DNA from: Candidatus Saccharimonadota bacterium
Lineage (GTDB): Bacteria; Patescibacteriota; Saccharimonadia; Saccharimonadales; UBA4665
Length of the DNA stretch: 64,000 bases
Direction: 5' to 3'
NCBI GenBank assembly: GCA_029288365.1
Contig: JARIHI010000008.1
Location: 62,001 to 126,000, forward strand
Part shown: positions 1 through 64,000 of the stretch, piece after piece
Position numbering within the stretch: position 1 is the stretch's first letter
How the letters are laid out: every line of letters starts with the position of its first letter
Program-made: the position numbers and the translations under genes
Notes under the pieces: model-generated
What the model was told of the DNA's origin: nothing
Database searches by the model: none
What the model saw: the letters and a program-made list of their open reading frames with translations, nothing else

Positions 1-296
1 CCCCTCCTGTGTAATATTCTTTACAGACAAGCCAGACGCTCAAGTAAATTTAGATTAAAGAGCAGCGATGAGTAAAAACAGATATTGATTTATAATAATA
101 ATTATGTTAAAATAGGATAGTTTTGTTGAGGTTAAATAAATCTCCAAAGCAATTTAACAAGCAGACACATTGCATACGAAATGAGGAATAAGCACGGGAC
201 TAGGTTCTATGTTTTTCCCTCATTTTGTGTGATATACGAAAACACACGCTAGCTAATGCTAGGGCATAAGTGGCCACTGAGGAGAGAGGAATTACC
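1..296. other. Intergenic leader of the first gene, no CDS seen
   Basis: AT-rich sequence with no convincing reading frame. Near its end a small inverted repeat (CTAGC-taat-GCTAG, about 250-263) and the palindrome AGTGGCCACT lie in what would be the 5' leader of the GC-rich gene starting at 297. I could not assign a clean promoter; TATACG at 232-237 is a possible -10. The left edge of the window cuts off whatever lies upstream. Confidence 0.4.
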
Positions 297-776
297 ATGA
301 CGCAGGACACGCTCATCGTCGCGGAGACGGAGATCGTCAACCCGCACGGCAAGGTCGTGCTGAAGCTGGACTACGACGGCGACGCGCTCGATCAGGAAGC
401 CCTCCAGGCCATCCTCGACGACGTCTCGCCGGCGAGCCTCAAGCACTTCCTCTGCGCCGTCGCGCACGAGTGCGACGAGTGCGACGAGTTCACCACCGAG
501 CCCCTGTCGCTGACGTTCTCACTCGGCGAGAACAAGGTGACCCTCGAGGTCACGCTCACCATGAACCGCAAGGTCCCGCAGGAGCTCCTGCACCTCATCG
601 TCGCGGAGCTCGTCTTCCCCGACATCGTCAGGACCGCGATCGCGAAGAAGCGCGTCGACGTCGAGAACGAGACCGGCATCTCGGCCTCCAAGGCCAACTC
701 GCCGCGCAGCGTGAGCGTCATCGAGGTGATCGCGATGGGCGGCCCCATCGGTGGCATGATGGGTTTCCGCCTCTAG
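297..776 (+). CDS. GC-rich orphan protein of unknown function (159 aa)
   Basis: I do not recognise this protein. The start ATG at 297 is supported by a strong Shine-Dalgarno (GGAGAGAGGA) at 281-290. Third codon positions are almost all G or C, quite unlike the AT-leaning genes around it, so it is a compositional outlier. The product is soluble-looking, acidic in its first half, has a Cys pair in HECDECDEF (about residues 57-65) and ends in a Gly/Met-rich tail (GGPIGGMMGF). No signal peptide or TM segment is seen. The TAG stop lies inside a hairpin. Possible origins are transfer from a high-GC (for example actinobacterial) host or selection for unusual codons; both are inference. Confidence 0.65.
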   Translation: MTQDTLIVAETEIVNPHGKVVLKLDYDGDALDQEALQAILDDVSPASLKHFLCAVAHECDECDEFTTEPLSLTFSLGENKVTLEVTLTMNRKVPQELLHLIVAELVFPDIVRTAIAKKRVDVENETGISASKANSPRSVSVIEVIAMGGPIGGMMGFRL

Positions 777-809
777 GAAACGCAGTCAGTACTGACGGCG
801 ATTTCCTAG
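773..809 (+). terminator. Hairpin containing the stop codon of the GC-rich gene
   Basis: CTAGGAAA (773-780) pairs with TTTCCTAG (802-809), and inside lies the palindrome TCAGTACTGA. The TAG stop (774-776) is part of the stem. There is no U-tract, so this may protect the 3' end rather than terminate. Confidence 0.45.
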
Positions 810-981
810 TCTCACACGGGAACGGCAGGCAGACATGAATACATGTTTGAGATCCCACCGTTTCTGGTGTGTTTTCCTTTCGTGTATTGATGTCTGCTTG
901 TTGTTTCCGCTCCAGAATTGTGTAATTCTGCTGACGAGCCCTAAAAGGGCGAAAGCGAAACTGATAAACTTATATGTAGCT

Positions 982-1632
982 ATGAAAATCCAGATTATTA
1001 CATTATTTCCTGAAATGTTTGACGGTGTGCTTGGTAGTTCTATGCTTTGGAAAGCCCAAAAAGAAGGGTTTGTAGAATACAAGTATATAAACTTGCGTGA
1101 TTTTGGGCTAGGGCCACGTAAACAGGTAGATGACACACCGTATGGCGGAGGTGACGGTATGCTGCTGCGTATTGAGCCACTAGTTGCGGCAATAGAAAAG
1201 GCTAAAGAAAACGATCCGTCGGCTACAGTATTTTTACCAACTCCTCGCGGTAAACTGTATAAGCAATCTGACGCTAAACGACTAGCAGAAATTAAGAGAG
1301 GGATGATTATTATTTGTCCCCGGTATGAAGGTTATGACGAACGTATAACTCGGTGGGTGGACGAACAGTTCTGTATCGGAAACTACGTGCTTACAGGGGG
1401 CGAAATTCCGACCATGGTCCTTATCGACAGTGTAGTCCGTCTACTGCCAGGAGTATTAGGTGGTGAAACTAGTACAGAAATAGAATCATTTCAAAAAGAT
1501 GACACAACCATTGAATTTCCTCAGTACACGCGCCCTGAGAAATTTAGAGACCTAGAAGTGCCAAAAGTACTACTCAGTGGCCACCATGCTGAAATAGCTA
1601 AATGGCGCCATCGGATGTCAAATAATTCATAG
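982..1632 (+). CDS. trmD: tRNA (guanine-N1)-methyltransferase TrmD
   Basis: Methylates G37 of tRNAs with SAM to prevent frameshifting; cytoplasmic dimer with a trefoil-knot SAM site. From the chosen ATG at 982 the protein is 216 aa, slightly short for the family. Family motifs are present: YGGGDGM (54-60), CPRYEGYDERI (112-122) and IGNYVLTGGEIPTMVLIDSVVRLLPG (about 132-157). The reading frame stays open upstream to 835, but that extension is unlike TrmD. TTATAT at 970-975, 6 nt before the ATG, looks like a -10 for a leaderless message. It stands alone rather than in the usual rpsP-rimM-trmD-rplS operon. Confidence 0.93.
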   Translation: MKIQIITLFPEMFDGVLGSSMLWKAQKEGFVEYKYINLRDFGLGPRKQVDDTPYGGGDGMLLRIEPLVAAIEKAKENDPSATVFLPTPRGKLYKQSDAKRLAEIKRGMIIICPRYEGYDERITRWVDEQFCIGNYVLTGGEIPTMVLIDSVVRLLPGVLGGETSTEIESFQKDDTTIEFPQYTRPEKFRDLEVPKVLLSGHHAEIAKWRHRMSNNS

Positions 1633-1663
1633 CGATCTGTAGCTGGAGACTTACAGTAGAATC

Positions 1664-2896
1664 ATGAATACGTTACCACACTTCATTGACGAATATTACG
1701 GCCCGCAAGGAAGAACGGAAATTGATGCAGTAGTCGCTGCGCCAAATGGATTGGTCCACGATGTCCCGCGCGGAATTGTTATGCCAGCCGGTTATCCAGG
1801 TATAAGCATAGAGGCTATCCAAGCCACAACTATACAATTTGGCCGTAATCTTGAAATTACACCTTGGGGTGATCATACTTTTGAAAATACCTTTGCCCTA
1901 GACCAGGAAGATACTGAACATGGTATAGCTCATGTTGCGACCCTCCATTCGGCATTAACTATTAATCCAGGACAGGCCTGGGAGCAATCTTTGCGACATC
2001 TTGCGCTGGCGAGCGACTTACAGCTGTATGATGGCTCTCCAGGGAGTGGTGGGTCAAGCTTCTTTCGAAGCAGAGATGACATTGCCTATATTTCCAGCCA
2101 TGGCCGTTTCATGCGTGATGTTGAGGGAGAGCCAGAACCAGTTGAACTCATTCGCGACTTAGCCGAAGTCCTTACAAAACGTGCTAGAGGAAATATAGCG
2201 TATCTCACGGCAGATGATCCGTACGGTATTGGCATTGCGCTTGCTTTGGCTGTCGCACTTCATAAAAAAGGACATGCTATCCGGGCACTCTCTCTTAACA
2301 AGCCACCAGAATTATTTATACCCAAGCAGCACGGTATAGATACTGGCAACTTCGCGCTTAATGCCATAAAAGCCGGAAAAGAACTGTTTAAGGGTAACGA
2401 GGATATGGACGCCATGACTCCTGACCCTCATAGATTTGATAGGGCAAAACATGGAAAACCATCTAAAGAATGGCTTGAGCAAGGATATAGAGAAACGCAC
2501 CCTGATGCAACGAGACTGCCAGCTACGCATCTGAGTAACGCACGAAGTTTTATTCCTAAGCAATTGCTCAATGCTCGGTACGTTGCGCGACAAGCTCAGC
2601 AACGTGGTGAAGGCTTGGTGCAAGATGTCCGTGCATTACGTACAGTAAGTCCTGATACTGACGTTTCATTTATCGTGCCGTTGCCTGGTGATCCAAGTAA
2701 TGATTCCAGGGCTCGTATTATGAAAGAAAGGATGAGACGAGCTATAGTTGAAGCGGCTGGATCAAGCGCGGAAACTCGAGCATACTTCATACCTGATTTG
2801 CCAGGGAAATATCCTGAAACGTATTTTCATGGATTTTGGCTGGGAGTAGGGCAGGATGCGCTGAATTTACGCCGCCCACCGCAACTTCAAGAATAG
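1664..2896 (+). CDS. Hypothetical protein, 410 aa
   Basis: I do not recognise a family. The protein is cytoplasmic-looking, with no signal peptide or TM helix. A central stretch of alternating hydrophobic strands and Gly turns (about residues 180-210, AYLTADDPYGIGIALALAVAL) resembles an alpha/beta fold with a nucleophile-elbow-like region, but no catalytic triad can be defended. TACAGT at 1652-1657 lies exactly 6 nt before the ATG, so the gene is probably leaderless. The 3' end overlaps the convergent tgt gene by 10 bp. It may be a lineage-specific hydrolase-like protein; that is a guess from fold pattern only. Confidence 0.7.
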   Translation: MNTLPHFIDEYYGPQGRTEIDAVVAAPNGLVHDVPRGIVMPAGYPGISIEAIQATTIQFGRNLEITPWGDHTFENTFALDQEDTEHGIAHVATLHSALTINPGQAWEQSLRHLALASDLQLYDGSPGSGGSSFFRSRDDIAYISSHGRFMRDVEGEPEPVELIRDLAEVLTKRARGNIAYLTADDPYGIGIALALAVALHKKGHAIRALSLNKPPELFIPKQHGIDTGNFALNAIKAGKELFKGNEDMDAMTPDPHRFDRAKHGKPSKEWLEQGYRETHPDATRLPATHLSNARSFIPKQLLNARYVARQAQQRGEGLVQDVRALRTVSPDTDVSFIVPLPGDPSNDSRARIMKERMRRAIVEAAGSSAETRAYFIPDLPGKYPETYFHGFWLGVGQDALNLRRPPQLQE

Positions 2897-4101
2897 TAAT
2901 TAGCAAGCCACGATTGTTTGAATGTCTCGTAGCTGTCGTCCAGAATACTTTGGCGAATGTCTGAGACAAGTTTAACGATAAAACGCTCGTTATGAATGGT
3001 TGCCAATGTGTAGCCTAAAAGTTCGTTAGCCTTAAATAGGTGGTGGAGATAAGCCTTAGTGTAGTGCTGGGCAGTGTAAGAATCGCTGGCTTCATCAATT
3101 GAAGAAAAGTCCGCTTTGTACTTAGCGTTGGTGATATTGATACGTCCATGTGGGGTATATAGAGCACCGTTACGTCCGACACGCGCAGGGCTAACGCAAT
3201 CGAATGTATCAGCACCATTTTCAATACAGGCGAATATATCGTTCGGTTCGCTAATGCCGAGCATGTGCCTCGGCTTATTATCAGGTAATTCCTCGCACAT
3301 CCAGCGTACAATGTCACCGAGTCCTTCTTTGGTAAGAGCTCCACCCAGTCCAAATCCGTCAAAATTTTGTTCGGCTAAAAACTTGGCAGATTTTCGGCGC
3401 AAATCTTCGTGTTGGGCACCTTGTACGACTCCAAATAAAGCTTGATAAGGCTTGTCTGTGCGCTCCTCGGTAAGGCGTTGATGTTCTGCAAGGCTTCGTA
3501 GTGCCCACGGATGGGTACGTTTATCCAATGACGCAACCTGATATAGATAGTTGTGGTGTAGTGTTGTCAGCTCGTCGAAAGCAAAAATAATATCTGCGCC
3601 AATGGCGTGTTGGATTTGCATGGATTTTTCGGCGGTGAACCGGTGCTTACTGCCGTCCAGGTGAGATTTAAAGGTAACGCCATCATCATCTATCCAGGCC
3701 AGTTTTTCTTTTTTTGTGAGCGGCTTGTCTGACTGATCACCGTTCATGTCGATAACTTTTTTGAATCCCACCCCTAAGCTCATCACTTGGAAGCCGCCGC
3801 TATCGGTGAAAGTCGGGCCAGACCAATGCATAAACTTCCCGAGACCTTCAGCTTTATCAAGGATTTCCGGGCCAGGCCGCAAGTAAAGATGATAAGCGTT
3901 GGCAAGGACTGCTTGAGCGCCAGTATCTGCTAGTTGCTCAGGGGTCAGTGCCTTTAGCGTTGCTTGCGTGCCTACTGGTATAAAAGCTGGGGTATTGATT
4001 ATGCCATGCGGCGTAGAGATACTACCGGCACGCCCAGGTCTATCGGACAAACATGCAGCAACAGAAAAAGAGAATTGCTTTTGCTTTTCAGAAAATGACA
4101 T
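2887..4101 (-). CDS. tgt: tRNA-guanine transglycosylase (Tgt), zinc cysteines missing
   Basis: Exchanges guanine-34 of GUN-anticodon tRNAs for preQ1 or queuine through a covalent Asp intermediate. 404 aa, the size of a bacterial TGT. Visible motifs are the substrate-binding TDSGGFQVMSLG (about 99-110) and DTFDCVSPARVGRNG with the nucleophile Asp. The usual zinc site C-x-C-x2-C followed by a distal His is altered: the aligned segment EASDSYTAQHYTKAYLHHL (about 337-355) has Ala/Ser in place of all three Cys, while the distal His in TIHNERF is kept. The fold is probably intact but zinc-free, or the enzyme's activity is changed. No queuosine biosynthesis genes are nearby, suggesting salvage. Confidence 0.9.
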   Translation of the reverse strand: MSFSEKQKQFSFSVAACLSDRPGRAGSISTPHGIINTPAFIPVGTQATLKALTPEQLADTGAQAVLANAYHLYLRPGPEILDKAEGLGKFMHWSGPTFTDSGGFQVMSLGVGFKKVIDMNGDQSDKPLTKKEKLAWIDDDGVTFKSHLDGSKHRFTAEKSMQIQHAIGADIIFAFDELTTLHHNYLYQVASLDKRTHPWALRSLAEHQRLTEERTDKPYQALFGVVQGAQHEDLRRKSAKFLAEQNFDGFGLGGALTKEGLGDIVRWMCEELPDNKPRHMLGISEPNDIFACIENGADTFDCVSPARVGRNGALYTPHGRINITNAKYKADFSSIDEASDSYTAQHYTKAYLHHLFKANELLGYTLATIHNERFIVKLVSDIRQSILDDSYETFKQSWLANYYS

Positions 4102-4137
4102 AACATCTATATCCTAACTTTTTATCATTATAGCCTA

Positions 4138-4166
4138 TTGAGCTGTATTTCATGTGTCGGTATAAT
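4138..4166 (+). promoter_or_regulatory. Promoter of the VKOR gene
   Basis: TTGAGC (4138-4143) and a perfect TATAAT (4161-4166) are separated by 17 bp. The predicted start of transcription, about 4173, is only about 4 nt before the ATG at 4177. This makes the message nearly leaderless and shows that the longer frame starting with TTG at 4138 begins inside the -35 box. Confidence 0.75.
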
Positions 4167-4176
4167 CAAAAGCAAG

Positions 4177-4803
4177 ATGACTAAAAAAAGTGCTGCAGCA
4201 AAGTCTGCAAAAGCGTGGACACTTGGACGTGTATTGCCCTGGCTACTCATAGTAGCAGGCATAGTTGGTGTTGTATGTGCGTTTGTGATCACGATGGATA
4301 AATTTCAGATTCTGAAAGACCCGGATTATGTAGTTTCTTGTGATATAAATCCGGTTATTAGCTGTGGTTCGGTTATGCGCTCTGATCAGGCTGAAGCTTT
4401 TGGTTTCCCAAATCCGATTATTGGATTGATTGGGTTCCCCGTGCTCATAACGATAGGAGTAGCAATGTTAGCGGGCGCTACATTTAAGCGATGGTTTTGG
4501 ATTGTAGTACAACTTGGCTTAGTCTTTGCAGTAGGGTTTGTCCATTGGCTATTTTTTGAAGCTGTATATCGTATTAACGCACTGTGCCCGTACTGTATAG
4601 CGGTATGGATAGTATCTATAGCCTCTTTTTGGTATGTGCTCGTATATAACCTTAAAACGAAAGTCATTACTGTACCATCTTCCTGGCAAAAATCAATTAG
4701 TTTTATCCAAAAGCACCACCTTGATATTCTTGTACTTTGGTATTTGGTTATTGCTGGACTTATTCTGCATCATTTTTGGTACTATTTCGGTACATTGATA
4801 TAG
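4177..4803 (+). CDS. Vitamin K epoxide reductase family protein (VKOR)
   Basis: Membrane quinone-linked oxidase that re-oxidises disulfide-forming partners outside the membrane. 208 aa from the chosen ATG, with about five TM segments. Both redox pairs are visible: the loop pair C55/C63 in CDINPVISCGSVM and the CPYC active site (C137/C140). The start was set by the promoter just upstream. Unlike many bacterial VKORs it has no fused thioredoxin domain, and no DsbA-like partner gene is adjacent, so the partner must be encoded elsewhere. It fits an organism that exports many Cys-containing surface proteins. Confidence 0.93.
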   Translation: MTKKSAAAKSAKAWTLGRVLPWLLIVAGIVGVVCAFVITMDKFQILKDPDYVVSCDINPVISCGSVMRSDQAEAFGFPNPIIGLIGFPVLITIGVAMLAGATFKRWFWIVVQLGLVFAVGFVHWLFFEAVYRINALCPYCIAVWIVSIASFWYVLVYNLKTKVITVPSSWQKSISFIQKHHLDILVLWYLVIAGLILHHFWYYFGTLI

Positions 4804-4865
4804 GTCACAGTAATTTTTGATATAAATACTTGGTTTTTAGAAGGTGTCTTTCTATACTTCTAGGT

Positions 4866-5300
4866 ATGGACGGGATGGTTCCTACCGTAGATATTTATTT
4901 ACAAAGCCTCCCTTTAAATCGTCGTGAAATCATTAGTGCACTCAGAACGTTAATTCTGGACAATTTGCCAAAAGGATTCCAAGAAGGTATGGAATACGGA
5001 ATGATAGCTTACTATATTCCGCTTTCTAGGTATCCTAAAACGTATAACGGCCAGCCTTTAGGATATATTTCTGTGGCTTCCCATAAAAACTACATATCAC
5101 TCTACTTGATGAGTATTTATGGTGAAGGAGGAGCTGAATTTAAACGGGCATACAAAAAAACCGGTAAAAAACTCGATATGGGTAAAAGTTGCATAAGGTT
5201 TAAAGATCTTAACGATCTTCCGCTAGGGCTGATTTGTGAAATGATCAGAAAGTATACTCCCGAAGAATTCATTGCTTTATATGAGCGTGCCCACACGTAA
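4866..5300 (+). CDS. DUF1801 family protein (144 aa)
   Basis: Small cytoplasmic protein of the DUF1801/YdhG type, function unknown. Features seen are GFQEGMEYGMIAYYIPLS, the SVASHKNYISLYL strand and the CIRFKDLNDLPLGLI region near the C-terminus, all in family order. TATACT (4853-4858) with TTGGTT 17 bp upstream ends 7 nt before the ATG at 4866, so I chose this start and consider the mRNA leaderless. Two further DUF1801 proteins lie at 30968 and 34393. Confidence 0.85.
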   Translation: MDGMVPTVDIYLQSLPLNRREIISALRTLILDNLPKGFQEGMEYGMIAYYIPLSRYPKTYNGQPLGYISVASHKNYISLYLMSIYGEGGAEFKRAYKKTGKKLDMGKSCIRFKDLNDLPLGLICEMIRKYTPEEFIALYERAHT

Positions 5301-5312
5301 GTTGCAGGCGAT

Positions 5313-5340
5313 TTGCATACATGAAAATTGTCTGTATAAT
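5313..5340 (+). promoter_or_regulatory. Promoter of the structured CHAP-gene leader
   Basis: TTGCAT (5313-5318), a 16-bp spacer and a perfect TATAAT (5335-5340). Transcription from about 5347 would give a 5' leader of about 195 nt, long for this window. Confidence 0.7.
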
Positions 5341-5346
5341 TGATAC

Positions 5347-5541
5347 AGTCCAGACTGACCGGAATAACTTTTATTCTTTACAACATCCTTAACACCTAGT
5401 CCGAGACCGGTAAACGGACAAATGATAACTCGCCGAGAGCGTGGGTTAGGGGTTCAGACAAACACGAAGACGTGCTAATTTTAGCGTGTAGTAAAAAGTA
5501 AAATAAAAACGTGCAAAAATAGCAATAACAAGAGAGGGTAC
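5347..5541 (+). promoter_or_regulatory. Long structured 5' leader, candidate riboswitch
   Basis: The leader contains CCTTAAC (5387-5393) pairing with GTTAGGG (5445-5451, one G-U), enclosing GTCCG/CGGAC (5399-5403/5415-5419). Downstream, 5462-5489 can form three exclusive hairpins: CACG-aaga-CGTG, GCTAA/TTAGC, or ACACG/CGTGT. Alternative pairing ahead of an SD (AGAGAGGG) resembles a regulatory platform. I cannot match it to a known class; c-di-AMP (ydaO) riboswitches often precede wall hydrolases, but their core sequence is not seen here. Confidence 0.5.
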
Positions 5542-6672
5542 ATGAAAGTAGGGGTTACACATACTTTAGGCAACATACGAACACAACTTTCAAAAAAACA
5601 ATATCAATTTATTAGTATAACGGTTGTAGCGCTAGTGGCTATTAGCAGCATATCGTCATTTGTGTACGCAGCTAAATACGATGCGCAAATTAACCAACTA
5701 AAGAATAAAAATACTCAATCAAAGGCAGATCGCCAAGATTTGCAGGTTAGTGCAGGTTCAATTGCGGATAAGATAGCAAATTTGCAGGCCGAAATCGCAA
5801 GACTTGAAGCACAGATCCGGGACACCCAGGCGAAAGATAGAAAACTACAAAGTGATATTGCTGCAGCAGAAGCACAATTGGCCTACGAAAAAGAAGTACT
5901 AGGACAAAATATTAAGCAAATGTACGTTGAAAATGAGATGAGTACGCTGGAAATGTTAGCATCTAGTAAAAGTCTGGGAGACTACATTGATCGAGCGCAA
6001 TATCGTAATAGCGTCCAGGATAAAATTACTGCAACGGTGGCTAAAATCAACGCGCTCAAAAAGCAGTTGAATGAACAGCGTCAGGCAGTGCAACGATTGC
6101 TGGCAGATCAAAAGTCTATGCAGGCACGCGTACAACAACAGAAGGCCGAAAATGCTCGATTACTAGCTCTTAACCAAAGTCAACAAAATAAGCTAGAACA
6201 AGATATACGCAGTCGTAACTCCCAGATTTCTGAACTACAACGCAAACAAGCAATTGAAAATGCTCGATACAACATAGGTAAGGTAATAACTGGTGGCTCA
6301 GGTGGATACCCATGGGCAAATGTGCCATTCCCGAACAGTATGTCAGACCCTTGGGGCATGTATAAGCGGCAATGTGTATCATATACTGCTTGGAAAGTAG
6401 CTAGCACCGGACGATACATGCCGTACTGGGGTGGCCGTGGTAATGCTAACGAATGGGATGATAACGCCCGCGCAGCCGGTATACCCGTCAGCTCTACTCC
6501 GCGCGTCGGTGACGTTGCCATCAGTAATCGCGGTTCTTATGGACATGCTATGTATGTGGAGGCGGTACATGGCAACGGTACCATTACCGTAAGTCAGTAT
6601 AACGCTAGTTGGGACGGACGCTATAGTGTTGCCCAACGTGCTACAACAGGCCTCGTATTCATTCACTTTTAG
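5542..6672 (+). CDS. Secreted coiled-coil CHAP-domain peptidoglycan hydrolase
   Basis: 376 aa, PcsB-like architecture. A basic N-terminus and a hydrophobic segment (about 25-45, ending SSFVYAAKY) form a signal or anchor. Residues 50-245 are a long coiled coil rich in Gln, Ala and Lys. Residues 255-376 are a CHAP amidase/endopeptidase domain with catalytic Cys278 (KRQCVSYTAW) and His335 (SYGHAMYVEAV), followed by QYNASWDGRY. Proteins of this type cut the septal wall under control of the coiled coil, typically via FtsEX. The SD GAGAGGG sits 6 nt before the ATG. It is the only gene behind the long structured leader, so its synthesis is probably regulated after transcription starts. Confidence 0.9.
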   Translation: MKVGVTHTLGNIRTQLSKKQYQFISITVVALVAISSISSFVYAAKYDAQINQLKNKNTQSKADRQDLQVSAGSIADKIANLQAEIARLEAQIRDTQAKDRKLQSDIAAAEAQLAYEKEVLGQNIKQMYVENEMSTLEMLASSKSLGDYIDRAQYRNSVQDKITATVAKINALKKQLNEQRQAVQRLLADQKSMQARVQQQKAENARLLALNQSQQNKLEQDIRSRNSQISELQRKQAIENARYNIGKVITGGSGGYPWANVPFPNSMSDPWGMYKRQCVSYTAWKVASTGRYMPYWGGRGNANEWDDNARAAGIPVSSTPRVGDVAISNRGSYGHAMYVEAVHGNGTITVSQYNASWDGRYSVAQRATTGLVFIHF

Positions 6673-6678
6673 ATCAGA

Positions 6679-7014
6679 CTAGATCATATCCTCAAGCCAA
6701 TTTGGTGGCAAAATGGTACCTGTTTCACTCGGTTGAACTATTCGTAAACGAGGTATATGTGTGTGGCTGGGATAGTCATGTGTTGGTACTCCGTCAACTA
6801 AGAATTCCGACGACCTGAGGTCCACCGTACACAGCCTACCCAGCTGTTGATCAAACTGGCACCCCGTACATGATATGCAGCCTTCATTTACTGAATGGTT
6901 TGCTGAAGCTGCCGCATGTCGAACTTCTTGGCCGCTGACTGCTTCGACATGAGCTTCAATTACCTCACGCTGGGGGCACGTAGTTCCAGGTGTAGGTCTA
7001 ATTCTAAGTTTCAT
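6679..7014 (-). CDS. Hypothetical Cys-containing protein (111 aa)
   Basis: No recognised family. The sequence has a CISCTGCQ cluster (about residues 47-54) plus two further Cys, reminiscent of a small metal or disulfide site. It has no TM segment. Its stop is 7 bp from the convergent CHAP gene. No clear SD precedes the ATG. Base composition is like its neighbours, so I take it as real with moderate confidence; translation of a longer or shorter frame cannot be excluded. Confidence 0.5.
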   Translation of the reverse strand: MKLRIRPTPGTTCPQREVIEAHVEAVSGQEVRHAAASANHSVNEGCISCTGCQFDQQLGRLCTVDLRSSEFLVDGVPTHDYPSHTHIPRLRIVQPSETGTILPPNWLEDMI

Positions 7015-7127
7015 TCTTTACAAACTCTCTTCGATTTCATCATGCACTTGCTCGAATAAAATGTCAACATATTGCTGGAAGTAAAGGGTGAGTAGCGTAA
7101 GCGAAAATGATATACTACTACTAATAA

Positions 7128-8468
7128 ATGAACGAAATTATTTTTCTGCTTGTGGCCGTGGCTCTCATAGGAGTGTGCGGGCTGTTTGTTGCAGCCGAGT
7201 TTGCGCTCGTTACCGTTGATCGAGCGAAAATTGAGCGACTAGCCAGAAAGGGCGACGAACAAGCTGCCGGAGTAAATGTAGCTTTAAAGAGTTTGTCCAC
7301 GCAACTATCAGGAGCACAAATAGGTATCACTATTACTAATTTGATAATAGGATACCTGGCTCGTCCTTCTATTGCTGAATTGTTGCGTCAACCTCTGCTC
7401 GATATTGGCGTAAAAGAAGCAGCGGTTTTTAGTGTTTCGGTTGCTATAGCGTTGTTGCTCGCAACGGCAGCTACGATGATATTTGGTGAGCTAATACCAA
7501 AAAATATTGCACTTGCCATGCCGCTCCAAACCGCCAAAACTATTCAAAAATTTCAAAGAAGTTTTAGTTGGCTTATGACGTATCCCATATGGTTGTGTAA
7601 CGGTACGGCAAATGTAGTACTTAAAGTTGTTGGTATTGAGCCTCGAGAAGAATTGGCGTCTGCTCGGTCAGCCGAAGAACTCTCTTCGTTAGTACGCCGT
7701 TCAGCTGACAAAGGAGCATTGCCCGAAGAAACTGCGTTGATGCTAGAACGATCTTTGGCGTTTGGTGAACGTCGAGCGGATGAAGTTATGACCCCGCGTG
7801 CGCGTGTAATTAGTATCACAAAGGACGATTCAGTCAGCAAAGTTGTTGAACTTACAAAGGACACGGGATTTTCGCGTTTTCCGGTTTTTTCTGAAGATAT
7901 TGATAACATTGTAGGAATTGTCCATGTAAAGCATGCTGTAACGATGCCTCGCAAGAAACGTGCAAAAACTCCGGTCTCTAAAATTATGAAACGTCCGATA
8001 TTCGCTCCATCCAATATACAACTCGATCCGTTATTGGAGACTCTCAGAAGTGGCGGCTTACAAATGGCCGTCATTATTGATGAGTTCGGGGGCACGGACG
8101 GTATTGTCACCACTGAAGATTTAATAGAAGAGCTTGTTGGCGAAGTCCAGGATGAGCATGATCAAAGCAACACATTAGTACAAAAACAAAAAGACGGTGG
8201 CTGGCTACTATCTGGTTTGCTGCGTCCAGATGAGGCCAGTCAATTTATAGGAGTGGCATTGCCTGAAGAAGAAGAATTTGAAACGCTGGGTGGGCTGATT
8301 GCCGAACGCCTTGAAAAATTACCAAAAAATGACGACATGGTGTATGTTATTGGGCTGGACAGAGATGGGCAAGAACACGCTATTGTATTGAAGGTAAGAA
8401 GCATGGAAGGTCATAGAGTAGATACTATCGAAGCTAGACTTATGCCACTAGGAGACGTAGATGGATAG
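7128..8468 (+). CDS. CNNM/CorC-type transporter (DUF21-CBS-CBS-CorC_HlyC)
   Basis: 446 aa. An N-terminal DUF21/CNNM membrane domain (about 1-190; motifs FVAAEFALV and LSGAQIGITITNLIIGYLA) is followed by two CBS domains (about 215-330, containing EVMTPRARV and the second CBS ending GGTDGIVTTEDLIEELVGEVQDE) and a CorC_HlyC domain. The family is implicated in Mg2+ (or other cation) export, with CBS domains sensing nucleotides. TATACT at 7111-7116 lies 11 nt before the ATG. The next gene is a paralogue overlapping by 8 bp, so the pair is probably co-translated and may form a heteromer. Confidence 0.92.
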   Translation: MNEIIFLLVAVALIGVCGLFVAAEFALVTVDRAKIERLARKGDEQAAGVNVALKSLSTQLSGAQIGITITNLIIGYLARPSIAELLRQPLLDIGVKEAAVFSVSVAIALLLATAATMIFGELIPKNIALAMPLQTAKTIQKFQRSFSWLMTYPIWLCNGTANVVLKVVGIEPREELASARSAEELSSLVRRSADKGALPEETALMLERSLAFGERRADEVMTPRARVISITKDDSVSKVVELTKDTGFSRFPVFSEDIDNIVGIVHVKHAVTMPRKKRAKTPVSKIMKRPIFAPSNIQLDPLLETLRSGGLQMAVIIDEFGGTDGIVTTEDLIEELVGEVQDEHDQSNTLVQKQKDGGWLLSGLLRPDEASQFIGVALPEEEEFETLGGLIAERLEKLPKNDDMVYVIGLDRDGQEHAIVLKVRSMEGHRVDTIEARLMPLGDVDG

Positions 8469-9513
8469 TATGTGGGCATTATTTTTAGCTTTGCTGTTAC
8501 TCGCAGGGAATGCGTTTTTTGTAGCTGCTGAATTTGCGTTAGTTTCAACCCGACGCTCCTCAATAGAGCCTCGTGCCTTAGAGGGTTCTAGGCGAGCTAA
8601 AGTCACCCTTAAAGCCATGGAGAATGTTTCGATTATGATGGCTGGTGCTCAACTAGGCATCACTTTATGCTCTTTAGGACTTGGCGCATTAGGCGAACCG
8701 GCAGTCGCATATTTCCTCGAACATCCCTTAGATGTTTTAGGAGTAAGTCATGCTGCTCTTCATCCGATATCACTCATAATTGCGCTGAGTATAGTTACGT
8801 TTTTACACGTAGTATTAGGAGAAATGGTACCTAAAAATATTACTCTTGCTGGGCCGGATCGATCAGCCTTGGCGTTGGCCCCTTTTCTTAGACTGGTAGT
8901 GCGAATATTGAAGCCCCCAGTCTTGGCGTTGAACGCAATTGCAAATATAGTTTTACAATGGACTGGCATACAACCACGACCCGAAGTCACGAGTGTATTT
9001 ACTCGAGACGAAGTAGCGGGTTTTGTCGAAGAATCTCATAGAGAGGGGCTTATTACGGAAGAGAAAGAACATTTAGTAACAGGTACCTTGCAGTTTGATA
9101 GCCGTCTAGTGAAGCACATAGTAGTTCCTGTTGAGCAATTAGTGACTATAGATAGCGCTGCTACGGTTTCTGAAATTGAGAAAGTAGTTTCCAAAACAGG
9201 ATTTTCGCGACTTCCGGTCATTGAGAATGGCCAGCTAACAGGATATATTCACATTAAAGATATCTTGCAGGTCAGTGATGAGAAGCAAGGGCATATTTTA
9301 CCACGAAACATGACCCGTCCTCTCGTAAAAGTGCACGGCAATGACACGCTACGAGTAGCCCTTACTAAGATGCAAAAAGCAGGTACGCATATGGCGATGG
9401 TTGTCAATTCACGAAATAAAGTGCTTGGTGTGACAATGCTTGAGGACGCACTCGAGGAGTTAGTCGGTGAAATCCGTGACGACACGCAAGGGGCTTTTGA
9501 AGGTACGGCTTAG
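8461..9513 (+). CDS. CNNM-type transporter paralogue without CorC_HlyC tail
   Basis: 350 aa. DUF21 membrane domain (FFVAAEFALVSTRRSSIEPRA, then MAGAQLGITLCSLGLGALGEP) and two CBS domains (about 205-345) ending in EDALEELVGEIRDD. It lacks the C-terminal CorC_HlyC domain found in its upstream paralogue, so it is about 95 residues shorter. It starts inside the preceding gene (8-bp overlap), which points to translational coupling and a joint complex. A role in divalent cation transport is inferred from family. Confidence 0.9.
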   Translation: MDSMWALFLALLLLAGNAFFVAAEFALVSTRRSSIEPRALEGSRRAKVTLKAMENVSIMMAGAQLGITLCSLGLGALGEPAVAYFLEHPLDVLGVSHAALHPISLIIALSIVTFLHVVLGEMVPKNITLAGPDRSALALAPFLRLVVRILKPPVLALNAIANIVLQWTGIQPRPEVTSVFTRDEVAGFVEESHREGLITEEKEHLVTGTLQFDSRLVKHIVVPVEQLVTIDSAATVSEIEKVVSKTGFSRLPVIENGQLTGYIHIKDILQVSDEKQGHILPRNMTRPLVKVHGNDTLRVALTKMQKAGTHMAMVVNSRNKVLGVTMLEDALEELVGEIRDDTQGAFEGTA

Positions 9514-9531
9514 AGAGATTGTTTTACTAGT

Positions 9532-10227
9532 TCACTTTTGCTGGAGTATACGGGGCGTTATGCCAAATGCGAGAATCAAGGCATATATAACTGCAAAACC
9601 ACACATTACACTTGGAATAGCATGGATAGTGGAGGGGTTTAGGGCATTGGCAATTCCAGTTGGTAAAACAAAACTTAGGTAACCTACAACCTGTAGATTA
9701 AGTGCTTCTCTTGCTTTTTTAGACGCACTCGTACTGTAATATAAGCAAAGTAATATGCCGAGTATAATCCAGAAATAGTAATACGCAAAAAATATTCCAC
9801 CAAGGTTACTCATAAGTTGGAATACTGCATAGTTACCGCCACAGACATGCCCTTGAAACGCTGTATCATGCAAGCCGAATACTACAACGAATACCAAGCT
9901 GCTGGCGTAGGCCAACCATAGGAGATATTTTGAACCCCTCTGTGCGATAGTTTGGACAAGATGTATACCAAGGGGCGGCAAGAGGGTAATGGCGATAAAG
10001 CCAAGCCTTGAGTAAAATTCATTTAATCCGTTTGCGCCTTCGCAAACATTAAACTCAGCCAGTTGGAATATTGATAGACAGAGCAAGGTACCCGTGACAA
10101 TACGTGTTGCCGAACTTAAGCGATAACGTACAACTGTATATATAAGGAGACAGATCTCAATTATAAAAGTAGCTATCATCACTGGGGGAGAAAAACAAAA
10201 GAAGGTGTTATTTGATTTTTTTAACAT
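9532..10227 (-). CDS. Seven-TM membrane protein of unknown function
   Basis: 231 aa with about seven hydrophobic helices. The pattern resembles the N-terminal 7TM region of some histidine kinases, but no kinase domain follows and the protein ends at GITPRILQQK. Two Cys in loops (NVCEGANG and GHVCGGNY) could form an extracellular disulfide. It stands alone, separated from the upstream minus-strand gene by an intrinsic terminator. Function is not assigned. Confidence 0.65.
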   Translation of the reverse strand: MLKKSNNTFFCFSPPVMIATFIIEICLLIYTVVRYRLSSATRIVTGTLLCLSIFQLAEFNVCEGANGLNEFYSRLGFIAITLLPPLGIHLVQTIAQRGSKYLLWLAYASSLVFVVVFGLHDTAFQGHVCGGNYAVFQLMSNLGGIFFAYYYFWIILGILLCLYYSTSASKKAREALNLQVVGYLSFVLPTGIANALNPSTIHAIPSVMCGFAVIYALILAFGITPRILQQK

Positions 10228-10283
10228 AGTAATTTCTTTGAGTCCTTACGATCATGGTAGCATTTTTTATGCCTTATAAAAAT

Positions 10284-10322
10284 GCAAAAAACCTCCACCA
10301 CACATAGTTTAGGAGGTTTTTT
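10284..10322 (-). terminator. Intrinsic terminator (bidirectional)
   Basis: AAAAAACCTCC and GGAGGTTTTTT form a perfect stem around a 13-nt loop, with U-tracts on both strands. On the minus strand it ends the transcript of the gene at 10342-10743. Confidence 0.85.
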
Positions 10323-10341
10323 ACCAGATTTTGTTAAAATA

Positions 10342-10743
10342 CTACGACTTTACTTCGCCACCGTGGACAGTAAGCGCATAGATCACCAGCACATCAATAA
10401 CCATAACTATGATTGACCAAATAGGGTACGCTGTAACAAACAAAAAATTGGCCAGTAAACTCAGCGAAGCAAGTATTACTCCTACCACGCGACCCCAAGC
10501 ATGACCACTGACAATCGCGCTACCAGCTGATAGCACAATAACACCTAAGATTAAATGGATCCATCCCCATGCGGTGAAGTTAAAAACTGCCAGGGAATTT
10601 TCTGAAACCACGTAAAACTGGTTATTGAGCAAAGCCGTAAGCCCGGCGATGGTTTGGAATACTCCCATTATTACCAACATTAAGCCTGCAAAATACACCC
10701 ATCCTACCCAGCCAGTCACTTCTTTTTGAGAATTTACCGCCAT
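10342..10743 (-). CDS. DUF7144-like four-TM membrane protein, copy A
   Basis: 133 aa with four TM helices. The segment AWGWIHLILGVIVL and the closing YPIWSIIVMVIDVLVIYAL fit a small membrane family (DUF7144-like) that I associate with Actinobacteria; function unknown. It has a strong SD (GGAGGTG). The first 20 residues, and 75 nt of DNA covering the 5' end and SD (10685-10759), are identical to copy B at 12248-12322, while the rest has diverged. The two copies flank an AI-2E-type permease. Confidence 0.8.
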   Translation of the reverse strand: MAVNSQKEVTGWVGWVYFAGLMLVIMGVFQTIAGLTALLNNQFYVVSENSLAVFNFTAWGWIHLILGVIVLSAGSAIVSGHAWGRVVGVILASLSLLANFLFVTAYPIWSIIVMVIDVLVIYALTVHGGEVKS

Positions 10744-10759
10744 GATACACCTCCATATT
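10685..10759. repeat. Direct repeat, copy 1 of a 75-nt identity
   Basis: Identical to 12248-12322. It covers the SD and the first about 20 codons of the two DUF7144-like genes. Identity here but not in the remaining coding sequence suggests local gene conversion or a selected leader. Confidence 0.85.
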
Positions 10760-10819
10760 GACTTCTAATATCATCATAGTTACACGGACGCAATAACTTG
10801 TCAACATATAAGGATATAC

Positions 10820-11872
10820 TCAGGCTACTGGATCGGTAGCTTCAAGGTACATCTCAACGGTGGTTGTGATTAAAATCATAATTACAGGACCTATGATTAT
10901 CCCCAAGAATCCGAACATACCTATACCGGCGAAAACTGCCAAAAGCGTCAAAGCTGGATTAAGACGTACGTGCTTAGGCACGAGTCGGGGACGCAAAACA
11001 TTATCGATATTTGTTACCACTAGAAAATGTCCCAAAAGAACCAAGGCACCTTGCCAAATGTCTCCGGTGAGCAATAATACAATGCCTATCGGTATTGTAA
11101 CTATGCCTGCACCAAGCGGAATAATGGAGAGCAAGGTAAGTATTATTAGCATAAAGAAGAATAAGCTGTGCAGACCTGCAACATAAAGAAAAATAGCACT
11201 AGTTAGTCCTTGGCAGAGAGCAATGATAAATTGGCCTCGTACCATGGCTCCAGTCATTGCACCCATGCGGTGTAGATAGACATCGCTTTTTTTAAAACCG
11301 AGAGGATTTAATCTTTTGGCTGTATCAATAAGTCTGTCTTGTTGCGTGAGAAAGTTTAAAAAGATATAGATGTATAAAATAATAGCTGTGAAGAACCCAG
11401 CTACGCTGCTTACAGATGAGCTCAGCGTATTTAAAAACCAATGGGCGACTGCTTCTGCGCCCTTACTTATATAATTTTGCAAGTCGTTCATAGAAAGCTG
11501 GTGATCACCGGGTAAGTGAGACAAGATAGATATATTAATCCAATCAAGTGCGTCTTGCCCAAGCTTACCTAAATCTATATGGGAGGCAGAAAATGATTCC
11601 AAGGCATTCTTTACTTGAATCGCGGATAATACTATGACTAAAATAACGGGCAGCAAGAGAGCTAGAAAACTAATAAGCAAGGTACACATGGCAGCATTAG
11701 AGTTTTTAAGGCTGCGAGCCAGTCGTTTATAGAGAGGGTTAAAAATATAAGCCACAATTGCAGCTAACATTATGAGAGAAAAGTAGCCTCGTAAAAAATA
11801 CGCCCCAAAGAGGAGTGCAAAAATAACAGCAATAGTTAAAGGACGCAACTTCATATTGGTTTGCTTGGACAT
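10820..11872 (-). CDS. AI-2E family transporter (PerM-like)
   Basis: 350 aa polytopic membrane protein with the family layout: two N-terminal TM pairs, a loop around residues 85-150, then helices ending in GFLGIIIGPVIMILITTTVEMYLEA. The TLLSIIPLGAGIVTIPIGIVLLL segment and the LRPRLVPKHVRLNPALTLLAVFAGI region are typical. Members export autoinducer-2 or, in some cases, act as cation antiporters; the substrate here is unknown. It is sandwiched between two DUF7144-like paralogues on the same strand. Confidence 0.88.
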   Translation of the reverse strand: MSKQTNMKLRPLTIAVIFALLFGAYFLRGYFSLIMLAAIVAYIFNPLYKRLARSLKNSNAAMCTLLISFLALLLPVILVIVLSAIQVKNALESFSASHIDLGKLGQDALDWINISILSHLPGDHQLSMNDLQNYISKGAEAVAHWFLNTLSSSVSSVAGFFTAIILYIYIFLNFLTQQDRLIDTAKRLNPLGFKKSDVYLHRMGAMTGAMVRGQFIIALCQGLTSAIFLYVAGLHSLFFFMLIILTLLSIIPLGAGIVTIPIGIVLLLTGDIWQGALVLLGHFLVVTNIDNVLRPRLVPKHVRLNPALTLLAVFAGIGMFGFLGIIIGPVIMILITTTVEMYLEATDPVA

Positions 11873-11904
11873 AGTTTCAGGTATAAGTATACAGTATATT
11901 TTGC

Positions 11905-12306
11905 TTAGTCGCTGGCTTCAGCTCCATGCATGGTCAGTGCATAAATAACAAGGCCATCAATTACCAGACCTACAATTGACCAGAGAGGATATGCTGCTAT
12001 AAAACCCAGATTTGCAATAGCACTTAATACTGCCAAAAATACACCTATAATGCGCCCCCAGGTGTTCCCAGCTATAACTGCGATACCTGCGGCAAAGATC
12101 ACAATGCCTAAAATAAGGTGAATCCACCCCCATGTTGTGAAATTAAGTGCCACCAAACCTCTTTGTGTTACGACGAAAAAATCGTCATTAAAGAGTGCCA
12201 CAAGGCCAGCTAACGCTTGTAAACCTCCGAGCAGCAACATCATTGCTCCTGCAAAATACACCCATCCTACCCAGCCAGTCACTTCTTTTTGAGAATTTAC
12301 CGCCAT
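11905..12306 (-). CDS. DUF7144-like four-TM membrane protein, copy B
   Basis: 133 aa paralogue of the protein at 10342, same length and topology (TWGWIHLILGIVIFAAG, YPLWSIVGLVIDGLVIYALTMHG). The first 20 residues are identical to copy A and the remainder clearly diverged. It sits upstream of the AI-2E-type permease on the minus strand, with the same GGAGGTG Shine-Dalgarno. The shared 5' segment suggests recombination between copies. Confidence 0.8.
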   Translation of the reverse strand: MAVNSQKEVTGWVGWVYFAGAMMLLLGGLQALAGLVALFNDDFFVVTQRGLVALNFTTWGWIHLILGIVIFAAGIAVIAGNTWGRIIGVFLAVLSAIANLGFIAAYPLWSIVGLVIDGLVIYALTMHGAEASD

Positions 12307-12322
12307 GATACACCTCCATATT
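12248..12322. repeat. Direct repeat, copy 2 of a 75-nt identity
   Basis: Second copy of the segment at 10685-10759, covering the SD and N-terminal codons of the DUF7144-like gene. Confidence 0.85.
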
Positions 12323-12409
12323 ACTTATACTGCTTATTGTCTACCTAAGTCATAGTGTTGTCAATATGACGCTTATACAATAAGTGGTTAGGCTTGCGAT
12401 TACTTTTAA

Positions 12410-13831
12410 TTATGAAGGACGGGTGATTATGGGCAAAGATATCGTAAAGGTGCTGCCTTTGCCCTCAATGCTTTGGGCGGTTATAGCTCCTCCGTGCTGT
12501 TCAATAATAATTTTTGCGATATAAAGACCGATGCCAGTACCTTCATAGTTATAGGCCATAAGGTCATTTGCTCGGTGGAACTTGGTAAATAATTTCGGCA
12601 TTTCTGAGGCTGGAATTCCTGTTCCTGTATCTTTTACGGCAATGTTGATGGTGCCTTCACCTTCGTGAACTGCTAGACTAACCTTACCGTGCTCAGCCGT
12701 AAATTTGTGAGCATTATCAAGAATATTCCAAAGTGCGCTTCGAAAATGAGGTTTACTTAGGTTGACCCATGCGGTTGTGGTAAGTTCTGTCGTAAACTCA
12801 AGGTTCTTTTGCTTGGCGAGCGCCATAAAGTCGTCAGCGATTTTTTGAAGGATCGGCTGCATCTCGGTAGGTTCTGGTTGCAAGATATTTCTACCCGCTT
12901 CAAATGTAGAAATGGTTAGCACATCTTCGGCAAACCCATCTAAGCGCATCGCACTGAGTTTGATGGGCTCAATAAGCTCTTTTTTCTTTTCGTCTTGCTC
13001 CATATCTTCCAGCGTTTCCACATAGGCCTTTATTACCGTCAAAGGGGTACGTAAGTTATGGGAAGTGATTATCAGGAATTCGTTTTTGAGCTCGTCGACA
13101 GCCCGAAGTTTGGCAATATCATCCTTAAGAGAGTCTGCCATTATATCTACAGCATGAGCTAGGTCACCAATCTCATCATTGCGTTTTAGGCTAATTTGAC
13201 GGTCCAAGTTACCTTTGCTAATCAAAAGCGCCATTTGACTTACATAGTCAAGGGGCTGTAAAAACATCCGATCTATTAGCACATATGAAACCATCAAAAG
13301 TACCAATAAGATGCCTATACTCAAAACAACGATGAAAGCAATTGTAGTTTGGATACTACGCTGGACACTTTCATAGGATATGCCGTAGATGATCGTATAG
13401 CGGTGAATGCCAAACTCTTCTATGTACGGCTGAATAATTGTGGTTAAGTTTTTTTTGTTGTCGTATATGTACGATGGCTGTAAATCCGCGGCTGCTGACT
13501 TGTCTATTGGTATAGAGTGTTTTCCGTCACTGGCAAATAACAGCTCACCGTCTGTATTAAGGATTTCGACCTGACTTATATTTGGATTTAGGTCGGTATA
13601 GCGATCAATCTCTTGCTTAATGCGAATAGTTCCACCGTCTTTGTAAAGTAAATAACTTTCACCGATTGATCGAGTTGCAAAGGCGGCAAATGATTTTGAC
13701 TGAGATACCAAGTTTGCTCGTAGGGTGTTGGTGTTTTGTAGAACAATGACGTAAGTAACGGCACCAAATACGGTAGCCAAGAGGCTAACGAGGAGTAGCA
13801 AGAACCGTGTTCGTATGCCCCATCGTTTCAT
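12410..13831 (-). CDS. Membrane sensor histidine kinase
   Basis: 473 aa. TM1 is about residues 10-30, an extracytoplasmic sensor region 35-160, TM2 about 163-186, HAMP 187-240, and HisKA with the H-box SHNLRTPL (phospho-acceptor His258). The ATPase domain has the N-box DNAHKFT (Asn373), DTGTGIP and GTGIGLYIAK. All residues needed for autophosphorylation are present. No response regulator is adjacent. Instead the gene follows, by 3 bp, an anchored oligopeptide-type binding protein, suggesting that the binding protein feeds a ligand signal to this kinase. Confidence 0.93.
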   Translation of the reverse strand: MKRWGIRTRFLLLLVSLLATVFGAVTYVIVLQNTNTLRANLVSQSKSFAAFATRSIGESYLLYKDGGTIRIKQEIDRYTDLNPNISQVEILNTDGELLFASDGKHSIPIDKSAAADLQPSYIYDNKKNLTTIIQPYIEEFGIHRYTIIYGISYESVQRSIQTTIAFIVVLSIGILLVLLMVSYVLIDRMFLQPLDYVSQMALLISKGNLDRQISLKRNDEIGDLAHAVDIMADSLKDDIAKLRAVDELKNEFLIITSHNLRTPLTVIKAYVETLEDMEQDEKKKELIEPIKLSAMRLDGFAEDVLTISTFEAGRNILQPEPTEMQPILQKIADDFMALAKQKNLEFTTELTTTAWVNLSKPHFRSALWNILDNAHKFTAEHGKVSLAVHEGEGTINIAVKDTGTGIPASEMPKLFTKFHRANDLMAYNYEGTGIGLYIAKIIIEQHGGAITAQSIEGKGSTFTISLPIITRPS

Positions 13832-13834
13832 GAG

Positions 13835-15649
13835 CTATTTTTGATAGGTTTTCCAAAAATATACACCGGTTTGAGCGCTTGGTATGTCAATTCGAATATT
13901 GTATGGTTTACGGAGCGCATATAGGTCAACTGGTGTATAAACTGGTATGACAGGTAAATCTTCCGAAACTTCTTTAGATATTGTTTTTAGCAAACTCAAT
14001 CGTTCGGCAGGCTCAAACGTAGCGGCACTTTTATCAATGTTGCTGTTGATCTCCTGGTTGTTGTATATGCCATTGCCCTGAAGGATAGAACTAAAATAAT
14101 CTTGTCCATCAAGTGTAGGGCTGTCATACACAACGTAGAACATATCAGTTCCACCGGCAAATGCCATTGACACAAGTGAGTCAATATCAGGCTGTTCATC
14201 AAGTGTAACGTTGAGTCCCACTGCTTTCAACTCGTTCGTGATCTCTGTCATGTGTTTTAAGTTGTCTTCACCACCACCGTAGCTAAGTTTGAGCGGCATA
14301 TTCGCATTAGGAATTTTTGCAAGTAATTGTTTTGCTTTCTCCGGATCGTATGACCTGTCTTTTACTGTTGGGTTGTAGCCGGGTATTTTGGGAGGTATAA
14401 GCTGATTGGTTGGCGTTCCCGTTAGGCCTCCGGCTTTCAGTATTTTTGGAATGTCGAGTGCATACGCAACTGCTTGCCGTCCTTCTTTTGACGAGAGTGG
14501 TGAACCTTCTTTCAGCGTATTTAGCCCAATAAATCCAACACTAAAGTTTTGGCCTTCGATTTTCTCATAATTTTTTACACGCGCGATCTCGTCTTCTTCA
14601 AGGCTTCCTACAAGATCAAACGTACTTTTATTTATTCCAGCAATCATATCGTTAGCCGCTGGAACGATATCAATGCTCAATGAACGGGTATATACGTGTC
14701 CGTCATGGTATTTGTCCCAAGCAACGAGTTCGATGTCATTTGCGCTTGGAGTCGTACCAGACTTTACGGTATATGGCCCGGTACCCCCGTCGGCACTTCC
14801 AACAGGTGTTTGATCGTCCATGATGTATAGATACGCAAGTCGGTTTAGAAGGATAGGGTCGGGGCCATTGGTGGTTATTTTTACTTCGTGATCGCCCGTC
14901 ACCTCAGCTCCTTTGATAGAAGAGGCAATATATAAGGTGGTATTTTCGTCTTCTTGATGAGCTACTGCGTAATCAATACTATACTTTACGTCTTCGGCTG
15001 TCATCGGACTGCCGTTATGGAATTTTACGTCATCCCTTAACTTAAAAACCCACGTACTTGTATCGGGGTTTGACCATTTTGTAGCTAGCAGCGGTACGAT
15101 TTTTGTTTGTTGGTCATATCGAACAAGTCCTTCGAAGACCTGAGAATTGAGCTGTACTGACGAGGCAGTATTGCCTGAAGGGTAAAATTTACTCATATCA
15201 CCGTCAGGCAAGGCGAGTCGTAGGTTTTGGATGTCCTTTTTAGCACTCGTAGGAGTGGCAGTTTGTTTGTCGCTGGATTTAGTTATATACAAGGCAGCTG
15301 CCACGCTAGCCCCTATAACCAGTACGATTAAAACAAGAATAAGCCATAATTTTGGACCATGTTTCTGCGGTTCGTTAAACTGAGGCTGAGAAGACGAGCT
15401 ACCGGATAGAGAGGCAGGTTGTTGAGGTTGAGGAGCTGAAGAGGGGGTTCCGACGGGAGTATCGAGAGGGTCAGCAACGGAAGTAGAAGTAACTTCTGGC
15501 TCTTTTAGGCTAGTTTCAGAGGAGTCAGCTGTGTTGTCAGGAGACTCGGGTAGAGTCGTTTCTTCAGTATCGAGAGGCAAATTTTCTTCTTCCTGATCAG
15601 GTTTATCAGAAGGTGATGGTTGATTTGGTTTAATTATATCCTCAGGCAT
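13835..15649 (-). CDS. Membrane-anchored family 5 solute-binding protein
   Basis: 604 aa. Residues 1-100 are a Pro/Ser/Thr/Glu-rich disordered cytoplasmic tail, 101-122 a single TM anchor, and about 135-600 an SBP_bac_5 (OppA/DppA-type) domain with VFEGLVRYD, SPMTAEDVKYSIDYAV and TGPYTVKSG. It has neither a lipobox nor a cleavable signal, and no permease or ATPase genes are nearby. The partner gene is a histidine kinase 3 bp downstream, so a sensory rather than transport role is plausible. A GGGGAA SD precedes the ATG. Confidence 0.88.
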   Translation of the reverse strand: MPEDIIKPNQPSPSDKPDQEEENLPLDTEETTLPESPDNTADSSETSLKEPEVTSTSVADPLDTPVGTPSSAPQPQQPASLSGSSSSQPQFNEPQKHGPKLWLILVLIVLVIGASVAAALYITKSSDKQTATPTSAKKDIQNLRLALPDGDMSKFYPSGNTASSVQLNSQVFEGLVRYDQQTKIVPLLATKWSNPDTSTWVFKLRDDVKFHNGSPMTAEDVKYSIDYAVAHQEDENTTLYIASSIKGAEVTGDHEVKITTNGPDPILLNRLAYLYIMDDQTPVGSADGGTGPYTVKSGTTPSANDIELVAWDKYHDGHVYTRSLSIDIVPAANDMIAGINKSTFDLVGSLEEDEIARVKNYEKIEGQNFSVGFIGLNTLKEGSPLSSKEGRQAVAYALDIPKILKAGGLTGTPTNQLIPPKIPGYNPTVKDRSYDPEKAKQLLAKIPNANMPLKLSYGGGEDNLKHMTEITNELKAVGLNVTLDEQPDIDSLVSMAFAGGTDMFYVVYDSPTLDGQDYFSSILQGNGIYNNQEINSNIDKSAATFEPAERLSLLKTISKEVSEDLPVIPVYTPVDLYALRKPYNIRIDIPSAQTGVYFWKTYQK

Positions 15650-15790
15650 ATGTTCCCCATTATTATACTTACGCTTATTTTGACGCGCCGTCGCTTAATT
15701 GTCAACAATCGACTTGTTTGGAAGTCGCGTATGCTTCGAACGTGATATAGTAGCACGGAGTAACATAATAAAAGGAGCTGATACTAAGCA

Positions 15791-16447
15791 ATGAAAGTTG
15801 ATGATAACCAACTTCAAGCTACACCTGAGCTTGAAGATTTTCGTCATAAATATACCCAAGAAGGTAACGGAAAAATTGGGCGCAAACTGCTTGATAATTA
15901 TTTTCGATCTGTTGCTCATTTGGTCAGTCGGGCTAACTTATCAGGCAACCAAAAGCTTTGTGCGATTGAACTCGGTTGTGGAGAGGGTTATTCTACCAAA
16001 CGACTTGCGAAAATGCTGCCTACAAACGTTATACTTGAAGCTTCTGAATATGTTGAACACCAGATACCTTTTGCCAAAGAAAATAATCCTGGTTTGAAAG
16101 TCACTCAAGAAAGTGTCTATGAGCTGCAACACAAAAACGATACATTCAATGTAGTATTTTTACTAGAAGTGCTTGAGCACCTCGATCACCCCGATAAAGC
16201 CTTAGAAGAAATTAGTCGAGTTATCAAAAAGGACGGCTACCTAGTACTTGGTGTGCCGCGTGAACCAATTTGGCGTATGCTCAACATGGTGCGTGGTGCC
16301 TACCTGAAAGATCTGGGCAATACGCCGGGACATTTAAACCATTGGTCAAAACAAAGCCTCGTTGCATACATAGAAAAGCATTTTGGTCCGGTCATTGAAG
16401 CAACAACTCCCTTACCCTGGACGCTGGTTTTGGCGAAAAAACGCTAA
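15791..16447 (+). CDS. Class I SAM-dependent methyltransferase
   Basis: 218 aa. Motif I is CAIELGCGEGYSTKRLA (about 57-73), the acidic motif II is near LEASEYVE, and VVFLLEVLEHLDHPDKALEEISRVIKKDGYLVLGVPRE is the typical motif IV-VI region. It resembles UbiG/Methyltransf_11 enzymes; the C-terminal TPGHLNHWSKQSLVAYIEKHF is common in sugar- or lipid-modifying members. Substrate unknown. It is a stand-alone gene divergent from the SBP-kinase pair. Confidence 0.85.
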   Translation: MKVDDNQLQATPELEDFRHKYTQEGNGKIGRKLLDNYFRSVAHLVSRANLSGNQKLCAIELGCGEGYSTKRLAKMLPTNVILEASEYVEHQIPFAKENNPGLKVTQESVYELQHKNDTFNVVFLLEVLEHLDHPDKALEEISRVIKKDGYLVLGVPREPIWRMLNMVRGAYLKDLGNTPGHLNHWSKQSLVAYIEKHFGPVIEATTPLPWTLVLAKKR

Positions 16448-16452
16448 ATCTG

Positions 16453-16677
16453 TTATGTCATAGGATTGTGACTGTGCTCTGGCACAGAGCGGTATGAAAA
16501 TAAGCGAAGCAGCGCGTAAAGTGCCGCGACACCAACGATGGCATATATGATACGAGACAACGTTGAGCCAGCACCAAAGATTTCATTAACCAGGTTGTAG
16601 TCGAAAAATCCTACCAAACCCCAGTTAAGCCCGCCGATAATCATGAGCACCGATGCTAATTTGTCTAGTGCACCCAT
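16453..16677 (-). CDS. DUF378 family small membrane protein
   Basis: 74 aa, two TM helices. The signature ASVLMIIGGLNWGLVGFFDYNLV and the second helix IIYAIVGVAALYALLRLF match DUF378. Start chosen at the ATG with AAGGAGA 5 nt upstream; the frame remains open 50 codons further upstream but without family similarity. Function unknown. Confidence 0.88.
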   Translation of the reverse strand: MGALDKLASVLMIIGGLNWGLVGFFDYNLVNEIFGAGSTLSRIIYAIVGVAALYALLRLFSYRSVPEHSHNPMT

Positions 16678-16813
16678 ATGTATCTCCTTGTTTACTTCTT
16701 TATCATAAAAAAGTTTTGATATCACAACAGTCGCATATTTCACTATTTTAAGGTAAGTTGTTTGGTGATCTTGTAGTAAAATAAGTCGGTAAGTTTCTGA
16801 AATTAGGAGAAAT

Positions 16814-17776
16814 ATGACGAAAAGCGACAACGTTATAGTAGTGAAAGGCCTAAAGAAGTCATATGGTCAAAATGAAGTATTAAAGGGTGTTAATTTTACG
16901 GTTAAGCGCGGGAGTATGCTTGCGCTACTTGGGCCGAATGGTGCAGGGAAAACTACTACGGTGCGTATCCTTAGTACCTTGCTAGCCTACGACAGTGGTT
17001 CGGTGCAGGTTGAAGACTACGACGCACATCAGGAGGCCGACAAAGTGCGGCGCGTTATAGGACTGACTGGCCAGTCGGCTGCGGTTGATGAGCTGCTAAC
17101 AGGGCGAGAGAATTTAGTAATGATGGGGCAATTGTACAGACTCACAAAAAACAGTGCAGCTGCGCGTGCCCAAGAGCTACTGGAAGAATTTGATCTAGTC
17201 GATGCTGCGGATCGCCCGGCAAAAACATATTCGGGTGGTATGCGACGGCGACTTGATTTAGCAGTTAGTCTTATTGCGTCGCCACCGATCATATTCTTAG
17301 ACGAGCCAACCACTGGCCTTGATCCACGTTCACGTATTGCGATGTGGGATATCATCAAATCGCTTATGGCTGGGGGAACTACTATTTTGCTAACTACTCA
17401 ATATCTAGAGGAAGCGGACCAATTAGCTGATCAAATTGTTGTTATTGATGGTGGTAAGGTTATTGCCGAAGGTACAGCTAAAGAGCTAAAAAGTAAAGTT
17501 GGCAAAGATCGACTCGAGTTGTTATTTAAAGCCGAAAAACATTATACGGCAGCTTGCGAGCTACTGAGCAAGGCTATAGTTGACTCTAATGACAAAGAGC
17601 ATTCGTTAACGCTAATCATTAATGATACAAATAAAGATGTGAAAGATGTCTTAGAAAAATTATCGGATAAAAATATCCCAGTTGAATCAATAGTGGTCCA
17701 TAAGCCAACCTTAGATGACGTATTTTTGTCACTCACTGGCAAGCAAACACAAACCGCAAAAGTAGAGGAGCAGTAA
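16814..17776 (+). CDS. ABC transporter ATP-binding protein, drug-export (DrrA) type
   Basis: 320 aa. Walker A GPNGAGKTT (about 38-46), Q-loop region, signature YSGGMRRRLDLA (about 139-150), Walker B IIFLDEPTTGLDPRS, and the switch-like TQYLEEADQLAD. A C-terminal extension (about 230-315) is typical of DrrA/ABC-2 ATPases. SD AGGAGAA lies just upstream. The cognate permease begins 1 nt after the stop, so the two form an exporter operon. Confidence 0.93.
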   Translation: MTKSDNVIVVKGLKKSYGQNEVLKGVNFTVKRGSMLALLGPNGAGKTTTVRILSTLLAYDSGSVQVEDYDAHQEADKVRRVIGLTGQSAAVDELLTGRENLVMMGQLYRLTKNSAAARAQELLEEFDLVDAADRPAKTYSGGMRRRLDLAVSLIASPPIIFLDEPTTGLDPRSRIAMWDIIKSLMAGGTTILLTTQYLEEADQLADQIVVIDGGKVIAEGTAKELKSKVGKDRLELLFKAEKHYTAACELLSKAIVDSNDKEHSLTLIINDTNKDVKDVLEKLSDKNIPVESIVVHKPTLDDVFLSLTGKQTQTAKVEEQ

Positions 17777-17777
17777 T

Positions 17778-18587
17778 ATGGCCGTAGAACTTGTTTTTCA
17801 AAAAAGACCAAAACCTATTCAGGCAATGCTTGACGCCTTTATTATGATCAAGCGTAGTAGCCGCCATATTTTGCGTAACACTGATCAGCTGCTTGGCACA
17901 TTTTTCCAACCGATTATGTTTTTGGTATTATTTGCCGCAGTATTCGGCGGTGCAATATCCAAGGCCTTGCCAGAGGGAGTCAGTTACCTTAACTTTTTGA
18001 TGGCGGGCATTATTGTACAAACTGTAGCATTTGGTTCAACTACCACTGCTATTGCAGTATGCAACGATTTACAAAAAGGTATTATTGACCGTTTTCGTTC
18101 ACTGCCTATGAATAACCTTGCTGTTTTAAGTGGCCACGTGATTTCGGACGTATTTCGTAATGGTATTTCTACGATCGTTATGTTGTTAACAGGATTACTT
18201 ATTGGTTTTCGTAGCCATGCCAGCGTGACCGATTGGTTGATTATTGCTGGTATTCTTTTGCTGTTCACGCTAGCTTTTTCATGGTTGGCGGCAATCATGG
18301 GCGTACTTGCAAAAAGCGTTGAGGGTGTGCAATGGATGTCGTTTGTGATTGTTTTCCCGCTGACATTTGCCAGTAGTGCGTTTGTGCCAACTGAAGACAT
18401 GAATTCAGTACTTCGAGCCTTTGCAGAAAATCAACCTATTACTCAGATCGTTGAAGCCGTGCGAGCACTTATACTTGGCAACCCAATTGGTGATTATGGT
18501 TGGCTAGCAGCGGCCTGGTGTATTGGAATATTGATTGTTGCCGTACCTTTGGCGTCATGGCTATTTCGCCGTCAAAGCAGTCGATGA
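17778..18587 (+). CDS. ABC-2 type permease (DrrB-like)
   Basis: 269 aa, six TM helices. Family features include SRHILRNTDQLLGTFFQPIMFLVLFAAVFGG, the FRSLPMNNLAVLSGHVISDVFRN coupling region, and PLTFASSAFVPTEDMNSVLRAFAENQPITQIVEAVRAL near the end. With the ATPase before it, it forms an ABC-2 exporter for a drug-like or lipid substrate. The two reading frames are separated by one nucleotide. Confidence 0.93.
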   Translation: MAVELVFQKRPKPIQAMLDAFIMIKRSSRHILRNTDQLLGTFFQPIMFLVLFAAVFGGAISKALPEGVSYLNFLMAGIIVQTVAFGSTTTAIAVCNDLQKGIIDRFRSLPMNNLAVLSGHVISDVFRNGISTIVMLLTGLLIGFRSHASVTDWLIIAGILLLFTLAFSWLAAIMGVLAKSVEGVQWMSFVIVFPLTFASSAFVPTEDMNSVLRAFAENQPITQIVEAVRALILGNPIGDYGWLAAAWCIGILIVAVPLASWLFRRQSSR

Positions 18588-18596
18588 CAGTATGTC

Positions 18597-19007
18597 TTAG
18601 GCAGATTTTACGCCGATATTGACCATCCATTCGACACCGTACTGATCAGTAACACTACCAAATGTATCACCCCAGAATTCCTTTTTTAAAGGATATTGCA
18701 CTTCGACGTTTTCGCTAAGACGGTTAAATATATTTGTCAGTTTATCAGCCTCATATCCGTTGAGTGACAAGCTGACCTTCGCAGCTTTGGCGCTCGCTTG
18801 TGGAGTGTCGCTCGCCATAAGATCGACTTCGCCGCCCATGAGAGCGGCGTGCATGATCTTGCCTTTCATCTCTGCCGGAGTATCACCTGGTACTTCCTCG
18901 TATGTTTGTATAGTCAATTCTCCACCAAAAATATTTTTATAAAATTCCATAGCTTCCCGGCAATTGCCCTGGAAGAATATATACGGGTTAAGCGTAACAT
19001 CGTTCAT
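18597..19007 (-). CDS. VOC/PhnB-like glyoxalase-fold protein
   Basis: 136 aa. PYIFFQGNCREAMEFYKNIFGGELTI is the family opening, MHAALMGGEVDLMASD the middle, and FWGDTFGSVTDQYGVEWMVNIG the ending of PhnB-like VOC proteins. These bind small molecules, often with a metal; enzymatic role unknown. Preceded by AAAGGAGC in the minus-strand leader. It converges on the ABC permease, 9 bp away. Confidence 0.9.
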   Translation of the reverse strand: MNDVTLNPYIFFQGNCREAMEFYKNIFGGELTIQTYEEVPGDTPAEMKGKIMHAALMGGEVDLMASDTPQASAKAAKVSLSLNGYEADKLTNIFNRLSENVEVQYPLKKEFWGDTFGSVTDQYGVEWMVNIGVKSA

Positions 19008-19082
19008 GCTAAAAGCTCCTTTTTAACGTGGTGTGTGCCTATCGTATCATTTTTCTGTGTGATTAAAGGTAAAGAAAGGCAC

Positions 19083-19110
19083 AAAAAAACCAGCACGTCC
19101 AGGCTGGCTT
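19083..19110 (-). terminator. Intrinsic terminator of the GC-rich secreted-protein gene
   Basis: On the minus strand AGCCAGC, an 8-nt loop and GCTGG are followed by seven U residues. It is correctly placed and oriented to end the transcript of the gene at 19282-19728. Confidence 0.85.
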
Positions 19111-19195
19111 AAGATTACTTATATCAAAAATGGAAGTTGTGTGCAGAGCAGAGAGGAGATAAAAAGAGTTGTGTAAAGAAGATTAAATACACCAT

Positions 19196-19284
19196 GGCGT
19201 GGGCCCGGCTGCGTACGTCGTGCTTGGAAAGCACATGCAGCCAGGCCCATGCCTTGAACGGCTAGCTAGCGGTTGGGCTAGCTA
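19196..19284 (-). other. Two strong hairpins in the 3' UTR of the GC-rich gene
   Basis: A 17-bp imperfect GC-rich stem joins 19196-19212 and 19237-19253. TAGCTAGC/GCTAGCTA (19263-19270/19277-19284) is a perfect 8-bp hairpin whose stem contains the TAG stop. They lie between the stop codon and the intrinsic terminator. Confidence 0.65.
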
Positions 19285-19728
19285 TGCGGCAGCGAGTACC
19301 GGTGTTGCGGGTCCTCGGATGGTGTCGCTGCCGATGTTGTCGGTCTTGCCGGCGCCGCTGAGGATTCTTCGGATGGCGTCGTCGGTGCCGTCGTGCTGGC
19401 AGTGCGTGCTCGTTCGTGTGTGGCCCTGGCCGTGCGGGGTGCCTCGTGTTCGTCCGGTTCGCCGGTGGGCCGTCGTCGGGTGCGTGTCGTGGCTGGTGAT
19501 GCCGTCGCTCTGACCGTGCGTCGTGCCGTCTCGTTGGTGAGCGGTCGTCGGGTCGAGCTGGGTCCTTCCGCGCCGTCTGCGCTTCGGCTGGGCCGTCGTG
19601 GTGCCCTGCGAGGTCGCCGTTGCCGTCGGGGCCAGGCTGAGGAGAGCCACGAGCTGGGCCGCGAGGAAGCCGAAGACGAGGGCGAGCATGCGCCGTCTCC
19701 GTGTGGCACGTCGTTTGGTTCCGCTCAA
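19282..19728 (-). CDS. GC-rich secreted orphan protein, TTG start (148 aa)
   Basis: I do not recognise a family. The TTG at 19728-19726 follows AGAAGGGAG by 7 nt. The product begins with a basic stretch (KRRATRRRR) and a hydrophobic core ending LSLAPTATA, a convincing signal peptide of about 40 residues. The mature part is rich in Thr, His, Arg and Gly and ends in a more ordinary segment (DDAIRRILSGAGKTDNIGSD). Third codon positions are nearly all G/C, unlike the neighbours. It has a consensus promoter at 20008-20036, a leader of about 270 nt and its own terminator, so it is an autonomous unit. Confidence 0.6.
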   Translation of the reverse strand: MSGTKRRATRRRRMLALVFGFLAAQLVALLSLAPTATATSQGTTTAQPKRRRRGRTQLDPTTAHQRDGTTHGQSDGITSHDTHPTTAHRRTGRTRGTPHGQGHTRTSTHCQHDGTDDAIRRILSGAGKTDNIGSDTIRGPATPVLAAA

Positions 19729-20001
19729 GGCGAAACTCCCTTCTTGTAGTGGGACACCGAACACTGCATGCGACCATGCAATACTGTAGTACTGCGGACA
19801 TCGCAAGAAAACCGTAACCGAGCATTCTCTTCTTCTCTCTTCTGAGAAGCAAACTCTATGATCTTTCTATAGAGCAAGGCGTCGGTCGAAATCATACTAC
19901 GTGATATATGGTTACCACCGACGCTTTGCTCAACATTTCTGCTCTGCTTGTAAAATAGCATCCTTGCTCAGGGCTAGTATCAGCACACCCGACCAAAGGA
20001 T
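19729..20001 (-). promoter_or_regulatory. Long structured leader of the GC-rich secreted-protein gene
   Basis: About 270 nt between the predicted transcription start (~20001) and the TTG. On the minus strand it begins with a hairpin closed by ATCCTT/AAGGAT. It also contains a 15-bp stem (GAGCAAAGCGTCGGT with ACCGACGCCTTGCTC, one G-U) whose arms lie near 19872-19886 and 19917-19931, and a CTCTAT/ATAGAG hairpin. No ORF is seen in it. The function may be translational control or RNA stability. Confidence 0.55.
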
Positions 20002-20007
20002 AACCGC

Positions 20008-20036
20008 ATACTATAGCACGAAGCACAAAATGTCAA
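20008..20036 (-). promoter_or_regulatory. Strong consensus promoter of the GC-rich secreted-protein gene
   Basis: On the minus strand TTGACA (20036-20031), a 17-bp spacer and TAGTAT (20013-20008). This is the closest match to a sigma-70 -35 box noticed in the window. Confidence 0.75.
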
Positions 20037-20062
20037 ATAACATTTATGCTTGCATTGTGAAT

Positions 20063-20090
20063 ATACTTATGCTTGACTAAGCATAAGTAT
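20063..20090. promoter_or_regulatory. Perfect 12-bp inverted repeat upstream of the surface protein
   Basis: ATACTTATGCTT-GACT-AAGCATAAGTAT ends 27 nt before the ATG at 20117. It lies near the probable promoter, so it is a candidate operator or 5'-UTR hairpin. It has no U-tract. Confidence 0.5.
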
Positions 20091-20116
20091 CAATATGTAG
20101 ATGAGGGAATAAATCA

Positions 20117-21997
20117 ATGGCAGAGTCGTCTAACAGTACTTCTTCAGTTCCTGTGACGGGTAATTTTATTAAAAATAAAGTAAATTTTTCTCGTAAAAGC
20201 GTAGTTATTTTTATTGTACTTTTTGCTGTGGTTGGCGGATTTTTATTATGGAAAAGTTTTGCAGCTTCCACAGAAGTAGCTCGATTAGAGGTTGAGAATA
20301 TGCAGCTGCCGCTGGGTGCTAAGAAAATCAGCGACAAAGCCTCCACCGGATACGTAGCAAAGTTTAGTTCAAATGGAACAGCTACCTCGCTCGTTACACT
20401 GCCAAATGCGGCTGACTCGATTAGTATTAGTGCTCGCTACGACCTATATGATAGAGGCAAATGTTCGACTTCTCCCAAGCCTAAACTTAGTGTAGTGATT
20501 GACGGTAAGGTGATCATACCGGCTACCGAATTGACAGGGAGCTACGCCCCTTATAAAAATAAATCCAGTATTTCTTTGACGAAGGGTCAGCACAAAGTTA
20601 ATGTCATAGGGTCTGATTTAAATGACTTGTCTGGCTGTGATCGACTTATGCGGGTAGATATGCTTACTTTTTATGGCTCAACGGCATCGCCAAAAGTTTC
20701 ACTAAGCGCAGCTCCACTTGCCATTGAAGAAGGAAAGTCTACAACTCTGTTTTGGAGTACCGAAAGTGTAGCTTCCTGCACTGCTTCTTGGGGGAGTATA
20801 GCTCTTAATAAAAGCGATTCGTTGCCAATAGTGCTTAACAAAACCACCCAGTTTACTCTTAGTTGCAAAGGTAACGACGGAGCTGTCTATACTGCTCAAC
20901 CCCAGACGGTAACGGTAACACAGTCACCGGTCACGCCGCCCGTTACTTCGGCTGAGTGTAAGGGTAGCGGTACAGGCTGGAATGGACTAGGAGGTAACTC
21001 GTATCCAAGTGGTTGGCTGCCTGCTGATTGTCCGCCATACTCCAAGGACTCACCATTTAATAAGTTGGTTGAGAGTCCGGTTGTGCATCCTCAGTCTAAA
21101 GACATCATTACAAATGTGCTGTCGGGTGGCATCGGAAGTCTTTCGACTGGTGTAGCTGCAGGCAAAGATTATGCTCATCCGATTTACTATGCTCAAGCTA
21201 CCGACCCAGAGGTAAAAATAGATGTGGGGGCTTATTCTCTTACCAATATGAAGATCCGAATTCCTACAAACGCTCAACCTGCATTAAGTGATGATGGCCA
21301 TATATCTATAGTACAACCTGACGGTTGGGAATATGACTTCTGGAGAGCGTCACGCCCTAATGCAACTACGCTAAAGGCTGAGATAGGTTATCGACAAAAG
21401 TACGATGGGCTTGGTATTGTGACGTCCGCTATGACTAATGCTGATAAAACGGTAGGCGGAACGACTGCCCCTTACTTTGGTCTTCATGCTGGTATTATTC
21501 GAGGCCCTGAGCTACTACAGGGTAAAATAAACCATGCTTTATTTATCGTTATTTCTTGCGGTGCTACAAACGATAGTTTTGGCTATGGTGCTGCTAAATC
21601 AACTCGAGGCGGGGCTTATTATGTTTACCCAGCATTTAAGGGTGACGCTGGATGTAGCGGGGTTCGCCCACCGATGGGCGCACGTTTCTGGCTAGATCGG
21701 ACGTCTGCCCAGATTGACGCCACTGCTGGTTTGGCTGGCTGGGAAAAAACTATTGCTAAGGCTATGAATCAGTACGGCGGTTACATGGGAGACACTGGTG
21801 GACCTGGCTTTGGGTTCCAGTTTGAGTCAAGCACCATGTATACCTCATTGGGCGTTACTAGTCCTTTCGAAACTGTAGCAAAAGCGAATAACCTCAAAAA
21901 GGATCCGACGTATGGCTATACTTTCCGCCCAAGCACTGCAATGCAAACTATGTTCAAAACTTACCTGCATGTCATTACGCCTCCTAAGCAGCAGTAA
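20117..21997 (+). CDS. Large anchored surface protein with CBM-like and Ig-like domains
   Basis: 626 aa. A basic N-terminus and one TM (about 28-50, ending LLWKSFAAS) anchor it outside. Residues 52-190 look like a beta-sandwich carbohydrate-binding module, and 192-275 like an Ig-type domain with the tandem-repeat signature GKSTTLFWSTESVASCTASW. Residues 285-620 form a conserved-looking catalytic or binding domain (DSPFNKLV, DGHISIVQPDGWEYDFWRA, PMGARFWLD) of a kind I associate with secreted actinobacterial proteins. No catalytic residues can be assigned. A role in contact with host surface polysaccharide is an inference. Confidence 0.75.
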   Translation: MAESSNSTSSVPVTGNFIKNKVNFSRKSVVIFIVLFAVVGGFLLWKSFAASTEVARLEVENMQLPLGAKKISDKASTGYVAKFSSNGTATSLVTLPNAADSISISARYDLYDRGKCSTSPKPKLSVVIDGKVIIPATELTGSYAPYKNKSSISLTKGQHKVNVIGSDLNDLSGCDRLMRVDMLTFYGSTASPKVSLSAAPLAIEEGKSTTLFWSTESVASCTASWGSIALNKSDSLPIVLNKTTQFTLSCKGNDGAVYTAQPQTVTVTQSPVTPPVTSAECKGSGTGWNGLGGNSYPSGWLPADCPPYSKDSPFNKLVESPVVHPQSKDIITNVLSGGIGSLSTGVAAGKDYAHPIYYAQATDPEVKIDVGAYSLTNMKIRIPTNAQPALSDDGHISIVQPDGWEYDFWRASRPNATTLKAEIGYRQKYDGLGIVTSAMTNADKTVGGTTAPYFGLHAGIIRGPELLQGKINHALFIVISCGATNDSFGYGAAKSTRGGAYYVYPAFKGDAGCSGVRPPMGARFWLDRTSAQIDATAGLAGWEKTIAKAMNQYGGYMGDTGGPGFGFQFESSTMYTSLGVTSPFETVAKANNLKKDPTYGYTFRPSTAMQTMFKTYLHVITPPKQQ

Positions 21998-22126
21998 CAA
22001 ATAGCACTTTATTGATACTGGACTCTTCCGGAGGAGTAATTTATTTGCAAAAAATAATGTAAAGGTGTATAATATATAAATTAATAGTGTATCAATTTTG
22101 GTGGGAGAAATGATTTTTGATTTTTC

Positions 22127-23803
22127 ATGGCAACCCCAGAATTAGAGCTGGCTACCAGTCCTGAGGAAACAAGGGATAGAATACTAGCTGCTCGACCAAC
22201 GATCCCTTGTGGCGAAATTGATATAACACATCTACTGAGCGAAGTAGAAAAAGCCAGGATAACAGAGCCTGGCTATGCTTTAGAACGACTGCCCCTATGG
22301 CTTGCGGAGATAGGCAGTATATATGAGGACATTGGTGATATACCCATTGTCACGCTTGATCTTGCTTCATCATTACCGCTCTACGCTCAACTACTGCGGG
22401 CTCATGAGTTTTTGCGTGACAGAGAAAGAGCTAACGAACTTGTGAGGGAATTATTCCATGAAGATAGTTTTATGGAACTCAGAAGAAAAGGTGAACACAG
22501 CCATCTAAGGTCCATACATAGTGCAGCTGCAAAGGATAAAGTCGGAAGGGAGTTACTAGAAACTGCTGTAGCAGAGTGCTTATACCAGATTACTCCTGAT
22601 GAAGCTGAATTAAGCGACGAAGGAAAGTTTCGTTTCAGACAAAGGTTATTAGAAAAACTTGCTTCAATACATTATGTCTACGCTCAAGATCCGGCGGTAA
22701 AAAATATTGAGACAGGCTGGAAGCTGCGTATTGATAAAAAGGATAAACAAACAACCTATGTTGAGCGTGTTAAGGATTTGCGTGTTCGTTCACCTCAGGC
22801 TTTTGAGGCTAGTATGGGATTAATAACCTTACGTAAACAAGTACGAGAAGAACAGCTTAAATACGATAAACGAAAAAGAGAGGCGGAAGAAGGAGAAGAA
22901 CTCGGACAACGTCCACGATATGAAGGTGATAGAGCTTTAGAAAAACAGGCTTCTCACAAGGTGCCACCAGGAGAAGGAATGGCCTTTGATTATATATTAT
23001 GGCAAGCTGAGCAGCTAGCAGACAAAATAGTAGGTAATAAACGTTATAGACCTTCACGACACATAAGTGCAGATAATGCTGATCGAAGGCAAACAGCGCT
23101 CAGTAGTATTGCAAATACGCCACAGCCAACCAAAGAACTTTATCAATACTCGCACGCAGTCAGTAGTTTAGAGGATCCTGATCAACACTTAGTTTTCAAT
23201 ATGTTGGATAACATACCGTTACCAAGCAACTCAATAGCACTCATAACTTGTTTTGATGGTTGGCCTGGACATTTCCAGAAAGATGAGGAGCTGCATAAGG
23301 ACGAGGATTTTGGGAAAGTTGCCCTAAATGCCCTATTAGAGATGTACGATAAGTTAGCGTATGGTGGTAAGATTGTTATTTTCCCATGGCGAACTCATAA
23401 GGAAAGTTATGCGGAGATGAAAGCGGATGCCAAAGTCCTTGATGCGGTGGTGGTTGAATTTTCACGTATCGTCCAACATGCAGTACATGTTGCCACTATT
23501 CATAAGGATGTTATTTCACGCTGGATGACACCTTCTGACAGAGAAACGCTAGCAACAATGTCTCCGATCATTAATGATGCGTATGATGATTTTCCTGCAC
23601 TTATTATTACAAAACCCACAGAGTCTTCTATGAATTCACGACAACGGGCAGACAAACGAAAAAAGCAAATAAATAGACTCAACACAGTACTATCGCAAGA
23701 ACTTGCAAGGCGGCAAATACATACGCTTGATCTACTTTTATCACAGATACTCGAGATCAGGCTCAGGACTGGCGAGATCCCAGGCAGTGATGATTCCGAG
23801 TAA
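22127..23803 (+). CDS. Hypothetical protein with degenerate methyltransferase-like C-terminus
   Basis: 558 aa, cytoplasmic, helix- and charge-rich N-terminal two thirds (KRKREAEEGEELGQRP at about 248). The segment NSIALITCFDGWPGHFQKDEE... ALLEMYDKLAYGGKIVIFPW (about 372-425) reads like the post-motif-III part of a class I methyltransferase, but a clear SAM-binding GxGxG is absent. Long enough and typical enough in composition to be real. The last 63 bp overlap the convergent CBS gene. Function unknown. Confidence 0.65.
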   Translation: MATPELELATSPEETRDRILAARPTIPCGEIDITHLLSEVEKARITEPGYALERLPLWLAEIGSIYEDIGDIPIVTLDLASSLPLYAQLLRAHEFLRDRERANELVRELFHEDSFMELRRKGEHSHLRSIHSAAAKDKVGRELLETAVAECLYQITPDEAELSDEGKFRFRQRLLEKLASIHYVYAQDPAVKNIETGWKLRIDKKDKQTTYVERVKDLRVRSPQAFEASMGLITLRKQVREEQLKYDKRKREAEEGEELGQRPRYEGDRALEKQASHKVPPGEGMAFDYILWQAEQLADKIVGNKRYRPSRHISADNADRRQTALSSIANTPQPTKELYQYSHAVSSLEDPDQHLVFNMLDNIPLPSNSIALITCFDGWPGHFQKDEELHKDEDFGKVALNALLEMYDKLAYGGKIVIFPWRTHKESYAEMKADAKVLDAVVVEFSRIVQHAVHVATIHKDVISRWMTPSDRETLATMSPIINDAYDDFPALIITKPTESSMNSRQRADKRKKQINRLNTVLSQELARRQIHTLDLLLSQILEIRLRTGEIPGSDDSE

Positions 23804-24484
23804 TTTTTCATCGGTTTTACCGTGTTCGGTGATAAATACCATACCGATGCGTTTCTTTATTTTTATTGCTTCATTGAATATTTTGTAAACTTCTCCGAGT
23901 GATGATTTTCGGGATAGAAATTCAAAGGACTCTCCTCTTTGAGCTGACAATGGTAAGTACTTTTTTAAGTCACCCATTTTCATATCATTGGTAATTACTG
24001 CTTCTCCAGCATCAACTAAGTAACTCAGCAGCACGTTCTCGCTAAAGACACCAATCATTTTGTTTTCAGTAATAATTGGAACGTGAGTAAAAGTATTTTT
24101 ATGCATTGCTTGCATGACTTCAAAAAGATTCGCCTCAAGCGTTGAAGTGTATATCTTTGGGGCAGGTACAGCGATGCTTAGCGATGTTGCTGGATTGAGT
24201 AATGCATCTCTGATTGTACGGTAGGAAGCCACAAGATTAGGGTGAGGATTGACTATCGGTTGGGCGATTCGAGGAACAGGATTGTGTATTATGCTGTTGC
24301 GAATTTGGGCAACAGCACGCAGTATTTGCTGATAGCGCGCAATAGTGGGGTTGGATGAGGCTAGTTCTTGAATTAAAAAGGAGTGGTCAGCGTACTTGTC
24401 TTGTTTGTATTGCTGGCGCAAAAAATGATCTATCTCGTTGTACAGTCCGATAAGCTCTTCGTGAGCAAGTTGCGGATTTGTCAT
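23741..24484 (-). CDS. CBS-domain protein
   Basis: 247 aa. The N-terminal about 105 residues are helical (DHFLRQQYKQDKYADHSFLIQEL) and resemble HEPN-like or DUF4145-like folds, an uncertain match. Residues 110-245 form a CBS pair: MQAMHKNTFTHVPIITENKMIGVFSENVLLSYL, then VFITEHGKTDEKLLGIITAWDLA. CBS pairs bind adenine nucleotides and regulate partner proteins. No catalytic domain is seen. Its 3' end overlaps the convergent gene at 22127 by 63 bp. Confidence 0.75.
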   Translation of the reverse strand: MTNPQLAHEELIGLYNEIDHFLRQQYKQDKYADHSFLIQELASSNPTIARYQQILRAVAQIRNSIIHNPVPRIAQPIVNPHPNLVASYRTIRDALLNPATSLSIAVPAPKIYTSTLEANLFEVMQAMHKNTFTHVPIITENKMIGVFSENVLLSYLVDAGEAVITNDMKMGDLKKYLPLSAQRGESFEFLSRKSSLGEVYKIFNEAIKIKKRIGMVFITEHGKTDEKLLGIITAWDLASPEPDLEYL

Positions 24485-24535
24485 ATCCTTATATTACTAT
24501 AATTTTACGGATTGCAAACATACGAGAATTTATTA

Positions 24536-26203
24536 TCACAACTTGGAAATCATATCACGTGACGATGATACAAAATTACCGCTTATGGCTTGTGCTTGCC
24601 AATAATTCTCACCTAATACATCGGTATTCAAGCTCCAGGAAGTGCGTTCGTCGCCAAGTTGCTGGTAAGGCAAGTATCGGTCATAACCATTTTCTGAGTG
24701 TAGCCATATACTACACCATGATGAGGTGATGGCTTGGCAGCCGATACCGCTAGTCGTATTGGGTGTATACATACTTTCAGCTAGCAGATTACCTGTTATT
24801 AGTAGCTCGGGATCGTTAGTAGTTTGTTTGACTCGTTCAGCCAGTGACAGAGCATTATATGTGTTTACCACGCCGTGACCGAGCTGTTCGGTATACATAT
24901 GGCTGCTCATTGTGCTGACCTTTTGTGAATTTGCTACGAGAATACTTTTTATGGCAGCGGGAGACAAAGATGAGTTTGTGGCACGCGTTGCCCCAGCGAT
25001 ACTGGCTATAATAGGCGAGGCAAAAGAAGTGCCATACAGTGAAGTAGCATATGCGTGAGTTTGATTTGCAGCGGTCCAGGTGGTTGAAGCAATAGTACCA
25101 GAACCTGGTGCCACAACATCTAATTTAGGACCATAACTACTAAAATAGGCACGTTGATTGTTTTGATCGGTAGCACCTACAGCAATAACAGTCGCATATC
25201 GGGCCGGATAGGTGATTGACCCAGCGGGTAACGCATCACAGATACCATCGTTAACCATTGTGCCGCAATTACCAGCTGCAGCCACTACCACAACGTTGTT
25301 ATCATAGGCGTATTGTAAGGCGGCTTTGAGTGCAGGATCATCGCTAGCGCTGCCTAAGCTCATATTAATCACGTCGGCACCATTATCCACGGCGTAATAT
25401 ACGGCTGCCACCAGGTCACTAGTGTAGCCGACGCCTTCGTCACTCATAACTTGTAAGGGCATAATTTTATTCGTGTAACCAATAGAAGCCACACCTAAAG
25501 CGTTGTTTGTTTCTGCCCCAACTAGACCAGATACTTCCGTACCATGAGATACACCTTCACCGTAAGGGTCGGTGCTGCCGGCGCTCGGGTCGTTGTCTAC
25601 ATAGTAAAAGTCCCAACCTCGCCAGTCGTCTACGTAACCATTGCCATCGTCATCACAATTATTACTCTGTTTTGATACAGACGTACCCGTCCAACATGTA
25701 TCTCCGGCTTGAGTTATGCCATTTTCGCCACTATTTTCTGCCCATTGGCTTTCGAGATCTTCATGATTGAGGGCAACGCCGCTATCAATGACTGCTACCA
25801 CAGTATGCTTACTCGTATCAATCACATTCCACGCCTCCGGGGCTTTTACCGTCGAGAAATACCAACGACCTTGAGCCAAAGGATCATTAACCGCTGCCAA
25901 TATGCGGTATTCTTTTTCGCTGGCTACAGATTGTTTGATAGCTAACTGCTTAGGTGCGACCTTCCAATTCGTAGAGGGTACGAAATGATCTTTGTTTCCA
26001 GCTTTATTCAATGATTTTGAGCTTGAGACTGATCGTGAATGCGGTGATGACTTAGGGCCGCTGCCACTTATAGGGTTAGGTTGCGTTTGGGTAGGGCTAT
26101 TATGAACGCTGCTATTTATTACAACGGCTGTGACAAAGATAAATAAGACACCCGCCATTAGTGCGGCGTACATACGAATACGCTTTTTTATATCGTGTTT
26201 CAT
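24536..26203 (-). CDS. Membrane-anchored S8 (subtilisin-family) serine peptidase
   Basis: 555 aa. N-terminal TM (about 11-31) followed by a Ser/Pro-rich linker, then the S8 domain with the complete triad: Asp140 (VVAVIDSGVALNHEDL), His220 (SHGTEVSGLVGA) and Ser393 (GTSFASPIIASIAGA), plus oxyanion Asn312 (AAAGNCG). A DDDGNGYVDDW motif looks like a Ca2+ site. The C-terminal about 110 residues after the domain are unassigned and Ser/Trp-rich. Exported protease, plausibly acting on host or self surface proteins; substrate unknown. Confidence 0.92.
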   Translation of the reverse strand: MKHDIKKRIRMYAALMAGVLFIFVTAVVINSSVHNSPTQTQPNPISGSGPKSSPHSRSVSSSKSLNKAGNKDHFVPSTNWKVAPKQLAIKQSVASEKEYRILAAVNDPLAQGRWYFSTVKAPEAWNVIDTSKHTVVAVIDSGVALNHEDLESQWAENSGENGITQAGDTCWTGTSVSKQSNNCDDDGNGYVDDWRGWDFYYVDNDPSAGSTDPYGEGVSHGTEVSGLVGAETNNALGVASIGYTNKIMPLQVMSDEGVGYTSDLVAAVYYAVDNGADVINMSLGSASDDPALKAALQYAYDNNVVVVAAAGNCGTMVNDGICDALPAGSITYPARYATVIAVGATDQNNQRAYFSSYGPKLDVVAPGSGTIASTTWTAANQTHAYATSLYGTSFASPIIASIAGATRATNSSLSPAAIKSILVANSQKVSTMSSHMYTEQLGHGVVNTYNALSLAERVKQTTNDPELLITGNLLAESMYTPNTTSGIGCQAITSSWCSIWLHSENGYDRYLPYQQLGDERTSWSLNTDVLGENYWQAQAISGNFVSSSRDMISKL

Positions 26204-26277
26204 GTTTGTTTTTTAAGCGTACCTATCACTGTACTAGACCTGTTATAAGCAGTCAATGGTAGTTTATTTTGGGAAAA

Positions 26278-26994
26278 TTATTCGATACCAGCTAAAAGTT
26301 CTCGCAAACCTTCAGTAACCAGTTGTAGTTTAGCAGTGACTTCTCTGTCGGCTGCTTCTGCAAGCAAGGCATTCGTATTTAAAATTTCCTCCTCATACCG
26401 TATTAAGCTGCCGTCCTTATCAGATATAGTCGCATAGACAACCCCTGCATTAGTTAATTCAGGAAAAGGACTGCCATCCTCAATCTCTCCCATACCTTCA
26501 ACTTTGACAACTAGTTGGAAGCCAGCGTCTTGTATTCCGGGGTTATTGCCGTGCAGATGGCGAAGTGCAAGTTCTTGTCCAGGTGCTACTTCTACAAAAG
26601 GAAATAGGGTAATATCGCCAGACTCCTTTGCTTTAAGATGTTGGCGGAAAGGTTTGCCAGTTTGTTGTTGGTATCGACTCATTCTGGCGTAATCTTCTTC
26701 TGTTAGGCTGGTAAGAAATCCGTGAGCTACACCAAAGCTTGCTTCACGGTGCTGTTGCCGTGCCGGTCTAGCCTCTACTTCAGTTTTTTTGCTGTCAATA
26801 AAACCTTGAATACCACGTACTGCTGCTATGTCCGCTACGACCAATGTTGCTCCCTCTGATCCGGTAAGTATGCCCTTTTCGAAAAGACTCTGTAATAAAC
26901 CGCTATCTACAACTGCTAATACTGTGGTATTTCCTCCTGAATCACGATCAAGGTCTCGTCCTCTTGGGGTTCCTGTGCGTCGGGAGCTACTCAT
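26278..26994 (-). CDS. Hypothetical protein (238 aa)
   Basis: No family recognised. Basic, Arg/Gly-rich N-terminus (SSSRRTGTPRGRDLDRDSGG), then an alpha/beta-looking region beginning TTVLAVVDSGLLQSLFEKG and a second region around VEVAPGQELALRHLHG. No TM or signal. The upstream leader is very AT-rich with no clear SD. Codon use is like its neighbours, so I take it to be real. It is divergent from the CapA gene at 27115. Confidence 0.6.
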   Translation of the reverse strand: MSSSRRTGTPRGRDLDRDSGGNTTVLAVVDSGLLQSLFEKGILTGSEGATLVVADIAAVRGIQGFIDSKKTEVEARPARQQHREASFGVAHGFLTSLTEEDYARMSRYQQQTGKPFRQHLKAKESGDITLFPFVEVAPGQELALRHLHGNNPGIQDAGFQLVVKVEGMGEIEDGSPFPELTNAGVVYATISDKDGSLIRYEEEILNTNALLAEAADREVTAKLQLVTEGLRELLAGIE

Positions 26995-27114
26995 AATTTA
27001 TTTATATTATAATAAAAAAATAAATAAAGCAAATATCGTATATTTTAAAAAAACAACGCCTTTAAGCATAAAGAGAACAGTCCCAATATAGACAAATTCA
27101 TGTAGAATATTGAT

Positions 27115-28722
27115 ATGAAGGGGACATATAGGGTAGACCAGCCGAGGGCAGGCAGGTTAAGCAAGCGGTGGCTCAGCATTGTAGTAGTGGCGATCTTGTT
27201 CTTGGCGACAGGATATGCGGTGTATAAACTATTTGTGCCCACGCCTGCAGAAAAGGCAGTGAGCCAGCTACGATTTGACAACAGTGTTAGCAATACCGAA
27301 AAACAATCCATCCTGGAGGCTATACACAAACAACCTCAATCTCCGCACGGAATAGTTACTGCAAGTATAAAAACCGCGTTCGAAACTGATAAAAACACAT
27401 CAGTGCTTGATGCCTATGTACCGGTTACAAATGTCTACGCAACCAGACAAACGCTCACCAAATCAGAGCTAGCCCAAATGTCTGTCTATGTTCCGTCAAG
27501 CATTGATGAAAAGACTCGCGGAGCGATTGCGAATTTGCTAGAGCTTAAAAATAAAGACCTTGTAAAACTGGCCGATCCCCTAGCAGAAATACAAGACACG
27601 GCAGTTGCCTTTGTGCCGGTTAGCCAACTGTCGCCAAGCGTCAAGTTGCTTACTTTTGAGGGTGCATATTACCTTGATAGTTTTCAAAAAGGCGCGGTCT
27701 TTCGACAGGCTGTGTTCAGCGGTGATCAAGCAGCTCGCTTAGATGGTTTACAGCTCAACAATTTGCCGACCAAAAATGCTACCCTAAAAGTAAACATGAC
27801 AGGTGTAACGGCGTTGACACGGCTGATGATGAAGAAATTAAATTCCGTCCATGATCCTACGTATTTTAGTAAGCAGATCGGTACATTTTTGGCCGATGCT
27901 GACATAACCCATGTGTCAAACGAAGTATCGTTTAAGGATGATTGTGGGTATAGTAACGCAGTATTTTGTGCGCCACCACAGATGATTGACGTACTTAAGT
28001 CCAGTGGAGTGGACCTTGTAGAACTAACAGGTAATCACAACAATGACAGCGGCAAACAGTACAATACTGAATCCATTAAGCTTTATCATAGTCTCGGCTG
28101 GCATACCTTTGGCGGCGGCCTGAATACCGCCGAGGCAGCCAAGCCATATGTGGCTGATAAAAAACATTCTAAAATTACATTCTTGGGTTATAACTATGCC
28201 GATTCTCCCAATGGCGGACCCATTGCAACCTCATTGACGGCAGGAGCAAACAGCTTTGACTTTGACAAAATTAAGGCTGATATAAAAAAAGCTAAACAAC
28301 AATCCAGCTTTGTGATTGTGGACGTGCAGTTTTGGGAGTGTTTTGCGTACCCGAACGGATATGTAGAATTTCCAGAATGTGATCAACCTATAACCGATCA
28401 AGCAGAGGTATTTCGAAAAATTACTGATTTAGGTGCCGATATGGTTATTGGTACCCAGGCACATCAGCCCCAAACGTATGAACTCTACAAAGGCAAGCCA
28501 ATTTACTATGGGTTGGGCAATCTCTATTTTGAACAAACACAGTGGCCTGGCACTGAAAGAGGCATTATTTTAACTCACTATTTCTCCAAGGGTAAACTAT
28601 TACAAACAAAACTCTCGCCCACCGTATACGACCAAGATTTACAAACACACCTCATGACTAACGACGAGGCGGCTGCACTATTGCAAAGGCTACAAACTGC
28701 TCGTCAAACGGCTGGCCTATAA
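27115..28722 (+). CDS. Membrane-anchored CapA-family protein (PGA_cap metallophosphatase fold)
   Basis: 535 aa. TM at about 19-42, an extracytoplasmic N-terminal domain to about residue 240, then a CapA/PgsA domain: HVSNEVSFKDDC, VDLVELTGNHNNDSG (metal-site residues NHN), FLGYNY and the closing DMVIGTQAHQPQTYELYKGKPIYYGLGN. CapA proteins take part in poly-gamma-glutamate or other capsule assembly; the chemistry is not settled. TAGAAT lies exactly 6 nt before the ATG, implying a leaderless message. Confidence 0.88.
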   Translation: MKGTYRVDQPRAGRLSKRWLSIVVVAILFLATGYAVYKLFVPTPAEKAVSQLRFDNSVSNTEKQSILEAIHKQPQSPHGIVTASIKTAFETDKNTSVLDAYVPVTNVYATRQTLTKSELAQMSVYVPSSIDEKTRGAIANLLELKNKDLVKLADPLAEIQDTAVAFVPVSQLSPSVKLLTFEGAYYLDSFQKGAVFRQAVFSGDQAARLDGLQLNNLPTKNATLKVNMTGVTALTRLMMKKLNSVHDPTYFSKQIGTFLADADITHVSNEVSFKDDCGYSNAVFCAPPQMIDVLKSSGVDLVELTGNHNNDSGKQYNTESIKLYHSLGWHTFGGGLNTAEAAKPYVADKKHSKITFLGYNYADSPNGGPIATSLTAGANSFDFDKIKADIKKAKQQSSFVIVDVQFWECFAYPNGYVEFPECDQPITDQAEVFRKITDLGADMVIGTQAHQPQTYELYKGKPIYYGLGNLYFEQTQWPGTERGIILTHYFSKGKLLQTKLSPTVYDQDLQTHLMTNDEAAALLQRLQTARQTAGL

Positions 28723-28764
28723 GTCGCAGGACATAGTCTTTAGTCATTCGACCCTAGGGAGTTA

Positions 28765-29643
28765 TTAGGGGGCGCCAGGGATAAATTTGTGAGGATTGAT
28801 AGGCTGGTTATTTTGACGTATTTCAAAATGAAGATGTGGTCCAGTTGAGGCGCCTGTACTGCCTTCATAGCCGAGTAAGTCGCCGGGTTTTACGGTCTGG
28901 CCTTGACGTACCGTAATAGACGAAAGGTGGCAATAATATGAAGTAAGCCCTCCGCCATGATCAATGATAATATGATTACCAAGCTGATAATGGGACCATA
29001 TCACGCTCTTGACTACGCCTTGTCGAAATGGCGTGATAGTAGCACGTCCAACGGGCAGAGAACTGGATATGTCTATGCCGGTATGCCAGGGCTGATACGG
29101 CTCGTGATATACGCCAAACTGAGTAGTTACTCTCCCGTGTAACGGCCATACAGAAGCAGTTGAGGGTTGGGGCTTTTGTGGAGCGGTGGAGGAGGTGGTC
29201 TGGATACTTTGAGTAGGCGATGAAGGTGCGCCTGCTATTGGTGCAGATACTGCTATTGTTTTTATCTGGGGCAATGCATGAGAAGGCTCTGGTTGAATAA
29301 TGGTTATTGGATTTGTGATGGTCGCCACTACTCCCTTAGTTATGGTAGTTGTAGTGTGTTCAATGGTTTGCGCTACAGAACTTGCAGCCTTACCAATGCT
29401 CGTAGCCGTATTTTCGATAGCCGCACTCATAGCAAGCGCGGTATGCTGAGCATCTTTGGACAAAGATTTGTTTGCCCGGGCCTTGTTTTTTGTATCAGAA
29501 TGTATGCTATTGGCATACAATGGGGCATCTAGTATTTGCAAAGAGTGCAACAAGAGAATAGAGAGGAACACGTCAGCGGCAATAAGAGTGCCAATGAAAG
29601 TGAACTTCAACGGAAATAAGAGTAGATCGGTGGAGTTTGCCAT
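28765..29643 (-). CDS. Membrane-anchored M23 (LytM) metallopeptidase
   Basis: 292 aa. TM at about 15-37, a long Ala/Thr/Ser-rich linker, and a C-terminal peptidase M23 domain (about 166-290) with zinc ligands His187 and Asp191 (WHTGIDI) and the H-x-H pair His270/His272 (GPHLHFEI). Cleaves peptidoglycan cross-bridges or acts as an amidase activator. One of two wall hydrolases in the window. Its 3' end is about 40 bp from the convergent CapA gene. Confidence 0.93.
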   Translation of the reverse strand: MANSTDLLLFPLKFTFIGTLIAADVFLSILLLHSLQILDAPLYANSIHSDTKNKARANKSLSKDAQHTALAMSAAIENTATSIGKAASSVAQTIEHTTTTITKGVVATITNPITIIQPEPSHALPQIKTIAVSAPIAGAPSSPTQSIQTTSSTAPQKPQPSTASVWPLHGRVTTQFGVYHEPYQPWHTGIDISSSLPVGRATITPFRQGVVKSVIWSHYQLGNHIIIDHGGGLTSYYCHLSSITVRQGQTVKPGDLLGYEGSTGASTGPHLHFEIRQNNQPINPHKFIPGAP

Positions 29644-29781
29644 ATAGACCGCTCCGCTTACGTGATGCTCTTAACGCCTTTATATAATAGCTCGCCTGGG
29701 CAAACATTGCATGCATAAGCGGAATGAACTAAGGAAAACAGGTATTTAGCGAGACTTGCAGCGTTGCTTTATACTAAAGCT

Positions 29782-30876
29782 ATGAAGCGAGTAGCTTTAT
29801 TTGGAGCTATAGTGACGGTTGGTGTAGGCGTAGCACTAACCTATTATGTGTTTGAAGCTGCAGTAGCTCATGCCATACAACTTATTTGGTACGATTGGCT
29901 TGATACCGATACTAACCGTTGGCTTGTTATCCCGCTTATTTTCATACTGACATATATATTTTTCAGTTTGACGCATTATTTGGACCCAGCGGGTGAGTCA
30001 GGGTCACACGCACTGGGTAAAATGCCGAAGCCCAGTGTGGCTAATTTCGTAAAAGTTTTGCTTATCGGGTTCTGTTCGTTAGTGGCCGGAGCTGCATTAG
30101 GGCCGGAAGCTATACTAGTGCCGGCGTCAATGGTCTTAGGTAGTTATATCGGACATAGACTATTTACTAAGAGTACTTTTGCGGTCTCGTTTCTGGCAGG
30201 AATGGCTATGGTTGCGTTATTTACTGCCTTTTTCCATTCGGTTGTTGTTGGCATGCTTTCTGTAGCGCTTATTAGAAAACAAACCAAAACCCGGCTTATG
30301 CCGTTAGTAATTTTAGCTTCACTGGTTGCAGCTACCAGTTCGTATTTCACTCTCAAAATCGTAGAGGCAGAAAGTTACGTTTCGTTTCCACATTATAGTT
30401 GGAGTATAAACTTGCGGACGATTTTACTTGCCGGGGTTCTCATAGCAGCAGGCTATGGAGCGATTATAGTGATGAGTAAGTTGCATAAAATATTTAGCAA
30501 AGTTACCCAGCACAGACTGATGACTATGTGGTGGCTGCGCGCTTTTGTTGCCAGCGTCGGTTTAATCGCGCTTTACCTATTAGGTGGGCCACTTGTAGAA
30601 TTTACCGGCAATAAGTCGATCCTTCCACTTTTAGACCAGGCCGCTGATTTGGGCTTATGGGGGCTGCTCTGGGTCTTAGGTGTCAAAATAGCCGCCATTA
30701 GTTGGTCAAAAACAATCGGTTATCGCGGTGGTATGATATTTCCTACCATATTTCTAGCTGCCGGCTTGACCGCAATAATCCAACTCTACGCGTCAGAATT
30801 TAATTTTATATACGGCATAATCGCTGTACTTGTTGGCGCGTTTATAGCCAATCGCAAAACCGGAATACTGGCTTAG
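29782..30876 (+). CDS. Divergent ClC-type chloride channel/antiporter
   Basis: 364 aa from the chosen ATG, about ten TM helices. Signatures of the ClC family are GSHALGKMP (selectivity filter GSGIP-like region, here altered), AGAALGPEAILVPASMVLGSYIG (equivalent of GREGPxVQxG, with Arg replaced) and a C-terminal YRGGMIFPTIFLAAGL (equivalent of GxFxP). The filter changes mean the ion may differ. TATACT sits 6 nt before the ATG, which fixes this start over the TTG frame 18 nt upstream and suggests a leaderless message. Confidence 0.8.
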   Translation: MKRVALFGAIVTVGVGVALTYYVFEAAVAHAIQLIWYDWLDTDTNRWLVIPLIFILTYIFFSLTHYLDPAGESGSHALGKMPKPSVANFVKVLLIGFCSLVAGAALGPEAILVPASMVLGSYIGHRLFTKSTFAVSFLAGMAMVALFTAFFHSVVVGMLSVALIRKQTKTRLMPLVILASLVAATSSYFTLKIVEAESYVSFPHYSWSINLRTILLAGVLIAAGYGAIIVMSKLHKIFSKVTQHRLMTMWWLRAFVASVGLIALYLLGGPLVEFTGNKSILPLLDQAADLGLWGLLWVLGVKIAAISWSKTIGYRGGMIFPTIFLAAGLTAIIQLYASEFNFIYGIIAVLVGAFIANRKTGILA

Positions 30877-30967
30877 CTATAGAAATTCCCATACAGAGGA
30901 GATAGAGATCACAACATCATTAACAATGTTGCAATCAAACACTTAAACAGCGTACTATTTATTTTAT

Positions 30968-31369
30968 ATGGAAGATAAACCTGCCTCAGAGCAAATAGAT
31001 GACATAATCAAATTGTATGGTGGTTGGAAAGGTAGAGTACTATCGCAGCTTCGGGCTGTAATCAAGGCGGCAGACCCCGAGGTTATCGAGGAAGTAAAAT
31101 GGAAAATGCGCTCCAGACCCGAGGGACTACCTGTCTGGTCTCATAATGGAATAATATGTATAGCTGAAACGTTCAAAAATGATATAAAGTTGGTATTCTT
31201 CAAAGGTGTTTGGATAAAGGATCCAAAAAAACTATTTAATGCACGTCTAAACAGTAGGACGGATCGTGCGATTGAGTTTCACGAAAATGACATAGTTGAT
31301 AAAGTTGCATTAAAAGAGCTTGTTCTCGAAGCTGTACAGGTGAACATATCAAGAGCAAAGAGGGGTTAA
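30968..31369 (+). CDS. DUF1801 family protein
   Basis: 133 aa. IDDIIKLYGGWKGRVLSQLRAVIKAADPEVIEEVKWKMRS, then WSHNGIICIAETFKNDIKLVFFKG and DRAIEFHENDIVDKVALKELVLEAV are in DUF1801 order. Cytoplasmic, function unknown. First of a three-gene cluster with the DUF2200 gene 6 bp downstream and a small kinase. Confidence 0.88.
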   Translation: MEDKPASEQIDDIIKLYGGWKGRVLSQLRAVIKAADPEVIEEVKWKMRSRPEGLPVWSHNGIICIAETFKNDIKLVFFKGVWIKDPKKLFNARLNSRTDRAIEFHENDIVDKVALKELVLEAVQVNISRAKRG

Positions 31370-31375
31370 GTTGTT

Positions 31376-31732
31376 ATGACGAAACATCGAGTTTACGGAA
31401 TAAGCTTCGCAAAGGTCTATCCATATTATATCGCTAAGGCCGAGAAAAAAGGCCGCACCAAAACAGAAGTTGACGAAATCATTCGTTGGTTGACGGGATA
31501 TAGCCAGGAAGAGCTAGAAACACATCTACAAAATCAAACAGATTTTGAAACTTTCTATACAGAAGCTCCGGCACCAAACCCTTCGCGAGTTTTGATAAAA
31601 GGTGTGATTTGCGGTATTAGGGTAGAAGATATCAAAGAGCCACTTATGCAGGAAATCCGCTATCTAGATAAGCTAATTGATGAGCTGGCCAAAGGGAAAG
31701 CAATGGAGAAGATTTTAAGGAAGAAACAGTAA
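31376..31732 (+). CDS. DUF2200 family protein
   Basis: 118 aa. Begins [40 protein letters not shown], the hallmark of DUF2200, and continues [27 protein letters not shown]. Small cytoplasmic protein of unknown role. The stop TAA overlaps the next ATG by one base (TAATG), implying coupled translation. Confidence 0.92.
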
Positions 31733-32268
31733 TGGGATTAGTATTTGTAACTGGAATTGCAGGCACTGGGAAAACAACACTACTTAAGGAGTTAAGAAGA
31801 AGAGGATGCGAAGCTTACGACGCTGATGAAAAATTGTCGTTTTGGGCAAACAAGTCAAGCGGCAAAAGAATTTCAGAAAGTGACCACACCCTAACAACTG
31901 ATCCAAAATTCTTTGATGAACATGACTGGTATATTGATCAAAAATCTGTCGGTAAGTTAGCTCAAAACGCTCAAGACAAAACAATTTTTATTTGTAGATC
32001 AGTTGCTAATGAAAAAGAAGTTTGGAGTTATTTTGAAAAGGTTTTTGGTTTGTACGTCGACGATGAGTCGCTGGTAAAGCGTATAAAGATTCGTACTGAT
32101 AAAGATTTTGGGAAATCTCAACACGAATTAGCGCACTTGCTGCAACTGAATCAGCACGTTCAATAAAAGTACAACTTATTAGGTGCAAAAATTATTGACG
32201 CGACTCAGCCAGCAGAAAAAATAGCGAATCAGATAATAACGGCTGTAGAGAAACCTGTTAAGCTATAG
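31732..32268 (+). pseudogene. P-loop kinase-like gene interrupted by an in-frame stop
   Basis: The open part (31732-32166, 144 aa) starts with a Walker A FVTGIAGTGKTTLL, an adenylate/shikimate-kinase-like region (CEAYDADEKLSFW) and a lid-like IKIRTDKDFGKSQHE. After the TAA at 32164-32166 the same frame continues for 33 codons, reading KYNLLGAKIIDATQPAEKIA and ending at a TAG (32266-32268), which matches the expected C-terminal end of such kinases. So a single nonsense change has truncated the protein. It might still be folded. Recent decay, readthrough or a sequencing error are the options. Confidence 0.75.
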
Positions 32269-32270
32269 TA

Positions 32271-32810
32271 TCAAATTTCGAACATATGGACGCTTGCGTT
32301 TGGGATACGTCCAGCTTTACTGCCAGTGCAAAGATAGTAAAACCACCGCATTATGCCCCCATGGCATACGATGAGGGGCTTTTGTTGCTGATCTTTTTTC
32401 AAATCGTCGATAAAGTTTTGTACTCTAAGTCTTGTTTCATCGGCACTCTCGCCGCCGTAGGGAGAAAAATCATACTCACAACTACTTAATAATTTGGATG
32501 AATTAACACCAAAATCTGGAATCGTTGCGTCCCAACTTTGGCCTTGAAAACTACCAAGATTTATTTCGATCAAGCGTGAGTCTTTGCGAAGTGTTATATT
32601 AAAATGCTTGGCTATAGGCTCTGCGGTTTGTATTGAGCGATACATCGGTGAAGTATATAAAGCGTCGAACGTATAAGGAGCTAAACCATCAATTATTACT
32701 GGTATTTGAGCTAGTCCTTCAGCCGACAAATGATCATCATCTAGATTGCCGTTGATAAGTTCTTTCTTATTGTATTCAGTTTGGGCATGGCGGATAACTA
32801 TGATTTGCAT
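32271..32810 (-). CDS. Histidine phosphatase (phosphoglycerate mutase-like)
   Basis: 179 aa. Catalytic motif IIVIRHAQTEYN at residues 3-14 (His8; Ala replaces the usual Gly of RHG), YTSPMYRSIQTAEPIA, the acid/base region SRLIEINLGSFQGQ and the second His in LIVCHGGIMRW. Complete catalytic set. Start chosen at the ATG because TATGAT lies 7 nt upstream on the minus strand; the frame extends further but with unrelated sequence. Substrate unknown; broad-specificity sugar phosphatases are common in this family. Confidence 0.88.
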   Translation of the reverse strand: MQIIVIRHAQTEYNKKELINGNLDDDHLSAEGLAQIPVIIDGLAPYTFDALYTSPMYRSIQTAEPIAKHFNITLRKDSRLIEINLGSFQGQSWDATIPDFGVNSSKLLSSCEYDFSPYGGESADETRLRVQNFIDDLKKDQQQKPLIVCHGGIMRWFYYLCTGSKAGRIPNASVHMFEI

Positions 32811-32828
32811 ATATGTAATCATAGCAAA

Positions 32829-32866
32829 TAAAAAAACTTCTGAAGACCTCTCTGAGTTGGGTCTAA
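32829..32866 (-). terminator. Probable intrinsic terminator
   Basis: On the minus strand AGACC and GGTCT form a short stem, followed after a few bases by a run of seven U residues. Placed downstream of the ROK-like kinase gene. Confidence 0.5.
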
Positions 32867-32916
32867 TAATTAAGTTCCGTCTGACTGATCCTGGTTTACA
32901 TGCTTCGCAATTATAC

Positions 32917-33990
32917 CTACGTAACAAGGGCTGCCAATGCAGCGCCATCTAAGCAGGCATTTGATTCTTGGTGCGAGTAATCCTTAGTCATAATGAATTG
33001 AATTGTTCCATCGTTGGCTTTTTCAAGTATCTGGATAACCCGATTCCCATAATCTGGAAACTTAAAAGCTCCTCCATGAGCTACAATCGCGGTTTCGCTA
33101 CTGGTAAGATCAATATCAAGGCTTAGTGCTGTGCCTTGTAGAATGTGAGCAATCACTAAGGCCGAGTGATCATAAAGATCACCAGCGAATGTATCACCTT
33201 CTTTATATCTATCTTCAATATCCTTTGCCCGCATATAGCTTCCAGTTGCTGCTTCCCATTGCGCCTCTATCCCTGCCTTATTTGCACCCAATCGCTCAAG
33301 ACATACATATTCAGACTCGTAAACTCCACAAGCTGCAGTTTGGCCATATGTGTTTAATGCGTCTATTCCTTGAATATGGCCTGCTTCAGTTGCGTACATA
33401 ACGCCGTCTTTTAATACTGCAAGCCCAATTCCGCCGCCATTAATAATAAAGAGTACAGTCTTAGCCTTAAATTGCCCATAGGCCTCAACAGCGCCACTCA
33501 TAAGACCTGCTGGGCCGTCATTAATTACAACCTTGATATTAGGTGATATAGAACATAGGTCTCCGTCGAATTGTTCATTCATTTCTTGCATAAAAAGCTT
33601 TGCCTTCGGATGAAACAATAACTTAGTACCATTCAAAGGGCCACCCCATGATATACCCATCGGTATATCATGTTCTTCGGCATAATGAGCAGTCCTCTTT
33701 AGGCTCGCAGTATAGCCTTTGCCATCATTGCCTTGTACCCTGTCATCATAACCATTCACGGGTATGAGCTTGCCGTTAACTATTTTAAAAAGAAGCGACG
33801 TACCCTTATCCCCGCCAAAGTCTGCCCCTAAAACAAAAGACCTTTCTTTTTCTTCTAGCTTCTTTGCGGCAGCGGCAGGATCGAAACTCCCCGACTCTTC
33901 AACATGCATAGATTCGGGTGTGAAGTAATTTAATTGCTCGCTTTCCAGTGCAGGAATTGGCCTCTCGGTCAAAGGTTCTACTTTTGTCAT
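32917..33990 (-). CDS. ROK-like sugar kinase family protein
   Basis: 357 aa. Actin/hexokinase-like fold: phosphate-1 motif VLGADFGGDKGTSLLF (about 52-67, DFGGDKG in place of DIGGTK), INGGGIGLAVLKDG, EAGHIQGID (ROK EAGH), and adenosine-region AIVAHGGAFKFPDYG. The usual C-x-C-G-x2-G-C zinc knuckle is degenerate (AACGVYESEYVCLE). A 50-residue N-terminal extension precedes the fold. SD AGGAGAT lies upstream. Likely phosphorylates a sugar, but the altered loops make the substrate and even activity uncertain. Confidence 0.75.
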   Translation of the reverse strand: MTKVEPLTERPIPALESEQLNYFTPESMHVEESGSFDPAAAAKKLEEKERSFVLGADFGGDKGTSLLFKIVNGKLIPVNGYDDRVQGNDGKGYTASLKRTAHYAEEHDIPMGISWGGPLNGTKLLFHPKAKLFMQEMNEQFDGDLCSISPNIKVVINDGPAGLMSGAVEAYGQFKAKTVLFIINGGGIGLAVLKDGVMYATEAGHIQGIDALNTYGQTAACGVYESEYVCLERLGANKAGIEAQWEAATGSYMRAKDIEDRYKEGDTFAGDLYDHSALVIAHILQGTALSLDIDLTSSETAIVAHGGAFKFPDYGNRVIQILEKANDGTIQFIMTKDYSHQESNACLDGAALAALVT

Positions 33991-34060
33991 TTTATCTCCT
34001 AGTTAAACTCTACTTATTTTTTTCGTTTTTTATGCAAACGATTAACCGAAGCCTATATTA

Positions 34061-34076
34061 GCTGGGGATGAGGAAT
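34061..34076 (-). other. 3' fragment of a split tRNA-Gln
   Basis: On the minus strand this reads TTCCTCATCCCCAGC: the 3' strand of a T-stem, the acceptor strand ATCCCCA, and discriminator G. ATCCCCA is perfectly complementary to TGGGGAT at the 5' end of the tRNA-Gln fragment at 34295-34344. An intact tRNA-Gln lies between the two pieces. Confidence 0.5.
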
Positions 34077-34090
34077 TACTATACTTATCT

Positions 34091-34165
34091 TGGCTAGGGT
34101 GGAGGGATTCGAACCCCCGAATGACGGGACCAGAACCCGTTGCCTTACCACTTGGCGACACCCTA
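34091..34165 (-). tRNA. tRNA-Gln (anticodon CTG), CCA encoded
   Basis: Complete cloverleaf on the minus strand: acceptor TAGGGTG/CACCCTA, D-arm GCCAAGTGGTAAGGC, anticodon arm ACGGG-TTCTGGT-CCCGT with anticodon CTG, T-arm with TTCGAAT loop, discriminator G and an encoded CCA. TATACT lies upstream as a possible -10. It is nested between the two pieces of another tRNA-Gln. Confidence 0.95.
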
Positions 34166-34294
34166 TTGGCTTAAGATTAAGTATACTAACTTTTTAAACA
34201 GGATTCGAGTCACGTCCCGCGACCCCGAAACTTCACGACTGACAACAAGGTGTCATTGGAAGGTTTCCTTGCAAAATACCACGGGCATTTTTCA

Positions 34295-34344
34295 CCCCGA
34301 TCATGGGACCAGAACCCACTGCCTTACCACTTGGCTAATCCCCA
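34295..34344 (-). pseudogene. 5' part of a second tRNA-Gln (CTG), T-arm interrupted
   Basis: The minus strand has the acceptor 5' strand TGGGGAT, a D-arm identical to that of the intact tRNA-Gln, and an anticodon arm with loop TTCTGGT. Similarity stops at GATCGGGG, where the T-loop should begin. The matching 3' strand is found about 220 nt away at 34061-34076. It is a split or insertion-interrupted tRNA gene; as it stands it cannot fold without the distal piece. Confidence 0.65.
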
Positions 34345-34392
34345 ATAGATTGAACTCTTATAGATAATACAATAAAAACTTTCTGATACCAA

Positions 34393-34821
34393 TCAGCTTT
34401 GTACTTCACCTATAGAGGGCGAGTTGTATGACTTTGTGATCAATTCACGAAGTACTTCCAGGTCTATATCTTCAAGACTGTTAATATAAAGGCAAGATTT
34501 ACCGGTTTTATGTTTGCCGAGTTGTTGAAGTAAGCTATCGTATTCTTTAAACCCGTTCATTATATATAGGGTTAGATTTTGCTTTCGTGGTGATAAGCCT
34601 ATACGCATCCATTCTCCCTCAAAACCGCTTCTATTTTTGTATGTATAGCTTCCAAACCCGATGATACTTGCACCCCACATAGCTGGTTTTTCACCGGTAA
34701 TTTCTTGCATAATTGCTGTAACTTTTCGAGCATCTTGCTTGCGGCTAATGTCAGTAACGCTGCTTAAAAACGCTTGCACATCAGCGCTATTTTTCTGAGT
34801 TTTTAGTTCGTATTTACCCAT
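34393..34821 (-). CDS. DUF1801 family protein
   Basis: 142 aa. DISRKQDARKVTAIMQEITGEKPAMWGASIIGFGSYTYKN, then RIGLSPRKQNLTLYIM and GKSCLYINSLEDIDLEVLRELI are the family core. Third DUF1801 gene in the window and the most typical one. Cytoplasmic, function unknown. Divergent from the small ORF and metK that follow. Confidence 0.92.
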   Translation of the reverse strand: MGKYELKTQKNSADVQAFLSSVTDISRKQDARKVTAIMQEITGEKPAMWGASIIGFGSYTYKNRSGFEGEWMRIGLSPRKQNLTLYIMNGFKEYDSLLQQLGKHKTGKSCLYINSLEDIDLEVLRELITKSYNSPSIGEVQS

Positions 34822-34916
34822 ATCTTTATCATAGCATTGATATAACTCAAGAAATTATCAATTGTTCTAAGCATGACCAATTTTCTTTTTAAAAACTATA
34901 TGGTATTTTGTCTTGA

Positions 34917-35075
34917 ATGAAAGCTATATTTGTGGGATCGTTTGTATTTTTACTAGCCTTTACACCGGCCTATGTTTTTAACAAGGTGGTTATGCCGCAG
35001 ATTCAGTCATTACACAATACTTATAGCAACGCAGAAACTATCGCCCAGGAAGCTGCTGATATTTCTACTGACTAA
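34917..35075 (+). CDS. Small single-TM protein (52 aa)
   Basis: Reads MKAIFVGSFVFLLAFTPAYV as a hydrophobic N-terminus, then a short polar tail rich in Gln, Ala and Asp ending in ADISTD. It looks like a signal-anchored small protein facing outward. No clear SD; codon use fits its neighbours. Short, so moderate confidence only. It ends just before the metK promoter. Confidence 0.45.
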   Translation: MKAIFVGSFVFLLAFTPAYVFNKVVMPQIQSLHNTYSNAETIAQEAADISTD

Positions 35076-35079
35076 ATTA

Positions 35080-35108
35080 TTGTGATTACGCTTATAACCT
35101 GTTACTAT
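35080..35108 (+). promoter_or_regulatory. Promoter of the metK riboswitch transcript
   Basis: TTGTGA (35080-35085), a 17-bp spacer and TACTAT (35103-35108). Transcription from about 35115 gives a leader of about 185 nt ahead of metK. Confidence 0.6.
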
Positions 35109-35129
35109 AAAAGTACTTAACAACTAAAA

Positions 35130-35300
35130 ATATAAAGAGACAGGGAGAGAACTAGCTCATTGATCTGTCAGCAACCTGCCACTTTCGTGTGGTGTTGGTG
35201 CTCCATCTAGCCCGCCAGATAATACAATGCGCAGGAAAGATATCTAATTCTCTTAGAATAAATATCCTTTCTAGCATGTATCGGCAGAAAGGATATTTTT
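35130..35300 (+). promoter_or_regulatory. SAM-I-clan (S-box) riboswitch with SD-hiding platform
   Basis: The aptamer (about 35130-35240) shows S-box landmarks: an AAGAG kink-turn region, ACTAGCTCATTGATCTG, GTCAGCAACCTG and a GGTGCT block. The platform is a perfect 13-bp stem, AAATATCCTTTCT (35260-35272) with AGAAAGGATATTT (35286-35298), which buries the metK SD (AAAGGA) and reaches to the ATG. AGGAAAGATAT (35233-35243) can pair instead with the 5' strand (one mismatch), releasing the SD. This fits SAM shutting off SAM synthesis. Confidence 0.8.
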
Positions 35301-36515
35301 ATGTCAAATCTAACCACAGCTATCAATAAAAAGGTGGCAATCGTTCCTACTGGCGTACGTCAGCAACGTATAAGAAAGGCCCCTAAATCCGTAGTAAAGC
35401 GGCTGCGTACAGTATCACGTTTTGCTAGTGAGTCGGTTTGTGCTGGTCATCCAGATAAAGTTGCCGACCAAATTAGTGATGCAATTGTGGACGCTGTACT
35501 TGCTCAAGACCCACATGGACGGACGGCCATTGAAACATTGGTAGCTGCCAACAGGGTAATATTAGCTGGCGAAGTAAATACCTCAGCTAAAGTTGATTTT
35601 GTAGCGGTAGCAAAAGATCAGATAGCCCGGCTTGGCTATATACAACCCGACTGGGGTTTTAGCACACAGTCTCCAATAGAAAACTATATTCACCAGCAGT
35701 CATTAGAGATCTCCGTTGGCGTGGATGATAACGGAGCTGGGGATCAGGGACTAATGTTTGGATATGCGACGAACGAAACTCCCGAATACTTGCCGCTTCC
35801 TATTACGCTTGCACATGGGTTTACGCGTGCAATTGACGAAGCGCGCGAGCAAAAAATATTGCCTCATCTAAGACCCGACGGCAAGACCCAGGTAGTTGTG
35901 CGATATGAAAACGATAAACCGGTTGCTGTTGAGCATGTGACAATAGCAGTCCCGCATAGTGAAAAAATTTCTCTGGCCCGTGTGCGCCAAGACATATATG
36001 AAACAGTAATTACGCCCGTACTAGGGCGTTATGGATTTACAATAGGAGAGCGAAGTATTGTGGTAAATGGTACGGGCGTATGGCACCAACCAGGGCCAAG
36101 CAGCGACGCTGGTCTCACTGGACGTAAAATAGTAGTGGATGGCTATGGTGGTTTTGCACGTGTTGGCGGCGGCGCATTTAGTGGCAAAGACCCAAGCAAA
36201 GTTGATCGTTCGGGGGCATACGCCGCGCGCTATATTGCCAAAAACATCGTGGCGGCAGGCCTTGCCGATGAAGCCGAGGTAGCCCTGGCTTACTATATTG
36301 GCGGCAAAGAGCCGGTGAATTTCACTATTGATACATTTGGCACACACAAAAAATCGCAACAGGCTATTGAGAAATTTGCAAAGCAGTTGCTAGCGCCCTC
36401 GGTAAAGAACATTGTGGAGCACTTAGACTTACGACGCCCTATATATTTGCAGACTGCTGCGTATGGTCATTTTGGCAAGGAAGAGTTGCCGTGGGAACAA
36501 ATTGTTACATCATAG
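35301..36515 (+). CDS. metK: S-adenosylmethionine synthetase (MetK)
   Basis: Makes SAM from methionine and ATP. 404 aa with an unusual basic N-terminal extension of about 38 residues before the family start (RFASESVCAGHPDKVADQISDA). The ATP-site hexapeptide GAGDQG is followed by LMFGYA, and the P-loop-like GGGAFSGKDPSKVDRSGAYAARY is intact. The start at 35301 is supported by the SD AAAGGA 7 nt upstream, which lies inside the riboswitch platform hairpin. The 3' end overlaps the convergent hypothetical gene by 11 bp. Confidence 0.97.
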   Translation: MSNLTTAINKKVAIVPTGVRQQRIRKAPKSVVKRLRTVSRFASESVCAGHPDKVADQISDAIVDAVLAQDPHGRTAIETLVAANRVILAGEVNTSAKVDFVAVAKDQIARLGYIQPDWGFSTQSPIENYIHQQSLEISVGVDDNGAGDQGLMFGYATNETPEYLPLPITLAHGFTRAIDEAREQKILPHLRPDGKTQVVVRYENDKPVAVEHVTIAVPHSEKISLARVRQDIYETVITPVLGRYGFTIGERSIVVNGTGVWHQPGPSSDAGLTGRKIVVDGYGGFARVGGGAFSGKDPSKVDRSGAYAARYIAKNIVAAGLADEAEVALAYYIGGKEPVNFTIDTFGTHKKSQQAIEKFAKQLLAPSVKNIVEHLDLRRPIYLQTAAYGHFGKEELPWEQIVTS

Positions 36516-37674
36516 CCTGTGCTTTTCTGATACCCAAAGCAGTAAGACATGCGCCCAGCGCGACGTGATCGTCAGATATGTGGCCGACACGTTGATTTTC
36601 TAATCCCTTAAGAACAATGTAGTGAAGCAGAGGATGGCCCACGGGCAAATATGACCATGTTTCATAACTCATGCTGCTATTTTGAGCGTTGCCTACAAAA
36701 ACAGGCACTCCGTGGTCTACTAAATATTCAGTTTGTTCTGCAAGCCAGTGAGGTTTAGTAAGACCGAGGAGGTGTGTCAGCTTTGTCATGCCCAGTACAA
36801 CTCTGAGATAGGTGCTAAAATCTTTGCCGTTTTTGAGTATGTCTTGAACAAATTGAGGTTCAGGTATCTCGATACAGCCGGGTAGTATAAGGCGTGAGAG
36901 TTCGCCTACGTATTGCTGTATGGTAAATCGTGCTGCAAGGTCAACCAGGTGCTCCGGTCCCATAATGAGCTCCTGGGCAATTACACCCATCACTTGATGT
37001 TTATCGTCTTTTTTACGGAGTACGCTCGCCGAACCAAGTGCATTGTCTCCTAATGATTCGCCACGGAAGAAAACATTGAGTTCTTGCCCAAGAGGAATAC
37101 CGAATTGTTGGTACAAGTATTGCTCACTGGCTGCTAGCATATTTTCAGCGGTACGGGCAGCAGGGGATAAAACGCCTTTACGAATATCAGTACGTTCGCT
37201 TGCGGAGTATGCTTTGGGCGGGATAGGACTGTAAATGGTTATGACCGGCATACCGATACCCATTTCTTTCAATAGGTCGTGAATAGTCAATGATTTTGTG
37301 GCTTGGTTCCAGGAGTTTGGCTGGGCAAGCTCACGCGTAATCACGTCAGTGCGAGAAGACTCTACGTACGTATGCATACGTTTTGATGAAGTAATAGGCT
37401 TATTGTCTGCAAAAGCCGAAAATATTATGAGCCTGTAGGGTGACTTCGCAGTTTCTTCATCGCATATGATAGAGCCTCGCACCATAGCGTTTTCTTGTTC
37501 AACCTGTAATTCACCTTGACGCATACGTCGTACATAGGCTAATTTATCGGCTTCATACGTGGTATCCATGCGCGCAAATGCGGCTGGCAAACCTGGCAGA
37601 GCTTGCGCTAGACCGGGGGTGTATATAACAGCAGGCTTATCAGTATCGGTAATGATCTCACGAGGCGTAATCAT
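36505..37674 (-). CDS. Hypothetical protein (389 aa)
   Basis: No recognised family. Cytoplasmic-looking, mixed alpha/beta, without TM or signal. Contains SPYRLIIFSAFADNKPITSSKRMHTY (about 77-102) and FFRGESLGDNALGSASVLRKKDDKHQVMGVIAQELIMGPEHLVDLA, a HE-free segment that does not give a clear active site. Composition matches the neighbours. It overlaps the 3' end of metK by 11 bp in convergent orientation. Function not assigned. Confidence 0.7.
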   Translation of the reverse strand: MITPREIITDTDKPAVIYTPGLAQALPGLPAAFARMDTTYEADKLAYVRRMRQGELQVEQENAMVRGSIICDEETAKSPYRLIIFSAFADNKPITSSKRMHTYVESSRTDVITRELAQPNSWNQATKSLTIHDLLKEMGIGMPVITIYSPIPPKAYSASERTDIRKGVLSPAARTAENMLAASEQYLYQQFGIPLGQELNVFFRGESLGDNALGSASVLRKKDDKHQVMGVIAQELIMGPEHLVDLAARFTIQQYVGELSRLILPGCIEIPEPQFVQDILKNGKDFSTYLRVVLGMTKLTHLLGLTKPHWLAEQTEYLVDHGVPVFVGNAQNSSMSYETWSYLPVGHPLLHYIVLKGLENQRVGHISDDHVALGACLTALGIRKAQAMM

Positions 37675-37782
37675 ATTTATAAATAATACAATTTTATTGA
37701 CACTATGTAAATCATCTTAACAGAGATAAATAAGTAAAATGAAGTAACTGGCTAAAATTCAGCAATTTCTTTAGAGTAATGG

Positions 37783-37811
37783 TTGCAGAAAAACGCTGCT
37801 TATGCTATAGT
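37783..37811 (+). promoter_or_regulatory. Promoter of typA
   Basis: TTGCAG (37783-37788), a 17-bp spacer and TATAGT (37806-37811). Predicted start about 37818, so the leader is about 42 nt. Confidence 0.7.
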
Positions 37812-37828
37812 TATATCTAAGAAAGCCA

Positions 37829-37856
37829 GGCGCTTTTAAATGAGCGTCTTTTTTAT
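37829..37856 (+). terminator. Terminator-like hairpin filling the typA leader
   Basis: GGCGCT pairs with AGCGTC (one G-U) and is followed at once by TTTTTT, ending a few bases before the ATG at 37860. It lies downstream of the typA promoter, so it is an attenuator candidate rather than the end of an upstream gene. Confidence 0.65.
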
Positions 37857-37859
37857 TGT

Positions 37860-39686
37860 ATGAATACTACCCAAGATCCGACAAAAATCAGAAATATTGC
37901 GATTATTGCCCACGTTGATCATGGCAAAACTACGCTTGTAGACGGTTTATTAAAACAGTCTAATACATTCCGCGAAAACCAGGCCGAAATGGCTCAAGAA
38001 CTTATCATGGACAGCGGCGACCAAGAACGTGAACGCGGTATCACCATAACCGCCAAAATAACTGCTGTGCAGCACGATGACTATCGTATTAATATTATTG
38101 ATACGCCAGGGCACGCTGATTTTAGCGGTGAAGTAGAACGTACACTTAATATGGCTGATGGCTGCTTGCTGATTGTAGATGCTCAAGAGGGCCCTATGCC
38201 GCAAACTAAATTTGTATTAGGCAAAGCACTGGCCGCCGAACTACGTCCAATTGTAGTGATTAATAAAATTGATAAACCCGGTGCGCGCATACAAGAAGTC
38301 GAAGACGAATTGGCAGATTTATTTTTAGAACTAGCAGTGCACGAAGACCAATTGCACTATCCGGTCTACTATGCCATCGGGCGAGCAGGCAAAGCATGGG
38401 ATACTCCACCAACTAATGGCGAAGAAAATGCCGACCTCAGCACGATATTTGATGCAATTATGACTAATATTCCAGCGCCGCAAGTAGAGCTGGATAAACC
38501 GTTTCAGATGTTGGTGACCGCACTGGCCTGGGACACGTATAAAGGCAAATATGCCATTGGCCGGATTAGCCGCGGGCGAGTAAAGCCAGGTGATCAAGTA
38601 GTCCTATGCAAGAAAGACGGCAGTCAAGCCAAAGCACGTGTCGAACAAGTATTTATGAGCCAGGGTGTAGCCAGATTTGAAGTACAAGATGGCATTGCAG
38701 GTGACATCGTGCAATTAACGGGCATGGGCGATGCGCAGATTGGTGAGACTATTGCTGACGCTACAAATCCTGAAACTTTGCCAGTTTTGGAGGTAGAGGC
38801 GCCAACACTGAAGATTTACCTCGGCCCAAACACGAGCCCTATGAAAGGCCAAGAAGGCGAATTCAATACCAGCCGCCAAATTGGTGAACGCTTGCAAAAA
38901 GAACTCGAAACCAACGTCGGTCTACGAGTAGAGGATAACGGTATAGGCTTTTTAGTCAGCGGGCGTGGAGAGTTGCACTTAAGCGTGCTCATTGAAACTA
39001 TGCGTCGCGAGGGATACGAGTTTGAAGTTGGCCGCCCCCAGGTGGTAACGATTGAAAAGGATGGGCAAATCCTAGAGCCGATAGAAGAGTTAATTGTAGA
39101 GGTGCCTGCCGAACACGTGGGTACGGTGCAAATGGAGCTTGGTCAACGCCGTGCTACGTTGAAGGAACAATTTGCTAGCCCCAAGGGTGTAACCAAGTTA
39201 ATCTATGAACTGCCAACTCGAGCTCTCTTAGGGATTCGCAATATTTTATTGACAGCTACCAAGGGGACAATCGTTATGAATAGCTTGGTGGTTGATCATC
39301 AGCCGATTGGCCAACCGTTGGATCAAATCCGTAACGGCGTGTTGATTGCTTTTGAAGCAGGAATAACCACACCATATTCAATCCAGAATGCTGAAGCCCG
39401 CGGTACAATTTTTGTCGGCCCAGCCATCAAGGTTTATGCCGGTCAAATAGTCGGGCTGAATAACCGTCAGGAAGATATGGAAATTAATCTCTGTAAGGCT
39501 AAGCAGCTAACTAATATGCGGAGTAGCAGCAGTGATGGCGTAGTCCAGCTCACGCCGCCAACTATTTTTAGTCTGGAAGAGTGTCTGGATTTCATTGAGA
39601 ATGACGAATTATTAGAAGTTACGCCCAAAAATCTTCGCCTCCGCAAACGCGAACTTGACCCAAATAAACGCAAACGCCAAAAGTAA
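37860..39686 (+). CDS. typA: Ribosome-associated GTPase TypA/BipA
   Basis: 608 aa translational GTPase involved in ribosome assembly and stress or cold adaptation. G-motifs are complete: AHVDHGKTTL (G1), RERGITITAK (G2), DTPGHADF (G3), NKIDKPGA (G4). EF-G-like domains III and V follow, with the TypA-specific C-terminal region SSSSDGVVQLTPPTIFSLEECLDFIENDELLEVTPKNLRLRKRELD. No SD is seen: the ATG follows a terminator-like U-tract directly, which suggests that leader control affects expression. Confidence 0.97.
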   Translation: MNTTQDPTKIRNIAIIAHVDHGKTTLVDGLLKQSNTFRENQAEMAQELIMDSGDQERERGITITAKITAVQHDDYRINIIDTPGHADFSGEVERTLNMADGCLLIVDAQEGPMPQTKFVLGKALAAELRPIVVINKIDKPGARIQEVEDELADLFLELAVHEDQLHYPVYYAIGRAGKAWDTPPTNGEENADLSTIFDAIMTNIPAPQVELDKPFQMLVTALAWDTYKGKYAIGRISRGRVKPGDQVVLCKKDGSQAKARVEQVFMSQGVARFEVQDGIAGDIVQLTGMGDAQIGETIADATNPETLPVLEVEAPTLKIYLGPNTSPMKGQEGEFNTSRQIGERLQKELETNVGLRVEDNGIGFLVSGRGELHLSVLIETMRREGYEFEVGRPQVVTIEKDGQILEPIEELIVEVPAEHVGTVQMELGQRRATLKEQFASPKGVTKLIYELPTRALLGIRNILLTATKGTIVMNSLVVDHQPIGQPLDQIRNGVLIAFEAGITTPYSIQNAEARGTIFVGPAIKVYAGQIVGLNNRQEDMEINLCKAKQLTNMRSSSSDGVVQLTPPTIFSLEECLDFIENDELLEVTPKNLRLRKRELDPNKRKRQK

Positions 39687-39715
39687 ACCAATATCAGCTA
39701 TACTGGTTGTTATAT

Positions 39716-40084
39716 ATGACTGAAGTCAGTGACGCGCAATTTGAGCAGCTTGTAGCTCAAGCTATGGATAGTCTAGCCAAGCAAATGGAAGAAGTAAAAA
39801 ATGTTGGTATTGTTATTGCCGACGAACCTAATCCAGAACAGCGAAAAAAATTAAAATTGCGAGGAAACGAGACGCTATTTGGGTTATATGAAGGCATCCC
39901 ACTAACACGCCGAAATAATAACTACAGCGGAGTCTTGCCAGATAAAATAACTTTATTTAAAAATCCTTTAGCAGCAAGCGCATCAAATTTGGCCGAACTA
40001 CAGGAGGCAGTTCGACACACATTATGGCACGAATTAGCTCATCATTTTGGCTTAGATCATGACCGAATTCATAATCTTGAGTAG
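39716..40084 (+). CDS. Zincin-type metallopeptidase family protein
   Basis: 122 aa from the chosen ATG. The C-terminal motif HTLWHELAHHFGLDHDRI contains HExxHxxGxxH, the extended zinc site of the small metallopeptidase family (DUF1025/Zincin_1). YEGIPLTRRNNNYSGVLPDKITLFKNP is the characteristic middle part. Cytoplasmic, substrate unknown. The frame reaches back to 39707, but the ATG at 39716 is the better start. Confidence 0.9.
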   Translation: MTEVSDAQFEQLVAQAMDSLAKQMEEVKNVGIVIADEPNPEQRKKLKLRGNETLFGLYEGIPLTRRNNNYSGVLPDKITLFKNPLAASASNLAELQEAVRHTLWHELAHHFGLDHDRIHNLE

Positions 40085-40117
40085 CTTGAGCCTATAAAGG
40101 TGTTATACTACGGAGCG

Positions 40118-41164
40118 ATGAAAAAATACTTACACGCACATTCACCTTATAGAATTTTTGCATTCTCAGCAGTCGCTACTATAGCTGCACTTGTAGGCGC
40201 TTATGTGGGTTTTGGCACAGAAGCGTTAATTGTTGCAGCTATCTTGATCGTCGTAGAGATCACGTTTAGTTTTGAGAACGCTATTATTAATGCCAAAATT
40301 TTAGCTGGGCTTTCACGCTTTTGGCAAAATATGTTTTTGACAATAGGCATTATAATTGCAATTTTCGGTATGCGAGTCATTTTTCCAGTACTCATAGTTA
40401 TGTTGACAGCCCACCTCAGCTGGACAGACGTGATTGATTTAGCATTAAATCATCCTGATGAGTACGCAAAAGAACTGAACGAAGCACATCCACAGATTGC
40501 AGCTTTTGGAGGAGCCTTTTTGCTGATGCTTGCGCTACACTTTTTTTTAGACGATCAGCGACAAACCTTGTGGTTTGAAAAACTGGAGAAACGCTTGCAG
40601 GGCTATGCTACTTTTTGGATGCCAGCAGTAGTAGCACTTGTCATCATAACAATGCTCACCTTACTACCTTTCAACCATCATCCCGGTCAGACAATTACAG
40701 CTGGTTTGATAGGTATTGCAACCTACAGTGCTATGCATGGTTTAATTAGGTTGTTTGAACACATGAAAGCAAAAAAGATTCAGACAAGCGCCGCTAAAAA
40801 AGCGATGGCTCAAACAGGGGTGGCTGCTTTTACAAGTTTTCTTTACCTAGAGATCCTTGATGCGAGCTTCTCATTCGATGGAGTTATTGGAGCATTTGCA
40901 GTTACGAATGAAGTGGTGCTCATAGCATTAGGTTTGGGTGTGGGCGCAGTATGGGTGCGCTCCCTGACGGTATACATGGTGCGTAAAGGCACGTTAAATT
41001 CGTACAAATACCTTGAGCATGGTGCGCACTATACGGTTTTTGTGCTCGCCACAGTATTACTGCTAGGAATCTTTTTACATGTGCCGGAAATTGTCGCTGG
41101 ACTTGTTGGTATGGGGTTGATCGGTTCGGCTATTATTTCGTCGCGCCAAGCTGCTAAGGCATAG
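40118..41164 (+). CDS. DUF475 (TerC-like) integral membrane protein
   Basis: 348 aa, about nine TM helices. The two TerC-like acidic repeats are visible: VEITFSFENAIINAKIL (about 43-59) and YLEILDASFSFDGVIGAFAVTN (about 243-264), each with a membrane-embedded acidic residue and Asn. Members are implicated in metal ion handling or tellurite resistance. TGtTATACT is an extended -10 ending 8 nt before the ATG, which sets this start. Confidence 0.9.
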   Translation: MKKYLHAHSPYRIFAFSAVATIAALVGAYVGFGTEALIVAAILIVVEITFSFENAIINAKILAGLSRFWQNMFLTIGIIIAIFGMRVIFPVLIVMLTAHLSWTDVIDLALNHPDEYAKELNEAHPQIAAFGGAFLLMLALHFFLDDQRQTLWFEKLEKRLQGYATFWMPAVVALVIITMLTLLPFNHHPGQTITAGLIGIATYSAMHGLIRLFEHMKAKKIQTSAAKKAMAQTGVAAFTSFLYLEILDASFSFDGVIGAFAVTNEVVLIALGLGVGAVWVRSLTVYMVRKGTLNSYKYLEHGAHYTVFVLATVLLLGIFLHVPEIVAGLVGMGLIGSAIISSRQAAKA

Positions 41165-41194
41165 AGAATACCTAGCGTATAATTGTAAGAAGTT

Positions 41195-42694
41195 ATGCTT
41201 TGGCTTGATTACTATTGGCATAAAGTTTTACGTCGCCCCTATACCCTGGCGAAACGAATTGATAAGGGTAGAGGCCAGCCAGTCGTTTTTTTGCATGGTA
41301 TTGCGTCAAGTGGTGAAAGTTGGCGTCCCGTCGCTGATTTACTGGACGAAAACCAATATCGGACGATTGTATTTGATTTGCTGGGTTTTGGGGAATCACC
41401 ACAACCCGACTGGTTACAATATTCAGTTGAAGATCATGCGAAAGCAGTGCTGGCTACACTGAGACGATTACGGATTCGTAGGCCAGTGATTTTGGTCGGA
41501 CACTCGATGGGCAGTTTAGTGGCTGCACATATTGCTCTTAAGTATCCGCGGCGGGTCAAACATCTGGTGTTATATCAAATGCCAGTGTACAGTGCGATTC
41601 CACGTCTTGACGTTAAGGACTTCAGGCGCCAAGCATACCTGTCGACCTTCCGATATTTTGCAGAGCACCCAAAAGCAACGCTGTGGTATGCCAAAATATT
41701 GGGCCGAGCGGCATCAAAAGTAGCTGGTTTTGTGCTAGATGAACGAACGTGGCAGCCTTTTGAATTAAGTTTGCGAAATACCATCATGCAGCAAGAGTCA
41801 CTGAAGAACTTACGAGCGCTTCGAATGCCAACAGACGTTGTGTATGGTAGATATGATTTTTTGGTACTGAAGAAAAATTTGCAACACTTTTTTCGACCAT
41901 CTAAATATCTGCGTTTTTACGAAATTAATGAAATCCATCGAGTATCTACGAGAGCTGGACAACTAATACATGAGCTGATTATTCAGAATCCCAAAAAGCG
42001 CGAATCGTTGCACGTTAAACATGCTAGACTAGTTGAGATGATCGACATACAAAAATTGTCAGAAAAAAATCCTACAGCCCAACCACCTAATCGCCGGCTC
42101 TTCGGTTTATTTGGACTTTTGGCGCTTAGCATCTTTGCTATATGTGTGGTTGTGGCGTCCACAGGTACTGTGAGTGACTGGGAGCGCTCTGTTTTTGACA
42201 CTATTAACGGCTGGCAAGCACCGGATTTTGTTACCACGATAGGACGTATTGCTAGTGACGCAGTGTGGACAGTAGTGTTTATGGTTGCCATACTCTTCCT
42301 ATTTAAAAAGTATTTCTGGGTTGCTTGGCGTTTAGCAGTACCAGGTGTACTTGCTTACGGTACCGTGTTTATTGTTGAGCATGTAGTAGGCCGTGCGAGG
42401 CCGGAAATACTCCTGCCAGCAGATACGGTGGTTCGTGCGACACAGAATGGTATGGGATTTCCGTCGGGGCACATGGCCACTATAACTGCGGTTATTGTAA
42501 CGCTTTGGCTGTACGTGTCGTGGCGGTGGCGAATAGTCGGTGTAATCATAATGCTTCTGGTGGCATGGTCAAGAGTATATTTAGGCGTGCATTTTCCGCT
42601 GGACATAATTGGTGGGTTTGCAGTTGGTGTTGGTGTAGTCTGCGCCCTGAACTTTTTGCCTGTTTCAGTTCGTAAAAAATTTAAGCTAGCATAA
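41195..42694 (+). CDS. Alpha/beta hydrolase fused to a PAP2 phosphatase
   Basis: 499 aa fusion. Residues 1-270 are an alpha/beta hydrolase with oxyanion VFLHGIASSG, nucleophile Ser104 in GHSMGS, an Asp in VYGRYDF and a late His (about 249). Residues 305-499 are a six-TM PAP2 domain with VGRARPE, the FPSGH active site and SRVYLGVHFPLDIIGG. Both halves keep their catalytic residues. A lipase/esterase coupled to a lipid phosphatase suggests stepwise breakdown of a phospholipid or polyprenyl-phosphate derivative. TATAAT at 41178-41183 precedes the ATG. Confidence 0.9.
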   Translation: MLWLDYYWHKVLRRPYTLAKRIDKGRGQPVVFLHGIASSGESWRPVADLLDENQYRTIVFDLLGFGESPQPDWLQYSVEDHAKAVLATLRRLRIRRPVILVGHSMGSLVAAHIALKYPRRVKHLVLYQMPVYSAIPRLDVKDFRRQAYLSTFRYFAEHPKATLWYAKILGRAASKVAGFVLDERTWQPFELSLRNTIMQQESLKNLRALRMPTDVVYGRYDFLVLKKNLQHFFRPSKYLRFYEINEIHRVSTRAGQLIHELIIQNPKKRESLHVKHARLVEMIDIQKLSEKNPTAQPPNRRLFGLFGLLALSIFAICVVVASTGTVSDWERSVFDTINGWQAPDFVTTIGRIASDAVWTVVFMVAILFLFKKYFWVAWRLAVPGVLAYGTVFIVEHVVGRARPEILLPADTVVRATQNGMGFPSGHMATITAVIVTLWLYVSWRWRIVGVIIMLLVAWSRVYLGVHFPLDIIGGFAVGVGVVCALNFLPVSVRKKFKLA

Positions 42695-42709
42695 GTTTAA
42701 TCATGTGGA

Positions 42710-42725
42710 TGTGGCTAATATCACA
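42710..42725. promoter_or_regulatory. CRP-like palindrome TGTGG-N6-TCACA
   Basis: Nine of ten half-site bases match the CRP/FNR consensus TGTGA-N6-TCACA. Its centre is 41.5 bp upstream of the predicted start of the small RNA candidate, the position used by class II activators. A second site is at 48560-48575. Confidence 0.45.
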
Positions 42726-42759
42726 GACTTTAGCATTACCACAACATAGTATGTAAGTA

Positions 42760-42813
42760 GGAGTGCGATGCTCCGAAGACCCTGGCAACGATATCAGCTG
42801 GGGTCTATGTTTT
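42760..42813 (+). ncRNA. Candidate small RNA with intrinsic terminator
   Basis: TAGTAT at 42747-42752 is a -10 placing the start at about 42760. The RNA begins GGAG-tgcgatg-CTCC and continues into a terminator stem AGACCC-tGGC with GCtGGGGTCT (42777-42786/42797-42806), then a U-run. About 54 nt, no ORF. It could instead be just the terminator shared by the flanking convergent genes. Confidence 0.4.
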
Positions 42814-43230
42814 TATCTGGCAGGAAGCACATATGCCCTGTAATTCAAGTTGATGATTTTTGAGCACAAAACTTTCTCTCTCAGCAATTTTACTTAGTAA
42901 ATAGTCAAGGTTTTCGGGCTCACGGAACGAGGTAATTTTGCCGCATTGTAGGCAGATAACATGGTGGTGGTGTTCTTGAAATTCGTTCGAGAGTTCGAGC
43001 TTATATTTCCACCCAATTTGCAAACGTTGTACAATGCCAAGCTTTTCAAATAGATCAATAACGCGGTACACGCTAGCCCTGTTAACGCTGATACTGACTT
43101 TCTTAATGATTTCATCCATACTCTGCGGATCATTATTTTCGAGCGCTTTAAATACAGTGAGTCGAGTGGCAGTTACACTATACCCCTGTTTTTTTAGCCG
43201 GTGTGCCAAAAGATCTTGTGCGGTAGTCAT
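42805..43230 (-). CDS. Fur-family metal-responsive repressor, probably Zur
   Basis: 141 aa. An N-terminal winged helix (GYSVTATRLTVFKALENND..., recognition helix near SISVNRASVYRVIDLFEKLGIV) is followed by the metal domain HHHHVICLQCGKI and a second CxxC in GICASC (structural Zn). The His-rich HHHH fits a sensory metal site. It is divergently transcribed from a ZIP transporter 64 bp away, so zinc control of that pair is likely. TATATT sits 6 nt before the ATG (leaderless). Confidence 0.9.
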   Translation of the reverse strand: MTTAQDLLAHRLKKQGYSVTATRLTVFKALENNDPQSMDEIIKKVSISVNRASVYRVIDLFEKLGIVQRLQIGWKYKLELSNEFQEHHHHVICLQCGKITSFREPENLDYLLSKIAERESFVLKNHQLELQGICASCQIKT

Positions 43231-43236
43231 CTCAAT

Positions 43237-43288
43237 AATATAACAAATTGCGACAAAGTTGCAAAGCTGCACAAACGTATCGTATGCT
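43237..43288. promoter_or_regulatory. Divergent fur/zip promoter with shared -35 and candidate operator
   Basis: The self-complementary hexamer TTGCAA (43259-43264) serves as -35 for both strands: 16 bp to TATATT on the minus strand (43242-43237) and 18 bp to TATGCT on the plus strand (43283-43288). Each -10 ends 6 nt before its ATG. An imperfect palindrome TTGCGAC-AAA-GTTGCAA (43248-43264) covers it and is a candidate Fur/Zur box. Confidence 0.65.
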
Positions 43289-43294
43289 CATGGC

Positions 43295-44023
43295 ATGATA
43301 GCTTTATTTTTTGCATTTGTGAGCGCTCTGGCCGCTGAAGCAGGGGGTTTTCTTGCGCTTAACAAAAGAAAACATCTCAATTTAACGCTTGGCTTTACCG
43401 CTGGGGCATTAATCGGGCTGGTTGCATTTGATTTGCTTCCTGAGATTTTTGAATTTGTATCTGACGGAATTATCGATATCGTGTGGCCTATGTTAGCATT
43501 GGTGGTTGGATTTTTGTTATTTCATACTATCGAAAAATCCATTCTGATTCATCAGTCTCAGGAAAAAGAGTATACTGTTCACCGTCATCCTCACGTTGGA
43601 TATGCAAGCGCTACGGCTCTTATCGGTCATAGTTTTTTAGATGGTGCAAGTATCGGTTTGGCATTTCAGGTTAACAACGCAGCAGGCATCGCAGTAGCAC
43701 TTGCAGTGATTGGCCACAGGTTTGCTGATGGGTTTAATGGCGTGAATTTAATGCTAAGCCACAAAACGTCACGCGAGCAATCAAAACGTGTACTGGCGAT
43801 TGTTGCTGCTGCACCAATCCTAGGGGCTCTTCTGACACTGCTGTATGCGTTTCCTGATACACTATTGGCGATTTACCTTGGGTTTTTCGCAGGATTCATG
43901 CTTTACATTGGTGCAAGCGACATATTGCCTCAAGCACACAGCAAGGGTGCTTCTCGAATTACTTTATTGCTCACTATATTCGGTGCACTGTTCATGTTTG
44001 TGATTACACGCTTTATAGATTAG
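43295..44023 (+). CDS. ZIP family metal transporter
   Basis: 242 aa, eight TM helices. TM4 and TM5 carry the metal-binding signatures GHSFLDGASIGLAF and AVIGHRFADGFNGVNLM (both H...D pairs intact). A His-rich loop EYTVHRHPHVG lies before TM4. Imports Zn2+ or related divalent metals. The start at 43295 is set by the -10 TATGCT; the frame open upstream to 43259 lies in the promoter. It shares a divergent promoter with the Fur-family gene. Confidence 0.92.
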   Translation: MIALFFAFVSALAAEAGGFLALNKRKHLNLTLGFTAGALIGLVAFDLLPEIFEFVSDGIIDIVWPMLALVVGFLLFHTIEKSILIHQSQEKEYTVHRHPHVGYASATALIGHSFLDGASIGLAFQVNNAAGIAVALAVIGHRFADGFNGVNLMLSHKTSREQSKRVLAIVAAAPILGALLTLLYAFPDTLLAIYLGFFAGFMLYIGASDILPQAHSKGASRITLLLTIFGALFMFVITRFID

Positions 44024-44033
44024 CTAGTGTAAT

Positions 44034-45068
44034 TTAAGAATTTTTTCGTTTCTTGCGATTTTGATTATGCTCACGCGCAGCTTCTTGTAGCTGCGTGGTA
44101 ATGCTGCGTTTTGTAGAGACTTTGCGGGCATTTCTAATAGCCCGCGCAAACTTGCGCTCTGCCTCGCTATCAGCGCTTCGGGCAATTGGTTCGCTTTTGA
44201 GAATGGGGCTTTTACGCTTACCATCAAGTTCTTGCATGACTTCGAGAGCATATTTTTCAATGAGCCACTCTCGTCCTGGAGCAGTTTGGGCGATAGCGGT
44301 AACGTGCCACATACTATGACCTTCATGTCCGACTTCGTTAACAGACATAATACTGAGTGGTTTCGCTACCATTAAGGGCCCAGTCGGCAAACGTAAATCC
44401 GTTTCTTCGATTAACTTTTGACCGGCTCTTGGGTCGGATACAAATAGCTCAATTGCAATAGTCCGTAAGCCCTTGGTGGTAACGCGTACTGCTTGGATGT
44501 TTTGGTTGTTAACCCATATAACTTCGCCGTTGATGCCGCGAATGCGAGTAGACCGTAAGGTCACACGTTCTACTACGCCTTGCATGTCACCAAAAGGTTC
44601 AATTTTAACGTGATCCCCCACACCAAACCAATGTTCGGTCATCATCATGCTACCGTAAGCCAGGTCACGCAGTACAGGACTAAAAACTCCACCGGCTATT
44701 ACCGCAAAGAGTGCGCTTGCACCGATTATTGCAGTAGGTTGTTGACCAGGGTGTTCCAGTACCCACCATAGATATAGCGCAAGAGCTACTAAAAACGTCC
44801 GAACTAGTGCAATAGAAATTACTATGATGGTTTCTGCCCGCCGATATTTTTCAACCGTAGGCAAGTGACTGGATTTATCTGCCCGCCGACTCAAGAAACT
44901 ATTAATTCTTCTGAGTACAAGTGCTACTAGTCGACCCAGAAAGAATGCTCCAAACAGCAGCAATAACAACAGGGAGAGTGATTCAAGATTAAAAATACGA
45001 TTAGTGGTGGTTTCAAGACTGTTGCTTAAACGATCAAGAGCAGTTTCTGTTTGTGCTATATACACCAT
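44034..45068 (-). CDS. MscS-family mechanosensitive channel
   Basis: 344 aa. Three N-terminal TM segments; the pore-lining helix region is IIGASALFAVIAGGVFSPVLRDLAYGSMMM, then the MscS beta-domain WFGVGDHVKIEPFGDMQGVVERVTLRSTRIRGINGEVIWVNNQNI. The C-terminal about 70 residues are an Arg/Lys/Glu-rich cytoplasmic tail. Releases solutes on hypo-osmotic shock. TACAAT 6 nt before the ATG on the minus strand suggests leaderless mRNA; the divergent rmuC shows the same spacing. Confidence 0.92.
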   Translation of the reverse strand: MVYIAQTETALDRLSNSLETTTNRIFNLESLSLLLLLLFGAFFLGRLVALVLRRINSFLSRRADKSSHLPTVEKYRRAETIIVISIALVRTFLVALALYLWWVLEHPGQQPTAIIGASALFAVIAGGVFSPVLRDLAYGSMMMTEHWFGVGDHVKIEPFGDMQGVVERVTLRSTRIRGINGEVIWVNNQNIQAVRVTTKGLRTIAIELFVSDPRAGQKLIEETDLRLPTGPLMVAKPLSIMSVNEVGHEGHSMWHVTAIAQTAPGREWLIEKYALEVMQELDGKRKSPILKSEPIARSADSEAERKFARAIRNARKVSTKRSITTQLQEAAREHNQNRKKRKNS

Positions 45069-45114
45069 GGCATCATTGTAGCAAAGTTACTAACGCTGCT
45101 GTTACAATATGAAT

Positions 45115-46188
45115 ATGCTTTTTGTGGTAATTGGGCTTTTAATTGTATGCATCGTGTTGGTGGTGCTTTTGGTGCGTCAACAAAAGCCGGTTGATGACTC
45201 ACAGTCAGCTTTACTGCTCAAACAAGATCTCACCAAATTAAGTGATGACATTATCAATTTAAAAGACCATCTTAACACTCAAATCACTGATCGACTCGAT
45301 AAAAATCAGGAAATGATGCGTGAATCAATCACTAAGCAATTTAGTGCTAGCAGCAAACTTATCAGTGAAGTGACTGAAAGGCTAACGAAGCTGGATGACA
45401 CAAACAAACGAGTAGTTGACGTTGCCGGGGAGCTCAAAACCTTACAAAATGTACTACAAAATCCCAAACAAAGAGGAGTATTAGGCGAATATTACTTAAG
45501 CCAAGTGCTTGAAAATGTATTACCGCCAGAACGATTCAAGTTGCAGCACAGATTTAAGGACGGTGAGGTGGTCGATGCGGTTATTGCTCTGGAAAAGGGG
45601 AAGCTACTTCCTGTAGATAGTAAGTTCAGTTTGGAAAATTATAATCGTCTTGTTGAAGAACCGGATAAACAGCGTCGTGAAGCACTGGCGAAACTGTTTA
45701 AGGAAGATCTTAAAAAACGGATTGATGAAACCGCAAAATATATTCGACCCAAAGAAAAAACAATGGATTACGCTTTTATGTTTATTCCAAGCGAGGCCAT
45801 TTATTATGATTTACTCGTCAACAAAGTAGGTATGACGAATACCAGCGCTCGCGACCTAATTGAATATGCTTTTCGTGACAAAAATGTCATTATTGTAAGC
45901 CCCACTACTTTTATGGCGTATTTACAGACAGTTCTACAGGGATTGCGCAGTTTGCAAATTGAAGAACAAGCTAAAGAAATCCAATTACGCGTAGGAGAGC
46001 TTGGTCGACATATTACTACCTATGAACAATTGATGCAGAAGCTCGGTGGTAGTTTGGGTACTACGGTCAATCATTTTAATAATGCTCATAAGGAGCTGAA
46101 AAAAGTTGACAAAGATGTAGTTAAAATTTCGCAGACTAGCGCCTCAGTAAAGCCGCTCTTACTTGAAAAGCCTACTCAAGACGATTGA
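45115..46188 (+). CDS. rmuC: DNA recombination protein RmuC homologue
   Basis: 357 aa from the ATG at 45115. N-terminal TM (2-22), coiled coil (about 30-120), then the RmuC domain: QNPKQRGVLGEYYLSQVLENVLPPERF, LPVDSKFSLENYNRLVEE, MDYAFMFIPSEAIYYDLL, NVIIVSPTTFMAYLQTVLQGLR. The core is a PD-(D/E)xK-like nuclease fold limiting rearrangements. TACAAT (45103-45108) lies 6 nt before this ATG; the ATG at 45109 directly abuts the -10 and is less likely. Confidence 0.93.
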   Translation: MLFVVIGLLIVCIVLVVLLVRQQKPVDDSQSALLLKQDLTKLSDDIINLKDHLNTQITDRLDKNQEMMRESITKQFSASSKLISEVTERLTKLDDTNKRVVDVAGELKTLQNVLQNPKQRGVLGEYYLSQVLENVLPPERFKLQHRFKDGEVVDAVIALEKGKLLPVDSKFSLENYNRLVEEPDKQRREALAKLFKEDLKKRIDETAKYIRPKEKTMDYAFMFIPSEAIYYDLLVNKVGMTNTSARDLIEYAFRDKNVIIVSPTTFMAYLQTVLQGLRSLQIEEQAKEIQLRVGELGRHITTYEQLMQKLGGSLGTTVNHFNNAHKELKKVDKDVVKISQTSASVKPLLLEKPTQDD

Positions 46189-46189
46189 T

Positions 46190-46214
46190 TCCTAAGCCGT
46201 GTTTAGGATTTTTT
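46190..46214 (+). terminator. Intrinsic terminator after rmuC
   Basis: TCCTAA-gccgtgt-TTAGGA is followed by six U. The stem also contains the TAA stop of the convergent gene at 46203-47588. Confidence 0.8.
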
Positions 46215-47588
46215 ATGAAGCAAGTCAAGTGTAAGCGCGGCGGTCCAGCTAAATTCGGGCACACCAAGCGGTTTGCCGGTGAGTGGATTGAAATATTCAT
46301 AAAATCCACCGTTTCCTACCATTTCTAGAGTGGTTTCGCGTAACGCTTGCGCGTGGTCTTTGAAGCCATAACGCCTGAGGCCATCAATAATCATCCAGTT
46401 CATATTTACCCAAGTTGGCCCTTGCCAGTAACGATCAGCGTCAAACGTAGAGGCGCTCATAGGTACAGTGGGAACAGGGTAAGGGGTACCAAAGAGATGT
46501 TCATTTTCGAGAGTTTTAACCAGTAATTCAGCCCGCTCTTTAGTAATACACCCTGCATACAACGGCATAAGACTAGCCACACTCGACTGTTTTAGTAGTT
46601 TATGAGTAATAAAATTGCGAGAAAAATATTCTTGAGCATAGGGTTCCCATAGTTCCTCGAGGGCCTTTTCACTCTTTTTAAAGCGTTCTAGTAACTCAGC
46701 TGGAATTTCTTCCCGAATACTTTTAGCAATTTCCTGAAGAATAGTATTGGCGCGAATAAGAATACAATTGAAAGAAAGATCTTCCACGGTAAATAACGAG
46801 TGATTTAGCACCTTGTTTGAATCATATGACTTACGTCGCAGACGTCGTTGCACGCTAAATAGTGTCAAAGCTTCGACGTTATCAAACCGCTGATCTACCG
46901 GGACAAAGCGAGTATCTCGACGAATAAAACGTACCAACCCAATAACTTTTGTAGCCCGTAATACGCGAACCCACCACGGCAAGACGTGCTCATGAAGTTC
47001 ATGCATCCATGGAGGAGTATTGTCTAGTCCAGTTTCCCATGGATGAATCTGTAGTGTTAGCCCTTCGTTATGAGGGTCACGTTCGTAATAAAGCCATTCG
47101 TGGTACGCAAGCAAAGCTGGCCACACCATTTTGTACCAACTGCGTCGTTCTGCTAATTTCATAGAGCTACCTATACGTTGCACAGCTTCAGCAAGTACTG
47201 GTGGCTGGGTGATGCCACTGGTTATAGCATCATCAGGTGAGTGAGGATTAATCCAGCTACGCCAGATGTTGCGGTCTCGTCGGTATTTTGGATCAGCATT
47301 GAATATCATGTGCGGCACCATACCGTTTGTCCATTGGCCGCGTAAGATACTTAAAATTTCTAGCTTTGCACGGTCAATATCATAATGCCGCATCCCAATA
47401 GCGATAAAGCAACTATCCCACAGCCATTGATGTGGATATAGATGGGGAGCCGGAACGGTGTAGTAACCCTCGTCATTATGTTCAAGTACTTCTTGGGCAG
47501 TTTGCGCTAAATGCTTTGTATCTTTTAGGCTGTGTTTCTTGGGCGTTTGAGGGGGCATATCTGTAGAAAAGTCACCGGTTTTATCCAT
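46203..47588 (-). CDS. GH63/MGH1-like glycoside hydrolase
   Basis: 461 aa, (alpha/alpha)6-barrel pattern. YPHQWLWDSCFIAIGMRHYD near the N-terminus is the hallmark of the trehalase/GH63/mannosylglycerate hydrolase clan, with WDS as substrate site. Later come HPWETGLDNTPPWM (catalytic Asp region), YWQGPTWVNMNWMIIDGLRRYG and GFYEYFNPLTGKPLG. No signal peptide, so cytoplasmic. Likely splits an alpha-glucoside or alpha-mannoside such as a compatible solute or storage sugar; the substrate cannot be fixed from sequence. Confidence 0.85.
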   Translation of the reverse strand: MDKTGDFSTDMPPQTPKKHSLKDTKHLAQTAQEVLEHNDEGYYTVPAPHLYPHQWLWDSCFIAIGMRHYDIDRAKLEILSILRGQWTNGMVPHMIFNADPKYRRDRNIWRSWINPHSPDDAITSGITQPPVLAEAVQRIGSSMKLAERRSWYKMVWPALLAYHEWLYYERDPHNEGLTLQIHPWETGLDNTPPWMHELHEHVLPWWVRVLRATKVIGLVRFIRRDTRFVPVDQRFDNVEALTLFSVQRRLRRKSYDSNKVLNHSLFTVEDLSFNCILIRANTILQEIAKSIREEIPAELLERFKKSEKALEELWEPYAQEYFSRNFITHKLLKQSSVASLMPLYAGCITKERAELLVKTLENEHLFGTPYPVPTVPMSASTFDADRYWQGPTWVNMNWMIIDGLRRYGFKDHAQALRETTLEMVGNGGFYEYFNPLTGKPLGVPEFSWTAALTLDLLHKKS

Positions 47589-47605
47589 GCCCTAAAGTAT
47601 AGCCA

Positions 47606-48103
47606 TTAGCGGTAATTAGTAAAGTGTATAGGAAAGTCAAAGTCTTGTTGTTTTAACAACTGTATAACGGCTTGCAAATCATTTTTACTACTACTTTGTA
47701 TGCGCACGGTGTCACCTTGAATTTGCGTTTTGACTTTCGGGTATGTATCGCGGATGAGCTTGGTTATTTTTTTAGCCTTTTCTTGATCCAAACCTTGTTT
47801 AAACAGTATCTCTTGGGCTGCTTGCAGATTATTTTCAGTAATTTCATGGCTAGTATCAAGTACTTTTTGGCTTTGTTCCCGAGCTGCTAATTTTTTTCGT
47901 ACGATATCCACAATTGCCTCGATTTGCCATTCGCCATTACCGATAATTTTTAAGCCGGTTTTATCGGCATTAAGCCATTCAATGCTTGCAGGCGTTCCTT
48001 TAAAATCGTACCGTGAAGCAATTTCGCGCTGCACTTGATCAAAGACGTTATTCATCTCCGCTTTATCATATTCACTGACTACATCGAAACTAAAATTTGC
48101 CAT
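47606..48103 (-). CDS. yajQ: YajQ-family nucleotide-binding protein
   Basis: 165 aa, the standard length. FSFDVVSEYDKAEMNNVFDQVQREIASRYDFKGT opens the family; KKITKLIRDTYPKVKTQIQGDTVRIQSSSKNDLQAVIQLLKQQDFDFPIHFTNYR closes it. Two ferredoxin-like folds. Some members bind c-di-GMP or act as transcription cofactors. Located 8 bp downstream of a hypothetical gene on the same strand, so probably co-transcribed. Confidence 0.96.
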   Translation of the reverse strand: MANFSFDVVSEYDKAEMNNVFDQVQREIASRYDFKGTPASIEWLNADKTGLKIIGNGEWQIEAIVDIVRKKLAAREQSQKVLDTSHEITENNLQAAQEILFKQGLDQEKAKKITKLIRDTYPKVKTQIQGDTVRIQSSSKNDLQAVIQLLKQQDFDFPIHFTNYR

Positions 48104-48111
48104 GCCTTTTA

Positions 48112-48477
48112 TTATACCGTGAGCAAACTTTGCTGTTCTTCATGCACGGCGGGCGATTCTACCGCTACCTCAATAGGGGGATCTTGTGGTATCTCAGGGT
48201 CAATTTCAAAAATTTGTGCAACAGTACTACCAATTGCACTTACTGTTTCAGAGGGACACACAACAACCCATGCTTTACGTTCCGGAGGCCGCACGATTAC
48301 CACGCCGTTATCATAAACACTTTGAACTGTTCCTACTGTTTGCCTTAGCTCGTGCCTGCCGTCGGCATACCGTGTCAGGCTTTCGACGAGTACAAGTGCA
48401 CCAAGTGCTGGTTGGGGCGTGCATTGGTTAAACTTATCTCTATCTGCTCCCAATACTAATACATCACCCGTAGCCAC
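48112..48477 (-). CDS. Hypothetical protein (121 aa)
   Basis: No family recognised. Beta-rich N-terminal 90 residues (MATGDVLVLGADRD..., ALVLVESLTRYADGRHELRQTVGTVQSVYDNGVVIVRPPERKAWVV), suggesting a small beta-barrel or SH3-like domain, then an acidic Pro/Glu-rich tail. Cytoplasmic. It precedes yajQ by 8 bp and is divergent from pheS. Confidence 0.65.
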   Translation of the reverse strand: MATGDVLVLGADRDKFNQCTPQPALGALVLVESLTRYADGRHELRQTVGTVQSVYDNGVVIVRPPERKAWVVVCPSETVSAIGSTVAQIFEIDPEIPQDPPIEVAVESPAVHEEQQSLLTV

Positions 48478-48524
48478 TTTTGCCTCCCTTATTCTTAGCC
48501 ACCCTATGTATGGTAGTGTAACGC

Positions 48525-48542
48525 TTATGTATCCATAAGCAA
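48525..48542. promoter_or_regulatory. Inverted repeat GCTTATG-tatc-CATAAGC
   Basis: Perfect 7-bp inverted repeat in the divergent spacer between the hypothetical gene at 48112 and pheS. No U-tract; candidate operator or leader hairpin for the minus-strand gene. Confidence 0.35.
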
Positions 48543-48559
48543 AAGGATGATTTTGTAAA

Positions 48560-48575
48560 TGTGACGAATATCACA
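48560..48575. promoter_or_regulatory. CRP-like palindrome TGTGA-N6-TCACA
   Basis: Perfect match to the CRP/FNR half-sites in the pheS upstream region, about 80 bp before the pheS -10. It shares the centre AATATCACA with the site at 42710-42725. No CRP-family gene is in the window. Confidence 0.5.
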
Positions 48576-48654
48576 AGTGAATGTAAATCCCCAATACAAG
48601 CTACCACAAATATCCATGTCCATATAAAGTGACCTCTGATATACTGAGGGGCAT

Positions 48655-49704
48655 ATGAGCTACCAAAACCCAAAAATTGCCGAGACTGCCGAGACATTAA
48701 GGCAACGGTTTACCGAACTCACAGTCAAAACTGACATCCTAAAAGCAGTAGAGCTCAAAGCTTTGTATGCTGAGATCCCGACGCTGTCAAATGACCAGCG
48801 GGCCAGTTTTGGCCAGGAAATCAACCAACTTAAAAGCGAACTGGAGTCTATGGTCAATGGTCATCAGCCCGAGGCAGAAAAGTTGTTACCGATTGATGTA
48901 ACTGCACCCTTTGACAGGAATATCTCACTTGATAAGCATCCAACACTACTGCCTGCCGAAAATGGTAGTAAACATCCGCTCATTATAGAAATAGAGCGCA
49001 TTGCTGACATATTTTACCGGATGGGGTTCGAGGTAATAGAGTCACGCGAGATTGATGACGAATATCATATGTTCACTGCGCTCAATTTCCCCGAAGGCCA
49101 CCCGGCGCGCGATGATTACGACACCTTTATGACTGTCCAAAAGGATAAAAACGGTCATCCTTTAGTAGCGCCGGCGCACACCAGCACTATGCAGCACAGG
49201 GTACTTAAGACTCAGAAAGAAAAACTAGAAAAGGGTGAGCCAATTGCCGTAGTTATACCGGATCGCGTATTTCGTAACGAAGACCTTGACGCTACACATG
49301 AACATACTTTCCATCAAATCGAAGGCATTTATGTGGGCAAGGGTGTGCATGCTGGTATGTTGATCGCCACACTTAAAACATACCTAAAAGAGTACTTTGG
49401 TGAAGATTTGCAGGTAAAATTGCAGCCATTTTATTTTCCGTTTACCGAGCCAAGCTTTGAGCTGGCTGTAGAACGGCCAAGTATATTACGCAAAGACGAT
49501 AGTGAAGAGCAAAAGTGGCTGGAGCTTTTGGGTTGCGGGATGATCCACCCGAACGTACTCAAAATGGCCGGTATTGATCCTGAAATATACACCGGGTTTG
49601 CATGGGGTCAGGGCGTAGAACGCATGGTGATGATGAAAAACGGCATCGAAGATATTCGGCACTTCCAGAGCGGCAAACTAGAATTCTTGAGGCAATTCGT
49701 ATGA
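48655..49704 (+). CDS. pheS: Phenylalanyl-tRNA synthetase alpha subunit
   Basis: 349 aa. N-terminal coiled coil (1-85), then the class II catalytic domain: HPLIIEIERIADIFYRMGFEV, HTSTMQHRVL (motif 2 start), RVFRNEDLDATHEHTFHQIEGIYV, and motif 3 GFAWGQGVERMVMMKNGIEDIRHF. Complete. TATACT (48640-48645) precedes the ATG. The TGA stop overlaps the ATG of the next gene (ATGA), so the hydrolase gene is translationally coupled between pheS and pheT. Confidence 0.97.
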   Translation: MSYQNPKIAETAETLRQRFTELTVKTDILKAVELKALYAEIPTLSNDQRASFGQEINQLKSELESMVNGHQPEAEKLLPIDVTAPFDRNISLDKHPTLLPAENGSKHPLIIEIERIADIFYRMGFEVIESREIDDEYHMFTALNFPEGHPARDDYDTFMTVQKDKNGHPLVAPAHTSTMQHRVLKTQKEKLEKGEPIAVVIPDRVFRNEDLDATHEHTFHQIEGIYVGKGVHAGMLIATLKTYLKEYFGEDLQVKLQPFYFPFTEPSFELAVERPSILRKDDSEEQKWLELLGCGMIHPNVLKMAGIDPEIYTGFAWGQGVERMVMMKNGIEDIRHFQSGKLEFLRQFV

Positions 49705-50273
49705 AAAATGCGATAATTTTATACGGAAGTCCTAACAAAGTTGAGTATTACAAAGACGACTTTCCGGCTCCAAGCAACAATCACTGGCTACCTTGGTTGC
49801 AAAAACAGCTTTTGATACGGGATATCCTCGCTCAAACTCCGGAAATGCCGAGACCGTATGATCCAATTTACAGCGAGTGGTGCGAAGAGTTTGAACGCTA
49901 CAAAGTTACCTCTAAAACCATATTAATAGGGCATAGTTTTGGTGGGGGCTTTATAGTGCGTTGGCTTAACGAGCACCCAAAAGTTAAAGTCGGAAAAGTG
50001 GTGCTTGTAGCTCCATGGATCAACCCCAATCGCTATAGAGAAACAGATTTCTTTGATAATTTTGAGCTTAATCCCCATATAGCAAGCCAGACTCAAGGTA
50101 TCACGATATTTAATTCAGATGATGACACAGAGTCTATTCAAGCATCAGTTAAAATTTTAAAAGAAAATATAAAGAGTATTAGATGCCAAAATTTCCACGG
50201 TTACGGCCACTTTATATATAAACATATGAAAACTCACGAATTTCCTGAATTATTAGAAGAGGCAATAGCATGA
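49701..50273 (+). CDS. RBBP9/YdeN-like serine hydrolase between pheS and pheT
   Basis: 190 aa. IILYGSPNKVEYY opening, PYDPIYSEWCEEFERY, nucleophile elbow LIGHSFGGGFIVRWL and a C-terminal FHGYGHFIY with the catalytic His; the Asp is probably in FNSDDDTES. An alpha/beta hydrolase of the RBBP9 type, substrate unknown. The start at 49701 was chosen because it overlaps the pheS stop as ATGA, and its own TGA overlaps the pheT start the same way. A longer frame upstream lies within pheS. Confidence 0.88.
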   Translation: MKNAIILYGSPNKVEYYKDDFPAPSNNHWLPWLQKQLLIRDILAQTPEMPRPYDPIYSEWCEEFERYKVTSKTILIGHSFGGGFIVRWLNEHPKVKVGKVVLVAPWINPNRYRETDFFDNFELNPHIASQTQGITIFNSDDDTESIQASVKILKENIKSIRCQNFHGYGHFIYKHMKTHEFPELLEEAIA

Positions 50274-52810
50274 AAGTAAGCGTTAATTGGGTTAAATGGT
50301 ATAGCGATATTGATTTGCCGCCTATTGATGAGTTGGTGACAAAGATTGGTGCTCAGCTTGGCGCAGTCGAGGAAGTTATCGATATTGGCGCAAAATATAA
50401 GGGTATTGTAGTGGCGAAAGTGGTGTCGTGCGAGAAGCACCCTAACGCCGATAAGTTAAACGTATGTGCTATTGACGACGGCGGTAATACACCCGATGTC
50501 AATAGGGATGAAAACGGGCATATACAAGTGGTCTGCGGCGCACCAAATGTGCGTGAAGGTTTGCTGGTAGCTTGGATTCCGCCAAATGTAGTTGTGCCGA
50601 GTACCTACGATACGAGCGATCCGTTCACGCTGGAAGCCCGGGAATTACGAGGCGTGGTAAGCAATGGTATGCTTGCCAGCGGTAAAGAACTGGTAATCAA
50701 CGAAGACCATGATGGCATTTTAGAAGTTGACGAAGATGTAGCGCCAGGTACGCCATTTGCCGCAGTGTACGGTCTGGATGACTACATCATTGATATAGAA
50801 AACAAGATGTTTACCCACCGGCCAGATTGTTTCGGTCAATTAGGCGTGGCACGGGAAATCGCCGGTATTTTGGGTCAGAAATTTATCTCGCCAGATTGGT
50901 ATTTACAGTCACCAAAAAATACAGCAGAACAGGCTGGCGAACTATTGCCGCTTGAGGTACGCAACGAAATTCCTGAACTGGTGCCACGTTTTATGACAGT
51001 GGCTATGAGCGGCATAGAAATCAAGCCAAGTCCGCTGTGGCTGCAATCGTATCTTTCGCGCGTTGGTATCCGCCCAATAAACAACGTAGTAGATGTTACG
51101 AACTATATGATGATGCTCACGGCTCAGCCGTTGCACGCCTACGATTACGATAAAGTGAAGGCTATAGACAGTGGCGACAAGGCCATACTGGTAGTACGTA
51201 AACCTAAGAGCGGCGAAAAACTAACACTACTAAACGATAAAGAAATTCAGCCACGTGATGACGCAATCATGATTGCCAGTGCTACTCGAGCAATTGGGCT
51301 TGGCGGCGTAATGGGCGGTGCCGACACTGAAGTAGATGAAAATACCAAGAATATCATTTTGGAATGTGCTAACTTTGATATGTATTCAATCCGTCGCACC
51401 AGCATGGCGCATGGTTTATTTACTGATGCAGTAACTCGATTCAATAAAGGCCAGAATGCATTACAAAATGACCGGGTTATCGGAAAGTCTATGCAAATGA
51501 TTGCAGAACTCGCTGGAGGTAAAATTGCAAGCGAAGTTAGTGACGAAAATGGTGAAATACACGCTAGTGCCAAAATTGCAGTCACTCCAGGTTTTATTAA
51601 CGCACGACTTGGACTTGATCTTGGTGGTATAGAAATAAGTAATTTATTAAAAAATGTAGAGTTTATTTTCCCGCAGGTAGGTGGCGATAGTAAAGAAGCT
51701 TCACTTGAAGTAACTGTGCCGTTTTGGCGGACGGATATTAAAATTCCGGAAGATATAGTTGAGGAAGTGGGGCGTTTGTACGGTTATGATAAGCTGCCGT
51801 TGAAGCTACCACAAAGACTGATGATACCAACGCAACGCAATGCTTTACTAGAAACCAAAACAAGGATTCGGGATATATTAAGCGGAGCAGGTGCTAATGA
51901 GGTGCTGACATATAGCTTTGTGCATAGTAATTTGCTAGAAAAAGTAGGCCAAAATATAGAATTGGCATTTCAAATAAATAACGCCCTGAGTCCGGATTTG
52001 CAATATTATCGACTGAGCTTAACTCCAAGTTTACTAGAAAAAGTCCATCCGAATATCAAGGCAGGTTACAGTGAATTTGCGTTGTTTGAAATTGGCAGAG
52101 CCCACAGTATTGGCGAACAGGATCCCTATGAGCCTGACATACCAAAAGAAGTAAATGCTCTAAGTTTTGTGTACGCTGCTAAAAATCCTGGTCATGGTGC
52201 AGCTTATTTTAAGGCAAAACATACATTAAGCCATCTGCTTGCAAATTTCAATGTTGATCATTATGTTGGCTTTGAACCCCTAAAAAACGCTGACTTGTAC
52301 AATAACCCATGGATTGAGCAGATGGCTGCTCTTTTTGAACCTGAACGCAGTGCCGTGTTGCGTGACAAAGAAGGAATGATATGGGGTGTGGTTGGCGAAT
52401 ATAAAGCAAATGTGCGAAAAAATCTCAAATTACCTGAATATGTTGCCGGATTTGAAATTGATCCGTTGCTCATGTTCCTGCATAACAAGACTTTGTTCCA
52501 ATATCAGCCGCTGCCGCGTTTTCCGAAAGTAATGCAAGACATTACGCTCAAAGTTCCCACAGAGCTACTACATGCTGAGTTATTCAGATTTGTCTCAGAT
52601 TACTTAACAAAGCATAAGCCTAACCATGTCATATGCAACGTTGCGAGCAAAGATATCTACCAAAAAGAGAATGATCCAGCTTATAAGCACGTAACATTTG
52701 GTATTACCATGGCTAGTTATGAAAAGACTATGCGTGATGAAGAGGTAACCACGTTACTAAACGGACTAGCAGATGAGGCTAAGCAACGGTTGGGCGCAAC
52801 ACGTGTATAG
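50270..52810 (+). CDS. pheT: Phenylalanyl-tRNA synthetase beta subunit
   Basis: 846 aa, near the normal bacterial length. N-terminal tRNA-binding (EMAP-like) domain with GIVVAKVVSCEKHPNADKLNVCAID, the B3/B4 editing domain (LRELRG..., PRFMTVAMSG, NNVVDVTNYMMM), B5 domain (VPFWRTDIKIPEDIVEEVGRLYGYD), catalytic-like core (LSLTPSLLEKVHPN) and a C-terminal anticodon-binding FDX-ACB domain (QPLPRFPKVMQDITLKV). Last gene of the three-gene coupled operon. Confidence 0.97.
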   Translation: MKVSVNWVKWYSDIDLPPIDELVTKIGAQLGAVEEVIDIGAKYKGIVVAKVVSCEKHPNADKLNVCAIDDGGNTPDVNRDENGHIQVVCGAPNVREGLLVAWIPPNVVVPSTYDTSDPFTLEARELRGVVSNGMLASGKELVINEDHDGILEVDEDVAPGTPFAAVYGLDDYIIDIENKMFTHRPDCFGQLGVAREIAGILGQKFISPDWYLQSPKNTAEQAGELLPLEVRNEIPELVPRFMTVAMSGIEIKPSPLWLQSYLSRVGIRPINNVVDVTNYMMMLTAQPLHAYDYDKVKAIDSGDKAILVVRKPKSGEKLTLLNDKEIQPRDDAIMIASATRAIGLGGVMGGADTEVDENTKNIILECANFDMYSIRRTSMAHGLFTDAVTRFNKGQNALQNDRVIGKSMQMIAELAGGKIASEVSDENGEIHASAKIAVTPGFINARLGLDLGGIEISNLLKNVEFIFPQVGGDSKEASLEVTVPFWRTDIKIPEDIVEEVGRLYGYDKLPLKLPQRLMIPTQRNALLETKTRIRDILSGAGANEVLTYSFVHSNLLEKVGQNIELAFQINNALSPDLQYYRLSLTPSLLEKVHPNIKAGYSEFALFEIGRAHSIGEQDPYEPDIPKEVNALSFVYAAKNPGHGAAYFKAKHTLSHLLANFNVDHYVGFEPLKNADLYNNPWIEQMAALFEPERSAVLRDKEGMIWGVVGEYKANVRKNLKLPEYVAGFEIDPLLMFLHNKTLFQYQPLPRFPKVMQDITLKVPTELLHAELFRFVSDYLTKHKPNHVICNVASKDIYQKENDPAYKHVTFGITMASYEKTMRDEEVTTLLNGLADEAKQRLGATRV

Positions 52811-52839
52811 TTGCTCTTCTGGCAAAATTAGTGTAATAT
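52811..52839 (+). promoter_or_regulatory. Promoter of structured RNA unit 1
   Basis: TTGCTC (52811-52816), exactly 17 bp, then TAATAT (52834-52839). Predicted start about 52846, at the foot of the 5' hairpin. Nearly the same -35 as unit 2. Confidence 0.7.
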
Positions 52840-52845
52840 ATTAAT

Positions 52846-53407
52846 CCTACGTGTTGGTAGCAGTGCTCCCCTTGTGGTTGAGAACCTCCAATTCGCGTAC
52901 TTTAGGCAGATAATAAGAAACTTCACTTGAGATAGTGGTCAGAGCTGATATTTAGCTCCCATGTCTCGTTAAACGGTGAAGGAGAGAGCGGGTATGCATG
53001 CTCGTGGTCAGTTCGGGGTTTCGGACCTCGGGTGCTCCTCTACTCTGTCGCTTAACTGACGGACCGGTCAGTCTCGCGATGACTCTTCGACGTGTCGATG
53101 ACACGAAGTTTGAGGGCTCTCTCCTTCGCCGACCATGTTTAAACGTGAACGTATATCGGAAGCTTACCTCTGTGTAAGCGGCCAGCAAGATGGTTCAAGT
53201 CCATCATACGTTCTTGGAGAGGAGGAGGAAGACTCGGAAGCGCGGTTTCCCCCGACCTGCGGCTTTCTGATCTTGGGCTTTGGCCTTCCGTAGCGGTCTC
53301 TCCGATCGCACCATAATACGGACCTCCTTCCTCTCCAGACACATTACTATTATCTGCCTCTTTCCTCAGAATCCATGAAGTATCATCGTGGCTTGTGCGG
53401 AAGGAAT
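52846..53407 (+). ncRNA. Large structured RNA, unit 1 (no known family recognised)
   Basis: About 560 nt, not convincingly coding. The 5' hairpin holds an 18-nt block (52854-52871, TTGGTAGCAGTGCTCCCC) and GGTTGAGAAC (52876-52885), closed by TACG/CGTA and TTGG/CCAA. AGGCAGATAATA (52904-52915) pairs perfectly with 53348-53359, enclosing about 430 nt. Inside: GAGCT/AGCTC; a 15-bp helix 52975-52989 with 53116-53130 that contains CTTCG..GTGTC-gat-GACAC; a tRNA-like element (53147-53213); and GGAGAGGA (53216-53223) with TCCTCTCC (53329-53336). A 3' hairpin (53360-53404) stacks directly on the closing helix. Each of these major elements except the tRNA-like part has a counterpart in unit 2. Confidence 0.8.
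53147..53213 (+). other. tRNA-like element inside RNA unit 1
   Basis: An 8-bp acceptor-like stem (GAACGTAT/ATACGTTC), an arm GCTTAC-CTCTGT-GTAAGC and a T-arm GATGG-TTCAAGT-CCATC with the consensus GGTTCAAGTCC. There is no D-arm, the middle loop has 6 nt, and no CCA follows. It is tRNA-shaped rather than a tRNA gene. Confidence 0.55.
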
Positions 53408-53471
53408 AGATTACTTTTAGAAGTGTTTTTTCAACACAATCCTAAAAAAACGTAATAAAAGCGTTTTAGGG

Positions 53472-53500
53472 TTGCTTTATTTCTATAAGTAGTATAGTAT
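53472..53500 (+). promoter_or_regulatory. Promoter of structured RNA unit 2
   Basis: TTGCTT (53472-53477), 17 bp, TAGTAT (53495-53500). Predicted start about 53507, within the foot of the 5' hairpin, the same geometry as unit 1. Confidence 0.7.
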
Positions 53501-53503
53501 ATG

Positions 53504-54102
53504 TTACCGTACACTATTTGGTAGCAGTGCTCCCCCTCGAGGTTGAGAACTCCCAGATACGGTAAGTACTTGGTAGGTATAATCAAAATAGTCTAGTTTG
53601 CGCATGTGATGCATCAGAGACTTGCTTTATCGTTCCCCCCAAAGGAGGTAGGCTCCAAGCCCACCGACGGCCTCCACGGGCTTGTTGAGACTTGGGTGTT
53701 CGCCGCCGCTTGACGTCGTCTGTCTGCACCGGACGTCGTCAGAACGCTCACTGCAAGCTGCACTGCTTCTCGCGCTGCGAGTGTGGACTTGCAGGCCTCC
53801 TGGCTACTTTCGTAGTTCCGGTAGTGCCGCAGTATCCATTCAAGACATCTGGGATCACGTAGTGATCTGCAGTAGGCTCATAGTCTAAATGTCTCTTCGG
53901 AGAGGAGGGAGATACAGGATGATCGTCCATCAGTCCCCCCGGACGATATCCGTATCTCGAGTGTCACCCGGGCACTCTCTGTGGGATCCCCCGATCCCCC
54001 AAACCCGCAGACCTCCTCTCCCCGCCGCACCTAAAACTTACACTGTTTATACCTACCTCATCTTCTAGAATTCGTAAGTCGTTATGGCTTGTAGAAGATG
54101 AT
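53504..54102 (+). ncRNA. Large structured RNA, unit 2 (no known family recognised)
   Basis: About 600 nt. The 5' hairpin has the identical 18-nt block (53518-53535) and GGTTGAGAAC (53541-53550), closed by TTACCGTA/TACGGTAA. GGTAGGTATAA (53572-53582) pairs with TTATACCTACC (54047-54057), enclosing about 465 nt. Inside are perfect hairpins CAAGCCC/GGGCTTG, CTGCAAG/CTTGCAG (with CTCGC-gct-GCGAG), GATCAC-gta-GTGATC, TCTC-ttcg-GAGA, GAGATAC/GTATCTC (with ATCGTCC/GGACGAT) and GGGATC-cccc-GATCCC. GGAGAGGAGG (53899-53908) pairs with 54012-54021, as in unit 1. The 3' hairpin TCATCTTCTA/TAGAAGATGA (54058-54101) has a loop like that of unit 1. The RND gene follows. Confidence 0.8.
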
Positions 54103-54176
54103 TTTATAAAAATATTTTGGTGACTCCGCCTTTCTTTTGATACCATAAACGTAAACTAAAGAGGGGAGTGTTGTAC

Positions 54177-56918
54177 GTGGCGAAAAGACCCAGTAATCAA
54201 GGTGTTATACCTGAACCAAAAGATAAATTATTACCAAAACTAACGCTAATCTTTTTCAAGAGACCACGACTAACTGCCCTTTTATGGGTAGCTATTCTAT
54301 TGTTTGGGATTTTAAGCTACACGACTTTTTTAAAGCGTGAAGGCTTCCCAAGCGTTGAAATTCCTGTAGTTGTAATTAATGGATCATACGCGGTGGACGA
54401 TGCGGGAAAAGTTGATAGTACGCTTGCAAAACCACTCTCTGAAATCGCCTTAAAGCAACCAGGAGCTACTAAGGTACAAGCAAGTAGCGAAGATAATTTC
54501 TTTACAGCCATTATTCAGTATAAAGAGAACGTTAATGCCAAGACTGCAAGCAGGGACCTTGAGCAAGCCGCTAAACAGGCAGGGGTAATTCCAAAAGGCG
54601 CGAAAATAGAGTTCAACGCGCCGCAATTTGGAGTAACCGGTGGTGCCAAACAAAAAATTGATGCTACCATTTCGGTGTTTTCACCACAAAATAATGTGCC
54701 ATTACCTGAGTTAACGGGAAAAGCTGAGGATATCGCCAAAGAATTAAACAAACACAAACAACCTCAAATCCAGAATTTCTTTGTACAAAGTCCGTTTGAG
54801 ACGGTTACCAATCCGGGAACCGGACAAAACACGGATATACAGCGATCTTTTGATCGCTACGCAGAACGTCGAGACGACAAGACCGCTTTCTACAGTTCGG
54901 TCATCATTGGTGTTACTGGAGTTAAAAACGCTGATGTCTTAAAGCTTGACGACCAGATTAACGAAGCGATAGCAGCGGTAAAGAAAAACAACCGCTTTAA
55001 AGATGTCGACCTCACGATAAGCACTAGTTTGGCACCGGCGATTACTGAAAGCATTGACGAACTTCAGCGGGTATTACTCGAAGGATTATTGGCAGTATTG
55101 ATCATAGGTTCCATAGTTATTGCCTTTCGTGCGTCGGTGATGATAGTCGTTGCAATGCTAACAGTGATCGCTGCGACGCTAGGAGTACTCTATGTACTAG
55201 GGTATAGCCTGAATGTTATCACGCTTTTCGGGCTTATTCTCGGTCTGTCACTGATTGTAGACGATACTATCATAATGACTGAAGCGCTTGATGCAGCCCG
55301 TCGTCGCAATAAAACGGCGCGCGAAGCGGTTCGTCAAGCCACGCGAAAAATCAGCCGGGCAATGGTTGCTGCCACCCTGACGGCAGCTTTGAGTTTCACG
55401 CCGCTACTGTTTGTAAGCGGTGTGTTAGGTAGTTTTATCCGTGCCATACCAGTGACTATTATTTCTGCTTTGCTTATCAGCTTATTTGTGGCGCTACTTT
55501 TTATTCCGTTATTCGCACGGTTCTTACTGCTTGGTAAAAAGCAAATGGGCGAAGGTAATGTAAAAGAAATTGCCGCAGGCATTGAAGAAAAAATTGCAAT
55601 TTTCATTGCGAAGCCTATGCTTTGGGCGAAGCGCTCTCGCTTGAGAGAAGTGTTCGTTGGGCTTACGGCTGTTATCATTGGCCTTGGCTTTATTTTTGCA
55701 GGCGGGATGATTTCCCGCTACGTTACATTCAATATTTTCCCGCCAAGCAAAGACACTAATCAAATTTCAGTCTCTTTGACATTTCCCGAAGGCACCACAA
55801 TACAACGAGCAGAAACTATCACCGATCAAACAGATAAACGAATAGGCGCTCTATTAGGAGATAACGTTGTTAAAGGATCGTATTACAACTTGGCCAACGC
55901 TCAGTCGGCTATACTTTATATTGATCTAACACCTTATACCGAGCGTGAACCGACAGCCCCCCAGCTAGTAGACCAGGTTAAGAGTGAATTTGCTAAACAT
56001 CCAGCTGAAGCCCGAGTAGAGGCTGCGCTGGTTGACGTAGGGCCACCTGCGGCTGGCTTTACGGTTCAAGTCAATGCCGAGGATCGTACCGATGCTTTGC
56101 GCTTAAGCAAGGACATGGTGAAATACCTGGAAGGCCATACGCTTACTCGTCCTAGTGGTGAAAAGGCTGTCATCAAAACAGCAAACATTGAAAACCCCGG
56201 CCAATATTCGCGAGTTGACAACAAACCAGTTATTCGAATAAACGCTACGTTTGATGCCACTGATACTACAACGCTGGTAACATTGGCTCAAAATGATATA
56301 AAAGAAGAATTCAATAACCAAAAATTAGTCGAATATAATCTGAAGGCTTCTGACATAACGTTCGACCTAGGACAAGAATCCGAAAACCAGGATTCGTTCA
56401 AAGCTCTCGCTTTGGCTTTCCCAATCTTGTTGCTGGTAATATTTACGTTGCTAGCAGTGCAGTTCCGCTCCTTGCTGCAGCCGCTGCTTATTTTCCTGGC
56501 AATACCATTCAGCTTCTTCGGTATCACGCTCGGTTTGTACATAACCGATAATGCGTTCAGCTTCTTTGCGATGCTCGGCTTCTTTGCGCTTATTGGCTTG
56601 AGTATTAAAAACACGATTCTGCTTACCGACTATGCTAACCAAGCTAGACGCGCAGGCATGGGATCAATTGATGCCACGGTGGCTGCCCTAAAAGAACGGT
56701 TCCGTCCACTAATCGCTACCAGCATTACGGCTGTCTTTTCGCTGTTGCCGCTTGCTTTGACAAGTCCATTTTGGGAGGGGTTGGCGGTAGTACTAATCGG
56801 CGGACTTATTTCAAGTACCTTCTTAGTGATCACTGTCTTCCCGTACTACTATCTCGGCGCTGAATACTTACGCATTAAATTTTCAGTGCTCGTACGTAAA
56901 ATTCGTCGTAAAAAATAG
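54177..56918 (+). CDS. RND-superfamily transporter (AcrB/HAE-like, stand-alone)
   Basis: 913 aa from GTG at 54177, chosen because GGAG lies 8 nt upstream. Twelve TM helices in the RND 1+5+1+5 layout, with two extracytoplasmic domains (about 60-285 and 525-750). The TM4-equivalent carries the proton-relay acid pair region LGLSLIVDDTIIMTEALDAARR; the second half has FFAMLGFFALIGLSIKNTILLTDYANQARR. It lacks adjacent membrane-fusion and outer-membrane genes, as expected for a cell without a Gram-negative outer membrane. Substrate unknown. It directly follows the two structured RNA units. Confidence 0.92.
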   Translation: MAKRPSNQGVIPEPKDKLLPKLTLIFFKRPRLTALLWVAILLFGILSYTTFLKREGFPSVEIPVVVINGSYAVDDAGKVDSTLAKPLSEIALKQPGATKVQASSEDNFFTAIIQYKENVNAKTASRDLEQAAKQAGVIPKGAKIEFNAPQFGVTGGAKQKIDATISVFSPQNNVPLPELTGKAEDIAKELNKHKQPQIQNFFVQSPFETVTNPGTGQNTDIQRSFDRYAERRDDKTAFYSSVIIGVTGVKNADVLKLDDQINEAIAAVKKNNRFKDVDLTISTSLAPAITESIDELQRVLLEGLLAVLIIGSIVIAFRASVMIVVAMLTVIAATLGVLYVLGYSLNVITLFGLILGLSLIVDDTIIMTEALDAARRRNKTAREAVRQATRKISRAMVAATLTAALSFTPLLFVSGVLGSFIRAIPVTIISALLISLFVALLFIPLFARFLLLGKKQMGEGNVKEIAAGIEEKIAIFIAKPMLWAKRSRLREVFVGLTAVIIGLGFIFAGGMISRYVTFNIFPPSKDTNQISVSLTFPEGTTIQRAETITDQTDKRIGALLGDNVVKGSYYNLANAQSAILYIDLTPYTEREPTAPQLVDQVKSEFAKHPAEARVEAALVDVGPPAAGFTVQVNAEDRTDALRLSKDMVKYLEGHTLTRPSGEKAVIKTANIENPGQYSRVDNKPVIRINATFDATDTTTLVTLAQNDIKEEFNNQKLVEYNLKASDITFDLGQESENQDSFKALALAFPILLLVIFTLLAVQFRSLLQPLLIFLAIPFSFFGITLGLYITDNAFSFFAMLGFFALIGLSIKNTILLTDYANQARRAGMGSIDATVAALKERFRPLIATSITAVFSLLPLALTSPFWEGLAVVLIGGLISSTFLVITVFPYYYLGAEYLRIKFSVLVRKIRRKK

Positions 56919-56961
56919 ATGCTATAATACAATAGAGAAAAAAGAGGGAGTATAGAAATTT

Positions 56962-57513
56962 ATGGCAGAAGCCAAAGCCAAATGGGATGCTACGCGTATT
57001 ACCATTTTAGTGATCATCGTCATGTTTTTTATCAGTTCATTCGGATTGAGTGGCATGGTGATATGGGACCAATTCATTAAAAAAGATAATACGGCTAACA
57101 ATGCTGACAGCCAAACGGCAGATCAGACTAAGCCAAAGGAGGGCGCTTTGCAGGGAACTAAGCTAGAGAATTTCACACCTGTTGCAAAAGTGGATAAATT
57201 ACAGATCATTGATCTTAAAAAAGGCACCGGTGATACTGTAAAACCGAATGATACTGTGACCGCCCACTATACTGGTGCGCTTGCTAACGACGGCACAATT
57301 TTCCAAAGTTCACACGATACTGGACAGCCGATAGCTTTTCCTCTTAATGGTGTTATCAAGGGCTGGCAGGATGGTGTGCCTGGTATGCAGGTAGGCGGTA
57401 AGCGCCGACTGTTGATCCCGGCCAGTGAAGCTTACGGTTCGCAAGCTCAACCTGGTATTCCAGCTAACTCTGACTTGGTATTTGATATCGAACTTGTCAA
57501 AATTGGTCAATAG
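56962..57513 (+). CDS. Membrane-anchored FKBP-type peptidyl-prolyl isomerase
   Basis: 183 aa. N-terminal TM (about 12-33), a polar linker, then an FKBP domain (about 75-183): DLKKGTGDTVKPNDTVTAHYTGALANDGTIFQSSHDTGQPIAFPLNGVIKGWQDGVPGMQVGGKRRLLIPASEAYG, with the conserved hydrophobic pocket residues. Extracytoplasmic folding factor, consistent with the many exported proteins here. TATAAT about 26 nt upstream and a GAGGGAG SD precede it. Confidence 0.95.
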   Translation: MAEAKAKWDATRITILVIIVMFFISSFGLSGMVIWDQFIKKDNTANNADSQTADQTKPKEGALQGTKLENFTPVAKVDKLQIIDLKKGTGDTVKPNDTVTAHYTGALANDGTIFQSSHDTGQPIAFPLNGVIKGWQDGVPGMQVGGKRRLLIPASEAYGSQAQPGIPANSDLVFDIELVKIGQ

Positions 57514-57524
57514 TAAAAAACACA

Positions 57525-57565
57525 ATATATAGCGTGTTGAATTAAACATATACGCTATATATAAT
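57525..57565. promoter_or_regulatory. Perfect 11-bp inverted repeat overlapping the grx -10
   Basis: ATATATAGCGT (57525-57535) and ACGCTATATAT (57552-57562) flank 16 nt. The right arm overlaps TATAAT (57560-57565), the -10 of the glutaredoxin-trxB operon. It is well placed as an operator or as a terminator-type stem after the FKBP gene, but there is no U-tract. Confidence 0.5.
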
Positions 57566-57605
57566 GAAAACTAGGCAAACTAAAAATCTAACAGAGGGTA
57601 AAACT

Positions 57606-57854
57606 ATGCCAAAAAATATCACTATTTTTACAACTACCACGTGCGCTTACTGTCCGATGGTGAAAAAATACCTTACGACAAAAGGTCTTAGCTATGACGA
57701 AGTTAACCTTGACCAAAATCCAGAACGCCAGGCTGAAGCCTTGCAATTAAGCGGAGCATTGACAGTGCCAATTACGGTAGTTACAAAAGAAGACGATAGC
57801 AAAGCTGTTGTTATCGGATACAACCTTGCGAAACTGGCGCCAGCGGTAGCCTAA
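57606..57854 (+). CDS. Glutaredoxin-like redox protein
   Basis: 82 aa, thioredoxin fold. Active site TTTTCAYCPMVKKYL (C-A-Y-C, residues 12-15), VNLDQNPERQAEAL, and the cis-Pro TVPITVV. The start at 57606 follows GAGGGT; the frame's earlier ATG at 57564 overlaps the -10 TATAAT. It is followed 1 nt later by thioredoxin reductase, so it probably takes electrons from TrxB, as NrdH- and Mrx-type proteins do, rather than from glutathione. Confidence 0.9.
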   Translation: MPKNITIFTTTTCAYCPMVKKYLTTKGLSYDEVNLDQNPERQAEALQLSGALTVPITVVTKEDDSKAVVIGYNLAKLAPAVA

Positions 57855-57855
57855 T

Positions 57856-58815
57856 ATGACGGAGGACGCCCAAACTTCCGTGCATGATGTGATAATGATT
57901 GGTGCAGGGCCGGCAGCTTTAAGCGCGGCAATTTATACTACCCGAGAAGATATTGGTACAGTGTTGTTTGAAAAAGGCGTGCCAGGTGGTTTGGCGGCCA
58001 TTACGGACTGGGTAGATAATTACCCGGGTTTTCCAGAAGGGGTCGCTGGATTAGAGCTAGCTACCAATTTGCAAAAGCAAGCTGAACGCTTTGGTGCAGT
58101 CATTGAAGTTGGAGAGGTTTTGTCCGTCAAAGACGAGGGTGAGTATAAACGTCTCGAAACTACCGAAGGAGACAAACTAGCAAAGACAGTTCTCATAGCT
58201 ACGGGCAGTGATTACAAAAAAATTGGTGTGCCAGGTGAGCAGGAATACTATGCGCGTGGCGTGCATTACTGTGCTACTTGTGATGGGGCATTTTATCGAG
58301 ATAAAAAATTAGTAGTAGTGGGTGGTGGGAATTCGGCAGTACAAGAAGCATTGTTTTTAACACGATTTGCGACTCATATTGATTTACTGGTTCGCAGTGA
58401 GATCCGTGCTAGTGACGTGCTACAGAAAGAATTGCAGAAAAACAAAGATAAAATTACTGTACACCTAAACACCACAACCGATGGAATTATCGGCGAAGAT
58501 AATAAGGTGGTAAAGGTGATCGGTACGAATAAGCAAACTGGTAAAATTGTGGAATTTCAAACGGATGGTGTGTTTGTTTTTGTTGGATTGGATCCAAACT
58601 CAAAATTCCTGCAAGGCTCTGGCGTTGAGTTGGACGGTATTGGGCTTGTCAAAACTAATGAACGATTAGAAACAACTGTACCAGGTATTTTTGCGGCTGG
58701 CGATATCCGTTCGGGCGCTACTATGCAAATTGCCAGCGCAAGCGGTGAAGGGGCAACAGCTGCTCTCATGATCCGCGAATACCTCGAAGGCCGCAAACAC
58801 CCTATTCAGAACTAA
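57856..58815 (+). CDS. trxB: Thioredoxin reductase
   Basis: 319 aa, FAD/NADPH flavoenzyme. FAD site MIGAGPAALSAAIYTTRE, redox motif CATCDG in YCATCDGAFYRDK, NADPH site VVGGGNSAVQEALFLT and the closing GIFAAGDIRSGATMQIASASGEGATAALMIREYL. Overall layout is intact. It follows the glutaredoxin gene by 1 nt; together they form a compact disulfide-reducing pair. The 3' end overlaps the convergent flavin reductase gene by 4 bp. Confidence 0.96.
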   Translation: MTEDAQTSVHDVIMIGAGPAALSAAIYTTREDIGTVLFEKGVPGGLAAITDWVDNYPGFPEGVAGLELATNLQKQAERFGAVIEVGEVLSVKDEGEYKRLETTEGDKLAKTVLIATGSDYKKIGVPGEQEYYARGVHYCATCDGAFYRDKKLVVVGGGNSAVQEALFLTRFATHIDLLVRSEIRASDVLQKELQKNKDKITVHLNTTTDGIIGEDNKVVKVIGTNKQTGKIVEFQTDGVFVFVGLDPNSKFLQGSGVELDGIGLVKTNERLETTVPGIFAAGDIRSGATMQIASASGEGATAALMIREYLEGRKHPIQN

Positions 58816-59513
58816 TAGCTTGTGTAATTGGGGAAGAAATCAGTGACGAGGCGGGTTTTTGGTATGCCAAGTTTTGTAAGGTCTTTTTCCAGAGTTTCAA
58901 CCATAGGTTCAGGGCCAGAAATATAAATAAGAGTGTCTTTATCGGGTTCGGTAAGTTTAAGAATATGGTCGGCTGTAATAAGCCCGCGCTCACCGCCCCA
59001 TTCGTCTGATGGGTGGTTGACAACTAAAGTTGTATGCGCAGCGGCTTTATTGAAAGTATCTTGAAAAATAATTTCATCCTCGTTGTTCACAGCGTATAAA
59101 AGTCGTATAGTACGGTGCTCACTGTTTTGAGCGAGCCAAGAAAGCATGCTGTGATATGGTGTAATACCGATACCGCCCGCCACAAAAATAAGTGGGATTG
59201 CATTATCTTTCGGTAATACAAAATCTCCCATAGGCTCTGCTAGATTTACTTCATCACCAGGCTTGAGTTTTAATAGTTGCTGCTTGAACGTGCTGCTTGG
59301 ATCACTAAATTTGGTTGTTATAGTTAGGTATTCGTCAAAAGGCGCGCTTGATATTGTGAACCAGCGCTTGATACCTCGATCATCGGCATTCTCGTGAGGT
59401 AAGAATAGCTCAGTGTATTGACCGGCGATATAATCTACCGGGTGTTCGGGCTTGAATCGAAACGTACGGATATTTTCTGCTTCCTTAATAAAATCGTGAA
59501 ATATTGCTTTCAT
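58812..59513 (-). CDS. Ferredoxin-reductase-like FAD/NAD(P) oxidoreductase
   Basis: 233 aa. FAD domain with RFKPEHPVDYIAGQYTELFLP and RWFTISSAP (RxYS-like), then NAD(P) domain with IPLIFVAGGIGITPYHSMLSWL and DTLIYISGPEPMVETLEKDL. No [2Fe-2S] domain, so it needs an external electron partner. Could serve as flavin or ferredoxin reductase. It overlaps the upstream GDPD gene by 4 bp, so the two are co-translated. Confidence 0.9.
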   Translation of the reverse strand: MKAIFHDFIKEAENIRTFRFKPEHPVDYIAGQYTELFLPHENADDRGIKRWFTISSAPFDEYLTITTKFSDPSSTFKQQLLKLKPGDEVNLAEPMGDFVLPKDNAIPLIFVAGGIGITPYHSMLSWLAQNSEHRTIRLLYAVNNEDEIIFQDTFNKAAAHTTLVVNHPSDEWGGERGLITADHILKLTEPDKDTLIYISGPEPMVETLEKDLTKLGIPKTRLVTDFFPNYTSY

Positions 59514-60214
59514 TGCTGTACCTTTCGTTTCTTTATTACGCGACGTTTTTGTACATATTTATGAGGGTAGTTTGTGAAAATTTCAATGTTGGGGTAGATT
59601 GTTTTCAAGAAACGCACCATGAACGGGTGATTAACGGTATATAGTCGTACAGCGAGGTTATGGTGTTTGGCTAGGTAGTAAGTCAAAGGATTTACAAGCC
59701 ATTTATTAAGGCTGATACCTTTAGCTCGTAGACGTTGAGCGGTTTGGATGATCTCGAAGGGGCTAAAATGTTCTTGAACATAAAATGGGATTGTGGGTAA
59801 TAGTTTGGAAACTTTTTGCATCTCTTGGTGTTCTAGGCCTGTAAGGCTTACAGTATCTTGCGGGTATTTTTTTAATAGGCGAACAAGCTCTTTATAAATA
59901 TCTTTGGCCTTAATATCTATAACTACAGGTTTTTTGCTATCAATTAGTTTTAATACTTCTTCTAAGGTAGGAATTTTTTCTCCATTGTGAAGCCGAATTT
60001 CTTGTAGTTGATGTAGTGTGGCGCTATGAACGTATAGTACTTCATCAGCAACTCGCCCAGTGTTATCATCGTGCAGAAGCACGAGCTTGTTGTCTTTGGT
60101 TTTGCGAATATCAAACTCTATAGCGTCTACATCAAGCTCGAGAGCAATCTTAATAGACTCCAATGTATTTTCAAGAGCTAAGCCGGACGCTCCTCGGTGA
60201 GCAATTATTTTCAT
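59510..60214 (-). CDS. Glycerophosphodiester phosphodiesterase
   Basis: 234 aa TIM-barrel. Catalytic start IIAHRGASGLALENTLESIKIALELDVDAIEFDIRKTKDNKLVLLHDD contains the HR, ENT, E-x-D and HD residues of GDPD. The enzyme splits glycerophosphodiesters into alcohol and glycerol-3-phosphate. No signal peptide. First gene of a minus-strand pair with the flavin reductase. Confidence 0.93.
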   Translation of the reverse strand: MKIIAHRGASGLALENTLESIKIALELDVDAIEFDIRKTKDNKLVLLHDDNTGRVADEVLYVHSATLHQLQEIRLHNGEKIPTLEEVLKLIDSKKPVVIDIKAKDIYKELVRLLKKYPQDTVSLTGLEHQEMQKVSKLLPTIPFYVQEHFSPFEIIQTAQRLRAKGISLNKWLVNPLTYYLAKHHNLAVRLYTVNHPFMVRFLKTIYPNIEIFTNYPHKYVQKRRVIKKRKVQQ

Positions 60215-60272
60215 ATCTTATAAATAGTGTACAATAAATTCAGAGTAAAACAGAGATAAAAGGAGTATATTG

Positions 60273-60803
60273 ATGGCAGATTTTAACGAAGTATTAACGC
60301 CTGGCGATTATCAAAATGGTGTAGTTAACACAGTGGTAGAAATTTCTCAGGGCTCAATTCTCAAGATCGAATGGGATCGTAAGCGCGCAGCTTTTATGCT
60401 TGATCGGGTAGAGCCGCAAATTTTTGCCAAGCCTGTAAATTATGGCTTTATTCCTCAGACACTCGATGAAGACGGAGACGAACTCGATACCCTAATAGTG
60501 TGTGCCGAACCGCTTCCAACGGGCATATGGCTAGAAGCAAAAATTATTGGCGTTATGAATTTTGAAGACGACGGCGAAATGGACCACAAAGTGGTTGTTG
60601 TGCCAGCTGATGACCGGCACACTGGTGATAGCATCCACTCACTTGATGATTTAGGCGAACGCTGGAAGCAGCAAGTTCAGCACCACTTCACGCATTACAA
60701 AGATCTTAAGAAGCCAGGCAGTACCAAAGTACTTGGCTGGGGAAATACCGAAGAAGCTAAAAAGATTATTACCGAGTCTATTGAACGTTATAAAAATCAG
60801 TAG
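60273..60803 (+). CDS. ppa: Inorganic pyrophosphatase (family I)
   Basis: 176 aa. Family I signature DEDGDELDTLI (D-x-D-x2-D metal ligands), NYGFIPQTLDEDGD, KVVVVPADDRH and HFTHYKDLKKPGSTKVLGW. Hydrolyses PPi to drive biosynthesis. Start chosen at ATG 60273 with SD AAAGGAG 7 nt upstream; the preceding TTG (60270) would add one residue. Followed by a Nudix gene 3 bp later. Confidence 0.96.
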   Translation: MADFNEVLTPGDYQNGVVNTVVEISQGSILKIEWDRKRAAFMLDRVEPQIFAKPVNYGFIPQTLDEDGDELDTLIVCAEPLPTGIWLEAKIIGVMNFEDDGEMDHKVVVVPADDRHTGDSIHSLDDLGERWKQQVQHHFTHYKDLKKPGSTKVLGWGNTEEAKKIITESIERYKNQ

Positions 60804-60806
60804 AAT

Positions 60807-61403
60807 ATGAAAAAAATCTTGCCGCCAAACACTGCGCTTATACCAGTTAACGCTGAGTTAGCATTTAAGGGAAGAATCTTTGACGTATATCAGTGGCCGC
60901 AGACTATGTTTGACGGATCAGTAAAGACTTTTGAAATGATCAAACGGCCCGATACGGTTCAAGTTATTGTGGTTCGCCAGTCAAAAATTTTATTAGTAGA
61001 AGACGAGCAGCCTGGTCGCACACCACGAATACATTTTCCAGGAGGGCGCGTTGACCCAGAAGATAAATCTTGGGAAGTGGCGGCTAAACGTGAATTGCGA
61101 GAAGAAACAGGTTTGATCTGTAAAAAATGGAAACTAATAGATGTGAGCCAACCAATCATAAAGGCAGAATGGTTTATTCCTATATTTTTAGCAACAGAAA
61201 TTATTGATGAGTTGCCTCAACAGCTTGATGTTGATGGCGAAAAGATAACACCCCTGTGGAGAGATTTTACCAAAATACGAGAGGACGTTCTTTCGGGGAA
61301 AGAGCAAACGATGCGATACCTGGTGCCATTTTTTAATCGAATAAAATCGCTTGACGATTTGCTTGCGCAGACTGCTTTTGAAGGCAAAGAAATTGAATGC
61401 TAA
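60807..61403 (+). CDS. Nudix hydrolase
   Basis: 198 aa. Complete Nudix box GGRVDPEDKSWEVAAKRELREETGL (G-x5-E-x7-REUxEExGU). The N-terminal strands (FKGRIFDVYQWPQTMFDGSVKTFEMIKRPDTVQVIVV) resemble ADP-ribose or sugar-nucleotide hydrolases. Cytoplasmic, substrate not determined. It follows ppa by 3 bp, a logical pairing because Nudix reactions release phosphate or pyrophosphate products. Confidence 0.93.
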   Translation: MKKILPPNTALIPVNAELAFKGRIFDVYQWPQTMFDGSVKTFEMIKRPDTVQVIVVRQSKILLVEDEQPGRTPRIHFPGGRVDPEDKSWEVAAKRELREETGLICKKWKLIDVSQPIIKAEWFIPIFLATEIIDELPQQLDVDGEKITPLWRDFTKIREDVLSGKEQTMRYLVPFFNRIKSLDDLLAQTAFEGKEIEC

Positions 61404-61492
61404 TCCTAGGTAATAAAACTTCTTGTGTTATAGCGTTTATGCTTTTACAATACATCATAAGACCATAAGCATAGTAAGAGGAGATGCAATAC

Positions 61493-62509
61493 ATGAAAAT
61501 TAGGGTGGCAATCAATGGCTTTGGCCGAATTGGGCGAAGTGCTTTTAAGATAGCATTTGAGCGAAGTGATTTAGAGATCGTCGCCATTAACGATCTGACC
61601 GACACAAAAACTTTGGCATACTTACTAAAGCACGATAGTAATTACGGCACCTATCAGCACGACGTGAGTGCCGCCGAAGGCAAAATTGTAGTAAATGGCA
61701 AACATATCAAGGTTACGGCTGAAAAAGATCCAGCAGCGTTGCCCTGGAAAGATATGGAGGTAGACGTAGTTATTGAGTCTACCGGGCGGTTTACGAAAAA
61801 AGAGGACGCTGAACTACATATAAAAGCTGGTGCAAAGCGTGTCGTTATTTCTGGCCCGACTAAAAGCCCCGACGCAGATACTATTGTCTTGGGAGCTAAT
61901 GAGGACAAATTAGAAACTGCTACAAACGTTATCAGTAATGCCAGCTGCACGACAAACTCAGTCGCGGCAGTCATGTCAATTTTAGATGAAGCTTTTGGTA
62001 TCGAGAAAGCTATGCTTACTACTGTACATAGCTATACTGCTAGCCAGGCATTACAGGATGCACCTGCCAAGGATTTGCGCGAAGGACGAAATGCCGCTGA
62101 GAATATTGTACCCACTACTACAGGAGCAGCTATTGCAGTGACGCTTACAGTACCACAGCTTGAAAGTAAGTTCGACGGTATGAGTGTGCGTGTGCCGACA
62201 CCAGTAGTTTCATTAAGCGATGTCACCATCTTATTTAAACGCGATGTAACACCGGAAGAGATCAACGATACGCTAAAAAAAGCCGTGAAAGAACCCTTCT
62301 ACCAAGGAATTTTAGATGTAAGCGAAGAGCCACTTGTAAGTGGTGACTATATCGGTAATAGTCATTCAGGTATTGTAGACTTGCTTCTTACAAAAGTTGT
62401 CGCAGGCAATTTGGCAAAAGTTGTAGTGTGGTATGACAACGAATGGGGTTATAGTAATCGTTTAGTAGAAGTCGTGGCCGATACAGGGCGTTTTCTTCAT
62501 AAAAAATAA
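61493..62509 (+). CDS. gap: Glyceraldehyde-3-phosphate dehydrogenase
   Basis: 338 aa. Rossmann start VAINGFGRIGRSAFKIA, NDLTD, catalytic SNASCTTNSVAAVMSILDEAFG with the nucleophile Cys, HSYTASQALQDAP, and the C-terminal NEWGYSNRLVEV. NAD-binding residue pattern suggests the NAD-type enzyme. Start at 61493, 9 nt from the SD AAGAGGAG; the ATG at 61484 is too close to the SD. Next come pentose-phosphate genes in the same direction. Confidence 0.97.
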   Translation: MKIRVAINGFGRIGRSAFKIAFERSDLEIVAINDLTDTKTLAYLLKHDSNYGTYQHDVSAAEGKIVVNGKHIKVTAEKDPAALPWKDMEVDVVIESTGRFTKKEDAELHIKAGAKRVVISGPTKSPDADTIVLGANEDKLETATNVISNASCTTNSVAAVMSILDEAFGIEKAMLTTVHSYTASQALQDAPAKDLREGRNAAENIVPTTTGAAIAVTLTVPQLESKFDGMSVRVPTPVVSLSDVTILFKRDVTPEEINDTLKKAVKEPFYQGILDVSEEPLVSGDYIGNSHSGIVDLLLTKVVAGNLAKVVVWYDNEWGYSNRLVEVVADTGRFLHKK

Positions 62510-62528
62510 TATATGCTGGTGGGTGCGA

Positions 62529-62975
62529 ATGAAAGTTTATATAGACGCAGATCATAACGGATTTGAGCTAAAGCAAGCTCTTATAAGTGATTTAAGTCGT
62601 TCTGGCTATGAAGTCATTGATGTTGGTGATAGGGAGCAAAACCCTGCTGATGATTTTCCCTTAGCCGCCGGAAGAGTTGCTCACGAATTATTGGCTTCGG
62701 GTGGCAAAGACGCAAAAGGCATTTTAATTTGTGGCAGCGGCCAAGGCGTGTGTATGGCTGCAAATCGCTTCAAAGGTATTCGGGCAAGCTTATGTTGGGA
62801 TAATCGCGGAGCAAAGGCTGCCCGGAATGATGATGACAGTAACGTACTATGTTTACCGGCGCGTATGGTGGAAATTGAAAAAGCAAAGACCATTACCCAG
62901 GTGTGGTTGACTACTCCTTTTGCCGATGCACCTCGATTTAAGCGACGAATTACCCAGCTCGACGAGCTAACATAA
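62529..62975 (+). CDS. rpiB: RpiB/LacAB-type ribose-5-phosphate isomerase
   Basis: 148 aa. IDADHNGFELKQALISDL (D-H substrate motif), DVGD, ILICGSGQGVCMAANRFKGIRASLCWD with the catalytic Cys-containing CGSG region, and NDDDSNVLCLPARM. Interconverts ribose-5-P and ribulose-5-P. The GTG two codons upstream (62523) is an alternative start. Directly precedes rpe. Confidence 0.93.
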   Translation: MKVYIDADHNGFELKQALISDLSRSGYEVIDVGDREQNPADDFPLAAGRVAHELLASGGKDAKGILICGSGQGVCMAANRFKGIRASLCWDNRGAKAARNDDDSNVLCLPARMVEIEKAKTITQVWLTTPFADAPRFKRRITQLDELT

Positions 62976-62984
62976 AGGTACACG

Positions 62985-63614
62985 ATGGTAGATATATGTC
63001 CTGCTATCTTGGCTACGTATCCTGAGGAATATAAGCGTCAAGTGGAGCGTGTAACGCCGTTTGCAACTCGTCTTCATATTGATATTGCTGATGGGGTATT
63101 TGCACCGAATAAAACCGTAGCGGCGAGTGATATTTGGTGGCCAGGCGGTATGCGGGCGGATATTCACGTAATGCATCGACGACCTATAGAGATAGTCGAT
63201 ACACTTATTGCGCTCAGCCCTCAGCTTGTGATTGTACACGCTGAAGCTGATGGAGACTTTATGACTCTAGCAAAGCAGCTGCACTATCATGGGATTGAAG
63301 CTGGCATAGCATTGCTGCCTAAAACTTCGGTGGAGCTTATAAAGCCCGCTTTAGATGTAGTAGATCATGTGCTTATTTTTTCGGGAGATCTTGGACATTA
63401 CGGAGGAGAAGTAGATATGGGCTTATTGCAGAAGGTCGTGCAGCTTAGAAAGCTTAGTAAAAGAATTGAGATCAGTTGGGATGGCGGGGTGACGGACCAA
63501 AATATAAAAGCCCTTATAGACCAAGGCGTAGAAGTAGCAGTCAGCGGCGGATTTATTCAGAAAGCATCGAATCCTGCAAAAGCTTATAACGACCTCAAGA
63601 AAGCAGCACTATAG
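62985..63614 (+). CDS. rpe: Ribulose-phosphate 3-epimerase-like protein
   Basis: 209 aa TIM barrel. ICPAILATYPEEYKRQVERV, HIDIADGVFAPN (D-x-MDG-like metal region), ADIHVMHRRPIEIV with metal-binding His, LVIVHAEADGD and the C-terminal ISWDGGVTDQNIKALIDQGVEVAVSGGFI. Several positions differ from canonical Rpe (DIADG for DVMDG), so a related epimerase specificity is possible. Located 9 bp after rpiB. Confidence 0.85.
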   Translation: MVDICPAILATYPEEYKRQVERVTPFATRLHIDIADGVFAPNKTVAASDIWWPGGMRADIHVMHRRPIEIVDTLIALSPQLVIVHAEADGDFMTLAKQLHYHGIEAGIALLPKTSVELIKPALDVVDHVLIFSGDLGHYGGEVDMGLLQKVVQLRKLSKRIEISWDGGVTDQNIKALIDQGVEVAVSGGFIQKASNPAKAYNDLKKAAL

Positions 63615-63755
63615 ACTTTTGATAAACAACTACTCATGGCTAAACGCTGCCAACCATAAAATTTAAACATATTTTGTTTATCCTCTAAGCGTCCGTAAAG
63701 GAATAATTAGAATCTGCTGAAAAATTGTAAAGAATTGCTATAATCATAAGCAGAA

Positions 63756-64000
63756 ATGGCTGATTCCTATAGTATTCCTGAGCTAGAAACCAAAGCGAAT
63801 AGTATTCGTCAGGATATTATCCGTATGTTAGAGCATGCTGGAAGCGGGCACTCTGCAGGACCGCTGGGCTTAGCGGATATTTTTACAGCGCTTTATTTTA
63901 GTATATTGAAGCACGATCCTCGAAACCCTGATTGGGATCAGCGAGATATTCTAGTATTAAGCAATGGACACACAGTACCAGTGCGGTACGCAGCTATGGC
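63756..64000 (+). CDS. Transketolase, N-terminal part (truncated by window end)
   Basis: Starts ATGGCTGATTCC at 63756, after TATAAT at 63739-63744. The visible 81 residues include MLEHAGSGHSAGPLGLADIFTALYFSILKHDPRNPDWDQRDILVLSNGHTVPVRYA, the family's GSGH (thiamine diphosphate region) and LSNGH motifs. It may encode the full enzyme or the N-terminal half of a split transketolase; the window ends before this can be told. Fits the rpiB-rpe block upstream. Confidence 0.9.
   Translation, partial: MADSYSIPELETKANSIRQDIIRMLEHAGSGHSAGPLGLADIFTALYFSILKHDPRNPDWDQRDILVLSNGHTVPVRYAAM

Follow-up and report, generated by a model that had tools for sequence, protein, structure and literature searches.

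Tandem large structured RNAs behind pheT in a Saccharimonadia genome probably belong to an undescribed family

The stretch of DNA analysed here, referred to as the window, comprises 64,000 nucleotides (contig JARIHI010000008.1, positions 62,001 to 126,000) from a Saccharimonadia genome of about 0.9 Mb. Between the gene for the phenylalanyl-tRNA synthetase beta chain, pheT, and a gene for an RND transporter lie two units in tandem, each of about 570-600 nt (Table 1). Both fold far more strongly than dinucleotide-preserving shuffles, with z values of -6.4 for unit 1 and -6.7 for unit 2, and in both the sense strand folds better than the antisense strand (-3.3 and -3.6, respectively). The units contain no conserved open reading frame and show no protein-coding conservation. 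A six-frame comparison yielded no convincing reading frame common to five units; its best match (E 0.006) was a 42-residue piece between unit 1 and unit 2, which was not found in the other relatives.

Table 1. Coordinates of the two units, their structural elements and their neighbours, in window positions; the limits of the units are inferred
Feature	Position	Strand	Basis
pheT (Phe-tRNA synthetase beta), left neighbour of the units	50270..52810	+	Pfam, synteny
Unit 1 promoter-like string, TTGCTC-17-TAATAT	52811..52839	+	sequence; resembles the stretch before unit 2; no sigma-70 consensus match
Unit 1, large structured RNA	52846..53412	+	fold z and no Rfam match; limits inferred
Unit 1 5' hairpin, motif GGTAGCAGTGCTCCCC..GGTTGAGAAC	52848..52899	+	motif kept in unit 2
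Unit 1 P1, 5' strand AGGCAGATAATA	52904..52915	+	12/12 bp; covariation
Unit 1 multibranched arm on stem GGTGAAGGAGAGAGC/GCTCTCTCCTTCGCC	52974..53131	+	MFE fold
Unit 1 arm D, GGAGAGGAGG stem, perfect four-way junction	53216..53336	+	13 basal pairs, three arms, 0 unpaired nt
Unit 1 P1, 3' strand TATTATCTGCCT	53348..53359	+	12/12 bp; covariation
Unit 1 3' hairpin, AGAA/UUGU with G-G mismatch	53360..53404	+	covariation
Unit 2 promoter-like string, TTGCTT-17-TAGTAT	53472..53500	+	sequence; no sigma-70 consensus match
Unit 2, paralogous large structured RNA	53503..54102	+	fold z and no Rfam match; limits inferred
Unit 2 5' hairpin, shared motif, foot TTACCGTA/TACGGTAA	53504..53565	+	sequence/fold
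Unit 2 P1, 5' strand GGTAGGTATAA	53572..53582	+	11/11 bp; covariation
Unit 2 arm D, GGAGAGGAGG stem, perfect four-way junction	53899..54021	+	10 basal pairs, 0 unpaired nt
Unit 2 P1, 3' strand TTATACCTACC	54047..54057	+	11/11 bp; covariation
Unit 2 3' hairpin, AGAA/UUGU with G-G mismatch, then TTTTATAAAAATATTTT	54058..54101	+	covariation
AcrB/MMPL-like RND transporter, right neighbour of the units in this genome only	54168..56918	+	Pfam

The stretch following pheT was examined in about 50 relatives, and four more genera from the same family-level group (represented by genomes G071, G027, G010 and G067) have a slot that is long, strongly folded and devoid of long genes. The fold z values against dinucleotide shuffles are -13.1 for G071, -9.2 for G027 and -3.8 for G010, and those of control stretches, which follow pheT in relatives with a gene at this position, range from +1.2 to -1.9. 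The primary sequences of these relatives can hardly be aligned with one another, and what is kept is the architecture. A BLASTN search with unit 1 over the family returned chance matches only. Only inspection of the syntenic slot revealed the four relatives, which suggests that sequence-based searches overlook large RNAs that evolve fast in reduced genomes.

Each unit is preceded by a string of the form TTGCTY-17-TARTAT, and the stretches around the two strings resemble each other. A scan of positions 52750-54220 for the sigma-70 consensus gave 0 promoters against 1.7 expected in shuffles, and no intrinsic terminator was found by a scan of the same interval. Because the consensus scan is empty, the case for a promoter belonging to each unit rests on the likeness of the two upstream stretches. 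At the 5' end of both units the block TTGGTAGCAGTGCTCCCC is followed, after a gap of 4 or 5 nt, by GGTTGAGAAC, a pattern that occurs at exactly two places in the whole genome, namely the two units. The feet of the hairpin that carries this motif are TACG/CGTA in unit 1 and TTACCGTA/TACGGTAA in unit 2. Among the relatives the motif is shared by G071 only, where it reads GGTAACAGTGCT..GTTGAG. A relaxed pattern, GTARCAGTGCTN{2,12}TTGAG (GTARCAGTGCT..TTGAG), matched in 2 of 92 family genomes, the matches being the two window units and the G071 unit, all of them behind pheT, and it had zero control matches. The exact pattern was found nowhere outside its own genome (92 family genomes, GTDB contigs and viral contigs), because the sequences of the relatives have drifted. 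A covariance model of the 5' hairpin, R1, was run over 393 genomes of the class and 393 of the order, and recovered the genome's own units and a weak match in G007; it is too narrow, failing to detect even G071. The G007 match was rejected, since it falls within a frame on the opposite strand that resembles glycyl-tRNA synthetase. A match to GGTARCAGTGCT..TTGAG in G266 was likewise set down to chance, as it lies inside an open frame adjoining a coding gene.

Downstream of the 5' hairpin, a long-range helix, P1, closes each unit, enclosing 432 nt in unit 1 and 464 nt in unit 2. The corresponding 5' strands are GACAGGCGTGAT in G071, AAAAGACAGGCA in G010, AGATAGACG in G067 and GACAGA(bulge)CGTTAT in G027, and in all six sequences the complementary strand lies near the 3' end. 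In the core of P1, eight pairs across six sequences, 94% of the cells are paired; five of the eight pairs are altered on both sides and single-sided changes number 0. This covariation score was reached by none of 500 shuffles, and partners slid out of register also fall short of it. The length of P1 is unremarkable by itself, because coding controls also give best helices of 8-16 bp with a similar span, within 1-1.5 kb. A long-range helix of 11-12 bp is thus not unusual alone, and it is position, covariation and the shared core that give P1 its significance.

Within P1, arm D is built upon a polypurine stem. Its 8-mers GGAGAGGA and TCCTCTCC are separated by 105 nt in unit 1 and 107 nt in unit 2, and the pattern GGAGAGGA-N82..112-TCCTCTCC occurs in 2 of 317 genomes, the matches being the two window units and G010, all after pheT. 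A purine-rich stem of 10-13 pairs is found in arm D of unit 1, unit 2, G010 and G071, and it opens into a perfect four-way junction in these four units as against 0 of 434 background windows, with the qualification that G071 passes the strict junction criterion only if its arm D is folded alone. The three inner arms are unrelated in sequence among the four units. RNAalifold on a MAFFT alignment of arm D recovered hardly more than the basal stem; because the sequences have diverged too far to be aligned as such, topology was compared instead.

Directly after P1 comes a 3' hairpin, in which A-G-A-R stands opposite U-U-G-U with an invariant G-G mismatch, a feature common to unit 1, unit 2, G071 and G027. 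In its flanking stems 8 of 16 pairs are doubly changed, and again 0 of 500 shuffles reach the covariation score. The alignments of P1 and of the 3' hairpin were made by hand from few sequences, with the enclosed part replaced by an artificial GAAA linker and one bulged A of G027 left out, and covariation was judged without R-scape. A descriptor of the 3' hairpin, run over a set of loci, returned the window units, G027, one match in a coding region and one elsewhere in the window. A 3'-hairpin-like match in G064 (G064:C133:2789-2819, minus strand) has the hairpin AGAATCCATGA..TCGTGG.CTGT inside a TGCCGCTA/TAGCGGCA stem; lying on a high-GC contig and adjoining a coding frame, it was judged to be chance or contamination.

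Much of this architecture had been claimed in the original prediction, which was made from the sequence alone. Its shared 18-nt block and 10-mer with a 4-5 nt gap, its perfect closing helices of 12 and 11 bp around 430-465 nt, its two different 5' hairpin feet and its helix with about 105 nt between the strands all held. The claim that each unit has its own promoter held in part: the strings with 17-nt spacing exist, but they do not match the sigma-70 consensus. The helices had been read as covariation between paralogues, the signature of a selected RNA, which held through position, covariation and shared core and not through helix length. The prediction had overlooked the 3' hairpin and the perfect four-way junction, as well as the relatives from other genera. 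Its central claim, a selected large structured RNA of no recognised family, is supported by the empty Rfam searches reported below, by covarying homologues and by the absence of coding conservation.

The family is patchy and small, and its outer members rest on fewer elements than the inner ones. Membership is most secure for unit 1, unit 2 and G071. It is good for G010, on the strength of arm D and an 11-nt identity in P1, in the absence of the 3' motif, and also for G027, which has the 3' hairpin, P1 and synteny but neither the 5' motif nor the four-way junction. The weakest case is G067, which offers only P1, strong folding, synteny and a purine-rich stem; its slot is a 465-nt non-coding gap with P1 (AGATAGACG/CGTCTATCT) and the purine-rich stem, followed by an ABC transporter gene, and we consider it the most divergent likely relative.

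In all five genera pheT is the left neighbour, on the same strand. In G071, G027 and G067 the RNA is flanked by pheT and by an ABC transporter gene that starts 736, 483 and 510 nt after pheT, respectively. In many relatives the ABC gene lies only 2-153 nt behind pheT and there is no RNA; one of these is G028, a congener of G027, with a gap of 153 nt and the element absent. In G010 the long frame that comes next runs on the opposite strand. Since the right-hand gene varies (RND transporter, ABC transporter or a convergent gene), the element is not the leader of one particular gene. It tracks the 3' flank of pheT and not the downstream gene, and has been gained or lost between close relatives. 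As a separate observation, the 153-nt gap of G028 contains one hairpin, CCAGAACTCATC..GATGGGTTTTGG, possibly a remnant of the 3' hairpin.

The chief rival explanation is a cis element, either a structured 3' UTR of pheST that stabilises the mRNA or processes its 3' end, or a leader for the gene downstream. It is kept alive by the fixed neighbour, directly behind which the element always lies on the same strand in five genera, and by the missing consensus promoter and terminator; the ABC transporter that follows in three of the relatives also speaks for it. Against it stand the varying downstream gene, with the opposite-strand frame in G010, and the fact that most relatives have pheT without the RNA. 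A tandem duplicate that keeps both ends would be odd for a UTR, and the size and complexity are beyond those of usual cis elements. We regard the cis element as unlikely. Nevertheless, with no consensus promoter or terminator independent transcription is unproven, a processed pheST 3' UTR remains possible, and the constant pheT neighbour could also be compatible with a role in cis.

A second rival is a mobile or selfish element that is non-autonomous and passes through a structured RNA stage, such as a remnant of a retroelement or intron. In its favour are the patchy presence, with an occupied slot in G027 and a nearly empty one in its congener G028, and the two adjacent copies in this genome. 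However, a single insertion site is used in five genera, neither the 5' motif nor the polypurine arm has further copies in the genome, and there is no match to a group I or II intron or to any other Rfam family. Viral contigs gave only chance or coding matches, those to the polypurine pair and the 5' motif falling mostly in open frames without support from R1, and phage records gave one chance match. A mobile element is accordingly considered very unlikely.

Comparison with catalogued RNAs bears on a third rival, namely that the units are a diverged form of one of the known large RNAs (RNase P, OLE, ROOL, GOLLD or raiA) lying beyond the reach of the Rfam models. Similar size and complexity speak for it. 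At gathering thresholds, Rfam searches of the whole window left the units unmatched and found elsewhere one tRNA and one SAM riboswitch, both far from the units. Relaxing the threshold to E up to 10 over the region gave four weak entries at chance level, none of them from these known families, and cmscan of three relatives at E up to 3 gave no family match. RNase P RNA (RF00010) is likewise a multi-helix RNA of a few hundred nucleotides, but this identity is excluded by the genome's only RF00010 match, a normal RNase P RNA on another contig (G000:C3) with 250.6 bits. With these results a diverged known RNA is all but ruled out.

OLE, ROOL and GOLLD are RNAs of about 600 to over 800 nt with many arms, conserved in structure more than in sequence, and their function is unknown or partly known (PMC12286853). 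The likeness to them that had been suggested for the units holds for size and complexity, that is, for many arms and a structure conserved far better than the sequence, but homology was not found: the units have no covariance-model match and their lineage is Saccharibacteria. ROOL and GOLLD are encoded in phages or prophages, often close to tRNA islands, whereas the units lie beside pheT; the sole tRNA in the window is at 34 kb, and the association with phage or prophage tRNA islands does not apply to the units. Unlike in these RNAs, no protein partner or oligomer has been shown. A search for signs of homo-oligomers gave no loop-loop complementarity of 6 or more in the units, and a few 6-nt palindromic loops, none of which is shared among the units. 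The raiA-motif RNA, or ModT, is similarly a conserved structured non-coding bacterial RNA and not a riboswitch, but is known from other phyla (PMC11706538), and the units have no Rfam match to it. They are two to three times larger than raiA. The open-access literature that was searched made no mention of large structured RNAs in Saccharibacteria; subscription journals were not covered. Large ornate RNAs are known from bacteria as a kind, and in family, host group and architecture the units match no catalogued family.

Taken together, joint architecture, compensatory changes, synteny and the absent coding signal are shown, albeit with few sequences. The preferred reading is that the two units are probably tandem paralogues of an undescribed family of large structured non-coding RNAs, of about 450-680 nt, found immediately 3' of pheT within one family-level group of the Saccharimonadia (Candidatus Saccharibacteria). 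Under this reading each unit would give rise to a stable transcript of its own, an inference for which there are no transcript data. P1 gathers several arms, including the perfect four-way junction on its polypurine stem, with the 5' and 3' hairpins as flanks, and the 3' hairpin may in addition protect the 3' end or serve as a weak terminator. The sequences drift fast while the helices and the junction persist, which suggests selection on shape and not on sequence, as is seen in structural RNAs, and speaks against target recognition by base pairing. By inference only, the RNA most likely acts in trans as a structural RNA, probably a scaffold that engages a protein partner or associates with itself; by analogy, and with no relationship shown, it would work like OLE, ROOL or GOLLD. 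A bolder reading, which is no more than possible, is an RNA-only or RNA-protein particle in the ultrasmall, probably episymbiotic Saccharibacteria, in which the two paralogues might conceivably form a hetero-assembly.

Known classes of bacterial RNA that reach this size and complexity are few, and the majority have proved to be unusual, such as membrane RNPs and RNA nanocages. A class confined to the Candidate Phyla Radiation, with a pair of paralogues and a fixed chromosomal position, lends itself to immediate study through probing, cryo-EM and transcriptomics. About 1.2 kb of non-coding DNA is costly in a genome of about 0.9 Mb.

Two further observations concern other parts of the window. 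Positions 19009-20116 contain another GC-rich stretch of about 800 nt (core 19140-19960) that folds strongly on both strands, with z of about -6 and -5 for the core and -8 for the whole gap. It has a 10-bp closing helix, GCAGAGCAGA/TCTGCTCTGC, and lacks the motifs of the tandem RNAs; an antisense frame begins like a signal peptide, and a low-complexity secreted protein is an alternative. The SAM riboswitch (RF00162, 51.2 bits) of this Saccharimonadia genome lies at positions 35127-35246.
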